The notes beneath the pieces are model-generated. The model saw only the letters and a list, made by a program, of their open reading frames with translations. It had not been told where the DNA came from and did not search any database. Positions 1 through 64,000 of a DNA stretch of 64,000 nucleotides are shown one piece after another. How positions within the stretch are numbered: the stretch's first letter is position 1; each line of letters opens with the position of its first letter. The position numbers and the translations under genes were made by a program. The stretch is from Acidobacteriota bacterium (GTDB taxonomy: Bacteria > Acidobacteriota > Vicinamibacteria > Vicinamibacterales > UBA2999), in assembly GCA_030697165.1 (NCBI GenBank), contig JAUYQQ010000023.1, positions 124,001 to 188,000 of the forward strand, written 5' to 3'.

Positions 1-801
1 ACCGAGCACGGCTTCGCTTCGCTGTTTCCGCTGGGCGACGGCCTGGGCGCCATCTGGCTCGACGGCCGCAACATGAAGTCCGCCGGCGGTCACGACGAAC
101 ACGGCGGTGGCGGCGTCATGACCGTGCACTTTGGCCGGTTCGACAAGAACTGGAAGCAGGTCGAGGAATCCGTCGTCGACGCGCGCGTCTGCGAATGCTG
201 CCCCACCGCCGCGACCGTGACCAGCGAGGGCGTGATTGCGGCCTTCCGCGATCGCAGCGACGGCGAAATTCGCGACATCTACACGTCGCGCCTCGTGAAC
301 GGCAAGTGGTCCGAGCCGGCGGCGGTGCATGCCGACGGGTGGAAGATCGCCGCGTGCCCCGTGAACGGTCCCGCGTTAAGCGCCTCCGGGCGCAATGTGG
401 CGGCGTCGTGGTTCACAGTAAAAGGAGACGCTGTGAAGGGCGAGCAGGGCCAGGCCTACCTGGCTTTCTCGAGCGACGCCGGACGCACTTACGGCGCGCC
501 CATTCGTGTGGACGATGGCGGATCGCTGGGGCGAGTGGATGTGGCGTTGGTGCCCGACGGCAGCGCGGCGGTGGCCACGTGGATTGAGTTCGCCGATCAG
601 CGGTCGCAATTCCGCGCCCGGCGCATCGACCGCACCGGCGCGCGCTCGGCCCCCGTGACCATTGCCGGCCTCGCCGGCGGCCGGTCCAGTGGCTACCCGC
701 GCATGGCCCTGAACGGCCGCGAGTTGGTGTTCGCGTGGACCGAGTCGAGCGCTGGCGGCGCCATGCAGGTGAAGACGGCCACGGCCGTGCTGCCGCAGTA
801 A
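1..801 (+). CDS. Sialidase/BNR-repeat-like protein, 3' part
   Basis: The reading frame is open from the first base, so the true start lies upstream; the last 266 residues are present. The sequence has repeated beta-propeller-like stretches (FSSDAGRTYGAP, YTSRLVNGKWSEP) resembling the Asp-box repeats of exo-alpha-sialidase-like proteins, and a Cys-rich motif VCECCPT seen in the secreted sialidase-like family common in Acidobacteriota. The substrate cannot be told from this part. A cytochrome c gene starts 8 bp after its stop, so the two are probably cotranscribed. The fold assignment is fairly safe; true sialidase activity is unproven. Confidence 0.6.
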   Translation, partial: TEHGFASLFPLGDGLGAIWLDGRNMKSAGGHDEHGGGGVMTVHFGRFDKNWKQVEESVVDARVCECCPTAATVTSEGVIAAFRDRSDGEIRDIYTSRLVNGKWSEPAAVHADGWKIAACPVNGPALSASGRNVAASWFTVKGDAVKGEQGQAYLAFSSDAGRTYGAPIRVDDGGSLGRVDVALVPDGSAAVATWIEFADQRSQFRARRIDRTGARSAPVTIAGLAGGRSSGYPRMALNGRELVFAWTESSAGGAMQVKTATAVLPQ

Positions 802-809
802 GACGGTCC

Positions 810-1457
810 ATGAAGCGCGCGCTACGATTCGCCGCCTGGCTGTTGTTGTTGCTGGCGTTGGTGGTGACCGGCGCCATGCTGGTGGTGCAGGGCCGCGGCG
901 TCAGCGCCCGGCCCCAACCGTCATGGATCGAGACGCGCGCCGCGCTGTTCCTGCGCGGGTGGCTGACGCCGCCCATGTACAAGGGCCTGCGCAATCCCGT
1001 CACCGCCACCCCCGGCAACTTTGCGGACGCCCGGCAGCACTTCGCGGATCACTGCGCCAGTTGCCATGCGAATGACGGCAGCGGCAATACCGAGATGGGC
1101 CAGTCGTTCTACCCCAAGGCGCCCGACATGCGCCTGCCGCGCACGCAGGAGTTGAGCGACGGCGAGATCTTCTACTTCATTGAGAACGGCATCCGGCTCA
1201 CCGGCATGCCCGCCTGGAGCACGGGCACCCCCGAAGGCGAAAAAGCCAGTTGGGAGCTGGTCCACTTCATCCGCCGCCTGTCGGCGCTGACTTCCGAAGA
1301 CCTGGCGATCATGGAGCGCTTCAACCCCACCTCGCGCGACGTGTTCGAGGAAGAGCTGCGAATCGAGCGCTTCCTGAGCGGCGAAACCCCCGACCCACCA
1401 GCCCCACCCGTCTCACCCGCCCCCGATCCCCACGCCGGCCATGAACCCCCGAAATAG
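810..1457 (+). CDS. Membrane-anchored cytochrome c
   Basis: 215 residues. An N-terminal hydrophobic helix (about residues 8-27) should export the protein and probably anchor it in the inner membrane. A single class I heme site CASCH is at residues 82-86, and GMPAW at 132-136 supplies the likely axial Met133. The C-terminal tail is rich in Pro and His and looks disordered. The role is periplasmic electron transfer; the partner is unknown. I chose ATG 810 because it begins the signal/anchor; the longer frame from 735 would overlap the preceding gene by 67 bp and adds an Arg-rich stretch with no export signal. Confidence 0.8.
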   Translation: MKRALRFAAWLLLLLALVVTGAMLVVQGRGVSARPQPSWIETRAALFLRGWLTPPMYKGLRNPVTATPGNFADARQHFADHCASCHANDGSGNTEMGQSFYPKAPDMRLPRTQELSDGEIFYFIENGIRLTGMPAWSTGTPEGEKASWELVHFIRRLSALTSEDLAIMERFNPTSRDVFEEELRIERFLSGETPDPPAPPVSPAPDPHAGHEPPK

Positions 1458-1487
1458 GGCCGGTTTCACCACGAATTTCGATCCCAC

Positions 1488-1534
1488 TTGAGCAAGATGA
1501 GGCACAATGGCTTATAATTGAGACTTAGTCTCAA
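1488..1534 (+). promoter_or_regulatory. feoAB promoter with palindromic operator on the -10 box
   Basis: A consensus -10 TATAAT (1513-1518) is preceded by TTGAGC at 1488-1493, a 19-bp spacing that is slightly long. Overlapping the -10 is a perfect palindrome at 1518-1534: TTGAGACT, one central T, AGTCTCAA. The inner 7-1-7 layout (TGAGACT-T-AGTCTCA) has the geometry of Fur sites (consensus TGATAAT-N-ATTATCA) with partial identity. A repressor bound here would block RNA polymerase. Fur or a related metalloregulator is the likely ligand because the next genes are feoA and feoB; this is inference. Confidence 0.7.
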
Positions 1535-1553
1535 CTTTGGGTTATTCACCATT

Positions 1554-1787
1554 GTGATCAGAAAACACGCTTCCCTCGCCGCCCTGCCGGTCGGCGGTAC
1601 CGCCACCGTCGCCCACGTTCGCGGTGAGCGCGCCGTGGTTCGCCGCCTGCTGGAAATTGGCCTGGTGCCGGGCACGACGGTCACCATGCGACGCGTCGCG
1701 CCCATGGGCGATCCGATCGAGCTGAAGGTGCGCAACTTCGCGCTGTCAATTCGCCGGTCCGAAGCGCTCGGCATCGAAATCGAGTGA
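1554..1787 (+). CDS. feoA: Ferrous iron transport protein A
   Basis: 77 residues, a lone SH3-like FeoA domain (LAALPVGGTATVAHVRG, RRLLEIGLVPGTTV, IELKVRNFALSIRRSEA), the usual size for a free-standing FeoA. FeoA is a small cytoplasmic partner needed for Fe(II) uptake through FeoB. I place the start at GTG 1554 because the TTG at 1518 lies inside the -10/operator region, upstream of any transcript started there. Its stop codon overlaps the GTG start of feoB, so translation is coupled. Expression is probably iron-repressed through the palindrome at 1518-1534. Confidence 0.88.
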   Translation: MIRKHASLAALPVGGTATVAHVRGERAVVRRLLEIGLVPGTTVTMRRVAPMGDPIELKVRNFALSIRRSEALGIEIE

Positions 1788-3892
1788 CGCGGCATCGAGT
1801 GACGCCGCTTCCCATCGTTCTGGTTGCCGGCAACCCCAACTCAGGCAAGTCCACGCTCTTCAACGCGCTCACCGGCGCGCGCGCCCACGTCGCCAACTAT
1901 CCCGGCGTCACGATCGATCGGGTCGCGGCGACGCTGGCCGGCGCCGACGGCAACGCGTTCGAACTGGTTGACCTACCCGGCACTTACGGCCTGAGCGCGC
2001 GCTCACGCGAGGAACAGATCGCGGTCGACGCGCTGATCGGCCACGGACTGCCCGCCCCCCAGGCCGTGGTGGTCGTCGTCGATGCGGCGACGCTGGCCCG
2101 GTCGCTGTTCCTGGCCATTGAGGTGATTGCCACCGGTGTGCCGGTGGTGATCGCGCTCAACATGTCGGACGAGGCGGCTCGCGACGGCATCACCATCGAC
2201 GTCGCCCGGCTCGCGGCGATGACCGGCGCGGAAGTCGTGCGGACGGTGGCTACGAGGGGCAAGGGCCTGGACGAGCTCAAGGCGGCGATTGCGCGCGCCG
2301 TCACCGGCCCCGCTGCGGACGCGCCGCCGATCGAGCGGCCGGCCGCCCTGGCCGTGGACATCGCGGAGCTGGAAGCCGCCATTCTGGCCGAGCACGCGCT
2401 CGGCCGGACCGGCGCCGCGCGCGCATGGGCGATGTGGCTGCTGTTGTCGCTCGATGACGAAGGGGCCGATGACCTGGCCGGTGTGCCGCCGCCGCTGCGG
2501 GTACTGACGCGCGCCATTCGCAGCCGCGCCGCCGCCGCGGGCCGCAATGTCGACCTCGAGATCATCGCGTCCTCGTATCGCCGGGTCGATGCGATTGTCG
2601 AGGCCGTCGTCCAACGGGCGGCGCCCAGCCGGCGCCGGACCGATCGCATTGACGCGGTGCTGACGCACGGTGTCTACGGCGCCGTCGTGTTCGCGCTGGT
2701 GATGCTGGTGGTGTTCCAGGCGCTGTTTACCTGGTCGGAGCCGGCGATTGCCTTTATCGAATCGATGGTGGCGGGGGTCCAGGGGCTGGCGGCGTCGGCG
2801 CTGCCGCCCGGGCCGCTCACCGACCTGGTGATCAACGGCATCATCGCCGGCGTCGGCAACGTCGTGGTGTTCGTGCCGCAGATCGGGTTGTTGTTCCTGT
2901 TCATCGGCCTGCTCGAAGACTCGGGCTACCTGGCGCGGGTGGCGTTCGTGATCGACCGCCTGATGCGCAGTGTCGGTTTGAACGGCCGCGCCTTCGTGCC
3001 CATGCTGTCGGGGTTTTCGTGCGCGGTGCCGGCGGTGATGGCCACGCGCACCATCGAGAACCGGACCGATCGCCTGCTGACCATGCTGGTGCTGCCGCTG
3101 ATGTCGTGCAGCGCCCGGCTGCCGGTGTACGTGCTGGTCACCGCCACGGTGTTTGCGCCCGATGCGCGCCTCGGCGTGCTCAGCGTGGGAGCGGTCGTGC
3201 TGTTCGCCATGTACCTGCTGTCGGTGGTGGCGGCGCTCACCGCCGCGGCCGTGCTGAGGCGCACCGTGTTGAAGGGCCCCGGAGCGCCGCTGGTGCTCGA
3301 GTTGCCGCCGTACCGGCTGCCGGCCACCGGCGTGCTGCTGTTCAACGTGTGGCAGCGGGTCCGCGCGTTCCTGATCGGCGCCGGCACCGTGATTCTCGCG
3401 CTCACCATCGTGCTGTGGGCGCTGCTGTCGTATCCCAAGGTCGCGACGGCGGCGGCCGGCGATCAGCTGCGGCACAGTTTCGCCGGCCGGCTGGGCCACG
3501 TCATCGAGCCGGCGATCGAGCCGCTCGGTTTCGACTGGCGCATCGGCGTCGGCATCATCGGCGCATTCGCGGCGCGCGAAGTCTTCGTCTCGACGCTGGC
3601 GATCGTCTTCGACATTGAATCCGACGGCGCCGAGGACGAACCGCTGCGCGAGGCGCTGCGCACCGCCACCTGGCCTGACGGACGGCCGTTGATGACGCCG
3701 CTGGCCGGCGTCTCGCTGATGGTGTTCTTCGTGCTGGCCTGCCAGTGCATGAGCACCGTCGCCGTCGTCCGTCGCGAGTCGGGCACGTGGCGGTGGCCAA
3801 TCTTCATGGTCGTCTACATGACGCTGCTCGCGTACGGCGCGTCACTGGTCGTCTACCAGGTCGGCGCCCGTCTCGGGCTGGGGCTCGGCTGA
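1784..3892 (+). CDS. feoB: Ferrous iron transporter FeoB
   Basis: 702 residues, close to the usual FeoB length. The N-terminal GTPase domain has a P-loop GNPNSGKST at 16-24, the G2 region ANYPGVT, G3 DLPG at 63-66 and G4 NMSD at 126-129. A helical linker follows, then two Gate domains of transmembrane helices with the conserved stretches LLFLFIGLLEDSGYLARVAF and SGFSCAVPAVMATRTI. It moves Fe(II) across the inner membrane. The GTG start overlaps the feoA stop, and its own TGA overlaps the ATG of the next small gene. Confidence 0.96.
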   Translation: MTRHRVTPLPIVLVAGNPNSGKSTLFNALTGARAHVANYPGVTIDRVAATLAGADGNAFELVDLPGTYGLSARSREEQIAVDALIGHGLPAPQAVVVVVDAATLARSLFLAIEVIATGVPVVIALNMSDEAARDGITIDVARLAAMTGAEVVRTVATRGKGLDELKAAIARAVTGPAADAPPIERPAALAVDIAELEAAILAEHALGRTGAARAWAMWLLLSLDDEGADDLAGVPPPLRVLTRAIRSRAAAAGRNVDLEIIASSYRRVDAIVEAVVQRAAPSRRRTDRIDAVLTHGVYGAVVFALVMLVVFQALFTWSEPAIAFIESMVAGVQGLAASALPPGPLTDLVINGIIAGVGNVVVFVPQIGLLFLFIGLLEDSGYLARVAFVIDRLMRSVGLNGRAFVPMLSGFSCAVPAVMATRTIENRTDRLLTMLVLPLMSCSARLPVYVLVTATVFAPDARLGVLSVGAVVLFAMYLLSVVAALTAAAVLRRTVLKGPGAPLVLELPPYRLPATGVLLFNVWQRVRAFLIGAGTVILALTIVLWALLSYPKVATAAAGDQLRHSFAGRLGHVIEPAIEPLGFDWRIGVGIIGAFAAREVFVSTLAIVFDIESDGAEDEPLREALRTATWPDGRPLMTPLAGVSLMVFFVLACQCMSTVAVVRRESGTWRWPIFMVVYMTLLAYGASLVVYQVGARLGLGLG

Positions 3893-4044
3893 TGGTGCAG
3901 GAAATCGGCGTCGCCGTGATCGTGCTGGGCGCCGTGGCCTTCCTGGTCCGCCACTTCTTCGGTGGCCCCGGCAAGCCGAAGGCGGCGACGACGTTCATTC
4001 CGCTCGGCAAGCTCAAGCAGAAGCCCCCCAACGACTGCCATTAG
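3892..4044 (+). CDS. Small FeoB-linked membrane protein
   Basis: 50 residues with one predicted transmembrane helix (about residues 5-23), a Gly/Pro/Lys linker and a C-terminal tail ending in DCH. The start overlaps the feoB stop (ATGA), so it is translationally coupled and probably part of the Feo system. Its position and size match the short FeoB-associated membrane proteins that replace FeoC in many bacteria, but it has only one Cys instead of a Cys-rich tail. A role in FeoB assembly or metal handling is inference from position only. Confidence 0.65.
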   Translation: MVQEIGVAVIVLGAVAFLVRHFFGGPGKPKAATTFIPLGKLKQKPPNDCH

Positions 4045-4145
4045 CACCCCAGGCACCCCTGGCACCTTAGGCACCTTAGGCACCCTAGGCACCTTAGGCA
4101 CCTTAGGCACCCTAGGCACCTTAGGCACCTTAGGCACCTTAGGCC
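4044..4145. repeat. 9-bp tandem array (GGCACCTTA unit)
   Basis: About eleven imperfect copies of the 9-mer GGCACCTTA (variants CCTA, CCCA, CCCT) fill the gap between the Feo and copper operons. Related arrays occur on both strands elsewhere (16796, 31824, 33461, 38066, 41699, 46388). The right end runs straight into the TTGACA -35 box of the copper operon at 4147. The units are contiguous with no spacers, so this is not a CRISPR array. Confidence 0.9.
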
Positions 4146-4146
4146 C

Positions 4147-4196
4147 TTGACACCAATACCCCCCTCCGGTATCTTATAGGGGTAGGGGGTATACAC
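4147..4196 (+). promoter_or_regulatory. Copper operon promoter with CsoR-type operator
   Basis: A perfect -35 TTGACA (4147-4152) and a -10 TATCTT (4170-4175) are 17 bp apart. Between them is an interrupted inverted repeat, ATACC...GGTAT (4156-4172), with a run of C between the arms. Just downstream is a G-rich mirror, TAGGGGTAGGGGGTATA (4177-4193). C/G runs flanked by TA(C)/(G)TA match known CsoR/RcnR-family operators, and a CsoR gene closes this operon. AGGGGG at 4184-4189 doubles as the ribosome site for the ATG at 4197. Confidence 0.75.
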
Positions 4197-4412
4197 ATGA
4201 GCTTCACCGAAACGACCGTTGTCATCGCTGGCATGAGCTGCGGGGGCTGCGTCAACAGCTTGACCCGCGTCCTGACCGCCGTTCCCGGCCTCGAACCACT
4301 CAAGATTGAGGTCGGCAAGGCCCGGCTGAAGGTCGACGCCGAGGTCGCGACACCCGCGGTCATTGCCGCCGCGGTCGAGCGCGCCGGCTTCACCGTCATC
4401 AGCCAGGAGTGA
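4197..4412 (+). CDS. Heavy-metal-associated (CopZ-like) copper chaperone
   Basis: 71 residues forming a single HMA ferredoxin-like domain. The metal-binding loop GMSCGGC places Cys15 and Cys18 as the Cu(I) ligands, and the beta-alpha-beta pattern (PGLEPLKIEVGKARLKVD, AAAVERAGFTV) is typical. It should bind Cu(I) in the cytoplasm and pass it to the P-type ATPase encoded two genes downstream. It is the first gene of the operon, directly after the putative CsoR-controlled promoter. Another soft metal is possible, but the CsoR neighbour favours copper. Confidence 0.88.
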   Translation: MSFTETTVVIAGMSCGGCVNSLTRVLTAVPGLEPLKIEVGKARLKVDAEVATPAVIAAAVERAGFTVISQE

Positions 4413-4417
4413 TCGCC

Positions 4418-4795
4418 ATGGATGGAATGGACTTCACCATCATCGGCGTTGCGGTCGCGTTGATCGTCCTGGTGAACTGGTACTTCCTGGGCCGGTCGCA
4501 GTCATCGGTGGTGGCTGTGGCCGCGCCCGGGGCGGTGGCCGAGTTCACCATTCGGGTCGCGGGCGGCTACTCGCCTAACGCCATCGAGGTCGCCCGCGGC
4601 AGCCGCGTGCGCCTGACTTTCGATCGCCAGGAAGATAACCCGTGCTCCGAGGAAGTGGTGGTGCCCGACTTCGGCATCAGGCGCGATCTCCCGGCCTTTG
4701 CGCGCACCGTCGTCGAGTTCACCGCCGACACCGCGGGCACACACCAGTTCGCGTGCGGCATGGGAATGCTGCGCGGCACCATCGTTGTGAAGTGA
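4418..4795 (+). CDS. Membrane-anchored cupredoxin-like copper-binding protein
   Basis: 125 residues. One transmembrane helix (about 7-25) is followed by a periplasmic cupredoxin-type beta sandwich. Likely copper ligands are Cys76 (DNPCSEE) and the cluster HQFACGMGM (His109, Cys113, Met115, Met117). The loop holding Cys76 normally carries His in cupredoxins. ATG 4418 is preferred over GTG 4409 because AGGAG (4405-4409) lies 8 nt upstream. Located between a CopZ-like chaperone and the CopA ATPase, it probably takes up or buffers exported copper. Function is inferred from fold and context. Confidence 0.75.
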   Translation: MDGMDFTIIGVAVALIVLVNWYFLGRSQSSVVAVAAPGAVAEFTIRVAGGYSPNAIEVARGSRVRLTFDRQEDNPCSEEVVVPDFGIRRDLPAFARTVVEFTADTAGTHQFACGMGMLRGTIVVK

Positions 4796-4801
4796 GACGC
4801 C

Positions 4802-7183
4802 ATGAGCAACCAACTCGCCCAACCCGCCCCACCGGCCCCACCGGCCCAACCCGCCCAAAAGATCACCCTGCCCGTGGAGGGCATGACCTGCGCGGCGTGC
4901 CAGGCGACCGTGCAACGTGCGCTCAGCAAGCAGCCAGGCGTCGCCAAGGCGGCGGTGAACCTGATGATGCACGAAGCCACGGTGCACTTCGATCCGGCGG
5001 CGACCAACCCCGCCCAGATCGTCGCGGCCATCAACGACACCGGCTACGTCTCGCGCCTGCCGGTGGCGGCCGATGACACCAGCAGTGCCGATGATGAGCG
5101 GGAGCAGCAGCAGAAGCGCGAGTACAACACCCTCCGCACGAAATCGCTGGTGAGCCTTGCCCTCGGCGCGGTGGCGATGATCGCGTCCATGCCGTTGATG
5201 GGTGGCATGTCACCGCACGCCGAGCACTCGGGCGATCCGCTGCTCCGTTGGACGATGACCGCGATCGACCCGCCGGTGCGAGCGGCGCTGCCCTGGCTTT
5301 ACGCACTCGATCCGCTGATCCTGACCTACGCGCTGCTGGCCGCCACCGTCTTCGTCATGACGTGGGCCGGCCGCCACTTCTACACCCGCGCCTGGTCGGG
5401 CCTGAAGCACGGCACGGCCGACATGAGCACGCTGATCGCGGTCGGCACGGGGTCAGCTTTCATTTACTCGCTCGCCGCCACGCTGGTGCCGTCGTGGTTC
5501 GTCGCCGACGGCGCGCGGCCTGACGTCTATTACGAAGCGGTCATCATCATCATCGCGCTGGTGCTGCTCGGCAACGCCATGGAGGCGCGCGCCAAGACCC
5601 AGACGACGAGAGCGCTGCGCCAGTTGGCGAAGCTGCAGCCGTCGAGCGCGCGCGTGCGGCGCGACGGGCAGGAACAGGACATCCCGATCGCCGCGGTCCG
5701 CGCCGGCGACATCGTGCTGGTCCGGCCGGGTGAACGCTTCCCTGTGGACGGCGAGATCACCAGCGGCAGCGGCGCGGTGGATGAGTCCATGTTGACCGGT
5801 GAGTCGATGCCGGTCGAGAAAGCCACCGGCGACCGGGTAATTGGCGCCACCGTGAACAGCACGGCCGCCCTCGAAGTGCGGGCGACCGCGGTGGGCACCG
5901 GCAGCGTGCTGGCCCGCATTGTCACGCTGATGAAAGAGGCGCAAGGCTCGCAGGCGCCGATCCAGCGGCTGGCCGATCGCATTTCGGCGGTGTTCGTGCC
6001 AATCGTGATCTCGATCGCGATCGCAACCTTCGCGGCGTGGATGGTGTTGCCCGAGACGCCGTCGTTTGCATCGGCGATCACCGCGGCGGTGTCGGTCCTG
6101 ATCATCGCGTGCCCGTGCGCCATGGGGCTGGCGGTGCCGACCGCCGTGATGGTGGCCAGCGGGCGCGGCGCGGCGGCCGGCATCCTGATCAAGGGCGGTG
6201 AACCGCTCGAGCGGCTGGCGGCCGTCGATACGATCGTCTTCGACAAGACGGGAACGCTGACCGAGGGCACCCCGCGCGTCACCGACATGCTGATCGCGCC
6301 GGGACAGGACCGGGCGACGGTGCTGCGGTTCGCCGCGGCGCTCGAGAGCCGCTCCGAGCACCCGCTCGCCAAAGCGGTCGTCGCCGCAGCCGGTGACGAC
6401 CGCGGCCCGCGGCCGGCAGTGGATAACGTGAGCGCGCTGCCGGGTAAGGGCGTAAGTGGCACGGTCGATGGCCGGAACGTGATCGCCGGCACCGAAGGCC
6501 TGCTGCGCGAGTCTGGCGTGGACGTGACGCCGCTCGAGGCGAAGGCGCGCGAGTGGGCGGCCAACGCCAACACGGTGGTCTTTGTCGCGATCGGCGGCCA
6601 GGCCGTCGCGGCGTTCGCCATCGCCGACACCATGCGCGCGAACGCGAAAGACGTGGTCGAGGCGCTCGGCCGGCACGGGTTGCGGACGGTCATGCTCACT
6701 GGCGACCGGAAGGCGACCGCGGAGGCGGTGGCGAAGCAGGCCGGCGTCAGTGAAGTCATCGCCGAAGTCCTGCCCGACGGCAAGGTCGCGGCGATCAAGA
6801 GTCTGCAGGCGGACGGCCACGTCGTGGCGATGGTGGGCGACGGCTTGAACGACGCCCCGGCGCTGGCGCAAGCCGACATCGGCATGGCCATGGCCTCGGG
6901 TACCGACATTGCCGGCGAGGCCGCGTCGGTCACGCTGATGCGCAGCGACCTCGACAGCGTAACCCAGGCGATCGTCCTCTCCCGCAAGACCATGCGGACG
7001 ATGAAGCAGAACCTGTTCTGGGCGTTTGTCTACAACGTGATTGGGATCCCAGTCGCGGCCGGCGTGCTGTTCCCCGTCTTCGGTATCCTGCTGAGCCCCA
7101 TCCTCGCCAGTGCGGCGATGGCATTCAGTTCGGTGAGCGTCGTCTCCAACAGCCTTCGTCTACGAGGAGTGACCCTGTCGTGA
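4802..7183 (+). CDS. copA: Copper-exporting P1B-type ATPase
   Basis: 793 residues. An N-terminal low-complexity Pro/Ala/Gln stretch (residues 4-19) comes from a GC-rich short tandem repeat. One HMA domain follows with GMTCAAC (27-33). The membrane metal site CPC is at 437-439, the phosphorylation motif DKTGT begins at Asp481, and further on come the HP motif of the nucleotide domain (SEHPLAK) and [10 protein letters not shown]. This is the Cu(I)-exporting subgroup, which pumps Cu(I) to the periplasm. The stop overlaps the GTG of csoR. Confidence 0.95.
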
Positions 7184-7482
7184 AGCACACACATGAGCAT
7201 GCGGTGGCCGTGGATCCCGAAGTGAAGGACGCGAACCTGAAGCGCCTCCGGCGCATCGAAGGCCAGATCCGCGGCATCCACAAGATGGTCGAAGAGGATC
7301 GTTACTGCCCCGACATCATCACGCAAATTGCCTCAGCGCAAGAGGCGCTGCGGGCGGTGGGACGACAGCTGCTACGCAACCATTTGAAGCACTGCGTCGC
7401 CTCGGCGATCAAGCAGGGACCGAAAGAAGCGGACGCCACCTACGACGAGCTGCTGGAGCTCGTGTATCGACACCTTCGGTGA
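7180..7482 (+). CDS. csoR: CsoR-family copper-sensing repressor
   Basis: 100 residues, the all-helical DUF156 fold. The Cys-His-Cys metal site is intact: Cys43, His68 and Cys72, with the same 25- and 4-residue spacing as the Cu(I) ligands of Mycobacterium CsoR. A His-rich N-terminus (MKHTHEH) may add metal affinity. The GTG start overlaps the copA stop. It most likely represses its own operon at the G/C-rich operator around 4156-4193 and releases DNA on binding Cu(I). Confidence 0.93.
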
Positions 7483-7488
7483 GCTGTC

Positions 7489-7508
7489 AGTCCGCCTGAA
7501 GGCGGACT
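7489..7508. terminator. Hairpin between convergent csoR and M49 genes
   Basis: AGTCCGCC-TGAA-GGCGGACT is a perfect 8-bp stem lying between two convergent genes, so it can end transcripts from both sides. There is no U tract. It is a core copy of the GTCCGCC..GGCGGAC palindrome family found in frame inside other genes (14203, 15327, 52399). Confidence 0.6.
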
Positions 7509-9221
7509 CTACTTCAAGAGATCCAGCGCGGTCACGAAGCGCGGCTCGATATCCACCGGCACCGCCGTCAGCTTGTCGAGCACGGCCTTCGTTGGCGGCC
7601 GCAGCACGCCGAGCGTGTCGATCATCTGCTTGGCCTTGGCGTAGCTGCCTTCGGCCTGCAGCGTCATGATCTCGCCGGTGAGCGCGGTGACGGCGTCGCG
7701 GATCTTCGCGGTGTCCACCGCGAACGTGCCATCGGCGTTGACCGTGAAGCCACCCCGATCGAGCAGGTAGTTCAACTGGATCGCCTGGCCGCGGCCGTGC
7801 GCTTCGTTGATGCCGAAGCGGAGCGAACGGAACGCCGACGCCAGGAACGTCGTGTACATGGTCTGTTCGAGGTCCTTGTCGAGCTGACCCCGATCGATCA
7901 GGAACTGCAGCGCGAACAGGCCCGAGATGTCGGCCTTGGCCTCTTCGATCGCGCTGTAGGTCTCCTTGAGTTCCTGGCGCACTGTCGTGGTGCGGCCACC
8001 GACGGTGATGTCGTGCGGGCCGAGTCCGTGCATCAGTTCGTGCATCAGGATGTGCGTGAAGAAGGCTTCGAACGCGATGTTCCCCTGGTCGGCCGATGCC
8101 AGCGCCACCTTCGAGATCGGCGTCAGCACCTTGTCGAACTTGGCCTGCTGGTTGTTTTTCAGCATCACCCGCTTGCTGCCCTTCTCGCGGATGACACGCT
8201 CGTCATTCGGCAGGTTGAACGCGGCCGTCTGGACGCCGCGGTTGGCGTCCCCCGCCGAGAACACGGTATTGACGACCGCGATCGGCGCCAGCGCGCCCAG
8301 CTTCGGATTGCGGTACTTCGCGTCGATGGGCAGGTTGTTCTCGATGTCCTGCAGCGAGCCGGCGAACTTCTGCAGCTTGTCCGACTCGGTGCGGTCCTTC
8401 ACCGTGATGAACGCTTCGAACGCCGCCTTGTAGTTGAACCACTCGTCTTCGTAGACCTCGTACGGCCCGATGGTCGGCTCGATGGTGGCGTCGAGCTCCA
8501 TCCACTTGACATCGCTGTCGTAGTAGTCGTTCGACACGAACGCAGCGGCGCGCGATTCGAGGTACGCCTTGAGCGTGGGCTGCGCGGTGGCGGTGGCTGC
8601 GGCGCGGAGGTGCTGGGCCGCAATCGCCAGCCCGCCCTGGTATTCCAGGCTGTAGGGCACCGCGATCAGCTGGCCGTCAGGACCGCGACGAATGGTCGTG
8701 AAGAACCCGGTGGCGGCGGTCTTCTCTTCTGGACCGAGCCCAGCGATCCACTTCTCCACTTCCTCTTTGGTCGCACCCACGGGATAGAAGTTCGCGGCGG
8801 CGGGTTTGTCGGGCGCGCCGGGGATGAACGGCTCGTTGTGATCCAGGCGGGACCACGGTCCCTTGTTCACCAGGAACGCGTGCAGCCGCGCCTTGCCAAG
8901 CGGGGTCTCGTCTCTCACGAGCGCCTGGAACATGGTCTCGTTGCCCGACCACGCCTGCTCCAGAAACAGCGCGTCCATCACCTGCGCGGCCCGCACCATG
9001 TGGGCCAGCGCCTCGCGCTCGTTAGCGGGCAGCGCCGAGATGTCCGCGGTGAGATCCGTCGGCGCAAACCGTGCGGTCTTCTGCTGCAGTTGCGACACCG
9101 CCTGGTCGGCGGGCGACGCCGGCTCCGCATTCGGAGGCGGCCCGGTCGGCGCCTGCGTGCGACAACCCGCCAACGCGAGCACGAGTGAAGCCGATGCTAC
9201 CGTCATGATGACCCGTCCCAT
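7509..9221 (-). CDS. M49-like zinc peptidase, lipoprotein
   Basis: 570 residues. The N-terminus is a lipoprotein signal with lipobox LAGC (Cys20), so the mature protein should be lipid-anchored outside the inner membrane. The catalytic zinc motif is HELMH at 394-398, with a second metal/catalytic motif EEAKAD at 426-431. This pairing belongs to the dipeptidyl peptidase III (M49) group, but classical DPP III has HEXXGH, one residue longer. The start at 9221 is set by AAGGAG 6 nt upstream and by the signal peptide. Likely a peptide hydrolase of the cell envelope; substrate unknown. Confidence 0.8.
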   Translation of the reverse strand: MGRVIMTVASASLVLALAGCRTQAPTGPPPNAEPASPADQAVSQLQQKTARFAPTDLTADISALPANEREALAHMVRAAQVMDALFLEQAWSGNETMFQALVRDETPLGKARLHAFLVNKGPWSRLDHNEPFIPGAPDKPAAANFYPVGATKEEVEKWIAGLGPEEKTAATGFFTTIRRGPDGQLIAVPYSLEYQGGLAIAAQHLRAAATATAQPTLKAYLESRAAAFVSNDYYDSDVKWMELDATIEPTIGPYEVYEDEWFNYKAAFEAFITVKDRTESDKLQKFAGSLQDIENNLPIDAKYRNPKLGALAPIAVVNTVFSAGDANRGVQTAAFNLPNDERVIREKGSKRVMLKNNQQAKFDKVLTPISKVALASADQGNIAFEAFFTHILMHELMHGLGPHDITVGGRTTTVRQELKETYSAIEEAKADISGLFALQFLIDRGQLDKDLEQTMYTTFLASAFRSLRFGINEAHGRGQAIQLNYLLDRGGFTVNADGTFAVDTAKIRDAVTALTGEIMTLQAEGSYAKAKQMIDTLGVLRPPTKAVLDKLTAVPVDIEPRFVTALDLLK

Positions 9222-9242
9222 GAATGACTCCTTCGCACCAAT

Positions 9243-9285
9243 CCCGACAAGCAGTTTCCTCCCGACCAGCAGTGCCCTCCCGACC
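9243..9285. repeat. Three imperfect copies of CTCCCGACCAG
   Basis: The motif (T/C)CCCGACCAG recurs about every 18 nt between the M49 gene and algH. It is short, noncoding and without obvious function. Confidence 0.5.
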
Positions 9286-9310
9286 AGTAGGTCGCTCCCG
9301 TCACCGTCGG

Positions 9311-9862
9311 CTAGTGAACGCCCGACGAACCTTGCAACATGGAGGGCTCCGCACCCAGCCGCCTGATAGCCACTTCCCACATCTGGTCGACCGGCGTCGA
9401 GAAGATCAGATCCGACTCGACCGGCGCCAGCAGCCAGGATGACTCGGCGAGTTCGCCATCAAGTTGCCCCGCGCCCCAGCCGGCATAGCCAACGATCATC
9501 CGGATCCCGGGTTCGGGCGAGGCCTCGAGCGTCTGCCTCACCAGTGTGGGCGAGGCCGACAGATAAACGCCCGCCTGCACTTCGAGCGCTTCCGGATCGA
9601 GCTCGGGCTTCGCGGTCAGGATCCACGCGCGGGTCGGCTCGACCGGGCCACCGGTGAACAGGTGCATCTTCGGATGGATCTCGATCGGTTCGTCGGCCGT
9701 GACAATCGCCTGCGCGGGCTCCGGCATCCGGCGGTTCAGCACCAGACCGAAGGCGCCATGGGCGCCGTACTCCGCCAGCAGGATGACCGTCTTCGAGAAA
9801 TTGGGATCGTTCAGCTGAGGCATCGAGACCAGCAGCACGGGGGCGAGAGAGGCGTTCGCCAT
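9311..9862 (-). CDS. algH: YqgE/AlgH family protein
   Basis: 183 residues spanning the whole UPF0301 fold, with family stretches LLVSMPQLNDPNFSKTVILL at the start, GAFGLVLNRRM, LFTGGPVEP and GYAGWGAGQLDGEL. The family was named from alginate regulation in Pseudomonas, but its biochemical role is unclear. A -10-like TAGTAT (9874-9869) ends 6 nt before the ATG, predicting a leaderless mRNA. Upstream queG ends within that promoter. Confidence 0.9.
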   Translation of the reverse strand: MANASLAPVLLVSMPQLNDPNFSKTVILLAEYGAHGAFGLVLNRRMPEPAQAIVTADEPIEIHPKMHLFTGGPVEPTRAWILTAKPELDPEALEVQAGVYLSASPTLVRQTLEASPEPGIRMIVGYAGWGAGQLDGELAESSWLLAPVESDLIFSTPVDQMWEVAIRRLGAEPSMLQGSSGVH

Positions 9863-9871
9863 GGATCGATA

Positions 9872-10924
9872 CTACTTCAATCGTCGCCTCGCCCACGCCA
9901 CCGCCTCCTCGACCACTGGCGTGTGCGCGCTGTGCGCCGAGTTCTTCACCCCGTGGCCAGGCCGCTCGAGCACCGGCGCCAGCGCCGCATCGCCGGCATT
10001 GCCAATCACGATGGCCAGGTTGCGGCGCAGGCCCGACAACGGCAGGTGCGTCATCGCGCTGCCCTTCACGAACTCATGCAGTTCCCGGTCGGTGCGCTGC
10101 CACAGCTCGGCGGCCGACGCGCCGTCCCTCGGCGCCGCCGTCCACGCCGGATCCGCAGTCACCACCGGGGCCAGGTTGTACGGGCACACCTCCTGGCAGA
10201 TGTCGCAACCGTAGGCGTGGTTGCCCAGCCAGGGCCGCTGCGGCTCCGGGATGGCCCCGTCAATTTCAATGGTCAAGTACGAGATGCACCTGGTGGCGTC
10301 GACCACGTGCTCATCGACAATCGCGCCGGTCGGGCACGAATCAAGACACAATGTGCAGGCGCCACATTGATCGGTCGCCGGCGCATCCACGTCCAGGGTC
10401 AGGCTCGTCGCCACGCCGCACAAGAACATGTAGGAGCCGAGTTCAGGATTGATCACGCAACTGTTCTTGCCGATCCAGCCGATCCCGGCGTGCTGCGCGT
10501 AGACGCGTTCCTGCACGTGATGCTTGTCGACAAAGATGGCCGTCGCGAACGGCTCGTGGGTCTGCTCGCGCATCCACGTGGTGAGCCGCTCCAGCCGTTC
10601 GGCGAGGACGATGTGGTAGTCCTGCCCGCGCGCGTAGCGAGCGACTCGAACTCCATCGACTCCCGACTCCCGGTTCCCGACTCCCGGCTGTTCGGTGTTG
10701 TAGATCGCGCCCGCGACGATGACCGAGCGTGCCGAGGGCAGGAAGTTCCGGATATCAGCGCGCGCGTGGGCTGACTTATGCAGGTAGATCATGTCGCCCG
10801 CGTAGCCGCGGGCGAGCCATTCAGGGAGGAACGCGAGTTCGGGCAGCGCCGTCGCAGGCGCCACCCCGCAGACATCAAATCCGAGGGTCAGCGCCTGCTG
10901 CTTGATCGACTGCGCTGTCAGCAC
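9872..10924 (-). CDS. queG: Epoxyqueuosine reductase
   Basis: 350 residues. It performs the last step of queuosine tRNA modification, reducing epoxyqueuosine with a cobalamin cofactor and two [4Fe-4S] clusters. The two Cys clusters are CGACTLCLDSCP and CDICQEVCP; the N-terminal corrinoid domain and a short C-terminal helical repeat are present. I chose GTG 10924 because the family starts just before ALTLGFDVCGVAPA and the acnA stop is 1 bp upstream. A stretch PGVGNRESGVD comes from a GGGAGTC-type tandem repeat at 10657-10687 and also appears in thiL. Confidence 0.92.
   Translation of the reverse strand: MLTAQSIKQQALTLGFDVCGVAPATALPELAFLPEWLARGYAGDMIYLHKSAHARADIRNFLPSARSVIVAGAIYNTEQPGVGNRESGVDGVRVARYARGQDYHIVLAERLERLTTWMREQTHEPFATAIFVDKHHVQERVYAQHAGIGWIGKNSCVINPELGSYMFLCGVATSLTLDVDAPATDQCGACTLCLDSCPTGAIVDEHVVDATRCISYLTIEIDGAIPEPQRPWLGNHAYGCDICQEVCPYNLAPVVTADPAWTAAPRDGASAAELWQRTDRELHEFVKGSAMTHLPLSGLRRNLAIVIGNAGDAALAPVLERPGHGVKNSAHSAHTPVVEEAVAWARRRLK
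10657..10687. repeat. 7-bp GGGAGTC-type tandem repeat inside queG
   Basis: Four imperfect copies (minus strand GGGAGTC/GGGAACC) translate in frame as GVGNRESGVD. The same unit and almost the same peptide occur in thiL at 63738-63765. Confidence 0.8.
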
Positions 10925-10925
10925 C

Positions 10926-13628
<2,703 letters not shown>

Positions 13629-13718
13629 GATGGCGACAGGCTCCTGAACTACAACCCACCTAATGGATCGTTTCAGCTATTGCGTGAATCCAGCAACCTC
13701 GCTCACCGAAGGCACTGG

Positions 13719-13739
13719 GGCCGTTCCTACGGAACGGCC
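13719..13739. terminator. Hairpin downstream of the OpuB-type operon
   Basis: GGCCGTTCC-TAC-GGAACGGCC is a perfect 9-bp stem between the end of the permease gene (13762, minus strand) and the start of acnA (13628). It can end minus-strand transcripts of the transporter. The rest of this 133-bp gap shows no gene. Confidence 0.65.
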
Positions 13740-13761
13740 CGCAGGGAACGCGAAGACTTAT

Positions 13762-15321
13762 TCAACTAATCTTATCAAGGAACGCGCGGACGACGGCGGC
13801 GGGGTCCTGCTTCTCGCCGTCCACGGCAAAGTTCATTTGCCGCATGTCGGCGGCGGAGATCCGCCCGGCCAGGTTGCGAACTGCCGCGGCGGCGGCCGGA
13901 TACTGCAGCAGCATCGACGCCCGGGCGACCGGCGAAGCGTCGTAGACCGGGAAGTAGTGACGGTCGTCCTCCAGGACGGCAAGGCCAAGGGCCTCGATCA
14001 AGCCACTGGTCGCGTCGCCGGCCGTGACGTCAATTTCGCCCGCGGCCAGGGCCCGGTAGATCAGGTTCAGGTCCATCACCCGCGGCGATGCCGCGAACGA
14101 CAGGCCGTAGGCCGCGCTCAGTCCCTTGAAGCCATCGGGCCGCTCCAGGAATTCATAGCCAAACCCAGCGCGCCATGTGGCGTCCGCCCTCGGCAATGTG
14201 GCGTCCGCTTTTAGGCGGACCATGCCCGCCAGGTCACTCACGGTCCTCAGTCCCAACCGCTTCGCATCGTCGCCCCGCACGAGAATCGCAAACGTGTTGT
14301 TGAAGCCAAGGCGCGGCATCAGCGTCGCGCCGAGCGCCGCGTAGCGCCCACGCACGGTCTCGAACACGGCCTCCGAATCGGCGGACGCGGCCTCGTTGAA
14401 GATCGCCGTCAGCGCCGTGCCGGTGTACTCGACGTAGAGGTCGATGCCGCCGCTGAGCAGAGCTTCATGCGCAATCGCGGTGCCGCCGAGGTTCAGGCGC
14501 CGGTCCACGGTCAGGCCCTGGCGCTCGATCGCCTGCGCCAGCAACTCCCCCAACACCACTTGTTCGGTGAAGTTCTTGGAGCCGACCACAAGGTCGGCGC
14601 GGCCGGCCGTCGCCCGGCCGGACCACACCGCGGCCGCGGCGAGCAGCGCCACCACGGCCAGAACGGCAACATGGCGAGCGGAGCGGCGGCGCGCATCGGC
14701 CAGGTGGCCGGCGGCGGCGAGCGCGGCGTCGGCGGCCAACGCCAGGATCGCGGCCGGCAGTGCACCCGCAAGAATCACCGTGGCATCGACCATGGCGAGT
14801 CCGCGAAAGATGTAGTCGCCGAGACCGCCGGCGCCGATCGCGGACGCGATGGTCGCGGTGCCCACGCCGATCACCACGGCCACCCGCAGGCCCGACACGA
14901 TGGACGGCAGCGCCAGCGGCCATTCCACCTGGCGCAGTACCTGCCGTGGTGTCAGACCCATGGCCACCGCGCACTCCACCACGGCTGGCGGGACGCCCTG
15001 CAGGCCGGTGATCGTGCTGCGCAGGATCGGTAGCACCGCATAGACCGTGAGCGCCACGAGCGCCGTCCGCGTGCCAATGCCGCCGATCAACGGCAGGGGG
15101 ATCAGGAAGCCGAACAGGGCCAGGCTCGGAATGGTTTGGGCGAGGTTGGCCAGGCCGACGATCGGCCGCGACAGTGATGGCCGGCGGGCCGCCAGGATGC
15201 CCAGCGGAATGCCCACCGCCGCGGCAATCGCCGTCGAGGCCGCCACGAGCACGACATGCTCGCCGAGCCGCGTGGCCATCTCGGCCCGATGCGACGCGAC
15301 AAACGCCAGCAGTTCCGTCAT
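13762..15321 (-). CDS. Glycine betaine/osmolyte ABC transporter permease fused to its substrate-binding protein
   Basis: 519 residues. Residues 1-215 are an OpuB/ProW-type permease with several membrane helices and the EAA-like loop. After a further hydrophobic helix, residues 240-519 are an OpuAC-type substrate-binding domain (VVGSKNFTEQVVLGELLAQ). Such fusions are known for OpuB/OpuC-like transporters. Osmoprotectants such as glycine betaine or choline are likely substrates. The stretch VRLKADATLPRADAT (368-382) is foreign to the family and is encoded by a palindromic repeat. The ATG overlaps the stop of the ATPase gene and itself lies in another repeat copy. Confidence 0.88.
   Translation of the reverse strand: MTELLAFVASHRAEMATRLGEHVVLVAASTAIAAAVGIPLGILAARRPSLSRPIVGLANLAQTIPSLALFGFLIPLPLIGGIGTRTALVALTVYAVLPILRSTITGLQGVPPAVVECAVAMGLTPRQVLRQVEWPLALPSIVSGLRVAVVIGVGTATIASAIGAGGLGDYIFRGLAMVDATVILAGALPAAILALAADAALAAAGHLADARRRSARHVAVLAVVALLAAAAVWSGRATAGRADLVVGSKNFTEQVVLGELLAQAIERQGLTVDRRLNLGGTAIAHEALLSGGIDLYVEYTGTALTAIFNEAASADSEAVFETVRGRYAALGATLMPRLGFNNTFAILVRGDDAKRLGLRTVSDLAGMVRLKADATLPRADATWRAGFGYEFLERPDGFKGLSAAYGLSFAASPRVMDLNLIYRALAAGEIDVTAGDATSGLIEALGLAVLEDDRHYFPVYDASPVARASMLLQYPAAAAAVRNLAGRISAADMRQMNFAVDGEKQDPAAVVRAFLDKIS
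14175..14222. repeat. REP-like element, one full and one partial copy, in frame in the permease/binding gene
   Basis: ATGTGGCGTCCGCC (partial copy) is followed by ATGTGGCGTCCGC, a TTTTAG loop and GCGGACCATG. The stem GTCCGC/GCGGAC is at 14203-14220. Read on the minus strand it gives VRLKADAT. The head GTGG directly before the hairpin matches REP architecture. Confidence 0.8.
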
Positions 15322-16112
15322 GTGGCGTCCGCCTTTAGGCGGACCGTTCCCATTAGGGTCCGGACTCTCGGATCATCACTCGTCTGCAGGGCAGCTGGCG
15401 TATCGCACGCGATCAGCGCCCCCTCATGCAGCACGGCGATTTGATCCGCCAGCGCGCAGGCCTCTGCCATGTCATGCGTGACGAGGATCACCGACCGGTG
15501 CCCCCCGCCGCGCGGTTCCCTTGCCAGTGCGCTATGGGGGGCAGGCAACGTCCGCTGCACGCGAAGAAACTCGGCGTGTAGTTCGCCCTTCGTGATCGGA
15601 TCAAGCGCGCCGAACGGCTCGTCCATCAACAACAGCGGCGGATCGGCCGCCAGGGCACGTGCCAGCCCGGCACGCTGCCGCTGGCCGCCCGACAGTTCGT
15701 CGGGCCAGCGGTCGCGAAACACCGCCGGTTCCAGGCCAACCAGCGTCAGCAACTCGTCCACCCGGGCACTGACGCGGTCGGCGGGCCAGGCCAGCAACCG
15801 CGGCACGGTGGCGAGGTTGTCGCCGACGGTGACATGGGGAAAGAGACCCGCGTCCTGGATCACGTAGCCGGTGCGACGCCGCAACGCGATGGGATCCCAG
15901 TCCCGCGTGTTCTTGCCATCGACCAGCACGTCGCCCACATCGGGATCCAGCAGTCGGTTGACCAGCCGCAATAGCGTGGTCTTGCCCGAGCCGCTGCGCC
16001 CGACCAGCGCCACGGTGTCCCCGTGATGCACGGTCATCGACACGTGGTGCAGCACCGGCCGGCCGCCGCGACTCGCCGAGACTTCCGCGAACTGGACGGC
16101 GGGTCCGGGCAT
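15318..16112 (-). CDS. Osmolyte ABC transporter ATP-binding protein
   Basis: 264 residues. It powers the adjacent permease/binding fusion. Walker A GRSGSGKTT is at 38-46, the signature LSGGQ at 140-144, Walker B LLLMDEP at 160-166 and the H-loop His at 213. Two oddities are visible. Residues 190-206 (PAPHSALAREPRGGGHR) sit just before the core strand VILVTHD and are encoded by a palindrome at 15495-15545. The last eight residues, VRLKADAT, come from a REP-like element that also holds the next gene's start codon. Family OpuBA/OpuCA; substrate inferred from the permease. Confidence 0.9.
   Translation of the reverse strand: MPGPAVQFAEVSASRGGRPVLHHVSMTVHHGDTVALVGRSGSGKTTLLRLVNRLLDPDVGDVLVDGKNTRDWDPIALRRRTGYVIQDAGLFPHVTVGDNLATVPRLLAWPADRVSARVDELLTLVGLEPAVFRDRWPDELSGGQRQRAGLARALAADPPLLLMDEPFGALDPITKGELHAEFLRVQRTLPAPHSALAREPRGGGHRSVILVTHDMAEACALADQIAVLHEGALIACDTPAALQTSDDPRVRTLMGTVRLKADAT
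15319..15345. repeat. REP-like element at the ATPase/permease junction
   Basis: CATGTGGCGTCCGCC-TTTA-GGCGGACC. It encodes the last residues of the ATP-binding protein and also contains the ATG start codon of the permease on the minus strand. GTGG precedes the hairpin. Confidence 0.82.
15495..15545. repeat. In-frame palindromic insertion in the ABC ATPase
   Basis: GTGCCCCCC near the left end and GGGGGGCA near the right end form the outer stem of this 51-bp segment, exactly 17 codons. It encodes a hydrophilic loop immediately before the strand that leads to the H-loop. No second copy is seen in this window. Confidence 0.6.
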
Positions 16113-16118
16113 GCGTGT

Positions 16119-16841
16119 CTACAAGGACAGGAACAGGTGAACGGCGAACGTCGGGTAGACGCGAGCCTTGTCTTCGAAATCGATGCCGCCGCGGCGCAGG
16201 TTAGCCCGCAGGTCGCCACGCAGCCCCAGTGACCGGGCCGTGCCCGAGCCGCCGCGGATCCAGTACCGCGCACCCACACCGGCGTAGTAGACCTGCCCTG
16301 TCTCGACTAAGGTGCGCTCTTCGTGCAGTTGCCGCAGGTAACCGGCGCCGCCCACCACCAACGGACGCACGCGAGGCCCGAGGCGTACAGGCATGTGCCA
16401 GACCACGGCGACATCGAGCAAATACTGGTGCAGCTGTTCGCCCTCGAGGTCCTGCCGGTTGGTCTCCGTATCACCGGTAATGGTGACGGGTAGGCGCGGC
16501 CTGCCAAACGCCCCGCCGCCTTCAATCGCGAGGGAAGGTGTGAGCGTGAACCCGACGCGCGCTGCGGCGCTGGCGACAGATCCTACTTGCGAGCTGGCGG
16601 AAAACCACGTGAATGGCGGCGGCGTGCGGCCAACGGCGTTGCTGCGCAACCGCGCGTTGATGTCGCCCACGTCGTAGCCGCCAGACCACACCACGCCGCC
16701 CTCGAGCACCACGCGATGCGCGCGCAACGCCGGCGCCTCCTGCGCAGAAGCGACGTCGGCACTCAAGCACCCGAGCACCAGAGCACCCAAGCACAGCACC
16801 CTAGGCACCCCAGGCACCTTAGGCACCTTAGGCACCCTCAT
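16119..16841 (-). CDS. Predicted outer-membrane beta-barrel protein
   Basis: 240 residues. The first residues, MRVPKVPKVPGVPRV, are translated from the 9-bp tandem repeat, followed by a hydrophobic signal (about 16-33) ending at ASAQ. The mature part alternates hydrophobic and polar residues, is rich in Gly and aromatic residues, and ends in HLFLSL, as small porin-like barrels often do. No specific family is recognised. The ATG overlaps the matrixin stop by 4 bp, so it is the last gene of the chain. Either the repeat truly serves as the leader, or an internal start such as GTG at the hydrophobic stretch is used. Confidence 0.55.
   Translation of the reverse strand: MRVPKVPKVPGVPRVLCLGALVLGCLSADVASAQEAPALRAHRVVLEGGVVWSGGYDVGDINARLRSNAVGRTPPPFTWFSASSQVGSVASAAARVGFTLTPSLAIEGGGAFGRPRLPVTITGDTETNRQDLEGEQLHQYLLDVAVVWHMPVRLGPRVRPLVVGGAGYLRQLHEERTLVETGQVYYAGVGARYWIRGGSGTARSLGLRGDLRANLRRGGIDFEDKARVYPTFAVHLFLSL
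16796..16840. repeat. 9-bp tandem array at the start of the barrel gene
   Basis: Four or five copies of GGCACC(T/C)TA/CA. On the minus strand the array directly follows the ATG and encodes a V-P-K/G/R repeat. A further degenerate AGCACCC stretch (16765-16795) encodes part of the signal peptide. Confidence 0.85.
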
Positions 16842-17830
16842 TTCGGTAACACCTTGATCTCAATTGGCGCCGATGACCCTCCGCGCGGCGCCACGACCAT
16901 GCGCGGGGCATAGGCGACGCGGAAGTTCACATCGATGGCGGTTGAGAAAAAGCTATCCACCTCCGCATCGTCCAGTGGCTCGACCCTGAGGATGTAAGGC
17001 CCGGGCGCCAGCCGGATGATCGCAAACTCGCCACGGTCGTTGAGGGCGAAGTTCCCGACGCTGACGCCGGTCTCGGGATTGAATGCGACGACGTGCGCGC
17101 CGAGCATGCCCTGGCCGTTCTTCGTAACCCGGCCGGTAATGCCCCCGGTCGCGGCGACCTGGCCGGCGGCTGGGTAGAGGTCCGCAATGCCGGCCATGTC
17201 GTCGGCCTGCAGGACGCGGTCAGCGATGGTGCCCGCCGACATGGCAATCGGAAACATCACCGAGCCGGAGGCGATGACGCGGCGGCCGCCGGTACTGGTC
17301 AATTCGGTCTCGCCCAGCGCCGAGTGGCTGAGGCCCAGGAGATGGCCGAGTTCATGGAGCGCCACCGATTCCAGGTCAACGCGGCCCGGCGTGCCATCGG
17401 CGGCGACCGACCACGCGAACCGCGCATTGAAGAAGATGTCGGCTTCGACAATGTCCCCGTTGGTGTCGTCGATCAGGAAGCTGGTGGCGCCGAGCACGCG
17501 ATCGAGCTCCGGCCGGTCGAGGAAACCAAGCGTCGTGCGCCCGTCGACCATCCCCGGTTCCGCCGCGGTCATGCCCTGGAATTCGAAGCGAACGATGGCC
17601 GACGGCACGGCCTGCCACGTCGCCGTGGCTCGCGCCACCGCGCCACGCAGGTCGCCGGCCGACACCGTCGGGCTGTTGGCTTCAAAGACGAAGTAGCGGA
17701 CCGGGCCCCGCCATGTGACGTCAATCACGCGGCCGTCAACCGGGGTACCGTGCTTCAGATACGCCCCGGCGGGCAGTGACGATCCCGCCACCAGCAGGGC
17801 GGCGACGACGACGCCAATCGCGCGCCTCAT
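16838..17830 (-). CDS. Secreted matrixin-type (M10) metalloprotease
   Basis: 330 residues. A Sec signal is at 1-23. The zinc motif HELGHLLGLSH at 159-169 is the full metzincin HEXXHXXGXXH, with the Met-turn at Met192 (SVMFP). Residues 230-320 resemble a carboxypeptidase-regulatory-like beta sandwich (GITGRVTKNGQGMLGAHVVAF), possibly for binding surfaces or other proteins. It overlaps both neighbours by 4 bp. It should act outside the inner membrane; its substrates are unknown. Confidence 0.85.
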   Translation of the reverse strand: MRRAIGVVVAALLVAGSSLPAGAYLKHGTPVDGRVIDVTWRGPVRYFVFEANSPTVSAGDLRGAVARATATWQAVPSAIVRFEFQGMTAAEPGMVDGRTTLGFLDRPELDRVLGATSFLIDDTNGDIVEADIFFNARFAWSVAADGTPGRVDLESVALHELGHLLGLSHSALGETELTSTGGRRVIASGSVMFPIAMSAGTIADRVLQADDMAGIADLYPAAGQVAATGGITGRVTKNGQGMLGAHVVAFNPETGVSVGNFALNDRGEFAIIRLAPGPYILRVEPLDDAEVDSFFSTAIDVNFRVAYAPRMVVAPRGGSSAPIEIKVLPK

Positions 17831-18399
17831 CGGACCGCCTCCCGCACCGCCCGCACGGCGGTCTCGAACGCGTCGAGGGACACGGGCGCGCGGCGCCGGT
17901 CGCCGCGGACAATGGGCGCCCCGGCCGGCTCGATCGCCGGCGGCGTCACGAGCGCGGTGCCGGAAGCGGTGTCCCGAACCACGCGGTAGATGCCCTGGGC
18001 AAAGCCGGTGGTCACCGGCAACCGGGGCCCGCGGGCCATCAGAAACAGCACGGCGTGGTCGCCCCTCGCGAACGATGGCGCGCCGGGCATGACATTGCGG
18101 TACCGTCCGACCTGTCCGCCCGGAACGGTCAGCGTCAACTCAGCCGTCGCGGGCCCCTTCAATCCCTTGATCACTTCGACGGTGACCAGGCTGTCGATGC
18201 GGCGGCGATCGTCGCTCCACTGCCCCTGCACGTCGATCACGCGCGCGTAGACAACGACTGATGATCGGCGGACCAGTTCCTCGAAGCTCAGCGGAGCAAC
18301 CGTCACGGCCCTTGCCGGTCCGGCCGCCGACACGATCAGGCCACAGATTAGACACAGATTGGACAGCGACCGACGGGCAACAGAACAGCTACGACCCAT
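17827..18399 (-). CDS. Secreted protein of unknown function linked to the matrixin
   Basis: 190 residues with a signal peptide (about 8-31, ending ARA). The mature part contains VVYARVIDVQGQW, VTVEVIKGLKG and HAVLFLMARGP, a beta-rich pattern I have seen described only as a conserved hypothetical beside matrixins. The start at 18399 gives the more typical signal peptide; ATG 18417 is also possible. It overlaps lpxB by 11 bp and the protease by 4 bp. Close linkage suggests it works with the protease, for example as inhibitor or chaperone, but nothing in the sequence proves this. Confidence 0.55.
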   Translation of the reverse strand: MGRSCSVARRSLSNLCLICGLIVSAAGPARAVTVAPLSFEELVRRSSVVVYARVIDVQGQWSDDRRRIDSLVTVEVIKGLKGPATAELTLTVPGGQVGRYRNVMPGAPSFARGDHAVLFLMARGPRLPVTTGFAQGIYRVVRDTASGTALVTPPAIEPAGAPIVRGDRRRAPVSLDAFETAVRAVREAVR

Positions 18400-19531
18400 T
18401 CGCCGAGTGTACGACATCGAGCACCGCTTCGGCGGCGCGCTCGCTGGCCCCCGGACCGCCGAGCCGGCGGCACACGTCAGCCAGCTGCACGATCATCTGC
18501 TCGCGATAGCCGGCATCGGTCGTAATGCGCACGGCTTCGGCGGTAACCGCCTCGGCCGTGCAGTCGTCCTGGATGAGCTCCTGGACAATCCGCTGACCCG
18601 CGATCAGGTTAACCATGGCGTACATGTCGACCCGCGCCAGGCCCTTGCCGAGCCGGTAGGTCAGCGGCGATAGCTTGTACAGCACCACCATGGGCTTGCC
18701 GTGCAACGCCGTCTGCACGGTCGCGGTGCCCGACGCAGTCACGACCGTATCGGCAGCCTGCAGCACATCGTCTGTCCGGCCTTCGACGATGCGGAGGGTG
18801 ACGCCCGGGATGCCGAAACTCTCGAACAATCGATCGGGCAGGTTCGGCGCGCGGGCAACGATGAACTGGACGTCCGGCACCTGCGCCGCAATCTGCGGCG
18901 CCGCCGCCGACATCACCGGCGCCAGCCGCTCCAGTTCGTTCGGGCGGCTGCCCGGCAACAGGGCCATCACCGGCTTCGCCGGATCGAGGTTCAGCCGCCG
19001 CAGCAACTGCTCGCGCGATTGCACGGGCGCGACCATGTCGACGAGCGGGTGCCCGACAAAGCGCACGTCCATGCCCGCGTCGCGATAAAGCGCTTCCTCG
19101 AACGGAAAGATCGGCAGCACCCGATCCACGAATTGCTTCATGGTCTTCATTCGCCCGGCCCGCCACGCCCACAGCTGCGGGCTGATGTAATAGATCACCG
19201 GCACGCCAAGCCGCTTGATCGCGCGCATCAGCCGGAAGTTGAAATCGGGATAGTCGATGACCACCAGCGCGTGGGGCCGGCGAGTACGGGCGGCCTCGGT
19301 CAGCAGGCGCAGTGTCCGGAACGAGCGCGGCAGGACGGCGAGGGCTTCGGTCAGCCCGGTGACCGAGAGACCGTGAAAGTCGGCGACCAGCTCGCCGCCG
19401 GCCGCCTTGAACCGTTCGCCGCCGAGGCCGAACACCTCGATCTCGGGCTCGCGCTGGCGAAGAGCGGCGACGAGCGCGCCGGCGTAGAGATCGCCGGAGG
19501 GCTCGCCGCACGACAACATGAGCCGGGTCAC
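18389..19531 (-). CDS. lpxB: Lipid-A-disaccharide synthase
   Basis: 380 residues. It joins UDP-2,3-diacylglucosamine and lipid X into the lipid A disaccharide at the inner membrane. Typical motifs are SCGEPSGDLYAG at the N-terminus, VVIDYPDFNFRL, YYISPQLWAWRAGR, LLPGSRPNEL and ASGTATVQTALHGKPMVVLY. Full length. It overlaps the upstream M16 gene by 4 bp. Its presence shows a lipid A-bearing outer membrane. Confidence 0.96.
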   Translation of the reverse strand: MTRLMLSCGEPSGDLYAGALVAALRQREPEIEVFGLGGERFKAAGGELVADFHGLSVTGLTEALAVLPRSFRTLRLLTEAARTRRPHALVVIDYPDFNFRLMRAIKRLGVPVIYYISPQLWAWRAGRMKTMKQFVDRVLPIFPFEEALYRDAGMDVRFVGHPLVDMVAPVQSREQLLRRLNLDPAKPVMALLPGSRPNELERLAPVMSAAAPQIAAQVPDVQFIVARAPNLPDRLFESFGIPGVTLRIVEGRTDDVLQAADTVVTASGTATVQTALHGKPMVVLYKLSPLTYRLGKGLARVDMYAMVNLIAGQRIVQELIQDDCTAEAVTAEAVRITTDAGYREQMIVQLADVCRRLGGPGASERAAEAVLDVVHSANGS

Positions 19532-21054
19532 TCGGGCCTGGCGGGCGGCCGTCGTTGGAAGTCCGCCGACAGCAGGTCGATGTTCTCGATCGCAATGCGC
19601 TCGAAGTCCCCGAAGCCGACCCCCTTCAAGTCCTTCACGAAGGCATCGGCGTTGCCGACCAACACGATCGACAGTTGCGCCGGGCGAATGAACCAGCGCG
19701 CCACCCGCTGGATCTCGTCGGGCGTGACTCGCAAGATCCGCTCGCGGTACTTCGGCAGATCATCAACCGGCAGCTCGTAGAACAACTGGTTCAACACCTG
19801 GGTGGCGATGGCGTCGGGCACCTCCAGCGACAACGGGAAGCTCCCCACCATGTAGTCCTGCGCCCCCGACAGTTCCTGATCGAAGACGCGTTCGCGCTGC
19901 AGCCGCGAGAACTCGTCCACCACAATCCGCAGGGCTTCGGCCGTATTCGAGGTTTGAGTGTCGGTTTCGGCAACGACCGCGCCGGCCATCTTGTAGGTGT
20001 CGAGATCCGCGGACGCGCCGTAGGTCAGCTGCCGCTGCGATCGCAGCACCTGCTGCAGGCGGTTCGCGCCCTCGCCGCCGAGAATCTTGACCGCCTGGTC
20101 GACCGCCTCGTAGTCGTTGTGCTTGCGCGGAATGGCGAGGTGCCCGACGCGGATCTGGGTCTGCACCGCGTCCTTCTTGTCGATCACGATCACCCGCTTG
20201 GTGGGCTGGGGCGGTTCGATCGACGTTTGCTCCGGCACCACCCCCGGCTGCCACCCGCCGAAGTGCTTCTCGAGGCCCGCCATCGCCTCGGCGGCCCCGA
20301 TGTCGCCAACAACGGCGAGCAGGGCGTTATTGGGCAGGAAGTACTTCTTGTGGAAGTCCACGAAATCGGCGCGCGTCAGCGACGCGAGCGAGGCCGCGGT
20401 GCCGGCGCCGGGCATGCCGTACGGATGGAACCCGTAAATCAGGCGATCGATGACCCGGCCCGCCACCGCTCCGGGATCCTCGGCCGACACCTTCAGCGCC
20501 GACAACGCCTGCTGGCGCTGGCGCTCGATCTCGTCGGCGGCAAAGGTCGGCCGCTGGACGACGTCGGCCATCAGCTCGAGCGCGAGGTCGTAGCTGTCCT
20601 TCAGCACCACGGCGTTGATGAAGCTCAGGTCGCTGCCGGCGCCGGTGCCGAGGATGCCGCCGACAAAGTCGATGGTGTCGGCGATCTGCTCGGCCGAACG
20701 CTTGCCGGCGCCTTGATCAAGCAAGGTGGCCGTGAGCATCGCCAAGCCGTGCTTGTCCTTGGGATCCTGCGCCGCGCCGGCGCGGATGATCATGCGGACG
20801 CTGACCGACGGCTGCTCGTTCTGGCTGACCAGGACCACCTGCAGCCCGTTGGCGAGCTTGCGGATCTCGTACGGCGGGAACACCACCGGTCGGGCCGGCA
20901 AGGGGCGCGGCGGACCCTCGCGTGGCCAGTCGGTGACGCGCGCGCCCTGGGTGGACGACTGGCGGAACTCACGCGCCCCGGGCACGACCTGCGCCGCGAC
21001 AATCGCGGTCAGCGCCGAGAACAGCGCCAGCGTGGCGACAGCCTTGACCCTCAT
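19528..21054 (-). CDS. M16-family peptidase subunit lacking the zinc motif
   Basis: 508 residues with a signal peptide (1-21). The M16 fold is clear (NGLQVVLVSQNEQPSVSVRMIIRAG would align with the N-lobe; SDLSFINAVVLKD and FHPYGMPGAGT follow). Where an active M16 enzyme has HXXEH this one reads GLAMLTATLLDQG, so it cannot bind zinc in the usual way. It probably pairs with the active subunit encoded just upstream, as in other two-subunit M16 systems. It overlaps both neighbours by 4 bp. Confidence 0.88.
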   Translation of the reverse strand: MRVKAVATLALFSALTAIVAAQVVPGAREFRQSSTQGARVTDWPREGPPRPLPARPVVFPPYEIRKLANGLQVVLVSQNEQPSVSVRMIIRAGAAQDPKDKHGLAMLTATLLDQGAGKRSAEQIADTIDFVGGILGTGAGSDLSFINAVVLKDSYDLALELMADVVQRPTFAADEIERQRQQALSALKVSAEDPGAVAGRVIDRLIYGFHPYGMPGAGTAASLASLTRADFVDFHKKYFLPNNALLAVVGDIGAAEAMAGLEKHFGGWQPGVVPEQTSIEPPQPTKRVIVIDKKDAVQTQIRVGHLAIPRKHNDYEAVDQAVKILGGEGANRLQQVLRSQRQLTYGASADLDTYKMAGAVVAETDTQTSNTAEALRIVVDEFSRLQRERVFDQELSGAQDYMVGSFPLSLEVPDAIATQVLNQLFYELPVDDLPKYRERILRVTPDEIQRVARWFIRPAQLSIVLVGNADAFVKDLKGVGFGDFERIAIENIDLLSADFQRRPPARPE

Positions 21055-22442
21055 TTCGCCACCTCGTTGAGGCCGCCCCGCGGCATGATGCGCATCACCA
21101 GGCGCCGCTCGGGCACGAAATACTGCTGGGCCGTCCGCTTGACGTCGGCGGTCGAGACCTTCAGGAAAGTGTCGAACTCGCCGTCGGCGGTGGCCATGTC
21201 CTTCTGGATCACCTCGGCGTGCCCCATCTGCGACGCCTTCTCCTTGATCGACAGCCGGCTCAGGACGTAGTCGCGGGAAAACTGGTTCTTGGCGCGCTGC
21301 AACTCGCGCTCGGAGATGCCGTCGGCCTTGAGCTTGTCGAACTCGGCAATCAGCGCCTGCTCCACTTCATCCGGCGACTTGCCCGGGTTGACGAGCGCCA
21401 CCGCGTAGAAAATGCCGGGGTCTTCGAGAAAGCTGCTGCTGCCAAACGCGGTCAGCGCGAGCCCGGTCTCGTAGACCAGCTTGCGGTAGATGCGCGAGGT
21501 CTGCCCGTCCGACAGCGTCTTCGACATCACGAACATTGGATACGAATCGGGATGCCCGTTGTACGGCGCCTGGTAGGCGACGATCACCGCCGGCAACGGC
21601 CACGGCTGCTCCAGGTTGATCCGCCGTTCCTGCGTGCGCAGCGGCTCCTTCGGAATGTCCCGGGGCACCGGCTTCGCCGACTTCGGGATGCGGGCGAAGT
21701 ACTGGTTGACCAGGGAGATCACCGTTTCGGTCTCGAAGTCGCCGGCAATCAACAGCGTCGCGTTGTCGGGCACGTAGTAGGTGTTGTGAAAGTCGCGCAC
21801 CTCGTCGATGGTCGCGGCGTTGAGGTCGTTCATGCTCCCAATGACCGGGTGCTTGTAGGGGTGGACGTCGAAGGCATGGAAGCTGATCAGTTCGTTCAGC
21901 AGCCCGTAGGGCGGGGTCTCGATGCGCATGCGGCGTTCTTCCTTCACCACCTCGCGCTCGGCGATGAACACCTTCTCGTCGATGCGCAGGCTCGCCATGC
22001 GGTCGGCCTCCATCCACAGCGCCAGCGGCAGGTACTGGGCCGGAATGGTCTGCCAGAACACGGTGGTGTCCTCGTTGGTGTAGGCATTGGCCTGGCCGCC
22101 TACCGACGCGATGATCGAGGTGTGCTGTTCGGGCTCGATGTTCTTGGAGCCCTTGAACATCATGTGCTCGAAGAAATGGGCGAAGCCGGTACGGCCCGGC
22201 TTCTCGTTCTTCGAGCCGACGTGGTACCACAGCTCGACCTGCACAATCGGGGTGGACTTGTCCTGGTGCATGACCACGACCATGCCGTTGGGGAGCACCA
22301 GCCGCTGGTACTCGAGCTTCGGCGGCCGCACGTCAGCATAGAGGGGCGCCAGCCAGACAGTCGCGCCGATGGCGACCATCCCAAGGATTACGTAGAGGCG
22401 AGTCGGTAGACCCGCCTGTGCCAGCGTGGTGAGTGTCCGCAT
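21051..22442 (-). CDS. M16-family zinc peptidase, active subunit
   Basis: 463 residues, with an N-terminal hydrophobic segment (about 15-36) for export or anchoring. The inverted zinc motif HFFEH is at 89-93, with the third ligand Glu at about 168-169 (REVVKEERR), the standard spacing. The second lobe has the usual GLALTAFGSS and YAVALVNPG strands. It should cleave peptides in the periplasm together with the inactive partner. The start overlaps the lpxD stop. Confidence 0.92.
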   Translation of the reverse strand: MRTLTTLAQAGLPTRLYVILGMVAIGATVWLAPLYADVRPPKLEYQRLVLPNGMVVVMHQDKSTPIVQVELWYHVGSKNEKPGRTGFAHFFEHMMFKGSKNIEPEQHTSIIASVGGQANAYTNEDTTVFWQTIPAQYLPLALWMEADRMASLRIDEKVFIAEREVVKEERRMRIETPPYGLLNELISFHAFDVHPYKHPVIGSMNDLNAATIDEVRDFHNTYYVPDNATLLIAGDFETETVISLVNQYFARIPKSAKPVPRDIPKEPLRTQERRINLEQPWPLPAVIVAYQAPYNGHPDSYPMFVMSKTLSDGQTSRIYRKLVYETGLALTAFGSSSFLEDPGIFYAVALVNPGKSPDEVEQALIAEFDKLKADGISERELQRAKNQFSRDYVLSRLSIKEKASQMGHAEVIQKDMATADGEFDTFLKVSTADVKRTAQQYFVPERRLVMRIMPRGGLNEVAK

Positions 22443-23467
22443 TAGTTGTCCGTCTCTTCAACCTTCTGGAGGCGCGCCTCGAGATCCTTCAAGTGGCGCC
22501 GCATCTCCGGCAATTTCCGGAACACGACCGACGACCGGCGCCATTCGGTATTCGCAATGGCCGGGTACCCGGAGACGAACTGATCGGCTTCGACGGAGTT
22601 GGTGATGCCCGACTGCCCCACCGCTTTCACGCGGTCGCCAATCGTCAGGTGGCCGCCCACGCCGACCTGGCCGCCAAACGTCACGTGATCGCCAACCACC
22701 GTGCTGCCGGCAATGCCGACCTGCGCGGCCAGCAGCACGTGGCGTCCCAGCACGACGCCGTGCGCAATCTGCACCAGGTTGTCAATCTTGGTGCCGGTCT
22801 TGATCCGCGTCTCGCCCACGGCCGGCCGATCGATCGTGGTGTTGGCGCCAATCTCGACATCGTCTTCGATCACCACCGGCGCGGTCTGCGGGATCTTCTC
22901 GTGCGAACCATCGGGCCGCTGCGCGAAGCCGTAGCCGTCGCTGCCAATCACGGCACCGTTCTGCAGCACCACGCGGTCGCCGAGGGTGCAGCGCTCGCGG
23001 ACCGACACGTGCGCATGCAGCACGCAGTCGTCGCCGATCGTCGCGTCGGCGCCAATCACGACGTGGGGATGAATGATGGTACGAGCGCCCACGCGGGCGC
23101 CGGCGCCGACGACCGCAAACGGGCCGACCGAGGCGGTGGCATCGACGGTCGCATCGGCCGCGACCGACGCCTGCGGGTGGACGCCCGGCTCGGGCAGGCG
23201 CTCCGGCGACAGCGCCCGGGCGGCGCGAGCAAAGGTCAGGTACGGCGTCGAGCTGCGGATAATCGCGCACGGCGCGCCGCTCACGCTGCTGGCGGCAATC
23301 ACCGCGCTGGCGCGGGTCGCCGCGAGCAACGCCGCATATTTCGGATGGGCGAGGAAGGTCACGTCACCGGCGCCGGCCGTCTCGATCTTGGCCACGCGGT
23401 GAATCTCGATACCGGAATCGCCCTCGACGGGGCATTCCAATCGCTGAGCCAGCTCGCCGAGGGTCAC
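22442..23467 (-). CDS. lpxD: UDP-3-O-(3-hydroxyacyl)glucosamine N-acyltransferase
   Basis: 341 residues. N-terminal uridine-binding domain, then a left-handed beta helix of hexapeptide repeats ([25 protein letters not shown]), then a C-terminal helix ending in [11 protein letters not shown]. It adds the second acyl chain in lipid A synthesis. Catalytic His is expected in [11 protein letters not shown] -10 TATTCT (23480-23475) ends 7 nt before the GTG, so the gene may have its own leaderless transcript. fabZ and lpxA, the usual neighbours, are absent here. Confidence 0.95.
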
Positions 23468-23480
23468 AAGGTCGAGAATA

Positions 23481-24161
23481 TCACGCGGTCGTCGTGGCCA
23501 TCCGCTCCACGAACCGGGCCAGTTTCGGCAGGTGCAGCCGGCGCGCGACGTCGTGAATCGCCCGATGACGCTGCTCGCCCCGCAGCACGAACGCGCGCCG
23601 CAAGTCGGTCAGCGCGGCGCTCGGCGCCACCTGCCACTGCACCACGTGCAGGGCACGCCGGGCGCCGCGCCAGGCCAGGAAGTGACCGATGACGGTGAAC
23701 GTGAAGAGGTAGCCGAGCACGTTGGGACCCGGGATGAGTGCGACCGGCGCCGAAGCGATCAACCCGACGGAATGCACGGCGAGCAGCCTGAGGTGACGGT
23801 CGGCGTCGCGCTTCATCGATGCGCGCATTACGCCCTCGGCTTCGCCCGGGCCCATGTCGGCATCGGCATGCAGTGTGGCCGCGTCGGCCGTGCGCAGGCG
23901 CCAGAGCAGCCGCTGTTCGGCAATGCGCTCGGCAATCCAGCGCATCGACTTCTGCTGCATCATTCCCAGGAACGTCGTGGGCACTTCTGGCGCCACCTGG
24001 TGCCGCGCCCGTTCCGCCTCTTTCAATTGCGCCTGAAAGCGCGCCCGCGCCCGGCCAAAGAATCCCTTGTCCCCAACCGGCTCATCCGGCTCCTCATCGT
24101 CTGGCGCCTCGTAATAGGCTTCGAAGCGATCCGAGGCGATCGGCACGAGATACACGTCCAT
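23481..24161 (-). CDS. Membrane protein resembling the mitochondrial K+/H+ exchange-related family
   Basis: 226 residues. It begins with [18 protein letters not shown], has an Arg/Lys-rich middle, and two hydrophobic segments at about 130-165 around [26 protein letters not shown]. This resembles PF10173 (mitochondrial K+-H+ exchange-related), a family also found in bacteria; ion transport itself is not shown. Its start overlaps the stop of the nuclease-like gene by 1 bp. Confidence 0.5.
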
Positions 24162-25057
24162 TACTTGTTAGGACGTCGAATTCGGCGCGGAGTTCGCACC
24201 GGCTCTGCCGGAATCGCCGGCTTGCCGGCCTGCTCCCACGCGCCGACGATCATCGAGGCCACCGCGGTGATCGACGCGTTCAGCTGCCGCTCGAGGGTCG
24301 GCAGCGTGCCCTTGCCGAACGCCGCGAAGTAGCCGTCGTCATAAAACTCGCGCCCGGCGGTCGCGGCAAGGTCCGATTCGAGCACGTTGGCGGCGGCGCG
24401 GTTACTGGCCAGCAGCACCTCGAACATGTAGTCGCGCGGACTGGTGACGGCGGTGGCCGGGGCCGGCTTGATGACGAGACGGCTGCGGTTGCGCTCGAAC
24501 AGTTCCGACTCCCAACGCGAGTGCACGCCGTCCTGGCCGGTGACCTGGCCGTTGTAGTTGACCACCGCGTGCAGCGGCACGAACGCGTCCGACACGTAGT
24601 GCGCCAGCACCGCCGCGAACAACACGATGTTGTCGACCGCGTAGGGGGGCGGCGTCTGGCGCTTCAGCGCCTCGAACTCCCGTTGGAGGTGGCCATAGAA
24701 CTCAGCCGTTCGCCAGGGCAGCAGCCCCTGCGTGTGCACGACATCCTTGCCGAACTTCTGGACGGCCGCGTCGTAGTCGCGCGGCAGCGCGGCGAACGGA
24801 TAGGGACCGTAGGCCTCGTAGTCGATGTCGAGAAAGTGATTGGGTGGTTCCTGGTCAAAGCCGACCGTTCGCCACATGTCGGGATCGACCGACCGCTCGA
24901 CGACGAACGCGCGGCGCTTCTCGAAGAGCGGCTTCAGCTCGGGTGGCAGCAGCTCGATCATCCGATCGACGATGAACTTGTGAGCTTCGAACCCCCAGGC
25001 CGCCGCCGAACTCGGCAGGGCGATGGTGGCGGCGAGGACTAGCGCGGCAATTCGCAT
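24161..25057 (-). CDS. S1/P1 nuclease / zinc phospholipase C-like secreted enzyme
   Basis: 298 residues. The signal peptide (1-20) is cut to expose Trp21 (WGFEAH), the N-terminal residue that binds zinc in this superfamily. Other zinc ligands are expected in His26, the motif HYVSDAFVPLH and HSRWESELFE, which fit the trinuclear zinc site of S1/P1 nucleases and phospholipase C. The substrate, nucleic acid or phospholipid, cannot be chosen from the sequence. CATAAT ends 6 nt before the ATG; GGAGG lies in that same 6-nt gap. Confidence 0.75.
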   Translation of the reverse strand: MRIAALVLAATIALPSSAAAWGFEAHKFIVDRMIELLPPELKPLFEKRRAFVVERSVDPDMWRTVGFDQEPPNHFLDIDYEAYGPYPFAALPRDYDAAVQKFGKDVVHTQGLLPWRTAEFYGHLQREFEALKRQTPPPYAVDNIVLFAAVLAHYVSDAFVPLHAVVNYNGQVTGQDGVHSRWESELFERNRSRLVIKPAPATAVTSPRDYMFEVLLASNRAAANVLESDLAATAGREFYDDGYFAAFGKGTLPTLERQLNASITAVASMIVGAWEQAGKPAIPAEPVRTPRRIRRPNK

Positions 25058-25068
25058 GCCTCCATTAT

Positions 25069-25120
25069 GACGCCGGGTGCATTTTTCTGTGTGACGCCCC
25101 GAAACAATGCACCCGGCGTC
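25069..25120. repeat. Long inverted repeat, GACGCCGGGT family
   Basis: Perfect 15-bp arms GACGCCGGGTGCATT (25069-25083) and AATGCACCCGGCGTC (25106-25120) around a 22-nt loop. It fills the gap between the stop of the YdjM-type gene and the nuclease promoter. A second member with 18-bp arms lies at 58325-58373 after rpmI. It may end transcription of the upstream gene. Confidence 0.9.
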
Positions 25121-26059
25121 TTACTGAATTCTGGTCGCCGACCATCCATAGGCGCCGGCATTCGCGTAACGGTAGTCGTTGAGCCAGATCGCCGGGGGCG
25201 CGGTGCTGCGGTCAACGTGCACGAACGGGAACCGCGACCAGCGCAGGAACGCGCGGGCACGCGGCGACTGCAGTGCTGCCTGTGCCTCGGCCTGGTCGAA
25301 CCCTTTCGGGATGCCAAACCCGGCAGGACGGAAGTGCGGCAAGGGCTCGAACCACAGGTTGCCCTTCTCGTAGCGATCGCCCAGGTCAACCACCACTTCG
25401 CGGCTGAACGGATTGACGGCCACGGGCGTGACCATGAAGGGCGTATCCACGGGGCGACCGGCGCGGTCCAGCCCGCCGCTCACCACCATTCGTGCCACCG
25501 CATTCGATGCCAACATGGTGACGACGTAGACGGCCGACAGCGCGACGCCGATGCGGGCGGGCCGGGCGGCGCCGGCGAGGCCCTTCCGTTCGCGCCGCAA
25601 CGACCCCCACCACCCGAGGCCCAGCGCGAGATAGAGCCAGGGATCGACAATGAAGAGGGCGTCACCGTAGAACCAGCGCTCGGACCAGGGCATGAGCAAC
25701 CGGAGGCCGTAGCTGTTCATCAGGTCCATGAACACGTGCAACAGCACGCCGAGGTACGACAACCGGAGTAACTCGCGCGCCACCGCGCGCGGTGGCGCCT
25801 GCGCACGGCGCTGCAGCACCAGGCGATCGTAGGCGAGCATGGCGCCGGTCAGGATGATGGGCAGCGTGGCCTGGGCCAGCACGCCGTGGGTCCAGCCGCG
25901 GCGGAACGACATGGCCAGGGTGTTGGTCGCAAACACCGCCACGTCGATGTCGGGCAGGTTGTTGGCGAGCACCAGGGTGCTCATGCCGAGGGTGGTGCGG
26001 CGGGCGAGGCCGGCTTTGCCGATGGCCGCGCCCACCAACGAGTGACACAGGTTATCCAC
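25121..26059 (-). CDS. YdjM-type inner-membrane metal-dependent hydrolase
   Basis: 312 residues. It begins with MDNLCHSLVGAAIGKAGL and has the family signature NNLPDIDV plus RGWTHGVLA and HVFMDLMNSYG, giving His/Asp residues near membrane helices. At least four hydrophobic segments are visible. This is the LexA-binding/inner-membrane hydrolase family (PF04307), whose activity is poorly known. The GTG start overlaps the fadD stop region by 8 bp. Confidence 0.78.
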   Translation of the reverse strand: MDNLCHSLVGAAIGKAGLARRTTLGMSTLVLANNLPDIDVAVFATNTLAMSFRRGWTHGVLAQATLPIILTGAMLAYDRLVLQRRAQAPPRAVARELLRLSYLGVLLHVFMDLMNSYGLRLLMPWSERWFYGDALFIVDPWLYLALGLGWWGSLRRERKGLAGAARPARIGVALSAVYVVTMLASNAVARMVVSGGLDRAGRPVDTPFMVTPVAVNPFSREVVVDLGDRYEKGNLWFEPLPHFRPAGFGIPKGFDQAEAQAALQSPRARAFLRWSRFPFVHVDRSTAPPAIWLNDYRYANAGAYGWSATRIQ

Positions 26060-27779
26060 GCCGCTCCAGGAACGCCTTCATCGCATCGTCGCGCAGGTCC
26101 TTGCGCAGGACTTTGCCAACGTTGGTCTTGGGCAAATCGGTGCGGAACACCACGAGGCGCGGGATCTTGTAGGCCGTCAGGGTCTTGCGGCAGTGGTTCC
26201 GCACGTCGTCTTCGGTGAGCGCGGGATCCTTCTTGATCACGAACGCGACGACCACCTCGCCGGTTTCGTCATCGGGGACGCCCACCACTGCGGTGTCAAC
26301 GACGCCGGGATGCTCGGCGATGGCGGCTTCCACCTCGTTGGGGTAGACGTTGAAGCCGCTCACCAGGATCATGTCTTTCTTGCGATCGACGATCTCGATG
26401 TAGCCCTCGTCATCCATCTTCGCAATGTCCCCAGTAGCGAGCCAGCCGTCGGAGAGCGAGCGAGCGGTCTCGTCGGGCCGCTGCCAGTACCCCTGCATGA
26501 CCTGCGGCCCCTTGATGCACAGTTCGCCGACCTCGCCGAACGGCACGGTCTGGCCTTCAGCATTGACGAACTTCACGTCGGTGCCGGGAACCGGCACGCC
26601 TATGGAGGCGCGCTTGGGCCGCTGGAACGGGTTCAGGGTGGCCACGGGCGAGGTTTCGGTGAGACCGTACCCCTGGTAAATCGGCGTCTTGGTCATGGCC
26701 TCCCACCGCTCCCCGATCACGGGCACCAGCGCCATGCCGCCGGCGACCGAGCCGCGCAACTGCCAGTTGGTGCGGGTCTTGAACCACTCTTCGTGCATCA
26801 AGCCGGCGAACAACGTGTTCACGCCGGTAAACCAGGTGATTGGTTCGGTCTCCATCACTGTCTTGAGATTCGACAGCGGCCGCGGGCTCGGAGACAGCAC
26901 GTTGCGGCCGCCGGCGATGAAGAAGATCATCAGGTTCGCCGTGAACGCGAAGATGTGGTACAGCGGCAGCGCCGTCAGCATCACTTCGTCGCCCATGCGC
27001 AGAAACGGCTTCCACATCTCGAGACTCTGCGTGGTGTTGGCGACGAGGTTGCCGTGCGTCAGCACCGCGCCCTTGGCGACGCCGGTCGTGCCGCCCGTGT
27101 ATTGCAGCGCCGCAATGCTCTCGTGATCGAGCGCGTCGGCATACAGCCGCGGGTCGGCGCCCGCAGCCATGCGATCGGCGCCGGCGGCCAGCGCGCGCCG
27201 GAAGGTGGTGTGCGCGAAGGTAATTGGCGGCACCATCTTCTTGACGTACTTCTGCACCGCGCCAATCAACAGGCGCTTCACTGGCGACAGCAGGTCGCCG
27301 ATTGACACGACGATCACCGTCTTGATGGCGGTCTTGGGCAGCACCTCGGCCACCTTGGTGGCGAACAAGTCGATCACGATGAGACCGGTGGCGCCACTGT
27401 CAGAGAACTGGTGCATCATCTCGGCGGGCGTGTACAGCGGATTGGTGTTCACCATGATCAACCCGGCCTTGAGCGTCCCGAAGACCGCGATCGGGTAGGC
27501 CAGGCAATTCGGCATCTGGAGGGCGACCCGGTCGCCGGCCTTGAACCCGGCCACTTCGCGCAAGTAGACCGCGAACTGGTCCGACAGGCGATCGACCTCG
27601 GCGTAGGTGAGGCCACCTTGCGATCCGTTGGGCAGTCCGAGGGTGAACGCGGTCTGCGGCGCGTAAGTGGCGGCGGCGTCACGAATCGCCGCAGCCATGT
27701 GCGGCCACTTCAATGGCCCCAGGTCCTGGGCGGTTGACGGATGATAGAAACGTGTCCACGGACGAGTTGGGTTCGTCAT
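26052..27779 (-). CDS. fadD: Long-chain-fatty-acid-CoA ligase
   Basis: 575 residues. It activates fatty acids to acyl-CoA through an acyl-adenylate. The ATP-binding motif YTGGTTGVAKGAVLTHGN, the YGLTETSP motif, the TGD hinge region (WLATGDIAKMDDEGY) and the C-terminal catalytic Lys region (LPKTNVGKVLRKDLR) are all intact. I chose ATG 27779 because the family starts close to RPWTRFYHP; the longer frame adds a Cys-rich stretch and runs towards the divergent gene. Confidence 0.93.
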   Translation of the reverse strand: MTNPTRPWTRFYHPSTAQDLGPLKWPHMAAAIRDAAATYAPQTAFTLGLPNGSQGGLTYAEVDRLSDQFAVYLREVAGFKAGDRVALQMPNCLAYPIAVFGTLKAGLIMVNTNPLYTPAEMMHQFSDSGATGLIVIDLFATKVAEVLPKTAIKTVIVVSIGDLLSPVKRLLIGAVQKYVKKMVPPITFAHTTFRRALAAGADRMAAGADPRLYADALDHESIAALQYTGGTTGVAKGAVLTHGNLVANTTQSLEMWKPFLRMGDEVMLTALPLYHIFAFTANLMIFFIAGGRNVLSPSPRPLSNLKTVMETEPITWFTGVNTLFAGLMHEEWFKTRTNWQLRGSVAGGMALVPVIGERWEAMTKTPIYQGYGLTETSPVATLNPFQRPKRASIGVPVPGTDVKFVNAEGQTVPFGEVGELCIKGPQVMQGYWQRPDETARSLSDGWLATGDIAKMDDEGYIEIVDRKKDMILVSGFNVYPNEVEAAIAEHPGVVDTAVVGVPDDETGEVVVAFVIKKDPALTEDDVRNHCRKTLTAYKIPRLVVFRTDLPKTNVGKVLRKDLRDDAMKAFLERRG

Positions 27780-27821
27780 TTTGGGTTCCGGGGCGCAATT
27801 CTTGCACAGGCCATGGTAGCC

Positions 27822-28697
27822 ATGACACAAATCCTGCGCACGACGGCGTTTCTCAGCCTAATCGCCCTGGGCGCCGCCTGCGGTCAGCAGGATTCGCCCA
27901 CTTCGCCATCCCCAACGGTTGCCAATTCATCCATTTTTTACACGGCGATCGGCGCCAGTGACGGGATTGGCTTTGGCGGGTCGTCGCCCTGCCTGCCGTT
28001 TTCCGACTGCCCCACAGGCACCGGCTACGTCCAGACCTTGCGCCGCCAGTTGGCCGAGGGCGGCCGAACCGTCGAACACCGCAACCTCAGCATTCCTGGG
28101 TCGGTCCTGAGCAAGGCGGTGTTCGACCTGGCTGCCTCGATCGGCCGCCCGATTGATTCGCTGGCCGGCAACTTCATCGAACGCGAGGCGCCGTTCGTGC
28201 CGACGACGACGACCCACGTGACAATTTTCGCGGGCGGTAATGACGCCAATACGATTGCCCTCGCGGCGAGATCGCAAGGCGGGGCCGATCCCAACGGGTT
28301 CGCGGCCACGCAGATCCAGCAATGGGGTATCGACCTCGAGGACCTGGTGGCCCGGATCCGTGCGCGTGCGCCCAACGCGCGGATCGTGGCCCTCAACCTC
28401 CCCAATCTGGCGGCGTCACCCTACCTCTCGGGTAACCCGACCGCCGAGAAGAGCCTGATGCAGCGGGTGGCTGTCGGCCTGTCGGACAAAATCAACGCGC
28501 TACAGTCAAAAAACGTACTCGTGGTCGATCTGATGTGCGATGCGCGGCTCTATCTGCCGTCCAACTACGCCGCTGACGGCTTTCACCCAAGTGATGGCGG
28601 CTACGCCGTGTTCGCCGAACTGACCCTCCCGGCCCTGAGGGACGGCACGAATCGCACGCCGTCAACGACCTGCCCGCAACGCCGCGTCTTTCCCTAG
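27822..28697 (+). CDS. SGNH/GDSL hydrolase lipoprotein
   Basis: 291 residues. Lipobox LGAAC places the lipidated Cys at residue 20, followed by a Ser/Thr/Pro linker. The SGNH blocks are visible: GASDGIGFG with the nucleophile Ser46 (block I), GGND (block III) and DGFHPSDGGY with the catalytic Asp/His (block V). It is an envelope-bound esterase or lipase; substrate unknown. It is divergent from fadD. I chose ATG 27822 for the signal peptide. Confidence 0.82.
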   Translation: MTQILRTTAFLSLIALGAACGQQDSPTSPSPTVANSSIFYTAIGASDGIGFGGSSPCLPFSDCPTGTGYVQTLRRQLAEGGRTVEHRNLSIPGSVLSKAVFDLAASIGRPIDSLAGNFIEREAPFVPTTTTHVTIFAGGNDANTIALAARSQGGADPNGFAATQIQQWGIDLEDLVARIRARAPNARIVALNLPNLAASPYLSGNPTAEKSLMQRVAVGLSDKINALQSKNVLVVDLMCDARLYLPSNYAADGFHPSDGGYAVFAELTLPALRDGTNRTPSTTCPQRRVFP

Positions 28698-28701
28698 ATT
28701 C

Positions 28702-28752
28702 ACAGGAGATCAGGAGTCTCAGGAGAAAACTCCTGATCTCCTGGACTCCTGT
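28702..28752. repeat. Post-stop ACAGGAG hairpin, copy 1
   Basis: ACAGGAGATCAGGAG pairs with CTCCTGATCTCC..CTCCTGT. It starts 5 nt after the GDSL stop. Family members follow glnA (31139), xseA (47891) and nadK (50782). Likely acts as a terminator-like 3' hairpin. Confidence 0.85.
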
Positions 28753-28872
28753 TCTTAGGGGCATCGGCCCATTGACCGAATCTAACCGACCCACGCTTTG
28801 TGCAGTTTCTGAACTTTCCCGATCGCACTTTGCAGTTTCTTGTCAGAATCTACCTTGTTGATGGGTGGAATA

Positions 28873-28946
28873 TTGCAAAGTGATGCCTGAAACGTGCATA
28901 ATTTGTCATCCGACCGCTCGTCGAGCGGTCTTTCATACAAAAGGGG
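28873..28946 (+). promoter_or_regulatory. glnA promoter and 5' leader hairpin
   Basis: TTGCAA (28873-28878) and CATAAT (28897-28902) are 18 bp apart. Transcription would start near 28909, immediately before a perfect hairpin GACCGCTC-GTC-GAGCGGTC-TTT (28912-28933). AAGGGG at 28941-28946 is the ribosome site. The hairpin may protect the 5' end or attenuate transcription. Upstream, GCAGTTTCT occurs twice (near 28802 and 28833), possibly a regulator site. Confidence 0.6.
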
Positions 28947-28955
28947 CAAATACGC

Positions 28956-31133
28956 ATGGGTTCCGCAGCATTGGGCGAGGCAATCAAGGGCATCCGCGGG
29001 TGGGCTATGACCGAGGGGCGGTTGGCGCACACCCCCGCGAACGTGAAAGACACGTTCGGCGCGCGCGTGTTCAGCGACAAGGTCCAGCAGGCCAGGCTGC
29101 CGAAGCCCGCATACAAGGCGCTGCGCGACACCATCATGCGCGGGGAAGCGCTCGACGCGTCGACGGCCGATGCCGTCGCCTCGGCGCTGAAGGATTGGGC
29201 GGTCGAGCACGGCGCGTCGCACTTTACGCACTGGTTCCAGCCGCTCACCGGCATCACCGCCGAGAAGCACGACTCGTTCTACGGCCCCACGGCCGATGGC
29301 CGCGCCCTGGCGGAATTCAGCGGCAAGGAACTGGTCCGCGGCGAGCCCGACGCCTCGAGCTTCCCGTCGGGCGGCATTCGCAGCACCTTCGAGGCCCGTG
29401 GCTATACGGCATGGGACCCGACCAGCCCTCCCTGGCTCCTGGTCCACAACAACAGCGCGACGCTGGTGATTCCCACGGCGTTTGTCAGCTGGACCGGCGC
29501 GGCGCTCGACAAGAAGACGCCCCTGCTCCGCTCCATGGAAGCGCTCTCGGCGCAGGCGGTGCGCGTGCTCAAGCTCTTCGGCTCGAGCGCAACCCGCGTG
29601 ACCGCGACCTTCGGACCCGAGCAGGAGTACTTCCTGATCGACAGCAACTTCTACTTCGCGCGGCCTGACCTGCTGAACGCCGGGCGCACGCTGTTCGGCG
29701 CCCGTCCGCCCAAGGGCCAGGAGCTCGAAGATCAGTACTTCGGCTCGATCCCGGAACGCGTCCTCGCCTTCATGGCCGAGGCCGAAGCCGAGCTCTACAA
29801 GTGCGGCGTGCCGATCAAGACGCGTCACAACGAGGTCGCGCCGTCGCAGTACGAAGTCGCGCCGATCTTCGAGAGCGCCAACGTCGCCACCGACCACCAG
29901 ATGATGACCATGGAGACGCTGAAGCGCGTCGCGCCGAAGTACGGGCTGGCCTGCCTGCAGCACGAGAAGCCGTTTGCCGGCGTCAACGGCTCGGGCAAGC
30001 ACCTCAACTGGAGCATGGGCGACGACCTGGGCAACAACCTGTTGAACCCGGGCGATACGCCGCACGACAACATGCAGTTCCTGTTCTTCTGCACCGCGGT
30101 GATTCGCGCGGTTGACGTCTCGCAGGGCCTGCTGCGCATGAGCATTGCCCACGCCGGCAACGACCACCGCCTCGGCGCCAACGAGGCGCCACCGGCGATC
30201 CTGTCGGTGTTCCTCGGCGACATGCTCACCGAGATATTCGATCAGGTGGAAGGCGGCGGAGCCAAGAGCACCAAGGCCGGCGGCTTCCTCGACATTGGCG
30301 TCGCCGCGCTGCCGCAGCTGCCGCGCGATGCCGGCGACCGCAACCGCACCTCGCCGTTTGCCTTCACCGGCAACAAGTTCGAGTTCCGCGCCGTCGGCTC
30401 GACCCAGAACGTCGCGCTGCCAGGCACCTGCCTCAACGTTGCCGTCGCCGACTCGCTCGACGCGCTCGCCACCGAGCTCGAGGCCAAGCTGGCCAAGGGC
30501 GAAGCACTCGAAGCCGCCGTCGCGTCGCTCCTGCGCGCGACCATCAAGAAGCACAAGCGGATCATCTTCAACGGTAACGGCTACTCGAACGAATGGCAGA
30601 AGGAAGCGGCCAAGCGCGGCCTGCTGAACCTGAAGAACACCGTCGATGCCCTGCCCGAGATCATCAAGCCCGGCGTGATCAAGGCGTTCGAGAAGTTCAA
30701 GGTCTTGACCGAGGCCGAACTCCACGCCCGTTTCGAGATCAACCTCGAAACCTACTGCAAGACGATCAATATCGAGGCGCAGCTGATGGTGTTGATGGCC
30801 AACCGCTACATCCTGCCGGCGGCGTTCGAGTACGTGAAGCGGGTCGGCCAGAGCGTCGCGGCGGCCAGGGCCGGCGGCGTGCCCAGCAAGGAAGGCAAGA
30901 AGGTGCTGGCGCAGATCGTCAAGCTGACCGACGCGTTCCGCGCCCAGACCGAACGGCTGGCGGCGGCCCTCGACCACAGCAGCGCCTCGTCCGAGAAGCA
31001 CGCCAAGTACATGCGCGACACGATCGTGCCGGCCATGGTCAAGCTGCGTGATCTGGGCGACCAGATCGAGGTGGTCGTGCCGCACGAAGTGTGGCCGCTG
31101 CCGACCTACCGCGAGATGTTGTTCGTAAAGTAG
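28956..31133 (+). CDS. glnN: Type III glutamine synthetase
   Basis: 725 residues, the size of GSIII rather than the 450-residue GlnA. It makes glutamine from glutamate, ammonia and ATP. Typical GSIII segments are [58 protein letters not shown] and [16 protein letters not shown]. The long C-terminal helical part is present. A 767-codon frame on the other strand is only a shadow of the high GC. Confidence 0.96.
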
Positions 31134-31138
31134 TTCTT

Positions 31139-31203
31139 ACAGGAGGCCAGGAGTTCAGGAGCCAGTCTTTCAAAAGACTACTCCTAGGCTCCTGATCTCT
31201 TGT
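31139..31203. repeat. Post-stop ACAGGAG hairpin, copy 2
   Basis: ACAGGAGGCCAGGAG at the left pairs imperfectly with CTCCTAGGCTCCTGATCTCTTGT at the right, with an inner AGTCTTT/AAAGACT stem (31165-31180). It begins 5 nt after the glnN stop. Confidence 0.8.
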
Positions 31204-31236
31204 GTTCGTGAGCGAGGGCCATCTACTATCTGGTTC

Positions 31237-33414
31237 TTGCCCTGGGTCATTTTTACCGTCGCCCTCGCAGTCCGACTGCTCCACCTCTTGCAGATCCAGC
31301 CCTCCCCTTTTTTCGACGTCCTGCTCGGTGACGCCCACGGTTACGACGAGTGGGCCCGGCGCCTCGCCGCCGGTGACTGGGTTGGCACGGAAGTCTTCTA
31401 CCAGGCACCTCTCTATCCGTACTTCGTCGGCGGCGTCTACGCGGTGTTCGGCCGCGACCTGCTGATCCTGCGCGTCTGCCAGGCGGTGATCGGCTCGGCG
31501 TCGTGCGCGCTGCTCGGCATGACCGGCGCCCGCCTCTTCTCGAAGCCGGTCGGTTTGATCGCCGGTTTCGGGCTGGCGCTCTACGCGCCGGCGATCTTCT
31601 TCGACAGCCTGATCCAGAAGTCCGTGCTCGACATGTTCTTCGTGTGCCTGAGCCTGTGGCTGATGGCCCGAATCCTGCGCGGTGGCGCGACGCCTGCGAA
31701 CTGGCTGGCGCTGGGCCTGGCGATGGGCGGACTCGCGCTCACTAGAGAGAACGCACTGGTCTTCATCGCGGTCATCGTCGGGTGGATCATCGTTCGCGCC
31801 CGCACCGGCCCTGACACTCCCCCCGTTGGCACCGTAGGCACCGTTGGCACCGTTGGCACCGTTGGCACCGTTGGCACCGTTGGCACCGGAGGCACCGTAG
31901 GCACCTTAGGTGCCGTAAGCACTTTCGTCCTCGGCCTCACCGTGGTCTTGCTGCCAGTTGCCGCGCGCAATTACGCCGTCGGCGGCGACTTCTATTTGAC
32001 GACGTCTCAATTCGGCTCGAACCTCTACATCGGCAACAACCCGCGCGCCGACGGCACCTATGCCTCGATCCGGTTTGGCCGCGGCGCCCCCGAGTTCGAG
32101 CGGATTGACGCCACCGAGGTTGCCGAGGAAGCCGTCGGCCACGCGCTGACCCCGAGCGAAGTGTCCAGTTTCTGGACCGGCCGCGTCGTCGACTACATCA
32201 CGTCGCAACCGGTGGACTGGATCCGATTATTGGGGCGCAAGGTCCTGCTACTGGTGAACGCGACCGAGATGCTCGATACCGAAAGCCAGGAGAGCTACGC
32301 CGAGTGGTCGTGGCCGCTGGCGATCGGCAGCTGGGTCGGGCATTTCGGCGTGCTGGTGCCCCTCGCCGTTGCCGGGGTGTTCGTGACCTGGCCGCACCGC
32401 CGGAACCTGTGGCTGCTGTACGCCATGACCCTCGCCTACGCCGCCAGCGTGGTCGTGTTCTACGTGTTCGCGCGCTACCGCTACCCGCTGGTACCGTTCC
32501 TGCTGCTGCCGGCGGCAGCCGCAATCGTGGGTGGACAAGCGTTCTGGCGGGAAGCCTCGGTTCGGATGCGGGGGGCGGCGCTCGCAGGCGTCGCCGCCTC
32601 GCTGGTGGTGGCGTACGTGCCGTTGCTGTCGCCGACGCTGATGCGCAGCATTACCGAAACCAACCTGGGTACCGCCCTGCAGGCGGCAGGGCGCCACGAC
32701 GACGCCGTGGCGCACCACCAGCGCGCCATCGCGCTGGCGCCTGACCACGCGCCGGCCTACAACAACCTGGGCGCGTCGCTGCGCGCCGCCGGACGGCTGG
32801 ACGAAGCGATCGCTGCTTATCGCCAGGCGCTGGCACTCCGACCCGACTTCGCCAGCGCCAGCTACAACCTGGCCAATGCCCTGCTCGCCAAGGGTGATGC
32901 CGGCGGCTCGGTCGAGCAGTTCCGCCAGGCGCTTCAGTCAGCCGACACGGTGGAGGCGCGAAACAATCTGGGCATCGCGCTCGCCGGCAAGGGCGATGCC
33001 GCCGGTGCCGTCGCCCAGTTTCGCGCGGCGCTGACGCTGGACGACCGTTCCGTGCAAGCCCATCGCAACCTGGGCAACATGCTGATCGACATGGGCAACC
33101 GCGCCGAGGGAATGGCTCATCTCGAGCGCGCGGTCGCGCTGGCGCCGGCTGAGCCCGATGCCACCTACGACATCGGCGCGATTCTGCTGGAGGAAGGAAA
33201 CTTCGCCGGCGCCGCGCAGCGCTTTCGCGCCGTGTTGGCCGCAAGACCAGGCTGGGCCGAGGCCCACAACCACCTCGGCATCGCCCTGGCCCAGCAGGGC
33301 CGCATGGCCGACGCCCTCGCAGAGTTCGAGCGCGCCGTCACGGCGCGTCCCGACTACGCCGAAGCCCGCGCCAACCGCGACCAGGCCCGCACCGTCCTCG
33401 GCCGCAAGCCATAA
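31237..33414 (+). CDS. Membrane glycosyltransferase (GT39/PMT-like) with C-terminal TPR repeats
   Basis: 725 residues. The N-terminal two thirds hold many membrane helices and an early acidic motif GDAHGYDEWARRL, as in polyprenol-phosphate-sugar-dependent transferases of the PMT/ArnT type. Residues about 480-725 are six or seven TPR units (NLGASLRAAGRLDEAIAAYRQAL). A (VGT)n stretch at about 197-227 comes from a 9-bp tandem repeat in a loop between helices. TACTAT ends 7 nt before the TTG 31237, which supports this unusual start and a leaderless mRNA. Acceptor unknown. Confidence 0.72.
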   Translation: MPWVIFTVALAVRLLHLLQIQPSPFFDVLLGDAHGYDEWARRLAAGDWVGTEVFYQAPLYPYFVGGVYAVFGRDLLILRVCQAVIGSASCALLGMTGARLFSKPVGLIAGFGLALYAPAIFFDSLIQKSVLDMFFVCLSLWLMARILRGGATPANWLALGLAMGGLALTRENALVFIAVIVGWIIVRARTGPDTPPVGTVGTVGTVGTVGTVGTVGTGGTVGTLGAVSTFVLGLTVVLLPVAARNYAVGGDFYLTTSQFGSNLYIGNNPRADGTYASIRFGRGAPEFERIDATEVAEEAVGHALTPSEVSSFWTGRVVDYITSQPVDWIRLLGRKVLLLVNATEMLDTESQESYAEWSWPLAIGSWVGHFGVLVPLAVAGVFVTWPHRRNLWLLYAMTLAYAASVVVFYVFARYRYPLVPFLLLPAAAAIVGGQAFWREASVRMRGAALAGVAASLVVAYVPLLSPTLMRSITETNLGTALQAAGRHDDAVAHHQRAIALAPDHAPAYNNLGASLRAAGRLDEAIAAYRQALALRPDFASASYNLANALLAKGDAGGSVEQFRQALQSADTVEARNNLGIALAGKGDAAGAVAQFRAALTLDDRSVQAHRNLGNMLIDMGNRAEGMAHLERAVALAPAEPDATYDIGAILLEEGNFAGAAQRFRAVLAARPGWAEAHNHLGIALAQQGRMADALAEFERAVTARPDYAEARANRDQARTVLGRKP
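31824..31915. repeat. 9-bp tandem array inside the glycosyltransferase gene
   Basis: Ten copies of GTTGGCACC/GTAGGCACC in frame, encoding V-G-T repeats. Because the unit is 9 bp, copy number changes keep the frame. Confidence 0.92.
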
Positions 33415-33420
33415 AAACAA

Positions 33421-33526
33421 ACGAGGCGGCCACATTGGCCGCCCCGTCTGCATGTCGATTGGCACCGTAGGCACCTTAGGCACCTTAGGCACCTTAGGCA
33501 CCTTAGGCACCGTAGGCACCTTAGTG
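33421..33526. repeat. Hairpin plus 9-bp tandem array between convergent genes
   Basis: GGCGGCCA-CAT-TGGCCGCC (33425-33443) is a strong stem 10 bp after the glycosyltransferase stop. Seven copies of GGCACC(T/G)TA follow (33461-33526) up to the stop of the TonB receptor gene. The hairpin can terminate from the left. Confidence 0.85.
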
Positions 33527-33528
33527 GC

Positions 33529-36441
33529 CTACCACCTCGTCACGACACCGAGTCCATACATCCGCCCCTGCATGATGCTGTTGGGCGCGAGGTAGGCCGA
33601 CGACAGCGCGTTGGTCGTGATGTAGCTGATGATGGCGTCGGAGTTGTTCACGTTGAACACCTCGAACGTCGGCAGGATGGTGAAGCGGTTCACCCGGAAG
33701 GTCCGCGACACCTTGAAGTCGAGTTGAACGATCCGCTCGACCTGTGTCGCGCGCACCGACTCGAGGTTGTAGGTCATCGAGGGCTGAGCGAAGGTCGCGG
33801 TCGGCATGATGATCTGTCCGGCCGGGCACGGCGACGGGCAGCTGGCCGGGTAGCGCGTTGCACCACGCGTCACCGTCATGACGCGCGAGCTGGTCGGGCT
33901 GCTGTTGTTCTGGAACGACATGGCGAGGTTGACGCCCCAGCCGATGTCCTTCGTGCCCGACAGCTTGTACTGCGGCCGGTAGGGGATGTCGAGCAGGAAC
34001 TCGTCACAGAGCCCCTTGCCGTTACCGCCGAAGTTTGGGTCGTCCGGCGACGTGCAGTTCTTCTGCCGCTCGCGCTCGAACGACATGCCACCGCTCATCT
34101 GACCGCCGCCGGGAATGCGCCAGCGGGTATCCAGGACGAACGACTCGTACTTGTTCACGCGCTCCGGATCGTAGGTGTCGAGGTTGCTCGTCGCCCGGGT
34201 GACCGTGCGCGCGTAGACTTCGAACGGCTGGCCGGTGGTCGGGTTGTACCACGTGTACGGCACGTAGTCGGCGTGGGTGTAGCTCCGGTTGATGGTGGTG
34301 GTCAGGTTGCGGAAGTCGCCCTTCCACCAGGCGCCGGCCAACGACAAGCCGGGGAGCAGCTCGTGCTGCACTTCGACGCCTTGCTCCAGGTTCCAGGTGC
34401 GCGGGTACTCGCCGTACTCGTTCAGCGCGGCAATACCGAAGTTCGAGGACAGGCCGGTAAACGAGATCTCGCAGCCGACGCTCGGGTAGCCGGTGCAACC
34501 GCGTTCGCCCTGCGCGATGTCGTCACCGTTGACGTCGCGCCAGGGTAACGTGGCGGTCTGGCTGAGCAGGGGGTTATACGCCGCGGCTATACCCGTCGTG
34601 CGCGACAGGTTGTAGCGGTTGAACGAGTACTTGAGGGCGGTGCGACCGTTGCCCATCAGGTCGTAGACCAGCGCCAAGCGCGGCGCGAAGTCACTCCAGT
34701 CTGGCACGTCGAGGATCTCATCGAAGGCGCGTTCCGGGACGAACCGGCCGGCCGGCGACTTGCCGGCCAGCACTTTGGCGTTAAGCGTTTCCCAGCGCAG
34801 GCCGACGTTGGCTGTCAGCCGGTTCAGCCGAATCGAGTCTTGGATGTAAATCCCCAGGTCGCGGTTGAGGCGCTCGCCGTAGCTTAGCGGCGAGTTGCGA
34901 ATCAGCACGCTGTCGGGCACCGACCAGCGGACGCCGGTGCTGCTGCTCCGGTATTGCTGGATCAAATCCGCATTGGCATCACGGGTATGCTTGAACGTGC
35001 CCTGCCGGTTGTTGGCGCCCATCTTGATGGTGTGCACGCCCTTCACGTAGGTGGCCGCGAAGTTCCAATAGAACGCCACCGGGCTCTCGGTGGTGTTGGT
35101 CGGGCCGGCCTGGGTGTAGCCGCCGAGGTCCTGTTCGTTCTTGGCCGCCTTGGCAAACCACGCGGCCGTGCCACGCGGCTGCTCGATGCCCTCCCGGTAC
35201 TCGTTGGTGTAGTACTCGGTGTTGTTCGACCAGCCGGCCTCGAGGAACAGCGAGCTGGAGATGGGCGAGGTCCACTTGATGGCGGTCGTGTGATACGCCG
35301 GCGAATTCCACACCGTCGCCGCCGTCTCGGGATCGTAGTTGGCCTGCATATCGTGGCCACGGTACTTGTCGATCTCGTCGAAGTAACCCGAGAACTTGTT
35401 GCGCGGCGTCGCCTGCCACGTCAACCGCGTCATGCCGTTCAGGATGTACTGGTCGTCAACGCCCTGACTGCCATCGTCAAAGAACGTGTTCGCAATGAAG
35501 TTGTTGACCGAGTTGTAGCGAGTCGCGCCGAAGATCCACAACTTGTCTTTCTTGATCGGTCCGCCAATGGCGAACGAGTAGTCGACAATGCGGTCAATGG
35601 CGTTGCCGGCCGACAGGCCCCGCGCCTGGTGCCGGTCAGTCAGGTTGCTCGACTGCCAGGCACCCGGCCGGCTCACCGCCTTGAAGTCGCCGCTCCAGCG
35701 GTTGCCGCCCTCGCGCGGAATCATGTTCAGGCGCACGCCGCCCGACGAGGTTTCGGCGCCAATGCCGGCGGTCTGGTAGCTGACCTCGGCGTTCATCGAG
35801 TCGTTGAAGTAGCTCTGGATGGCGCCGTCGCCCTGCAGGCCGTTGACCATTTGCCCGTCCACCAACACCGTGGTGTTGGACGTCGACATGCCGTGCGTCG
35901 ACATGTAGGTCTGCTGCATGGCACGGGCGCCGCCGGTGTCGGGCAGGCTCAGGTTCACGCCCACCACCAGCTGCGCCATGCCCTGGATGGTGCGGCCGGT
36001 CGGAATAGCGTCAATCGCTTCGCGGTCGAGCACGGCGGTCTTGGCCGCGGTCGTCACGTCGACGACCGGCGATGAGCCGGTCACGGTGATGGTTTCTTCG
36101 AGGGAGCCGACCGCCAGCTCGGCGTTGATGGTCGCGGTGAACTCCGACGCCAACTGCAGACCGTCGCGGCGGAACGTCTTGAAGCCCGGCAACGTGAAGG
36201 TCACGCTGTAGATGCCCGGCCGCAAATCGGCAATGCGGTACGAGCCGTTGCCGTCGCTGACCGACGCCTTGACCTTCTCGATGATGACGTCACTCGACGC
36301 CTCCACCGTGACCCCGGGCATTGTCGCCCCGGTCGTGTCCTTGACGATGCCTGTGATCGCGCTCTGGGCGTAAGCGGCGGTCGACAGGAGCATCGCCCCG
36401 ACACACGCCCAGAACGTCCGAGCCAACATTCTTCGCGCCAT
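33529..36441 (-). CDS. Oar-like TonB-dependent receptor
   Basis: 970 residues. Signal peptide (1-25), then a carboxypeptidase-regulatory-like domain (ITGIVKDTTGATMPGVTVEA, about 27-110), a plug domain, and a long beta barrel ending in an aromatic residue (GLGVVTRW). This is the large Oar-like family abundant in Acidobacteriota; ligands may be glycans, peptides or other large substrates. GGAGGGG precedes the ATG. It is a single gene with no SusD partner. Confidence 0.88.
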   Translation of the reverse strand: MARRMLARTFWACVGAMLLSTAAYAQSAITGIVKDTTGATMPGVTVEASSDVIIEKVKASVSDGNGSYRIADLRPGIYSVTFTLPGFKTFRRDGLQLASEFTATINAELAVGSLEETITVTGSSPVVDVTTAAKTAVLDREAIDAIPTGRTIQGMAQLVVGVNLSLPDTGGARAMQQTYMSTHGMSTSNTTVLVDGQMVNGLQGDGAIQSYFNDSMNAEVSYQTAGIGAETSSGGVRLNMIPREGGNRWSGDFKAVSRPGAWQSSNLTDRHQARGLSAGNAIDRIVDYSFAIGGPIKKDKLWIFGATRYNSVNNFIANTFFDDGSQGVDDQYILNGMTRLTWQATPRNKFSGYFDEIDKYRGHDMQANYDPETAATVWNSPAYHTTAIKWTSPISSSLFLEAGWSNNTEYYTNEYREGIEQPRGTAAWFAKAAKNEQDLGGYTQAGPTNTTESPVAFYWNFAATYVKGVHTIKMGANNRQGTFKHTRDANADLIQQYRSSSTGVRWSVPDSVLIRNSPLSYGERLNRDLGIYIQDSIRLNRLTANVGLRWETLNAKVLAGKSPAGRFVPERAFDEILDVPDWSDFAPRLALVYDLMGNGRTALKYSFNRYNLSRTTGIAAAYNPLLSQTATLPWRDVNGDDIAQGERGCTGYPSVGCEISFTGLSSNFGIAALNEYGEYPRTWNLEQGVEVQHELLPGLSLAGAWWKGDFRNLTTTINRSYTHADYVPYTWYNPTTGQPFEVYARTVTRATSNLDTYDPERVNKYESFVLDTRWRIPGGGQMSGGMSFERERQKNCTSPDDPNFGGNGKGLCDEFLLDIPYRPQYKLSGTKDIGWGVNLAMSFQNNSSPTSSRVMTVTRGATRYPASCPSPCPAGQIIMPTATFAQPSMTYNLESVRATQVERIVQLDFKVSRTFRVNRFTILPTFEVFNVNNSDAIISYITTNALSSAYLAPNSIMQGRMYGLGVVTRW

Positions 36442-36756
36442 GCTGTTCCCCTCCAGTGCAACACCCGAAACCCGGACCCGTGCGAATGGCACACGCCGGA
36501 CACAACACCAACCGAGTCGAAACAAGTGCGAACCGGCGGCCGGCCGGCTTCATGCAAGAGCGGTATGAACGCGACCAGCGGCGCGAATGGGAGGCTATTC
36601 CCAAGGGGTTAAAGTGTCAATACAAACCATTACACTTGCCTGCAACTTATTGGATCCGGAGACACTCAGTTCCAATCATGAATTCAGCAAGGGAAACAGA
36701 TGGCTCGGTCGGGCGGGTGGGGCCGGTCGGGCCGGTGGGGCGGGTAAGATAGTGGG
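36442..36756. other. 315-bp intergenic region, divergent TonB receptor and FKBP genes
   Basis: No gene is seen. On the minus strand TTGACA (36620-36615) and TAGCCT (36597-36592), 17 bp apart, make a plausible TonB receptor promoter with a leader of about 140 nt. At 36703-36744 a GC-rich short repeat (GGGCCGGTCGGGCGGGTGGG units) abuts the FKBP -10 box TAAGAT. The middle is relatively AT-rich for this genome. Confidence 0.55.
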
Positions 36757-37173
36757 ATGCGATTATTGATTGTGACGACGCTGTTGGCCATGAGCGTTGC
36801 GGCCTGCGGCGGCGGCTCCGACACACCCACCGCCCCCAGCGCCAACGTGCCGTTCTCGACCGTGGATGTCCGGGTCGGCACCGGCGCTGAAGCCAACACC
36901 GGCCGCCGGGTCACGGTGAACTATGCCGGCTACCTGTACAGTGCCACGGCGGCTGAAAACAAAGGCAACCGGTTCGATGCGGGCACCTTTCCGTTCACCG
37001 TCGGCAGCGGAGTGATTCAGGGGTTCAGCCAGGGCGTGATTGGCATGCGCGTCGGCGGGCTGCGCCGCGTCATCATTCCTCCCAGCCTGGGTTACGGTGC
37101 GGCGGGGTCACCACCGACCATTCCCGGCAACGCCACGCTCGTGTTCGACATCGAGCTGCTCGCGGTTCAGTAG
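36757..37173 (+). CDS. FKBP-type peptidyl-prolyl isomerase lipoprotein
   Basis: 138 residues. Lipobox VAAC (Cys17), then a complete short FKBP domain: VTVNYAGYL, FPFTVGSGVIQGFSQGVIGMRVGG, RRVIIPPSLGYGAAG, LVFDIELL. It should speed proline isomerisation in envelope proteins. TAAGAT (36745-36750) ends exactly 6 nt before the ATG with no ribosome site, so the mRNA is probably leaderless. Confidence 0.9.
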   Translation: MRLLIVTTLLAMSVAACGGGSDTPTAPSANVPFSTVDVRVGTGAEANTGRRVTVNYAGYLYSATAAENKGNRFDAGTFPFTVGSGVIQGFSQGVIGMRVGGLRRVIIPPSLGYGAAGSPPTIPGNATLVFDIELLAVQ

Positions 37174-37223
37174 TCTGTAAGACTCATGGCGCAGGGAAGC
37201 GCGGGTCGGGCCACAATGGTCAG

Positions 37224-38075
37224 ATGCTCGACGATGTCAGCGGGTACAGCCGGGGGATGTACGCCAACTGGTTCTGGCACCATTCCCTGCAACTGTTGAT
37301 TGACGCCGGCGAGGGGCTGCAGCTCGCACTCGGCTCCAACGTCTTCTCTCCTTCAGTGCTCGCCATCAGCCACGGTCATTCCGACCACGTGCTTGGCCTG
37401 CCGGGCCTCGTCGCCGCTCGCCGATTCAGCAAGGGCGCGACCGACAAGCCGCTGACCATCGTCTATCCAGAGGACTCGCGAGGGGTTCAGGCGGCGCGCG
37501 ACCTGCTGGGCACTGCCTATGCCGGCGTCGTCTTTCCACTCACGTGGCTGGCCGTTGCGCCGGGGACCGCGGTCCCGCTTGGCAAGGGACGGTCGCTCGA
37601 GGCCTTTGCGGTTCGCCATGTCGAGGGCGAGCCGGCCCTGGGCTACCGGGTGGTCGAAACGAAACGGCGGCTCAAGCCCGAGCACGCCGCGATGAGCCAG
37701 GCCGAGGTCGAGGCCGCGGCCCGCGACGGCCGCCGCGAGTCGCTGCTCGAAACGGTCACCCACGTCCGGTTCGCCCACTCGGGCGACGCCATGCCGATCG
37801 ATCCGGCCCTGGTCGCCGGCGCCGACCTGCTCGTGCACGACGCCACGTTTCTCGAGGAGCCCGATCGCAAGTATCCCATCCACGCCACCACCGAGGAGGC
37901 GCTGGCCGTGGGCCGCGCCGCCGGCGTGAAGACGCTCGTCCTCTATCACCTGTCCATTCGCTACGACCGCGCCACCGCCTTGCCGGCCCTGCGCGCGCAA
38001 GTGTCCGCCAGCGGCTTTACCGGCGAGTGCTGGCTGCTCGACGAACACAAACTAATCGCACTCCAGGCACCTTAG
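37224..38075 (+). CDS. RNase Z-like metallo-beta-lactamase-fold hydrolase
   Basis: 283 residues. The zinc motif HGHSDH is at 50-55, with further ligands in FAHSGDAMP, VHDATFLE and a late His. The order and HDATF motif resemble RNase Z (tRNA 3' processing), but the usual N-terminal GT(S)..P..R motif before the beta strand is weak. It could instead be another MBL-fold phosphodiesterase. CACAAT ends 6 nt before the ATG, again predicting a leaderless start. Confidence 0.75.
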   Translation: MLDDVSGYSRGMYANWFWHHSLQLLIDAGEGLQLALGSNVFSPSVLAISHGHSDHVLGLPGLVAARRFSKGATDKPLTIVYPEDSRGVQAARDLLGTAYAGVVFPLTWLAVAPGTAVPLGKGRSLEAFAVRHVEGEPALGYRVVETKRRLKPEHAAMSQAEVEAAARDGRRESLLETVTHVRFAHSGDAMPIDPALVAGADLLVHDATFLEEPDRKYPIHATTEEALAVGRAAGVKTLVLYHLSIRYDRATALPALRAQVSASGFTGECWLLDEHKLIALQAP

Positions 38076-38164
38076 GCCCGCCTTCGCTCGCGAGAGATGG
38101 CGGCGAGCTTCGGCGAGGTCCCGCCGAAGCGGCCTTTGGCCGCGTAGGCGGACACCTTAGGCAC
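38066..38164. repeat. 9-bp repeat units interrupted by a second element
   Basis: GGCACCTTAGGC (38069-38080) and ACACCTTAGGCACT (38153-38166) flank about 72 bp of different sequence with its own inverted repeats (GCGAGAG.., CCGCCGAAGCGGCC, GGCCTTTGGCC). It looks like one repeat inserted in another. The right-hand part runs into the TATAAT of gatC. Confidence 0.7.
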
Positions 38165-38170
38165 TATAAT
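38165..38170 (+). promoter_or_regulatory. gatC -10 box
   Basis: TATAAT ends 10 nt before the GTG of gatC. The transcript should start within about four bases of the start codon. No -35 consensus is visible because the upstream DNA is repeat. Confidence 0.6.
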
Positions 38171-38180
38171 TTTTGGAATC

Positions 38181-38471
38181 GTGACGCTGACCCAGAAAGA
38201 TGTGACGCGGATCGCCGAGTTGGCCCGCCTCGAACTCACCGCCGACGAGCTCGACCTGTTCACGCGCCAGCTTGGCGGCATCCTCACCTACGTCGAGCAG
38301 ATCAACGCGCTCGACACCTCCGGCGTGCCGCCGACGTCGCACGTGCTCAATCGCCCGGTCGATCGCGACGACACGCTGCAGCCGTCGTTGTCGAGGGAAG
38401 AGCTGCTGGCCAACGCGCCCGATGCCGCCCGCGAGGCCGGCCTCTTCAAGGTGCCACGAGTCATCGGATGA
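38181..38471 (+). CDS. gatC: Asp-tRNA(Asn)/Glu-tRNA(Gln) amidotransferase subunit C
   Basis: 96 residues, full-length Gat[40 protein letters not shown] in the N-terminal half (given here only as its position, residues 7-46) and the tail [13 protein letters not shown]. It holds GatA and GatB together. gatA follows after a 46-bp gap filled with a repeat; gatB is not in the window. Confidence 0.94.
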
Positions 38472-38505
38472 TCCGCCTTCGCCAAGGCTACGGCGCGACA
38501 AGCTG
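38472..38505. repeat. Partial long-form element between gatC and gatA
   Basis: TCCGCCTTCGCCAAGGCTACGGCG followed by CGACAAG, a truncated copy of the element seen inside the acyl-CoA synthetase (41212) and at the gatA stop (39962). Confidence 0.75.
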
Positions 38506-38517
38506 CCCTCGAGACCT

Positions 38518-39961
<1,444 letters not shown>

Positions 39962-39972
<11 letters not shown>

Positions 39973-40010
39973 AGCTTCCACCTCCGCCGAGGCTACGGCG
40001 GACAAGCCGG
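39962..40010. repeat. Long-form element at the 3' end of gatA
   Basis: TCCTTCGCTAAAGCTTCCAC continues as CTCCGCCGAGGCTACGGCGG and ACAAG. It supplies the gatA stop codon (TAA at 39970-39972). It is the same element that is inserted in frame in the neighbouring acyl-CoA synthetase. Confidence 0.85.
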
Positions 40011-40038
40011 AGGGCAAACCGCACCGACGACCCGGGCG

Positions 40039-41670
40039 TCACTGGGCGGTGATGTTGGGCCGGCCCTGGCGCAGTACGAACTTTTGAATCTTGCCCGTCG
40101 CCGTCTTCGGCAGTTCCGCGACCGGCGTGAAGCCGTGCGGCACCTTGAAGTGGGCCATGTTCGCGCGACCGAACTCGCGGAGCGCCTCGGCGGTGGCCGA
40201 CTGGCCGCTCTTGAACACCACGTACGCGTGCGGCGACTCGCCCCACTTCTCGTCGGGCAGCCCGACCACCGCTACCTCCTGGATCGCCTCGTGCCGCAGC
40301 AGCATGGCCTCGACTTCGACCGATGAGATGTTCTCGCCGCCGCTGATGATCACGTCCTTCAGGCGATCCGTAATCTGCACGTAGCCGTCAGGGTGCACGA
40401 CCGCTGCGTCGCCGGTATGGAACCAGCCATCGGCCATGCACTTCTCGGTCGCCTCGGGATCGTTGTAGTAGCCGGCCATGATCACGTTGCCGCGCGCGAC
40501 AATTTCGCCGGCGGTCTTCCCGTCGGCAGGCACTTCGTACCCTTTGTCATCCACGACCCGCAATTCGCCCGACGTGATCAACTCGACGCCCTGTCGCGCC
40601 TTGATACGGGCGCGCTCGTCGGCCGGGAGCACCGCGTGCTCGGGGCGCGGCTCGCAGATGCTGATGGCTGGGGCGGTTTCAGTCAGACCGTAGATCTGCG
40701 TCACGACCCACCCGAGCTCGTCCTCGATGCGCTGGATGGTCACGGCCGCCGGCGGCGCGCCGGCCGTCATCACGCCAACCCCGCGCGGCACGCCCTGCTT
40801 CACCGCCGAGGGCGCGTTGGCCAGCATGATCAGCACGGTCGGCGCCGCGCACATCCGGGTGACCTGCTCCTCCTTGGCGAGCCGAAACACCGTGGGGGCG
40901 TCGAACTTCGGCAGGCAGATGTGCCGGCCGCCGGCGGCCGTGACGGTCCACGTGAACGTCCAGCCGTTGGCGTGGAACATCGGCAGCGTCCACAGGTAAG
41001 TGTCGGCCGGCGTCATCGGGGTGTGCGTCAGCATGCCGACGCAGTTCATCCACGCGTTGCGGTGCGTGATCATCACGCCCTTCGGCCGCGACGTCGTGCC
41101 GCTCGTGTAGTTGATGGTGAGCAGGTCGTTCTCGCCAATGGCCGGCCGCGTGAACTCCGGCGCGCCGTTCGCGACCAGGTCTTCGTAGTCCAGCCAGCCC
41201 GGCGCCAGGCCCCTGTCCTCCGTCTTGTCCGCCGTAGCTTCAGCGGAGGCGGAAGCCTTGGCGAAGGAGGAATCAAGGGACACAAACTGCGTGACGCTCT
41301 TCAGGTCCGTGCGAATCGAGTCCACCGCTTCCAGGTAGTCGCTCGACACGCAGACGACCGTGGCGCCGCTGTGCTGGATCATGTAGCGGAAGTCGTCGGC
41401 CACCAGGCGGAAGTTGATCGGCACGAGGACCGCGCCGATCTGGGGGATGGCATAAAACGATTCGAGCTGCGCGTGCGTGTTGGGCGAAATGTAGGCGACC
41501 CGGTCGCCCTGCTTCACGCCCAGGCGCTGCAACGCCGACGACCAACGGTCGCAGCGGTCGAAGAACTCGCCGTACGTCCACCGCGCGGCGCCATCGACGA
41601 CACCCTCGCGGTTGGCGTAGAGCCGCCGCGTGCGGCGCATGAATTCAAGGGGAGTCAGGGGCACTTCCAT
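40039..41670 (-). CDS. Acyl-CoA synthetase (AMP-forming)
   Basis: 543 residues of the ANL superfamily, with the ATP motif YTSGTTSRPKGVM (188-200), YGLTETAP, the hinge region WFHTGDAAVVHPDGY and the C-terminal Lys motif LPKTATGKIQKF. It probably activates medium or long fatty acids or related acids. Residues 136-153 (FAKASASAEATADKTEDR) are an insertion with no counterpart in the family, encoded by a dispersed repeat at 41212-41268. TATGAT ends 8 nt before the ATG, so the leader is 0-2 nt. Confidence 0.9.
   Translation of the reverse strand: MEVPLTPLEFMRRTRRLYANREGVVDGAARWTYGEFFDRCDRWSSALQRLGVKQGDRVAYISPNTHAQLESFYAIPQIGAVLVPINFRLVADDFRYMIQHSGATVVCVSSDYLEAVDSIRTDLKSVTQFVSLDSSFAKASASAEATADKTEDRGLAPGWLDYEDLVANGAPEFTRPAIGENDLLTINYTSGTTSRPKGVMITHRNAWMNCVGMLTHTPMTPADTYLWTLPMFHANGWTFTWTVTAAGGRHICLPKFDAPTVFRLAKEEQVTRMCAAPTVLIMLANAPSAVKQGVPRGVGVMTAGAPPAAVTIQRIEDELGWVVTQIYGLTETAPAISICEPRPEHAVLPADERARIKARQGVELITSGELRVVDDKGYEVPADGKTAGEIVARGNVIMAGYYNDPEATEKCMADGWFHTGDAAVVHPDGYVQITDRLKDVIISGGENISSVEVEAMLLRHEAIQEVAVVGLPDEKWGESPHAYVVFKSGQSATAEALREFGRANMAHFKVPHGFTPVAELPKTATGKIQKFVLRQGRPNITAQ
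41212..41268. repeat. Long-form element inserted in frame in the acyl-CoA synthetase
   Basis: On the plus strand CTTGTCCGCCGTAGCTTCAG then CGGAGGCGGAAGCCTTGGCG then AAGG. It encodes FAKASASAEATADK. Matching copies are at 39962, 38472, 45457, 52443 and 61020. Confidence 0.88.
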
Positions 41671-41698
41671 CGGCGTGAATCATAGCCGATGGAGATAG

Positions 41699-41757
41699 GT
41701 GCTTAAGGTGCCTAGGGTGCCTAAAGTGCCTAAAGTGCCTAAAGTGCCTAAAGTGCT
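41699..41757. repeat. 9-bp tandem array (AAGTGCCTA orientation)
   Basis: Six copies of AAGTGCCTA/AGGTGCCTA, the reverse orientation of the 4044 array. It lies between the start of the acyl-CoA synthetase and the end of the next minus-strand gene, overlapping that gene's last bases. Confidence 0.9.
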
Positions 41758-42106
41758 AGGAGACGACGGCGGGCGGCTGTTGGCGGCGCATGAAGGCCCA
41801 CACGACGAGGCCGAGCAGGACGAACGGTATCGCGGGAATCAGCAGCGAGATCAGGGCGGCGAACAGGCCGATGATGGCGACCACGGCGCCGACGACCAGC
41901 AGTATTGGCAGGAGCGCCGCGCCGGCCGCGAGGCCAATCGCGCCCGTGACCAGGCCGAAGGGGATCCACAGCAGCTTGAACAGGATGCGCAACGGCAGGA
42001 ACACAGTCCACAGCACCAGCTTCAGGACCAGGAAGATGAGGCCGAAGACAAACGCCACGGCGAGACCTGCGGCCAGGATTCCGGCAAACGCAATCATTTC
42101 GATCAT
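41756..42106 (-). CDS. Small hydrophobic membrane protein, unknown function
   Basis: 116 residues, almost entirely hydrophobic, with three or four predicted membrane helices and a short basic tail (RRQQPP). No family is recognised; it resembles generic small envelope proteins. ATG 42106 or 42097 both begin directly before the first helix. It lies downstream of rpoZ on the same strand, separated by a large hairpin. Confidence 0.5.
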   Translation of the reverse strand: MIEMIAFAGILAAGLAVAFVFGLIFLVLKLVLWTVFLPLRILFKLLWIPFGLVTGAIGLAAGAALLPILLVVGAVVAIIGLFAALISLLIPAIPFVLLGLVVWAFMRRQQPPAVVS

Positions 42107-42155
42107 CTCAATTGAACAGACGAGGCAGGGGGCCCTTGGGTTCCGGGCCAACAGA

Positions 42156-42224
42156 AACCACGAAGACCGAAGGGCACGAAGCAAAACCCGTTAAGGGTTC
42201 GTGTTCTTCGTGCGCTTCGTGGTT
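42156..42224. terminator. Large hairpin after rpoZ
   Basis: AACCACGAAG (42156-42165) pairs with CTTCGTGGTT (42215-42224); inside, GGCACGAAG pairs with CTTCGTGC, and AACCC-GTTAA-GGGTT forms the tip. It begins a few bases past the rpoZ stop on the minus strand. It is both a likely terminator and a repeat of the CCACGAAG type. Confidence 0.7.
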
Positions 42225-42230
42225 GCGGTC

Positions 42231-42524
42231 TCAGCGCAGGTCGACGACGACCTTGAAGTCGGGCAGATCCCACTGGACGAGGTTCTGCTTAACCTCTTCC
42301 ATGGCAACACGTTCCGGCTTGATCAGCTTCGACGCGGGCAGCATGTCCAGCGTTTCGGCGTCGAGGCGGACGCGGGCACCGCGGCGCAACTGCTTGGCGC
42401 GCAGGGCGGAGACGTCCACATAGAGGAAGCGGCTTTCGATGGGCGCGGCCTTCGGGTGCTCGATGGGCGCGTCGTCATCCGCAGGGGTGGCGTCGGTGGT
42501 CTGCGGGATTTCAGTCTCTGACAT
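42231..42524 (-). CDS. rpoZ: RNA polymerase omega subunit
   Basis: 97 residues. The core RFLYVDVSALRAKQLRRGARVRLD followed by KPERVAMEEVKQNLV matches the omega pattern RFLLV..A..RAKQL..GA...KP..VA..E(I/V) (family PF01192). The acidic N-terminal extension is unusual. It stabilises the core polymerase beta-prime subunit. TAGACT (42538-42533) lies 8 nt before ATG 42524 and only 2 nt before ATG 42530, so the later ATG is preferred and the mRNA is nearly leaderless. Confidence 0.8.
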   Translation of the reverse strand: MSETEIPQTTDATPADDDAPIEHPKAAPIESRFLYVDVSALRAKQLRRGARVRLDAETLDMLPASKLIKPERVAMEEVKQNLVQWDLPDFKVVVDLR

Positions 42525-42540
42525 AGCCATTCAGTCTACT

Positions 42541-42652
42541 ACGGGACAGGGATCGGGGAACAGGGATCGGGGACCGGCCAGATTCCGGCCCAATCCCCAA
42601 CAACCCCCGCTCCCTGATCCCTGATCCCTGATCCCTGATCCCTGATCCCTGA
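42541..42652. repeat. CCTGATC heptamer array and facing GGGATCGGGGA copies
   Basis: Six tandem CCTGATC units (42611-42652) face ACAGGGATCGGGGA units (42545-42575). The two halves can fold on each other. The array ends directly at the hsp20 stop codon. Confidence 0.88.
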
Positions 42653-43036
42653 CTAGGCCGCGACTTCGACGTTAATCGTCCGCGGGCGGGTTTCTTCACG
42701 GAACGGCAGCTTCACGGTCAGCACGCCGTTCTTGTATTCGGCGGCAATGCGGCTCGCGTCGACGCTTGACGGCAGCGAGAACGACCGGCTGAACGTGCCA
42801 TACGCCCGCTCCACCCGGTGAAACTGCTCCTGCTTTACGTCGGTGGCGAACTTGCGCTCGCCCTTGAGCGTCAGCGTGTTGTTCTCGAACACCACCGCGA
42901 TGTCTTCGCGCTTCATGTCCGGCAACTCGGCCTTCAGCACCAGCTCCTGCTGGCCGTTCTCGAAGATATCAACCGCCGGCACCCAGCGGCCGTTGGTCAG
43001 GAGGTCGGCGAACGGATCGAATCGAACGATGGACAT
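42653..43036 (-). CDS. Hsp20/alpha-crystallin small heat-shock protein
   Basis: 127 residues. The alpha-crystallin domain is complete: PAVDIFENGQQELVLKAELP, ITLTLKGER-like NTLTLKGER, FSRSFSLPSSVDASRIAAEYKNGVLTVKLPF (residues 78-108). It holds unfolding proteins in solution for DnaK. ATG 43036 is preferred because GAGAGA lies just upstream. It follows dnaK on the same strand, 81 bp apart, with two REP-like copies between. Confidence 0.93.
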   Translation of the reverse strand: MSIVRFDPFADLLTNGRWVPAVDIFENGQQELVLKAELPDMKREDIAVVFENNTLTLKGERKFATDVKQEQFHRVERAYGTFSRSFSLPSSVDASRIAAEYKNGVLTVKLPFREETRPRTINVEVAA

Positions 43037-43050
43037 TTCTCTCTGCCTCA

Positions 43051-43108
43051 AAAGGCTCCGGCTAAAGCCGGAGGCTACATCTGGAATCTCCGGCTAAAGC
43101 CGGAGGCT
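43051..43108. repeat. Two tandem REP-like elements between dnaK and hsp20
   Basis: GGCTCCGGC-TAAA-GCCGGAG-GCTACAT and CTCCGGC-TAAA-GCCGGAG-GCTACAA, 28 bp apart. On the minus strand each hairpin has GTAG just 5' of it, the hallmark of REP sequences. Confidence 0.88.
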
Positions 43109-43117
43109 ACAACTGGA

Positions 43118-44848
<1,731 letters not shown>

Positions 44849-44877
44849 GTTGGTTGTGTCCTCCCTTGGACTTTTCA

Positions 44878-44935
44878 AGTATGCCCGATACATGAGTGTA
44901 TGTCAATAATCAAATATTAGCGTCTTACACTCATG
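44878..44935. promoter_or_regulatory. dnaK promoter and divergent heat-shock operator
   Basis: On the minus strand TTGACA (44906-44901) and CATACT (44883-44878) are 17 bp apart and drive dnaK. A perfect inverted repeat CATGAGTGTA (44891-44900)...TACACTCATG (44926-44935) with a 25-bp spacer overlaps this promoter and lies between dnaK and the divergent hsp20 gene. The half-sites recall HAIR (CTTGAGT..ACTCAAG) of HspR, not CIRCE, but the spacing is wider. Confidence 0.65.
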
Positions 44936-44991
44936 CTGTTTTTGACGCCGGGAAACCGGAATCGTTTCTTGACCGCGCTAGAATCGAGGCA

Positions 44992-45531
44992 ATGGCCGCG
45001 TTCAACAGTTCGATGGACATCGACCCAACCGACCTGGCCCAGGACGTCCAGCGGTTGCTCGAGGACCTCGCCCGGCGGCGCCCTGACCGGCGGCACGTGG
45101 TCTCGGGCGAGTGCATGCCGGTCGTCGACGTCTTCGAGACCGAGCGAACGGTCGAAATCGTCCTCGACCTGCCGGGGGTGGCCGCCGACGCGCTGCGCGT
45201 GCTGATCAAGTCCGGCGTGGTGTTGATCGTGGGCGAGAAAGAACGGCCCGTCCTGTCGACGAACACGCCGGCCAGCTACCACCTGGTCGAGCGCGACTTT
45301 GGCCGCTTTGCGCGCGCCGTGCGCGTGGCCGGCGCGGTGGATGCCGGGGGCGCGCGCGCCCGCCTCGCGCAGGGCGAACTGCGCGTCGTGCTCCCCCGCC
45401 GTGACGAGCGGCGCGGCCAGGGCCTGCTGATCCCCATCGACACTGGCGCACCTGATGGTCCGGCTTCCACCTCCGCCACGGCTTCGGCGGACAAGGAAGC
45501 CGGACGCCACATCGCCCCGGCGACCGAATGA
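44992..45531 (+). CDS. Hsp20-family protein divergent from dnaK
   Basis: 179 residues. Residues about 40-140 follow the alpha-crystallin pattern: MPVVDVFETERTVEIVLDLP, VVLIVGEKERP, YHLVERDFGRFARAVRVAGAVD, GELRVVLPRRDERR. The C-terminal GPASTSATASADKEAGRH is encoded by a dispersed long-form element (45457-45512), making a foreign tail. TAGAAT (44979-44984) ends 7 nt before ATG 44992, suggesting a leaderless mRNA. Overlaps the next start by 4 bp. Confidence 0.85.
   Translation: MAAFNSSMDIDPTDLAQDVQRLLEDLARRRPDRRHVVSGECMPVVDVFETERTVEIVLDLPGVAADALRVLIKSGVVLIVGEKERPVLSTNTPASYHLVERDFGRFARAVRVAGAVDAGGARARLAQGELRVVLPRRDERRGQGLLIPIDTGAPDGPASTSATASADKEAGRHIAPATE
45457..45512. repeat. Complete 56-bp long-form element in the hsp20-like gene
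   Basis: Starts GGTCCGGCTTCCACCTCCGC and ends AAGCCGGACGCCACAT. Outer stem GTCCGGCTTCC/GGAAGCCGGAC, inner arms CTCCGCC/GGCGGAC. It shows that the short (26-nt) and long forms share the same ends. Confidence 0.85.
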
Positions 45532-46352
45532 AGCTCCTCTTCATCGGCGACATCGTCGGCCGCCCCGGGCGCGACTTGCTGCGCAAGCACCTAAAAGCCC
45601 TCGCCGCGGCCCACTCCGTGGACCTGGTAATCGTCAACGGCGAGAATGCGGCGGGCGGCGCCGGCATCACGCGCGACAACGCCAACGAGATCTTCGGCGC
45701 CGGCGCGGACGTGATCACGACCGGCAACCACGTGTGGGACAAGCGCGAAGCGCTCGAGTTCATCGTGCACGAGCCGCGGCTGATCCGGCCGGCCAACTAC
45801 CCGGAGGGCACGCCGGGGCGAGGGTCCCACGTCGCGGTCAGCCGATCGGGCGTCCGCGTCGGCGTGGTCAACGTGATGGGGCGTGTGTTCCTGCCGTCGC
45901 TGGACGATCCCTTCCGGACCGCGCTGCGCGAAATCGCGCGGGTAAAGGCGGACGGTGCCCAGGTGGTGTTCGTGGACATGCACGCCGAGACCACCTCTGA
46001 GAAGGCCGCGCTCGGGTGGTATCTCGACGGCCAGGTGGCGGCGGTGATCGGCACGCACACGCACGTGCAGACGGCCGACGAGCGCATCCTGCCCGGAGGC
46101 ACCGCCTGCCTCACCGACGCCGGCATGACCGGTCCGCACGACGGCGTCATCGGCATGGACAAGACCGCGGTGATCGCGCGCTTCGTCACCGGACTGCCGG
46201 GCCGCTTCGAGCCGGCGACCGGCGATGCGCGGCTGCACGGCGTGACCATCACCACCGACCCGGCGACGGGCCGCGCGACCGCGATCGAACGCGTCGCGCT
46301 GACTGAAGTGCAACTGCAGGCCATCACCGATCGCGCATCAGCTGCCGTATGA
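45528..46352 (+). CDS. ymdB: YmdB-type metallophosphoesterase
   Basis: 274 residues. Motifs of the family (TIGR00282): FIGDIVGRPGRDLLR, VVNGENAAGGAGIT-like VNGENAAGGAGIT, TTGNHVWDKRE, IGTHTHVQTADERIL, DAGMTGPHDGVIGM. It is a dinuclear-metal phosphodiesterase; in Bacillus YmdB hydrolyses cyclic nucleotides and affects RNA levels. It is linked here by 4-bp overlaps to an hsp20 gene and to xseA. Confidence 0.93.
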   Translation: MKLLFIGDIVGRPGRDLLRKHLKALAAAHSVDLVIVNGENAAGGAGITRDNANEIFGAGADVITTGNHVWDKREALEFIVHEPRLIRPANYPEGTPGRGSHVAVSRSGVRVGVVNVMGRVFLPSLDDPFRTALREIARVKADGAQVVFVDMHAETTSEKAALGWYLDGQVAAVIGTHTHVQTADERILPGGTACLTDAGMTGPHDGVIGMDKTAVIARFVTGLPGRFEPATGDARLHGVTITTDPATGRATAIERVALTEVQLQAITDRASAAV

Positions 46353-47902
46353 GCAAGTTGCCTTTTGATGACGAACCGCCACAGACGCCCAGGGTGCCTC
46401 AGGTGCCTACGGTGCCTGAAGTGCCTGAAGTGCCTACGGTGCCTAAAGGGCTAGTGCCAGGTGCGCCTGTGCCGGTGCCCAAGCCGCGCTACGAGTTCTC
46501 GCCGAAGCTGACGGAGGGCGAAGCACCAAAGGCGCCAGCGGCGCCAGTTCGACAGGTACTTACCGTCAGCGAGCTTTCAGCGACGATTCGCGACGCGCTC
46601 GAATCCAAGTTCCAGAACATCTGGGTCGAGGGTGAGATTTCCAACGCGCGACTCTGGAACACGGGGCACCTCTACTTCACGCTGAAAGACAACGCGTCGC
46701 AGATCAAGGCGGTGATCTTCCGCGGCTCGCTGCGCTACCTGAAGTTCAAGCCTGAAGACGGCCTGCGCGTCGTGGCGCGCGGCAAGATCAGCGTCTATGA
46801 CGTCAAGGGCGAGTACCAGCTGATCTGCGAGCACCTGGAGCCGCAGGGGTTCGGCCCCTTGCAGGTGGCGTTCGAGCAGTTGAAGAAGAAGCTCGCCGCC
46901 GAAGGCTTGTTCGACGCGTCGCGCAAGCGGCCGCTGCCGGCGCTGCCCCGCCGCATTGGCCTGGTGACGTCGATTGACGGCGCGGCGCTGCGCGACATGG
47001 TGCGCGTGCTGCGGCGGCGCTATCCCAACGCCCACCTGATCATCGCGCCCACCCGCGTGCAAGGCGAGGGCGCGGCCGGCGAGGTCGCCCGCGCACTCAA
47101 GCTCGTGGCGCGCGTCCCGCACGTCGACGTCATCATCGTCGGCCGCGGCGGCGGCTCGCTCGAAGACCTGTGGGCCTTCAATGAAGAAGCGGTGGCGCGC
47201 GCCATCGCGGCCTCGCCCGTCCCGGTCATCTCCGGCGTCGGGCACGAAACCGACGTGACCATCGCCGACTTCGTCGCCGACCTGCGGGCGGCCACGCCGT
47301 CGGCGGCGGCGGAACTGGTGGTGCGGCGCAAGGACGAGTTCTTCGCGCACATCGACCGCATCGGCGAGCGGCTCGACGCGGCCATGGGCAATCGGCTGCG
47401 CCGGATGGAATCACGGCTCCACCTGCTGGAGGCGCGCCCGGGCTACTCCGGATTCCCGGGCCGCCTGGCCTTTCGCGGCCGGCACGTCTCGGAACTCGCC
47501 TCGGTGCTGCGCCACGGCGTCGGGCAGTCGCTGGCGCGGCGGGCGCGCCGCCACGACCTGCTGCGGCGATCGCTCGACCAGTTCGACCCGCGCCACCGGC
47601 TCGGCGCCATCCGCACGCGCCTGGTCTCGCGCGACGCGCAGCTGACGGCTGCGGCGCGCCGGCGCATCACCCTGTCACAGGGCCGGTTCGGCAGACTCGC
47701 CGCTCGCCTGGAAGGCCTCAGCCCACTCGCGGTGCTTGGCCGTGGCTACGCCGTGACGTGGAATGCCGAGCGCACGCGGATCATCCGGGATGCCGACACG
47801 TTGCGGGTTGGCGACGAGGTCAGGGTCACCGTGCAACGCGGCGCGTTCGGCGCGACGGTGACAGAAGTAACAAGCAAGGGCGAACAACTCACAGGAGAAT
47901 AG
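46349..47902 (+). CDS. xseA: Exodeoxyribonuclease VII large subunit
   Basis: 517 residues, longer than the usual 400-460. The first 70 residues are an odd extension with V-P-x repeats encoded by the 9-bp tandem repeat. The OB-fold starts near LTVSELSATIRDALE; the nuclease core has GLVTSIDGAALRDM, VIIVGRGGGSLEDLWAFN and PVISGVGHETDVTIADFVAD. It degrades single-stranded DNA with XseB. The TAG stop lies inside a post-stop hairpin element. A later start cannot be excluded, since the repeat may be untranslated. Confidence 0.93.
   Translation: MSKLPFDDEPPQTPRVPQVPTVPEVPEVPTVPKGLVPGAPVPVPKPRYEFSPKLTEGEAPKAPAAPVRQVLTVSELSATIRDALESKFQNIWVEGEISNARLWNTGHLYFTLKDNASQIKAVIFRGSLRYLKFKPEDGLRVVARGKISVYDVKGEYQLICEHLEPQGFGPLQVAFEQLKKKLAAEGLFDASRKRPLPALPRRIGLVTSIDGAALRDMVRVLRRRYPNAHLIIAPTRVQGEGAAGEVARALKLVARVPHVDVIIVGRGGGSLEDLWAFNEEAVARAIAASPVPVISGVGHETDVTIADFVADLRAATPSAAAELVVRRKDEFFAHIDRIGERLDAAMGNRLRRMESRLHLLEARPGYSGFPGRLAFRGRHVSELASVLRHGVGQSLARRARRHDLLRRSLDQFDPRHRLGAIRTRLVSRDAQLTAAARRRITLSQGRFGRLAARLEGLSPLAVLGRGYAVTWNAERTRIIRDADTLRVGDEVRVTVQRGAFGATVTEVTSKGEQLTGE
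46388..46456. repeat. 9-bp repeat array inside the 5' end of xseA
   Basis: Seven degenerate copies of GGTGCCTMM (A/C changes), read in frame as V-P-Q/T/E. This is the same family as 41699 and 4044 but more diverged. Confidence 0.8.
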
Positions 47903-47952
47903 AAGATCAGGAGACCTTGATTTGAATTTCTCTTATTCTCCTGATCTCCTGT
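47891..47952. repeat. Post-stop ACAGGAG hairpin, copy 3
   Basis: ACAGGAGAATAGAAGATCAG pairs with TCTTATTCTCCTGATCTCCTGT (47931-47952, shown by ends). The xseA stop TAG is in its left arm and it ends 13 bp before the xseB start, so it may also affect xseB expression. Confidence 0.82.
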
Positions 47953-47965
47953 ATTCAAGGCATCC

Positions 47966-48214
47966 ATGGACCCAACTATCAAAGATTTCGAGGCCGCCAT
48001 CGCGGAACTCGAAACCATCGTCAAGAAGCTCGAAGAGGGCGACCTCGCGCTCGAGAAGTCGCTCGAGCTCTACGAGCGCGGCGTGCAGCTCTCGCGGTTC
48101 TGCCACTCGCGCCTCGAAGAGGCCGAGAAGCGCATCGAAATCGTCAACGAGCGCGGCGAGCTCAAGCCGGCCCCGGCCTCGCTGCGCCTGCCCGATGGCG
48201 ACGACGAGCCGTGA
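47966..48214 (+). CDS. xseB: Exodeoxyribonuclease VII small subunit
   Basis: 82 residues, two-helix XseB: FEAAIAELETIVKKLEEGDLALEKSLELYERG (residues 8-39), then CHSRLEEAEKRIEIV. It joins XseA in 4 to 6 copies. A post-stop hairpin separates it from xseA, while its stop overlaps the next GTG. Confidence 0.95.
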   Translation: MDPTIKDFEAAIAELETIVKKLEEGDLALEKSLELYERGVQLSRFCHSRLEEAEKRIEIVNERGELKPAPASLRLPDGDDEP

Positions 48215-49155
48215 CGTTGACGTTCGCCGACTACGTCGACGCGCGGCGCAGGGACGTGGAGGCCGCGCTGGTGCAGCATCTGCCGGCGCCCCCCGCCACG
48301 CCCGCGGTGGTCGCCGACGCCATGCGCTACAGCCTGATGGCCGGCGGCAAGCGGTTGCGGCCGCTCCTGGTTCTCGCCGGCGCCGAAGCCGTGGCGCAGG
48401 CCCTGGGCGGCTCTGAAGCCGCGGCGCGCGATGCCGCGATGCCGGCCGCGTGCGCGCTCGAGATGATCCATACCTACTCGTTGATTCACGACGATCTCCC
48501 GTCGATGGATGACGACGACCTGCGGCGCGGCCGGCCAACCTCGCACGTGGTGCACGGCGAGGGCATGGCGATTCTGGCCGGCGATGGCTTGCAGGCCGAA
48601 GCCTTCAGCCTGCTGGCGCGCGAACCGCAGGGGTACCACCCGACCTTGATGACCCGCAAGCTGCGCGTGATCGCCCTGGTGGCCGGCGCTGCCGGCTCGG
48701 CGGGCATGGTGGGCGGGCAGGCGATTGATCTCGCGGCCGTGTCGCCGGCACCGGGCGTCGCGGCGGCGGCGCTCGACGCCGACGGGCTGCAAGCCATGCA
48801 CATGCGCAAGACCGGCGCGCTGATTCGCGCCTCGGTCGTCGCCGGGGCCGTCATGGGCGGCGCCGACGATCGCCTGGCCGCCACGATCGATGAGTACGGC
48901 CGCGAGATCGGTCTCGCGTTCCAGATCGTCGACGACATCCTGGATGTGGAAGGCGCCGCGGCCACGCTGGGCAAGACCGCCGGCAAGGACCAAGCGGCCG
49001 GCAAGCCGACCTACCCCGCTTTCTTCGGCCTCGAACAGGCTCGCGCCCTCGCGGCCGGTTGCCACACCCGCGCGCGCGCGGCGCTCGAGCGCGCCGGCTT
49101 GCTTGATTCCCGGCTGAGCGACATCGCCGGGTGGATCATCAAACGAGACAAGTGA
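48211..49155 (+). CDS. ispA: Polyprenyl (farnesyl/geranylgeranyl) diphosphate synthase
   Basis: 314 residues. First Asp-rich motif DDLPSMD (94-100) and second motif DDILD near 242; GGKRLRP binds the diphosphate. It condenses IPP with allylic diphosphates to C15 or C20 products. The bulky residues before the first motif (MIHTYSLIHDD) suggest short chains, but the exact product is not certain. The GTG overlaps the xseB stop, a common bacterial order (xseB-ispA). Confidence 0.93.
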   Translation: MTLTFADYVDARRRDVEAALVQHLPAPPATPAVVADAMRYSLMAGGKRLRPLLVLAGAEAVAQALGGSEAAARDAAMPAACALEMIHTYSLIHDDLPSMDDDDLRRGRPTSHVVHGEGMAILAGDGLQAEAFSLLAREPQGYHPTLMTRKLRVIALVAGAAGSAGMVGGQAIDLAAVSPAPGVAAAALDADGLQAMHMRKTGALIRASVVAGAVMGGADDRLAATIDEYGREIGLAFQIVDDILDVEGAAATLGKTAGKDQAAGKPTYPAFFGLEQARALAAGCHTRARAALERAGLLDSRLSDIAGWIIKRDK

Positions 49156-49183
49156 GGGCTTGGGGCTTGGGACCTGGGGCTTG
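49154..49183. repeat. GGGCTTGGG short tandem repeat before tlyA
   Basis: Three copies of GGGCTTGG(G) with one GGGACCTGG, covering the junction of ispA and the TlyA gene and its start codon. Confidence 0.8.
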
Positions 49184-49927
49184 GTAAAGCGACAACGGCT
49201 CGACACGCTGCTGGTGGACAAGGGCCTGGTCGAGACCCGGGAGAAAGCCCGCGCGCTGATCATGGCCGGGCAGGTCGACGTGGATGGCCACGGCGCGGCC
49301 AAGGCCGGCACCATGGTCGCCGTCGACGCCGATGTCCGCGTCATCGGGCCCGAGCACCCGTGGGTCAGCCGCGGCGGGATCAAGCTGGCCCACGCGCTCG
49401 ACACCTTCGGCATTACCGCGACCGGCCAGGTGGCGTTTGATGTCGGCGCCTCGACCGGCGGCTTTACCGATGTCTGGCTCGACCGCGGCGCCACCCGCGT
49501 CATTGCGCTCGACGTCGGCCACAGCCAGCTCCATTGGAAGATCCGCAGCGACCCGCGCGTCGCGGTGATCGAGCATGCCAACGCCCGGCACCTCAAGCCC
49601 GGCGACCTGCCCGACGTGGGTGCGCCGATCACGCGCGTCAGCATCGATGTATCGTTCATCTCGCTGCGCCACATTTTTCCCGTGTTGCCCGCGCTGGTCG
49701 CCCCGGGCACCGAGATCGTCGCCCTGGTCAAGCCGCAGTTCGAAGCCGGCCGCAAGGACGTGGGCAAGGGTGGGTTGGTCAAGGACCCCGCCGTGCACGC
49801 GCGGGTCGTGGCCGAGGTGACCGCCGCCGCGGCTGAAGTAGGATTGACTCGCGTGGGCCTGAGCGATTCCCCAATTACTGGAGCCCACGGCAACACGGAA
49901 TTCCTGATGCACCTTCGATGCGCATAG
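49181..49927 (+). CDS. tlyA: TlyA-family rRNA methyltransferase
   Basis: 248 residues. N-terminal S4 RNA-binding domain (RLDTLLVDKGLVETREKARALI), then a SAM-dependent methyltransferase with FDVGASTGGFTDVWLDRGA and VKPQFEAG. TlyA 2'-O-methylates cytidines in rRNA. The start is uncertain because the 5' end is a repeat; TTG 49181 gives the standard N-terminus, TTG 49160 would add seven repeat-encoded residues. Overlaps nadK by 10 bp. Confidence 0.88.
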   Translation: MVKRQRLDTLLVDKGLVETREKARALIMAGQVDVDGHGAAKAGTMVAVDADVRVIGPEHPWVSRGGIKLAHALDTFGITATGQVAFDVGASTGGFTDVWLDRGATRVIALDVGHSQLHWKIRSDPRVAVIEHANARHLKPGDLPDVGAPITRVSIDVSFISLRHIFPVLPALVAPGTEIVALVKPQFEAGRKDVGKGGLVKDPAVHARVVAEVTAAAAEVGLTRVGLSDSPITGAHGNTEFLMHLRCA

Positions 49928-50781
49928 GCATAGCGGTCAAACCGGGACTCGCCGAGGCGCGCGAGACGCTGATCGGCGTCGAGCAGTGGCTGCAGACCCA
50001 TGCCGTCGACGCCGTGTGGACCGAGGAGGCGGCCGAGCTGCTGCCGCCCGCCACGCGCACCGTCGTCACCCGCGCCGCCCTGCCGGCCGACCTCACCTTG
50101 CTCCTGGTGCTCGGCGGGGATGGCACGCTGCTGGCGCTGGCCAAGGCCATCGCCGAAGCCGGTCTCGACATTCCGCTGCTCGCCGTGAACTTCGGCTCGC
50201 TGGGCTTTCTGACCGAGATCACGCGGCCCGAGATCTACGCGTCGCTCGACGCCGTGCTGAACGGCCGCGCCACGCACGACGAGCGCATGATGCTGAAGGC
50301 GGTCGCCACCCGCGCGGGTAGCATCACCACGCATCTCGCCCTCAACGACATCGTGTTCACGCGCACGGCGCTCTCGCGCATGATCGAGCTCGACGTCTCG
50401 GTCGGCGATCAGTTCGTGACATCGGTCAAGGCCGACGGCTTGATCGTCGCGAGCCCCACCGGCTCGACCGCCTACAACCTGGCCGCGGGCGGCCCCATCG
50501 TCCATCCGGCGATGGACGCGCTGGTGCTCACCCCGATCGCGCCACACTCGCTGACCAACCGCCCGATTGTGATCCCGTCCGAACGCGAGGTGCGGGTGAA
50601 GTCAACCGGCACCAACGCCGGCAACGTCTACGTCACCATTGATGGGCAAACCGGCTTTGAGATGGAACAGGGGGATGAGGTGGCCATTGCGCGTGCGGCG
50701 CGCCCCTTGCGCCTGGTCCGCGCCTCGGCACGCAGCTATTTTGAAGTGCTGCGCCAGAAGCTTAAATGGAATGAGAGGTAA
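49918..50781 (+). CDS. nadK: NAD kinase
   Basis: 287 residues. It phosphorylates NAD to NADP. GGDGTLL at 66-72, then the NE/D motif region ALNDIVFTR, and TGSTAYNLAAGGPIVHP in the C-terminal domain. Full length. Last gene of the xseA-xseB-ispA-tlyA-nadK operon, convergent with mltG; a shared hairpin lies between the stops. Confidence 0.95.
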   Translation: MRIGIAVKPGLAEARETLIGVEQWLQTHAVDAVWTEEAAELLPPATRTVVTRAALPADLTLLLVLGGDGTLLALAKAIAEAGLDIPLLAVNFGSLGFLTEITRPEIYASLDAVLNGRATHDERMMLKAVATRAGSITTHLALNDIVFTRTALSRMIELDVSVGDQFVTSVKADGLIVASPTGSTAYNLAAGGPIVHPAMDALVLTPIAPHSLTNRPIVIPSEREVRVKSTGTNAGNVYVTIDGQTGFEMEQGDEVAIARAARPLRLVRASARSYFEVLRQKLKWNER

Positions 50782-50840
50782 ACAGGAGGCAAGGAGATCA
50801 GGAGAAAATCCAACTTTCTCCTTATCTCTTTATCTCCTGT
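50782..50840. repeat. Post-stop ACAGGAG hairpin, copy 4
   Basis: ACAGGAGGCAAGGAGATCAG with AGAAA.. pairs with TTTCTCCTTATCTC..ATCTCCTGT. It starts at the nadK stop, and its right arm contains the mltG stop codon and encodes the last residues (KQEIKR) of MltG. It can terminate both convergent transcripts. Confidence 0.85.
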
Positions 50841-51883
50841 TTATCTTTCGTGCTCCGCCGGTCCCGGAAGTACTGCACCTGCCACGTCTGCACGTTGCGA
50901 TTGTGATCCGCCAGGTTTGATGCGAAGACGTGCGTGCCGTCGTTACGGCTGACAAAATACAGGTAGTCGACGGCCGCCGGCTTCACCGTGGCCTCGAGCG
51001 ACGCGCGGCCCGCGGCGGCAATGGGACCGGGCGGTAATCCGGCATAGCGATAGGTGTTGTACGGCGAATCGAACTGCAGGTTCGCCCGCGTCAAGTTGCC
51101 GTCGTATTGACCGGCTTTCTGCAACGCGTAGATGACGGTGGGATCGGCCTGCATGCCCATCCTGATCCTCATCCGATTCCGATAGACCGCCGCCACCAGC
51201 GGCCGCTCGTCACCACTGCCGGTTTCCTTCTCGACCAGTGACGCCAGCGTGACGACTTGCCGCACCGTCAGCCCGTCGGCAGCGGCGACGGCACGCAGAT
51301 CCTCATCAAACGCCTTCTTGAAACCGGCCACCATCTGCGCCACCACCTCGGTGGCAGGGGTGTGGCGCGGCAGCGCGTAGGTCTCGGGAAACAGGTAGCC
51401 CTCGAGATCGGACGCGGCCGGGTCCAGGTCGTGGATCAGCGACGCGTTCTGCGCGGCCTTGGCGAAGTCGGCGGCCGTGCCGAAGCCGCGCTGCTCGAAC
51501 ACTGCCGCCATCTCCGCAATCGTGAGGCCTTCGCGAAACGTCAGCAGCCGCTTGTAGACGTCGCCGCGCGCGATCTTGTCGACGACGGCGAGGGCCGTCA
51601 TCGGCGCCTCAAAGCGATACTCCCCCGCCTTCAGCTCACGAGCCCGGCCGCTGAGCAGCACGGCCACTCGAAAGGTCAGGGCATCCCGCACCACGCCGGC
51701 CTCGACGAGGCGCGCGCCGATCCCGACCGGACCCGTGCCCGAGGGAATGTCGACGAACGACTCCGCGCCGGTGGCGCCGCGGTACGGCTGCTGCACGCGG
51801 GCGTAGACCCACCACGCGCCGCCGGCCGCGAGCACGGCCAGCACCACCAACAGCAGCGCAATTCGTCCAATCCATCGCATCAT
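50822..51883 (-). CDS. mltG: Endolytic transglycosylase MltG
   Basis: 353 residues. One N-terminal membrane helix (about 5-24), a LysM-like region, then the YceG domain: YLFPETYALPR, LASLVEKETG (catalytic Glu), GMQADPTVIYAL, SPYNTYRYAGLPPGPI. It cuts growing peptidoglycan strands in the periplasm. ATG 51883 begins 4 bp after the ruvX stop. The usual mltG-ruvX pairing in envelope or division operons is kept. Confidence 0.93.
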   Translation of the reverse strand: MMRWIGRIALLLVVLAVLAAGGAWWVYARVQQPYRGATGAESFVDIPSGTGPVGIGARLVEAGVVRDALTFRVAVLLSGRARELKAGEYRFEAPMTALAVVDKIARGDVYKRLLTFREGLTIAEMAAVFEQRGFGTAADFAKAAQNASLIHDLDPAASDLEGYLFPETYALPRHTPATEVVAQMVAGFKKAFDEDLRAVAAADGLTVRQVVTLASLVEKETGSGDERPLVAAVYRNRMRIRMGMQADPTVIYALQKAGQYDGNLTRANLQFDSPYNTYRYAGLPPGPIAAAGRASLEATVKPAAVDYLYFVSRNDGTHVFASNLADHNRNVQTWQVQYFRDRRSTKDKQEIKR

Positions 51884-51887
51884 GTGT

Positions 51888-52337
51888 TCAGAAACCGTCG
51901 GTAGCGGCGCGTGGCCGCGCGTCCAGAAAGTCCTGCAGGATGATCGCCGCGGCGGCGGCATCCAGCTTTGCCTTGCGCTTGCGCCAGTCCTTCTCGTCCA
52001 CCGCCAGCCGCGATTCGGCCTCGACGCTGGAGAGCCGCTCGTCCTGGAGGACGACCGGCACCGCGACCTTCGACTCGAGCGCGCGCGCGAACGTCTCCAC
52101 GATTGGGGTCTGCTTGTTGGCCGACCCATCGAGCCGGCGTGGCCATCCGACCACGACCGCCTCCAGCCCATCGTCATCCTGGATCAGCGCCGTGACCTCG
52201 GCGACGACCATGCGCAGGGTTTCCGCGTCAGACGGTGGCCGCTGCAGCAGCCGCCAGGGCGAGGCCAGCGTCGCGGTGGCGTCGCTCAACGCGAGGCCAA
52301 TGCGCCGCGCGCCGTAGTCGATGCCCAGGACACGCAC
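51888..52337 (-). CDS. ruvX: YqgF/RuvX putative resolvase
   Basis: 149 residues of the RNase H-like fold: VLGIDYGARRIGLALSD, VVVGWPRRLDGSANKQT, LQDERLSSVEA, KLDAAAAAIILQDFLD. The family is linked to Holliday-junction resolution and 16S rRNA maturation. I chose GTG 52337 because TATACT (52349-52344) ends exactly 6 nt before it; TTG 52358 would lie upstream of that transcript. Confidence 0.9.
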   Translation of the reverse strand: MRVLGIDYGARRIGLALSDATATLASPWRLLQRPPSDAETLRMVVAEVTALIQDDDGLEAVVVGWPRRLDGSANKQTPIVETFARALESKVAVPVVLQDERLSSVEAESRLAVDEKDWRKRKAKLDAAAAAIILQDFLDARPRAATDGF

Positions 52338-52343
52338 GGGGCC

Positions 52344-52351
52344 AGTATAAT
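52344..52351. promoter_or_regulatory. Overlapping divergent -10 boxes for ruvX and envC
   Basis: AGTATAAT reads TATAAT on the plus strand (52346-52351) and TATACT on the minus strand (52349-52344). The plus start codon GTG is 8 nt away and the minus GTG is 6 nt away. Both transcripts should be leaderless or nearly so. Confidence 0.7.
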
Positions 52352-52359
52352 TCGCCAAC

Positions 52360-53577
52360 GTGCGAAGACTGGCCGCTGTTCTCGTGCTCGTGTTGATAGG
52401 TCCGCCTGAAGGCGGACGCTACATGCACGACGGCGAGACGACAATGTGGCGTCCGGCTTTCTTGTCCGCCGTAGCCTTGGCCGAGGCGGAAGCCGGACTA
52501 TTCGCGCAGTCGCCGGCCGATGAGGTGCGCGCGCGCGCGGCGGCGCGGATCCGATCGCTGCAGGCGGAGGCGGACCGGCTGGCGGCGCAGTCCCGCACCG
52601 TGTTCGGCGAGTTGCGGCGGCTCGAGCTCGAGCGCGAGATCGCGCGCGAGGAGGTCGCGCGCGCCGAGGCTGACCTGACCCGGGTGTCGGCCACCCACGC
52701 ACAAGCCGCGGCGCGGTTGAAGGGCCTCGAGGCCACGCGCCTCGCGCAAACCCCCGGCGTCAGCGAACGGCTGATCGAAATTTCGAAACGCGGGCGCGGC
52801 GGCTACCTCCAGCTGTTGCTCGCCTCCGACGATCCTCGCGCCTTTGGCCGGCTGAGCCGCGGTGTCGCGGCGGTGGCCGAGCTCGACCGGGTCCGCCTCG
52901 AAACCCACCGCCGGACCGTCGTGGCTGAACGCGCGGCGCTGGCCACGGTCGAGAAGGAACGCGCCGCCGTCGAGCAGTCGCGGAGCGCGGCGCAGCGCAC
53001 GCGCGCCACGCTCGATGCGGCGGTGGCGGCCCGCAACCGGCTGATCGACAGTCTCGATCAGCAGCGCGACCTGGCGGCGCAGTTCGTCGGCGAACTGCAG
53101 GCGGCGCAGCGGCAGATCGAACGGACGCTCGCCACGGCCGACGCCACCTCGGCCACTGCTGCCCTGCCGATTCGCCCGTTCCAGGGCGACCTGCCGTGGC
53201 CGGTGACCGGTCCCGTGGTGTCGCGGTTCGGACGGTCGACCTCCGGCCGTTTCGGGACGGCCATCGTCCGAAATGGTATCGACGTGGCCGCTCCGGAGGG
53301 CACCGTCGCCACCGCCGTCCACGAGGGCCGGGTGGCCTACGCGGCGCCGTTTGCCGGCTTTGGCGTGCTGGTCATCGTCGATCATGGCGGCTCGGCCTTC
53401 ACGCTCTACGGTCACCTGTCCGAGGCCATGGTGTCCGAGGGAACCGTGCTGAAGGCCGGGGAGATAGTCGGCCGGGTCGGGCTCGCGCCGGCCGGAGCGG
53501 CGGCGCTGTACTTCGAAGTGCGGATCGACGGACGCCCGGTCGATCCCCTACAATGGCTGAGGAGATCTACTAGATGA
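52360..53577 (+). CDS. Murein hydrolase activator (EnvC-like, M23 domain)
   Basis: 405 residues. Coiled coil from about 52 to 245, then a LytM/M23 domain (about 280-400) with FGRSTSGRFGTAIVRNGIDVAAPEGT, GGSAFTLYGHL and LYFEVRIDG. It probably activates cell-wall amidases at division. Some canonical M23 zinc residues are replaced (NGIDV for H..D), as in activator-type LytM proteins. The signal peptide is interrupted: after MRRLAAVLVLVLI come 33 residues encoded by two REP-like elements before LFAQS. A leaderless mRNA is likely. ATG overlap with the next gene. Confidence 0.88.
   Translation: MRRLAAVLVLVLIGPPEGGRYMHDGETTMWRPAFLSAVALAEAEAGLFAQSPADEVRARAAARIRSLQAEADRLAAQSRTVFGELRRLELEREIAREEVARAEADLTRVSATHAQAAARLKGLEATRLAQTPGVSERLIEISKRGRGGYLQLLLASDDPRAFGRLSRGVAAVAELDRVRLETHRRTVVAERAALATVEKERAAVEQSRSAAQRTRATLDAAVAARNRLIDSLDQQRDLAAQFVGELQAAQRQIERTLATADATSATAALPIRPFQGDLPWPVTGPVVSRFGRSTSGRFGTAIVRNGIDVAAPEGTVATAVHEGRVAYAAPFAGFGVLVIVDHGGSAFTLYGHLSEAMVSEGTVLKAGEIVGRVGLAPAGAAALYFEVRIDGRPVDPLQWLRRSTR
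52399..52499. repeat. Two REP-like elements inside the envC signal-peptide region
   Basis: Element 1 (52399-52425): GGTCCGCC-TGAA-GGCGGACGCTACATG, short form. Element 2 (52443-52499): begins ATGTGGCGTCCGGCTTTCTT and ends GGCGGAAGCCGGACT, long form. They are in opposite orientation, 17 bp apart, like a REPIN doublet. Confidence 0.88.
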
Positions 53578-54743
53578 AGATTCGCGGCCGGGTTCTCGTG
53601 CTGGCGGTGTCGGTGCCGGTGATCGCATTCGCCGTCGTCGGCGGCTTCCTGGGCAACAGCGCCCTGGCTCGCGAAGACAGCTATCAGTACCTGCGCACCT
53701 TCGAAGATGTGGTGTCGTTGATCGCCAACAACTACGTCGAGGAAGTGAACATCGACAAGGTGATGCACGGCGCCATGCACGGACTGGCCGATGGCCTGGA
53801 TGCCGACAGCGCCTACCTCGACCCGGCGCAGGTGAAGGTGCTCGACCAGGGTGATGCGGGCGCCGCGGCTCACACCGGCCTCGAGATCACCCGGCAGTAC
53901 TATCTCCGGGTCATCGCCTCCCGCGATGGCTCACCCGCGGCCCGGGCCGGCCTCATGACCGGCGACTACATCCGCGCCATCGACGGCCAGTCCACGCGCG
54001 ACACCTCGGTGCACGAGGGCATGCGCCTGCTGCGCGGCAAGGCCGGCACCACGGTTCGCCTCACGGTGTTGCGCGGCAACGCCGCCGAGCCGCACGACGT
54101 GGAGTTGACGCGCGAGAACTTGCCGGCGGCGCCGGTGAAGTCCCGAATCGCCGCGCCGGGCGTCGGCTATCTTCGCGTCGCGGAGTTCGGCAAGGCCACC
54201 GTGGATCAAATGAAGACCGAGGTGGCATCGCTGACCAAGGCCGGCGCCAAGAGCCTGATCGTTGACCTGCGTGGCTCGGCGTTCGGCGACACCGACGCCG
54301 GCGTCGCGGCCGCGCGCTTGTTCGTCAAGACCGGCGTGCTCAGCTACCAACAGGATCGCGGCAAGGAAAAGGCCGCGGTGTCGGCGGCCACCGGCGATGG
54401 CGCGCTCGCGGTGACCACGGCGGTGTTGACCGACAACGGCACTTCGGGTGCGGCCGAAGTCTTCGCGGCGGCGCTCTCGGGTAACCAGCGCGCCACCCTG
54501 GTCGGCGAGCGCACCTTTGGCCGCGCGGCGCGGCAGAAGCTGGTACGGCTGCCCGACGGCGGCGCGCTGATGCTGACCCACCTCGTATATCTCACGCCCG
54601 CGAGCGTGGCCATTCACGAGAAGGGCCTCACGCCCGATGTGCCGGTCGAGCAGCCCGACATCGAGTTCGGCCAGGCGGCGCCGGCCACCGACGCCACGCT
54701 CGACAAGGCGATTGCATCGCTGACCGTCAAGGCCGCGGCCTGA
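53574..54743 (+). CDS. S41-family protease homologue without catalytic residues
   Basis: 389 residues. Signal anchor (about 5-25), cap region, PDZ domain (about 98-180) and S41 core. In active tail-specific proteases a Ser and a Lys 25 residues apart form the dyad (SASASE and TFGKG). Here the equivalent positions read S-G-A-A-E with Gly292 and TFGR with Arg317, so both catalytic residues are replaced. It is likely a pseudoprotease acting by binding, perhaps regulating the adjacent EnvC-like protein, as CtpA-type proteases act on cell-wall hydrolases elsewhere. Start overlaps envC. Confidence 0.85.
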   Translation: MKIRGRVLVLAVSVPVIAFAVVGGFLGNSALAREDSYQYLRTFEDVVSLIANNYVEEVNIDKVMHGAMHGLADGLDADSAYLDPAQVKVLDQGDAGAAAHTGLEITRQYYLRVIASRDGSPAARAGLMTGDYIRAIDGQSTRDTSVHEGMRLLRGKAGTTVRLTVLRGNAAEPHDVELTRENLPAAPVKSRIAAPGVGYLRVAEFGKATVDQMKTEVASLTKAGAKSLIVDLRGSAFGDTDAGVAAARLFVKTGVLSYQQDRGKEKAAVSAATGDGALAVTTAVLTDNGTSGAAEVFAAALSGNQRATLVGERTFGRAARQKLVRLPDGGALMLTHLVYLTPASVAIHEKGLTPDVPVEQPDIEFGQAAPATDATLDKAIASLTVKAAA

Positions 54744-55015
54744 TGAACAAGCAGGACCTGATCGCGAAGATCGTCAAGGACACCGGCGCCACCAAGGCGC
54801 AGGCGGCACGCATCGTGACCGTGTTCTTGGCATCGGTCACGAAAGCGCTCAAGAAGGGCGAGGCGGTCACTTTTGTCGGGTTCGGCACTTTCAAGACCGC
54901 CGTCCGCAAGGCCCGAAAGGGCCGCAACCCCCTCACGGGCGGTGCCATCCGCATCCCCAAACGCAAGGCCGTTCGGTTCAGCGCCGGCAAGGCGCTGAAA
55001 AAAGCCGTCAACTGA
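54743..55015 (+). CDS. HU-family DNA-binding protein
   Basis: 90 residues. Complete HU/IHF fold: LIAKIVKDTGATKAQAARIV, VTFVGFGTFKTAVRKARKGRNPLTGGAI (residues 44-71; the arm motif is GRNPLTG), IPKRKAVRFSAGKALKKAVN. It bends and compacts DNA. The start overlaps the stop of the S41 gene; a strong terminator follows 2 bp after the stop. Confidence 0.95.
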   Translation: MNKQDLIAKIVKDTGATKAQAARIVTVFLASVTKALKKGEAVTFVGFGTFKTAVRKARKGRNPLTGGAIRIPKRKAVRFSAGKALKKAVN

Positions 55016-55017
55016 CA

Positions 55018-55037
55018 GCCGGCACTAAAGTGCCGGC
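55018..55037 (+). terminator. Terminator after the HU gene
   Basis: GCCGGCAC-TAAA-GTGCCGGC, a perfect 8-bp GC-rich stem followed by CTTCT. Confidence 0.75.
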
Positions 55038-55055
55038 CTTCTGACACCAAAGCTC

Positions 55056-55064
55056 TGTTATACT
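55056..55064 (+). promoter_or_regulatory. Extended -10 promoter, probably for tRNA-Val
   Basis: TG-T-TATACT followed by T6. No good -35 at 17 bp. The distance to the tRNA is 95 nt; the leader contains a CCCTGAGC..GTCGAAGGG palindrome near 55118. Confidence 0.5.
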
Positions 55065-55159
55065 TTTTTGTCGGCTTTTGGCCCCTCGACTCAGAGAGTG
55101 TAGGTCGCTCGGGGCCACCCTGAGCGGAGTCGAAGGGTGGGCCGAAATTCGCACGAGAT

Positions 55160-55236
55160 AGGCGCGTAGCTCAGTTGGTTAGAGCGCCTCCCTGACACGG
55201 AGGAGGTCGATAGTTCGAATCTATTCGCGCCTACCA
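55160..55236 (+). tRNA. tRNA-Val (GAC anticodon)
   Basis: 77 nt with encoded CCA. Acceptor AGGCGCG/CGCGCCT pairs perfectly; T8-A9 and D-arm GCTC..GAGC follow; anticodon stem CCTCC/GGAGG encloses loop CTGACAC with anticodon GAC at 55194-55196; T arm GATAG-TTCGAAT-CTATT. Confidence 0.96.
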
Positions 55237-55277
55237 TTCGACTCACCTGCGTTCCGCCTACGGCGAACCGCAGGTTC

Positions 55278-55457
55278 GCTCATGGCGGGCCATTGATGGG
55301 TCGAATGTCCTGAGTGAGTGGCGGGCCGGCTGAAAGCCGGGTCGGCACGAATCGAAGGGCAACTCGCGCTCATGGCAGGCCATCTGGTGCGTCGAATGTC
55401 CTGAGCGAGCGGCGAACCGGCTGAAAGCCGGATCGACGCGAGTCGAAGGGCAACATC
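55278..55457. repeat. Two tandem copies of a ~90-bp repeat upstream of thrS
   Basis: Both copies start GCTCATGGC(G/A)GGCCAT, continue GTCGAATGTCCTGAG(T/C)GAG, contain the hairpin CCGGCTGAAAGCCGG, and end TCGAAGGGCAAC. The second copy ends 6 bp before the thrS start. The region 55237-55277 adds a GAACCGCAGGTTC hairpin. No open frame is supported here. Confidence 0.85.
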
Positions 55458-55463
55458 AATCCC

Positions 55464-57395
55464 ATGAACCAAGTCACAGTCACACTTCCGGACGGGTCGA
55501 CGAAACAAGTCGAGTCCGGCGCGCCGGTCAAGGCGGTCGCCGAGGCGATCTCGCCACGCCTGGCCGAAGCCGCCCTCGCGGCGTTTGTCGGCGACCGGAT
55601 GGTGGACCTGACGTATCCGCTCACCGCCGATGCGCCGGTCCGGATCGTGACCAACAAGAGCCCGGAAGCGCTCGAACTCTATCGCCACTCCACGGCCCAC
55701 CTGCTGGCGGCCGCGGTGACGGCCCTCTTCCCCAAGGTCCAGTGCGGCATCGGTCCGCCCATTGACGATGGGTTCTTCTACGACTTCGTGGTCGAAAAGC
55801 CGTTCGTCCAGGAAGACCTGGAAGCCATTGAAGCGAAGATGAAGGAGCTGGCGGCGCAGGACCTGGTCTACGAACGCCAGATCTGGCCACGACAAGAAGC
55901 CATCGACTTCTTCACCAGGCGCGGCGAGCCGCTCAAGGTGCAGCTGATCGACGAGAAGACCGCCGGCCAGCCCGACGTTTCGGTCTACACCATCAAGGAC
56001 AAAGAGACGTTCCTGGACTTCTGCGTCGGTCCGCACGTCCCGTCGACGGGCCGCCTCAAGGCCTTCAAGCTGACCACGACCAGCAACGCCTACTGGAAGG
56101 GCGATGCGCAGAACCAGCCGATGCAGCGCGTCTACGGCACCGCCTTCTTCACGCAGAAGGAGCTCGACGAGCACCTGACCCGCATTGAGGAAGCGAAGAA
56201 ACGCGACCATCGCAAGCTGGGCAAGGAACTCGGCCTGTTCGCCTTCCATCCGTTCGCGCCCGGCGCGGGCTTCTGGACCGGCAAGGGCGCCACGCTCTAC
56301 AACACGCTCGCAGACTACATGCGCGGCAAGCTCTTCCCCGCCGGCTACCAGGAAGTGAAGACGCCGATCGTCTATAACAAGGCGTTGTGGGAACTGTCGG
56401 GGCACTGGTCGCACTACCGCGAGAACATGTTCCTGGTGAAGTCGGCCGACGACGAAGAGATGGGCCTGAAGGCGATGAACTGCCCCGGGCACTACTTGCT
56501 GTACTCGACCGAGAAGCACTCCTACAAGGAGATGCCCATCCGCTTCCACGAGCAGACGCCGCTGCACCGCAACGAAGCGTCCGGCGTGCTCGGCGGGCTG
56601 ACGCGCGTCCGCCAGTTCTCGCAGGACGATGGGCACTGCTTCCTGATGGAGTCGCAGATCCCGTCCGAAGTGGAAGCGCTGCTGCGTCTGATCCAGGGCA
56701 TCTACCAGGACTTCGGCCTGGCGTACACGGCGAAGCTGTCGACCCGTCCCGAGAAGTTCATCGGCGAAGTCGAGCTGTGGGATCGCGCCGAGGGCGCGCT
56801 CAAGGAAGCCCTGGACAAGGCCGGCCAGCCGTACACCATCAACGCCGGCGACGGTGCGTTCTACGGCCCCAAGATCGACTTCGACATCACGGATGCGATT
56901 GGCCGGAAGTGGCAGTGCGGTACGATCCAGCTCGACTACGTCGCGCCCGAACGGTTCGACCTGAAGTACACCGGCGCCGACAACAAGGATCACCGGCCGG
57001 TGGTGATTCACCGCGCCATTTTCGGCAGCTTCGAGCGGTTCATTGCCATCCTGATCGAGCACTTCGCGGGGGCCTTCCCGCTGTGGCTGGCGCCGCTCCA
57101 GGTCGTGGTCCTGCCGATTGCCGACCGTCACAACGACTTCGCCGACGAGGTGGTCGCCCTGCTCAGGGGCGCCGGCTTCCAGGTCTGGTGTGACGACCGG
57201 GTCGAAAAGCTGAACTACAAGATCCGCGAGGCCCAGCTCCAAAAAGTGCCGTATATGCTGGTAATTGGCGACCGGGAGGCCGCCGATCGGGCCGTTTCGG
57301 TGCGCAGTAAGGCCAAAGGGGACCTGGGCGCCCGTCCCGTGGACCAGTTTCTGACCGACGCGCTTGCCGAGGTCCGGTCTAAAGCGTTATCCTAG
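55464..57395 (+). CDS. thrS: Threonyl-tRNA synthetase
   Basis: 643 residues, full length. N-terminal TGS domain (1-62), editing domain with HSTAHLLAAAV, class II core with MNCPGHYLLY (zinc Cys), motif 2 RFHEQTPLHRNEASGVLGGL, motif 3 near GSFERFIAILIEH, and the C-terminal anticodon domain. It charges tRNA-Thr and edits serine. It heads the thrS-infC-rpmI-rplT-pheS-pheT cluster found in many bacteria. Confidence 0.97.
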   Translation: MNQVTVTLPDGSTKQVESGAPVKAVAEAISPRLAEAALAAFVGDRMVDLTYPLTADAPVRIVTNKSPEALELYRHSTAHLLAAAVTALFPKVQCGIGPPIDDGFFYDFVVEKPFVQEDLEAIEAKMKELAAQDLVYERQIWPRQEAIDFFTRRGEPLKVQLIDEKTAGQPDVSVYTIKDKETFLDFCVGPHVPSTGRLKAFKLTTTSNAYWKGDAQNQPMQRVYGTAFFTQKELDEHLTRIEEAKKRDHRKLGKELGLFAFHPFAPGAGFWTGKGATLYNTLADYMRGKLFPAGYQEVKTPIVYNKALWELSGHWSHYRENMFLVKSADDEEMGLKAMNCPGHYLLYSTEKHSYKEMPIRFHEQTPLHRNEASGVLGGLTRVRQFSQDDGHCFLMESQIPSEVEALLRLIQGIYQDFGLAYTAKLSTRPEKFIGEVELWDRAEGALKEALDKAGQPYTINAGDGAFYGPKIDFDITDAIGRKWQCGTIQLDYVAPERFDLKYTGADNKDHRPVVIHRAIFGSFERFIAILIEHFAGAFPLWLAPLQVVVLPIADRHNDFADEVVALLRGAGFQVWCDDRVEKLNYKIREAQLQKVPYMLVIGDREAADRAVSVRSKAKGDLGARPVDQFLTDALAEVRSKALS

Positions 57396-57423
57396 TAATC
57401 TTTGTCGCCTGGAGGAAAAGCTT

Positions 57424-58074
57424 ATCGCCTTCGATAGATCTCGCCCGACCCGTCGTGACGACCGTCTCCGCATCAACGAGCGGATTCGCGTCCGTGAAAT
57501 TCGCGTAATCGACGACGCGGGGCAGCAGCTGGGCATCATGCCGCCGCCCCAGGCCCTGATTCTTGCCCGGCAGAAGGGGCTCGACCTGGTGGAGATCTCC
57601 CCCACGGCCGTGCCGCCCGTCTGCCGGATCATGGACTACGGCAAGTATCAGTACCAGGAGCAGAAGCGCGCCCGCGAGGCGAAGCGGCACCAGAAGGTGA
57701 TCGAGGTCAAGGAAATCAAGTTCCGTCCCAAGGTGGACGAGCATGATTACCAGTTCAAGAAGCACCACATCGAGCGCTTCATTGAAGACGGCGACAAGGT
57801 CAAGGCGACGATTTTCTTCCGTGGGCGCGAAATGGCGCACCCGGAGATCGGCCACCGGATCCTGATGCGTCTCATCAAGGACCTGGAAGACGTGGCGATG
57901 GCGGAAACCATGCCGCGGCAGGAGGGCAATCAAATGCACACCATCCTGACCGGCAAGAAGGGCGCGCCGAAGCCGGCCGTCAAGAAGACTGACGCGGCCG
58001 AGACGGCCGCCAATGTAGTCGCGGCCGAGACGGCCGCCAAGGTAGTAGTGGCCGAACCGGCCGCAAAAGAGTAG
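57424..58074 (+). CDS. infC: Translation initiation factor IF-3, probable AUC start
   Basis: 216 residues from ATC 57424. The IF-3 N-domain begins RINERIRVREIRVIDDAGQQLG and the C-domain contains VKEIKFRPKVDEHDYQFK. No ATG, GTG or TTG lies between the thrS stop and the conserved start in this frame, whereas GGAGG (57411-57415) is exactly 8 nt before ATC. Rare start codons let IF-3 repress its own translation in E. coli (AUU). The Ala/Lys-rich C-terminal tail (about 185-216) is extra and is made of repeats (AAETAANVVA, AAETAAKVVV). Confidence 0.92.
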   Translation: MAFDRSRPTRRDDRLRINERIRVREIRVIDDAGQQLGIMPPPQALILARQKGLDLVEISPTAVPPVCRIMDYGKYQYQEQKRAREAKRHQKVIEVKEIKFRPKVDEHDYQFKKHHIERFIEDGDKVKATIFFRGREMAHPEIGHRILMRLIKDLEDVAMAETMPRQEGNQMHTILTGKKGAPKPAVKKTDAAETAANVVAAETAAKVVVAEPAAKE

Positions 58075-58080
58075 CGGAAT

Positions 58081-58106
58081 GTAGTGTCCGGCTTTAGCCG
58101 GACCGG
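58081..58106. repeat. REP-like element between infC and rpmI
   Basis: ATGTAGTGTCCGGC-TTTA-GCCGGACCGG. GTAG lies just 5' of the hairpin on the plus strand. Confidence 0.85.
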
Positions 58107-58117
58107 GAATAGGAATC

Positions 58118-58324
58118 ATGGCGAAGAAGCAGAAGTTGAAGACCCACCGCGGCGCGGCCAAGCGGTTCAAGAAGACGGGCACGGGCAAGGTCGTGCGCAG
58201 TGCGGCGTTCAAGCGCCACATCCTGACGAGCAAGACGACGAAGTCGAAGCGTCACGCGCGCGGTTCGAAGGTGGTCACGCCGGGCGACGCCCGGAAGATC
58301 AACCTGATGCTGCCGTACAAGTAA
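58118..58324 (+). CDS. rpmI: Ribosomal protein L35
   Basis: 68 residues, highly basic: [20 protein letters not shown], followed by [20 protein letters not shown] precedes the ATG. Full length. Part of the infC-rpmI-rplT operon, which IF-3/L20 usually control in bacteria. Confidence 0.97.
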
Positions 58325-58373
58325 GACGCCGGGTTGATTTTCGGCGCCGGATTGAGAAAATCAACCCGGCGTC
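58325..58373. repeat. Long inverted repeat, GACGCCGGGT family, after rpmI
   Basis: Perfect 18-bp arms GACGCCGGGTTGATTTTC (58325-58342) and GAAAATCAACCCGGCGTC (58356-58373), loop 13 nt. It starts at the base after the rpmI stop. Related to 25069-25120. In the rpmI-rplT gap it would fold in the operon mRNA. Confidence 0.92.
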
Positions 58374-58503
58374 CTCGGTTTGGGCGCGTCGCGGCAGCGG
58401 TTTGGGGCATTTTCGCTGCGACGTTTCAAGCGCCCGCCAGGGCATTTCGCTTCTGGCTCAAGTCCGGTCAACCACCGGCCCCCAAAGTCGCAGCAGGACA
58501 GTC

Positions 58504-58863
58504 ATGCCTCGCGTCAAACGCGGTACCGTACGTCGTCAGAAGCGCAAGAAGCTCTCGAAGCTCACCAAGGGCTATTTCCAGAACAAGAGCAAGCTTTACA
58601 AGTTCATGAAGGAGGCGTCCGAAAAAGCGGGCGTCTACGCGTACACCGGTCGCAAGCTCAAGAAGCGGGATTACCGCGGCTTGTGGATCATCCGCATCAA
58701 TGCGGCAGCGCGCGAGAACGGTCTTTCGTACAGCAAGTTCATGCAGGGCCTGAAGGCCGCTGGTATTGAACTCGACCGCAAGAGCCTCGCCGAACTGGCC
58801 GCGCGCGAACCGGCCGCCTTTACCAAGATCGTCGAACAGGTCAAGACAGCTACAACTGCTTAA
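58504..58863 (+). CDS. rplT: Ribosomal protein L20
   Basis: 119 residues: [79 protein letters not shown]. Full-length L20, which binds 23S rRNA. ATG 58504 has AGGA 5-8 nt upstream. The 179-bp gap from rpmI is longer than usual and carries the inverted repeat. Confidence 0.97.
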
Positions 58864-58865
58864 GT

Positions 58866-58937
58866 AGCCGGTAGCCAGTAGCCAGTAGCCAGAAAGACCC
58901 GGGCAGCCTGGATACTGGCTTCTGGATACTGGCTACT
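58866..58937. repeat. AGTAGCC tandem and mirror repeat between rplT and pheS
   Basis: GTAGCCAGTAGCCAGTAGCC on the left faces CTGGATACTGG..CTGGATACTGGCTACTT on the right. The two halves can pair as a long hairpin directly before pheS. Confidence 0.85.
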
Positions 58938-58940
58938 TCC

Positions 58941-60032
58941 ATGAGCACCATCGACACCTCCATCGGTCCAGATCGGGCGCGGGAACTTTTCCGCGCCGAG
59001 CTGGCCGATGTACGGACCGGCGCGGAACTGCAGGCCCTGCGCACGCGCTGGGTCGGCCGCAACCACAGTTGGAGTGCCGCCTTCATGGAGGCGCTCAAGA
59101 CCGCGACCCCTGAACAGAAGAAGACGCTTGGCAAGGGCGCCAACGAGCTCAAGAAAGCGGTCGAGGCCGCGCTCGCCGAGCGCGAAGCCGCGCTCGCCGC
59201 GACCCGCCGTCCCGCCAACGCGGTCGACATCACGCTGCCCGGCCGCCGGCCCACCCTCGGCCATCGACATCCGCTCAGCCTGATCCGCGACGAAGTCGGC
59301 GGCATCTTCACGCGCCTCGGCTACCAGGTGCTTGAAGGGCCGGAAATCGAGGACGATTACCACAACTTCGAAGCGCTCAACATGCCGGAGGAACACCCGG
59401 CGCGCGACATGCAGGACACGTTCTACCTTCAGACGCCGCTGATACCGGAAGCGACGGCTAAAGCCATCGCTCTCCGAACGTCTGCTCCCCAGCCACTGAC
59501 GCTGCTGCGTACCCACACGAGCGCGATGCAGATCCGGCACATGGAGATGAACGCACCACCGGTGCGACTGGTCGCGATCGGCCCCGTGTACCGCAAAGAC
59601 GCGCTCGACCTCACGCACACGCCGATGTTCCACCAGGTCGAAGGCCTCGTAGTCGGCAAGGGCGTAACGCTCGCGGACCTCAAGGGCACGCTCGCCGCCA
59701 TGGCCGAAGCGCTCTTTGGCCCTGGCACCGGCGTGCGGTTCCGGCCGAGCTTCTTTCCCTACACGGAACCAAGCGCCGAAGTCGACATCCAGTGCATCAA
59801 GTGCAAAGGCTCGGGCTGCGCCATGTGCAAGCGCACCGGGTGGATCGAGATTCTCGGCAGCGGCATGGTGCACCCCGCGGTGTTCGAAGCGGTCGGCTAC
59901 GACTCGAATGAAGTGACCGGCTTCGCCTTCGGCATGGGCGTCGAGCGCGTGGCGCTGCTCAAGTGGGGCGTCGAAGACATCCGCCTGTTCTACGAGAACG
60001 ACCTCCGCTTCCTGGAGCAGTTCGGCCTATGA
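58941..60032 (+). CDS. pheS: Phenylalanyl-tRNA synthetase alpha subunit
   Basis: 363 residues. N-terminal coiled region, then the class II core: HPLSLIRDEVGGIFTRLGYQ, HPARDMQDTFYL, LLRTHTSAMQIRHM, GPVYRKDALDLTHTPMFHQVEG, GFAFGMGVERVALLKWG. Between DTFYL and LLRTHTS lies an unusual stretch, EATAKAIALRTSAP (about 170-184), encoded by a palindromic element (59451-59480). GC-normal otherwise. pheT overlaps the stop by 4 bp. Confidence 0.96.
   Translation: MSTIDTSIGPDRARELFRAELADVRTGAELQALRTRWVGRNHSWSAAFMEALKTATPEQKKTLGKGANELKKAVEAALAEREAALAATRRPANAVDITLPGRRPTLGHRHPLSLIRDEVGGIFTRLGYQVLEGPEIEDDYHNFEALNMPEEHPARDMQDTFYLQTPLIPEATAKAIALRTSAPQPLTLLRTHTSAMQIRHMEMNAPPVRLVAIGPVYRKDALDLTHTPMFHQVEGLVVGKGVTLADLKGTLAAMAEALFGPGTGVRFRPSFFPYTEPSAEVDIQCIKCKGSGCAMCKRTGWIEILGSGMVHPAVFEAVGYDSNEVTGFAFGMGVERVALLKWGVEDIRLFYENDLRFLEQFGL
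59451..59480. repeat. Half palindromic element in frame in pheS
   Basis: GCGACGGC-TAAA-GCCATCGC followed by TCTCCGAACG, 30 bp (10 codons). It is the reverse complement of the left half of the pheT element at 60248-60313. Confidence 0.88.
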
Positions 60033-62161
60033 AGGTCCTGCTCTCCTGGATCCGCGAGTTCGTCGACGTGCCCGAGTCGGCCGAGGACATCGGCACGCTG
60101 ATGTCGGTGCGCGGCCTCGCGCTCGAAGGCCTGGATCCACATGGTGACGATGTGGTGATGGACTTCGATGTCACCGCGAATCGTCCTGACTGCCTGTCGA
60201 TGATCGGCATCGCGCGCGAGATCGCGACGGCGTACAACCGCCCTCTTCGTTCGGAGGGCGATGGCTTTAGCCGTCGCCATCCAGCGGGGGCTGAAACCCC
60301 CGCTCTCCGAACGTCCACTGACGCCATCCCTGTCACGATCGAAGCCCCGGACCTCTGCGGACGGTACGTCGGCGCAATCGCCGACGTGACCGTCGGGCCG
60401 TCCCCGCAGTGGCTGCAGGACCGGCTCTCGGCCTGCGGCATTCGCCCGATCAGCAACGTCGTCGACATCACCAACTACGTGCTGCTCGAACTGGGACAGC
60501 CGATGCACGCGTTCGACCTCGACAAGCTCGCCGGTCCCGGCATTGTCGTCCGCCGCGCGAAGCCGGGTGAGTCGATCACGACGCTCGACGGCAAGAAGCG
60601 GACCCTCACGTCCGACATGCTGGTGATTGCTGACACGGCCCGCGCGCAGGCCATCGGCGGCGTGATGGGCGGCGCCGAGTCCGAAGTCTCGGCAACCACC
60701 ACCCGCATCGTGTTCGAGGCCGCGCATTTCACGCCCTCGTCGGTTCGCAAGACCAGCAAGACGCTGGGCCTCAAGACCGACGCCTCGACGCGCTTCGAGC
60801 GCGGCATGGACGTCACGGCGCCCGCGCGCGCCATGGCCCGCGCCTGCCAGTTGCTCGAACAAATCGCTGCCGGCAAGGCGGCCGGCACGATTGAGGACGT
60901 CTACCCCGCTCCGCAGCCCGCGACCTCGCTGGTCCTCGAGCGCGCCGGCGTGTCGGGCCTGCTGGGCATGGACGTGCCGGACGCGAACGTGGAAAGAATC
61001 CTACGGTCGCTTGGCTTTGACGTTCGGTCCGCCTCCGCCAAGGCTTCCACCCCCGCCGAGGCTGCGGCGGACGGGTCGGCGGGACACGCGGGCTGGAGCA
61101 TTACCGCGCCGGCGTGGCGGGTGGACATCAAGCGGCCGGTGGATCTGATCGAAGAGGTCGGACGTCACCACGGCTTCGAGCACCTCCCCAGCACCTTTCC
61201 GGGCGTGCAGCAGGCGCCGGCCTCGTCCGATCCGCGCATCGTCCGGGATCGCCGTGTGCGCACTGCGCTGCTCGGCATGGGCTATTCCGAGGCCATCACC
61301 TTTGCCTTTATCGAAGCGGTCGCGGCGGAGCCGTTCCTCTCCTCGACAACGCTCGGGGCAGGCGGCCGTGAAGCGCCGGTCGCGCTGGCGAATCCCCTCT
61401 CTGAGAAGTTCGCGGTGATGCGGCCCAGCCTGCTGCCGGGCTTGATCGACGCCGTGAGCCACAATCGCCGCCACGGCCGCCGCGACGTGCAGTTATTCGA
61501 GATCGGCACCCGCTTCTCGCCCCGCGGCGAGTCGCGTGGCGCCGCCTTCGCGTGGACCGGGCTCGCCACCGCCGACCACTGGAGCGGTGCCCGCCGCGAG
61601 GTGGACTTCTTCGACGTCAAGGGCGTGATCGAGCAGCTCGCGGCCGTCAGCCTCGTGACGCCGGCCTTCGCCGAGACCGATGTGCCGTACCTGGTGAAGG
61701 GCCGCGCGGCGGGGGTCGTGGTCAACGGCCAGCACGTCGGCGTGGTCGGCCTGCTCGCCCCGTCGGTCGCCGACCGGCGCGACTTGCCCACTGGCGACGA
61801 GGTGTACGTCGCCGAGATCAACCTCGACCTGCTGACGGCCCAGGCGCCGGCCGGCACGCTGCGCGCGAATGCGCTGCCGCGCTTCCCGTGGGTCGTCCGC
61901 GACGTGTCGATTCTGGTGGACGATGCCTTGTCTGCCGGGACGGTTCGTGGCACCATTCGTTCGGCTGCTCCGGGGACGTTGATCGACATTCGCGAGTTCG
62001 ATCGCTACCAGGGCAAGGGCATTCCCGACGGCAAGGTCAGCTTGTCGTTCCGCCTCACCTTCCAGTCGCCGGAGCGCACGCTCACCGACGAGGAAGTGCA
62101 GGCGGGCATGCAGCACATCATCGACGCGCTGACGCGCGACTTACAGGCAACTCAGAGGTAA
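60029..62161 (+). CDS. pheT: Phenylalanyl-tRNA synthetase beta subunit
   Basis: 710 residues, against roughly 780-800 for forms with an N-terminal tRNA-binding domain, which is absent here. Core domains B3/B4, B5 and the C-terminal anticodon domain (PRFPWVVRDVSILVDD) are present. Two foreign stretches lie in frame: about residues 73-95 (SEGDGFSRRHPAGAETP region, element 60248-60313) and 331-351 (SASAKASTPAEAAADG, element 61020-61078). Both are in surface-type loops. The ATG overlaps the pheS stop. Confidence 0.96.
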   Translation: MKVLLSWIREFVDVPESAEDIGTLMSVRGLALEGLDPHGDDVVMDFDVTANRPDCLSMIGIAREIATAYNRPLRSEGDGFSRRHPAGAETPALRTSTDAIPVTIEAPDLCGRYVGAIADVTVGPSPQWLQDRLSACGIRPISNVVDITNYVLLELGQPMHAFDLDKLAGPGIVVRRAKPGESITTLDGKKRTLTSDMLVIADTARAQAIGGVMGGAESEVSATTTRIVFEAAHFTPSSVRKTSKTLGLKTDASTRFERGMDVTAPARAMARACQLLEQIAAGKAAGTIEDVYPAPQPATSLVLERAGVSGLLGMDVPDANVERILRSLGFDVRSASAKASTPAEAAADGSAGHAGWSITAPAWRVDIKRPVDLIEEVGRHHGFEHLPSTFPGVQQAPASSDPRIVRDRRVRTALLGMGYSEAITFAFIEAVAAEPFLSSTTLGAGGREAPVALANPLSEKFAVMRPSLLPGLIDAVSHNRRHGRRDVQLFEIGTRFSPRGESRGAAFAWTGLATADHWSGARREVDFFDVKGVIEQLAAVSLVTPAFAETDVPYLVKGRAAGVVVNGQHVGVVGLLAPSVADRRDLPTGDEVYVAEINLDLLTAQAPAGTLRANALPRFPWVVRDVSILVDDALSAGTVRGTIRSAAPGTLIDIREFDRYQGKGIPDGKVSLSFRLTFQSPERTLTDEEVQAGMQHIIDALTRDLQATQR
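60248..60313. repeat. Doublet palindromic (REPIN-like) element in frame in pheT
   Basis: Outer arms CGTTCGGAG (60248-60256) and CTCCGAACG (60305-60313) enclose two hairpins, GGCGATGGC-TTTA-GCCGTCGCC and AGCGGGGG-CTGAAA-CCCCCGCT-type. Length 66 bp (22 codons). Confidence 0.9.
61020..61078. repeat. Long-form element in frame in pheT
   Basis: GGTCCGCCTCCGCCAAGGCT then TCCACCCCCGCCGAGGCTGC then GGCGGACGGG. It encodes SASAKASTPAEAAADG, like the FAKASASAEATADK peptide in the acyl-CoA synthetase. Confidence 0.85.
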
Positions 62162-62164
62162 CGG

Positions 62165-62437
62165 ATGGCGACCAAGACGACCCCCGGACTGGAATCGATC
62201 GACCGGCTCGAAGAAAAGATCAAACTGCTCGTCAACACCATCGTCCGCATCAAGGCCGAGCAGGTGAGATCCGGCGAGGACAACGCCAAGCTCAAGAGCG
62301 AGATCGAGGCGCTCAAGGCGCGAATCTCCACCGCCGAGAGCGCCGGGGCCGAAGTCACCACGCTGCGCGAGGAACGTGAACTCATCAAGAGCCGCGTCAC
62401 CGACATGCTGCAGCAGCTCGACGGCCTGAACCTCTGA
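62165..62437 (+). CDS. ZapB-like coiled-coil protein
   Basis: 90 residues, almost entirely heptad-patterned coiled coil (SIDRLEEKIKLLVNTIVRIK, KLKSEIEALKARI, TLREERELIKSRV). Small size, coiled coil and position 1 bp before zapA suggest a ZapB-type division protein, but sequence identity to ZapB cannot be judged by eye. GAGG precedes the ATG. Confidence 0.65.
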   Translation: MATKTTPGLESIDRLEEKIKLLVNTIVRIKAEQVRSGEDNAKLKSEIEALKARISTAESAGAEVTTLREERELIKSRVTDMLQQLDGLNL

Positions 62438-62438
62438 C

Positions 62439-62735
62439 ATGGCTGAGCCGAAGGTGGTTCACGTCGAGGTCTACGGGCAGAAGTACCCGATCAAGACCGA
62501 GCTCGACCCGCACTATGTCGAGCAGCTGGCGACGTTTGTCGAGTCGCGGATGGAGCTGGCCTCCAAGACCTCGCCCTCGAGCGACGCCGTCGGCCTGGCC
62601 GTGCTGGCGGCCCTCAACATCACTGACGAGTTCTTCCGGACCCGGACGTCCCTCTTGAACAGCTCCGGGAACCTCGCGGCCAAGGCCGAGGCCATCGAGA
62701 AGATGGTCGACCAGGCTCTCTCCCTGGCCGAATAG
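62439..62735 (+). CDS. zapA: Cell division protein ZapA
   Basis: 98 residues. VHVEVYGQKYPIKTELDPHYVEQLATFVE followed by LAVLAALNITDEFF and a C-terminal coiled coil matches ZapA, which bundles FtsZ filaments. Given here as residues 8-36 and 51-64. Last protein gene before the 6S RNA. Confidence 0.9.
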   Translation: MAEPKVVHVEVYGQKYPIKTELDPHYVEQLATFVESRMELASKTSPSSDAVGLAVLAALNITDEFFRTRTSLLNSSGNLAAKAEAIEKMVDQALSLAE

Positions 62736-62817
62736 CCCTTCCCTCTTCTTCAAAATCATTCCCGCCGCTGCCCTCTTTTTCGTTTATCTGTCTTTCGCCC
62801 TATTTTCGCCTGCTTGC

Positions 62818-62846
62818 TTGACCCGCGGGTCCGGGAAGCCTAAGAT
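62818..62846 (+). promoter_or_regulatory. Promoter of the 6S RNA
   Basis: TTGACC (62818-62823), 17-bp spacer, TAAGAT (62841-62846). Expected start near 62850-62853, at the 5' end of the predicted 6S RNA. Confidence 0.75.
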
Positions 62847-62849
62847 CGA

Positions 62850-63031
62850 ATCTCCTGCTTTGCTCGTGATGGTTTCGGAGGCTTGTCTGAGCCGATGTTT
62901 TAAACCAAGCGAGTTGCGAAGCCATGTGGTGTGCATGCCTCCGCGGAGAGGAAGCCTAAAACGTGGTTATTACAGCGACTCCACCTGCTATGCAGGTTCA
63001 GCAATCCTCCCCACACGGCAAAGCGGGATTC
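62850..63031 (+). ncRNA. ssrS: 6S RNA
   Basis: About 182 nt, the size of E. coli 6S (184 nt). Conserved blocks match E. coli 6S: CTGAGCCGATGTTTTAAACC (E. coli CTGAGCCGATATTTCATACC), GTGCATGCCTCCGCGGAGAG and GGAAGCCTAAAAC (E. coli GAGAAGCCTTAAAAC). The ends pair: AATCTCCTGCTTTGC with GCAAAGCGGGATT forms the closing stem. It lies directly after zapA, the same order as zapA-ssrS in proteobacteria. 6S RNA binds the housekeeping holoenzyme and mimics an open promoter. Confidence 0.9.
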
Positions 63032-63043
63032 AATGCACCTCCG

Positions 63044-63064
63044 GGGCACGCCGATGGCGTGCCC
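63044..63064 (+). terminator. Hairpin after the 6S RNA
   Basis: GGGCACGCC-GAT-GGCGTGCCC, perfect 9-bp stem 13 nt after the predicted 6S end. No U tract follows. The next 128 bp (63065-63192) hold no gene or clear signal that I can see. Confidence 0.6.
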
Positions 63065-63192
63065 GCTGTAGCTCGTAACTGGCAAGTTCGCAGATCCGCA
63101 GGCCTACGGCTCGCCTGGTGCAGTGCTCACGAGCCGAAACCAAGTCCGGCCGGAGCAAGCCGAGTTCGCCTGAGCCAAGACCCGGTTTGGTT

Positions 63193-64000
63193 GTGACCGT
63201 TTCAGACTTGGGCGAGCACGCCCTCTTGGGGCGCCTGCTGGCACGTCTCCCCCGCCCGTCGGCCCAGGTGCTGGTGGGGCCGGGTGATGACGCGGCCGTA
63301 CTGGCGCCCGTCCGGAACGAACGTCTGGTGGTCACCACCGACGCCCTCGTCCAGGGCGTGCATTTTTCGAGCGCCTTCTCGCCGGCCGACATTGGCCACA
63401 AGGCGCTGGCCGTGAACTTGAGCGACCTGGCCGCCATGGCGGCGACGCCGCAGTGGGCCTTGCTGTCGTTGGTGTTACCCGGCGATTGGCTGGTTACTGA
63501 CGTTGAAGGATTAGTGGATGGGCTGACCGCCCTGGCCGTGGAGCACGGTGTTTCGGTGGTCGGCGGGAATATCACCCGGACCACGGGTCCCCTGGTGGTG
63601 GACGTCACGGTGGGCGGCACGGTGGCCTCCCGGAAGTGGCTGACGCGCACCGGAGCGATAGCTGGCGACGAGATTTGGGTAAGCGGCACCCTCGGGGGCG
63701 CCAGGGCGGGGCTGGAAATGCTCGGCAGTGCCACGCCGGGAGTCGGGAGTCGGGAGTCGGGAGTCGATCCGGCGTGCATCGGAAGGCAGCGGAGACCTGA
63801 GCCAAGAGTCCGCCTTGGGGTCGCGGTCGGCCGGGGACGGGCCGCGCGGGCGGCGATGGATTTGAGTGACGGCCTGGCCGATGGCATTCGCCAGATCGGT
63901 GCTGCCAGCGGGTGTGGCGCGCGGATTGACGCCGGCGCCCTCCCGATCGAACCGGGCGCCGGGGCCTGGTGGCAGGCTCGAGGCGTTGACCCGGTGATCG
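63193..64000 (+). CDS. thiL: Thiamine-monophosphate kinase, 5' part
   Basis: 269 codons are present; the frame is open at the window edge. ThiL phosphorylates thiamine monophosphate to the diphosphate. Motifs: GPGDDAAVL, TTDALVQGVHF, LAVNLSDLAAMAA, VVGGNITRT and MDLSDGLADG. The GTG start is preferred as it begins VSDLGEHALLGRLL; no -10 box is visible at the leaderless distance. PGVGSRESGVD comes from four GGGAGTC copies (63738-63765). Confidence 0.92.
   Translation, partial: MTVSDLGEHALLGRLLARLPRPSAQVLVGPGDDAAVLAPVRNERLVVTTDALVQGVHFSSAFSPADIGHKALAVNLSDLAAMAATPQWALLSLVLPGDWLVTDVEGLVDGLTALAVEHGVSVVGGNITRTTGPLVVDVTVGGTVASRKWLTRTGAIAGDEIWVSGTLGGARAGLEMLGSATPGVGSRESGVDPACIGRQRRPEPRVRLGVAVGRGRAARAAMDLSDGLADGIRQIGAASGCGARIDAGALPIEPGAGAWWQARGVDPVI
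63738..63765. repeat. Four perfect GGGAGTC heptamers in thiL
   Basis: Exactly four tandem copies, 28 bp. They encode GVGSRESGV in frame and the same unit occurs in queG. Confidence 0.92.

Follow-up and report, generated by a model that had tools for sequence, protein, structure and literature searches.

GTAG-tagged REPs, those lying within genes included, were reportedly described by Di Nocera et al. in 2013. As excerpted here, the literature on this class presents the GTAG REP as a short palindrome with GTAG at its foot that occurs in many copies and often in opposite pairs, and it states that some copies lie in frame in genes, with O. terrae having the most, that intragenic copies are found more often near the NH2 terminus than near the end of the ORF, and that many of the N-terminal cases were judged extragenic by the authors (PMC3733652). 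A count of "signal peptide" and "leader" in that paper's main text gives 0 for both terms. Compared with the cases in the portion of PMC3733652 used here, the locus described below differs in that orthologues set the start upstream of the REPs and the insertion site within the signal peptide. Judged by the available extracts on REPINs and RAYTs, the arrangement is alike in having two inverted REPs and a spacer, but unlike in that none of the six Y1_Tnp genes of this genome has this REP within its 1.5-kb flanks.

Two other systems are close. Palindromic elements of Rickettsia are kept in frame in conserved genes, and a decorated guanylate kinase is active with a changed substrate affinity, according to the sections of PMC10969869 and PMC2229807 cited here; these elements are a different repeat, RPE-4 and RPE-6 being classed as CGTC and not as GTAG repeats. 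In enterobacteria a RU/ERIC MITE contributes repeat sequence to a predicted signal peptide, that of YPO1552 (Delihas 2007, PMC2759123). In the extract of that paper used here the MITE makes the start of one ORF, whereas our REPs lie inside existing signal peptides; also unlike the MITE fusion, the signal-peptide start and the rest of the protein are common to congeners with an empty site, and REPs are retained in decayed form. REPs lying in frame and a repeat that contributes to a predicted signal peptide are thus already known; among open-licence PMC papers we found none that describes REPs within a signal peptide already in place together with orthologues in which the site is empty. Intragenic REPs have so far mostly been seen as tolerated decoration, and a set of empty, filled and decayed signal-peptide sites is a natural series for testing a mobile repeat as a functional part of a protein. 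It also means that signal-peptide and start-site calls need care in REP-rich genomes.

The REP pair in the signal peptide of an EnvC-like protein

The window, by which we mean the whole stretch of 64,000 nucleotides of Acidobacteriota DNA that was analysed, contains a gene for an EnvC-like M23/LytM-domain protein at 52360..53577 on the + strand, with a GTG start (GTG CGA AGA) and 405 aa (PF01551, 4.1e-22). Its neighbours are the divergent ruvX (51888..52358, - strand; PF03652, TIGR00250) and an S41 protease gene. The label EnvC-like, which comes from an earlier note on this DNA, is a fair one: the protein matches M23 chains (4.5e-23) and EnvC chains (1.3e-21) in the PDB, yet it scores 80.7 bits with the NCBIfam EnvC profile, for which the cut-off is 270. 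By eye, the first metal ligand of its LytM domain is seemingly replaced (RNGID).

The earlier note held that two palindromic elements, translated into 33 residues, interrupt the signal peptide, and the ORF, the stems and the tails confirm this. The ORF opens with the native n- and h-region MRRLAAVLVLVLI (52360..52398, + strand), which was delimited by 10-residue hydropathy and by likeness to the congener G006, continues with 33 codons at 52399-52497 (codons 14-46) that read GPPEGGRYMHDGETTMWRPAFLSAVALAEAEAG, and resumes with LFAQSPADE. The segment RRLAAVLVLVLI of the n/h-region is similar by eye to RLAAWVVVLAI of G006, and LFAQSPADE after the insert matches IAAQSPADE of the same genome. The native end of the signal peptide, LFA/QS (c-region; 52498..52512, + strand), was placed by alignment with G005, G006 and G008, where its counterparts are LVA/QS, IAA/QS and LAA/QS, respectively.

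Within the insert, REP A (52400..52424, + strand) is a hairpin with an 8-bp stem (52400-52417) followed by the tail GCTACAT (52418-52424), which was set by eye, is paired in the fold and reads GTAGC on the other strand. A spacer of 19 nt (52425..52443) separates it from REP B, and the spacers differ in other copies. REP B is a long hairpin in the opposite orientation (52444..52498, - strand), with the tail ATGTGGC at 52444-52450 and the stem at 52451-52498; it is an imperfect inverted repeat whose arms are 75% complementary, it has many genomic copies, and its + strand translates as MWRPAFLSAVALAEAEAG, an in-frame ATG included. The tails of REP A and REP B face each other, which bears out the REPIN-like opposite orientation proposed before. 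When folded as single-stranded DNA, the insert beats 200/200 dinucleotide shuffles (z -3.1), and as RNA the first 171 nt of the presumed envC message also fold better than all 200 shuffles.

The tail and stem pattern ATGT(A/G)GCGTCCG(G/C)CTT has 292 matches in the genome at <=1 mismatch (151 forward, 141 reverse), against 0 for the reversed control, and a 121-base stretch gives 43 blast matches, mostly to the long arm only; the insert is therefore a real dispersed repeat. The foot of the palindrome carries GTAG or GTGG (in the envC copy GTAG on the other strand of REP A and GTGG in REP B), which fits the GTAG REP class as far as the quoted part of PMC3733652 defines it. Inverted pairs are found at the envC site itself and in many clusters in - + order.

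The insert changes the spacing of the export signal and leaves its first part in place. The best 10-residue hydropathy of the native core is 3.59, compared with 2.23-3.37 in six congeneric orthologues, which makes it the most hydrophobic among the seven compared, and Sec targeting would on this ground be expected to survive. The first core is followed by GPPEGG, and from residue 13 on there is no AxA-type site before residue 37; AxA-type sites lie at 37-49, in and after a second hydrophobic segment. This REP-encoded segment has a hydropathy of 1.94 and two Glu, compared with 2.23-3.37 for the orthologue h-regions, and the native cleavage site is now 36 residues from the first core.

Empty-site orthologues, the translation start and the fate of the signal

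Eight congeners were available, and the start region of envC was readable in six of them (G001, G002, G005, G006, G007, G008). As to the other two, envC of G003 is apparently reduced to two short fragments (G003:C15:23940-24095) and that of G004 is a fragment at a contig end. Four of the six orthologues were aligned as DNA and all six as protein. Orthologues lacking the 33 codons, which the earlier note had named as the evidence to look for, were found in these six congeners of the same genus: the codons are absent from 6/6, and the site is filled only in the source genome (G000). The six orthologues without the 33 codons show that the REP pair in envC is a lineage-specific insertion, and a site filled in G000 and empty in six congeners also shows mobility of the repeat. 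G005 and G006 have the REP family elsewhere (181 and 57 matches), yet their envC site is empty. Likeness to G006 places the insert between the core and the cleavage site, whereas MAFFT aligns the hydrophobic stretch encoded by the REP with the native core; the junction is only approximate because the region diverges fast and has 7- or 8-bp tandem arrays in 4/6 orthologues.

These arrays, at the start of the envC signal peptide (L005 2385-2428, L004 1471-1508, L003 1476-1507, L002 1463-1501), have units not divisible by three, so that a phase-variable envC start could be possible in the four congeners.

A TATAAT box, probably belonging to a leaderless promoter, lies at 52346..52351 on the + strand and ends 8 nt before the start codon. 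The box is kept in 6/6 congeneric orthologues, and its distance to the first in-frame start is 6-11 nt in 5/6 of them and 8 nt in G000; the exception is G005, which has an out-of-frame ATG at 11 nt and, as its first in-frame start, a TTG at 25 nt. The in-frame TTG of G005 falls in the array region. In the part of a survey relevant here, a TA-like box about 10-12 nt upstream of the start is the mark of probable leaderless genes (PMC3160421).

The mature EnvC-like protein is under purifying selection. Its pairwise dN/dS, which averages over the time before and after the insertion, is 0.13 (G006), 0.14 (G005), 0.21 (G008) and 0.27 (G002), and the lineage-specific codons give nonsynonymous/synonymous counts of 5/26 for G000, 5/25 for G005, 4/27 for G006 and 7/19 for G008.

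Our preferred reading, to which we give a probability of about 0.65, is that a GTAG-type REP pair lies in frame between the h- and c-region of a signal peptide that is translated from the GTG, whose first core still directs the protein to Sec, and that is then either cleaved or left as a tether. The pair entered the envC signal peptide after the lineage split from the sequenced congeners, as the orthologues show, and the frame was presumably kept because the EnvC-like protein is needed, as the purifying selection on its mature part suggests. Translation probably starts at the old, likely leaderless GTG upstream of the REPs, given the spacing between TATAAT and start, and the strong first hydrophobic core would still direct the EnvC-like protein to Sec. 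The REP-encoded hydrophobic frame would add a second, weaker segment with the candidate sites ALA/E and AEA/G before the native LFA/QS. The outcome may be cleavage at REP-encoded or native sites, or a tether made of the first helix and a foreign linker. EnvC-like proteins act next to the inner membrane, and an anchor could be harmless there.

The true start could instead be the ATG at 52444 (or that at 52423) within the REP, which would give the protein its own mini signal MWRPAFLSAVALAEAEA/G and turn the old n/h-region into an untranslated leader. Both ATGs are in frame, the segment offers M, R, a hydrophobic stretch and AxA sites, and MAFFT does set the REP segment over the native h-region of the orthologues. 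We nevertheless consider such a start unlikely, as neither ATG has a clear Shine-Dalgarno sequence upstream by eye, and the TATAAT box lies 8 nt before the GTG at 52360, which encodes the intact and very hydrophobic MRRLAAVLVLVLI; this spacing, like that in 5/6 congeners, argues against the downstream start that the earlier note had named as a way in which its proposal could fail. In the cupin and TonB receptor genes described below, moreover, the start codons lie upstream of the REP and are, by eye, conserved in REP-less congeners.

The same note had offered a split and nonfunctional export signal as one outcome, which would leave the EnvC-like protein cytoplasmic or inactive and the gene on its way to loss. 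The h-region and the cleavage site have indeed been pushed 36 residues apart, and envC is apparently mostly deleted in the congener G003, but the 405-codon ORF is intact, its first hydrophobic core is the strongest of the seven, and the lineage-specific N/S is 0.19 compared with 0.20, 0.15 and 0.37 in three congeners, so we hold a broken signal to be quite improbable. An assembly or binning artefact is hardly credible: the assembly is in 23 contigs and repeats are prone to misassembly, but the envC locus sits within a 367-kb contig beside ruvX and the S41 protease gene, and the frame is exactly open across the insert.

The repeat family in other genes and genomes

Among 60 genomes, G000 included, the REP pattern was counted 292 times in G000, 181 in G005, 119 in G040, 59 in G033, 57 in G006 and 46 in G003; the remaining 54 have 13 or fewer matches each, and the control gives 0 or 1 per genome. 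The 1.5-kb flanks of the six Y1_Tnp (PF01797) genes contain no copy of this REP at <=3 mismatches, a looseness that gave 6 matches in 89 kb of relatives' loci. Three of the Y1_Tnp (RAYT-like) genes (L094-L096) adjoin other palindromic repeats by eye, and several REP families seem to coexist in the genome. Another, related repeat, whose core is like TGTCCGCCGTAGCCTTGGCGGAGG and whose foot differs, was seen mainly in G002 (L306, L309, L310, L312-L315, L317), with further copies in G005 (L311) and G000 (L318); G002 has 4 matches to the envC-type REP foot.

A codon-usage test was applied to the two flanks of every cluster that we read, 103 of them in G000, 81 in G005 and 7 in G003. The 103 clusters of G000 derive from the 100 exact matches listed, the exact ATGTGGCGTCCGGCTT matches on C18-C23, four loci and the site of the window, with the majority of one-mismatch copies, and the exact variants on C18-C23 other than ATGTGGCGTCCGGCTT, outside this set, and 86/191 clusters, whose flanks were not determined, are outside the frame counts. 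Among clusters flanked on either side by coding sequence of one strand, 28/42 in G000, 18/29 in G005 and 0/2 in G003 keep the frame. Pooling G000 and G005 gives 46/71 in the same frame (P 6e-8 against the expected 1/3), and 39 of the 46 are open throughout; this P overstates independence because paralogous kinases account for five in-frame copies and nine sites are common to both genomes; with the kinases collapsed, G000 alone gives 24/38 in frame (P 1.6e-4). Insertion without loss of frame, which had been called striking, is thus not exceptional here, as REPs of this family are in frame in many genes. From inspection by eye we take their hosts to include GlmU-, PurL-, glycine dehydrogenase- and MurC-like proteins.

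The kinase-like paralogues (L105, L106, L167-L171, L185) have a common REP pair in a single loop that precedes (T/I)ALVMELVEG, and this pair may have spread through gene duplication. The nine in-frame sites common to G000 and G005, matched by eye, are L139/L218, L128/L247, L153/L233, L155/L264, L138/L265, L148/L270, L102/L243, L176/L325 and L149/L329; at most of these sites the two genomes hold different REPs, which suggests that the sites have persisted for long while their content turned over locally.

Three further clusters of G000 lie in signal-peptide-like N-termini, namely those of a cupin (PF07883), a TonB receptor (PF07715) and a short protein that has no Pfam match in the part following the REP. 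They come from an automatic scan that returned 12 + 1 rows, of which L061, L069, L074, L134 and, in G003, L337 were kept; inspection by eye removed eight that were antisense or lay inside long ORFs (L102, L129, L136, L138, L139, L218, L220, L243).

The cupin gene at C8:290155 reads MRRSLLLAAFVLCSLL-[REP B]-PIDAQA/IGG. Its orthologue in G005 has a long-REP remnant of 34/37 bases (score 59, best of 500 shuffles 25), read as SAFLSPVALAKG, and that in G003 a weaker one of 21/25 (score 30, best shuffle 26), read as SPLALAK. The orthologues of G006, G008, G002 and G007 have no REP similarity (scores 14-18 against a shuffle mean of about 14), and by eye the signal peptide in G004 is an ordinary one; G001, whose match sits at a contig end, was left out of this comparison. 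The TonB receptor gene on C22 has a REP pair in G000 that gives AKA/G, and in G003 a single short REP at the same site (VAI-GPAEAGRYI) that gives AEA/G and was refound in a blind scan of G003. The receptors of G006 and G008 have no REP at that site, G005 was without a match at the cut-off used, and the other four congeners have distant homologues only. The candidate sites AKA/G (G000) and AEA/G (G003) fall shortly after the hydrophobic core, which is the expected position for signal peptidase. In the cupin and the TonB receptor, REPs have apparently been retained as signal-peptide sequence in related bacteria, as far as sequence comparison goes.

There are two subtypes of the long REP, and the consensus of each contains a single frame that is clearly hydrophobic: the 10-residue mean is 1.99 for MWRPAFLSAVALAEVEAG (next best frame 0.58) and 2.10 for VASGFLTAVALAKVVSR (next best frame 1.02). 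In the signal-peptide cases the long REP has a hydropathy of 1.94 in envC, 1.99 in the cupin, 1.88 in the TonB receptor and 0.01 in L074, where it is read in a hydrophilic frame. Nine other in-frame long-REP clusters (10 units; the rows L101 and L266, which are arrays of short REPs, excluded) range from -1.16 to 1.39, and two of them, L131 (1.39) and L281 (0.87), are read in the same frame as the TonB copy and are less hydrophobic. A strongly hydrophobic reading is thus found in 3/4 signal-peptide cases and 0/9 other clusters (Fisher about 0.014 by hand), and by frame the contrast is 3/4 against 2/9 (Fisher about 0.12 by hand), a post hoc and small contrast that hints weakly at a difference. 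Perhaps the REP family is a recurrent donor of export signals, with selection keeping such frames and the signal peptides of several genes in the genus being partly REP-derived, although we find this joint reading doubtful. As part of it, the long hairpin in one frame might supply a start codon, Arg, a hydrophobic core and AxA sites, and the short hairpin could supply the cleavage motif GPA(K/E)A/G.

We also considered signal peptides as a hotspot for REPs, which the counts do not support: 4/103 clusters in G000 compare with 2.4 expected from a crude and probably generous estimate (P 0.22); elsewhere, signal-peptide insertions make up 0/81 clusters in G005 and 1/7 in G003. The window has a second long REP of the family at 45455-45512, which lies, by eye, just upstream of a gene starting MKLLFIGDIVGRPG.
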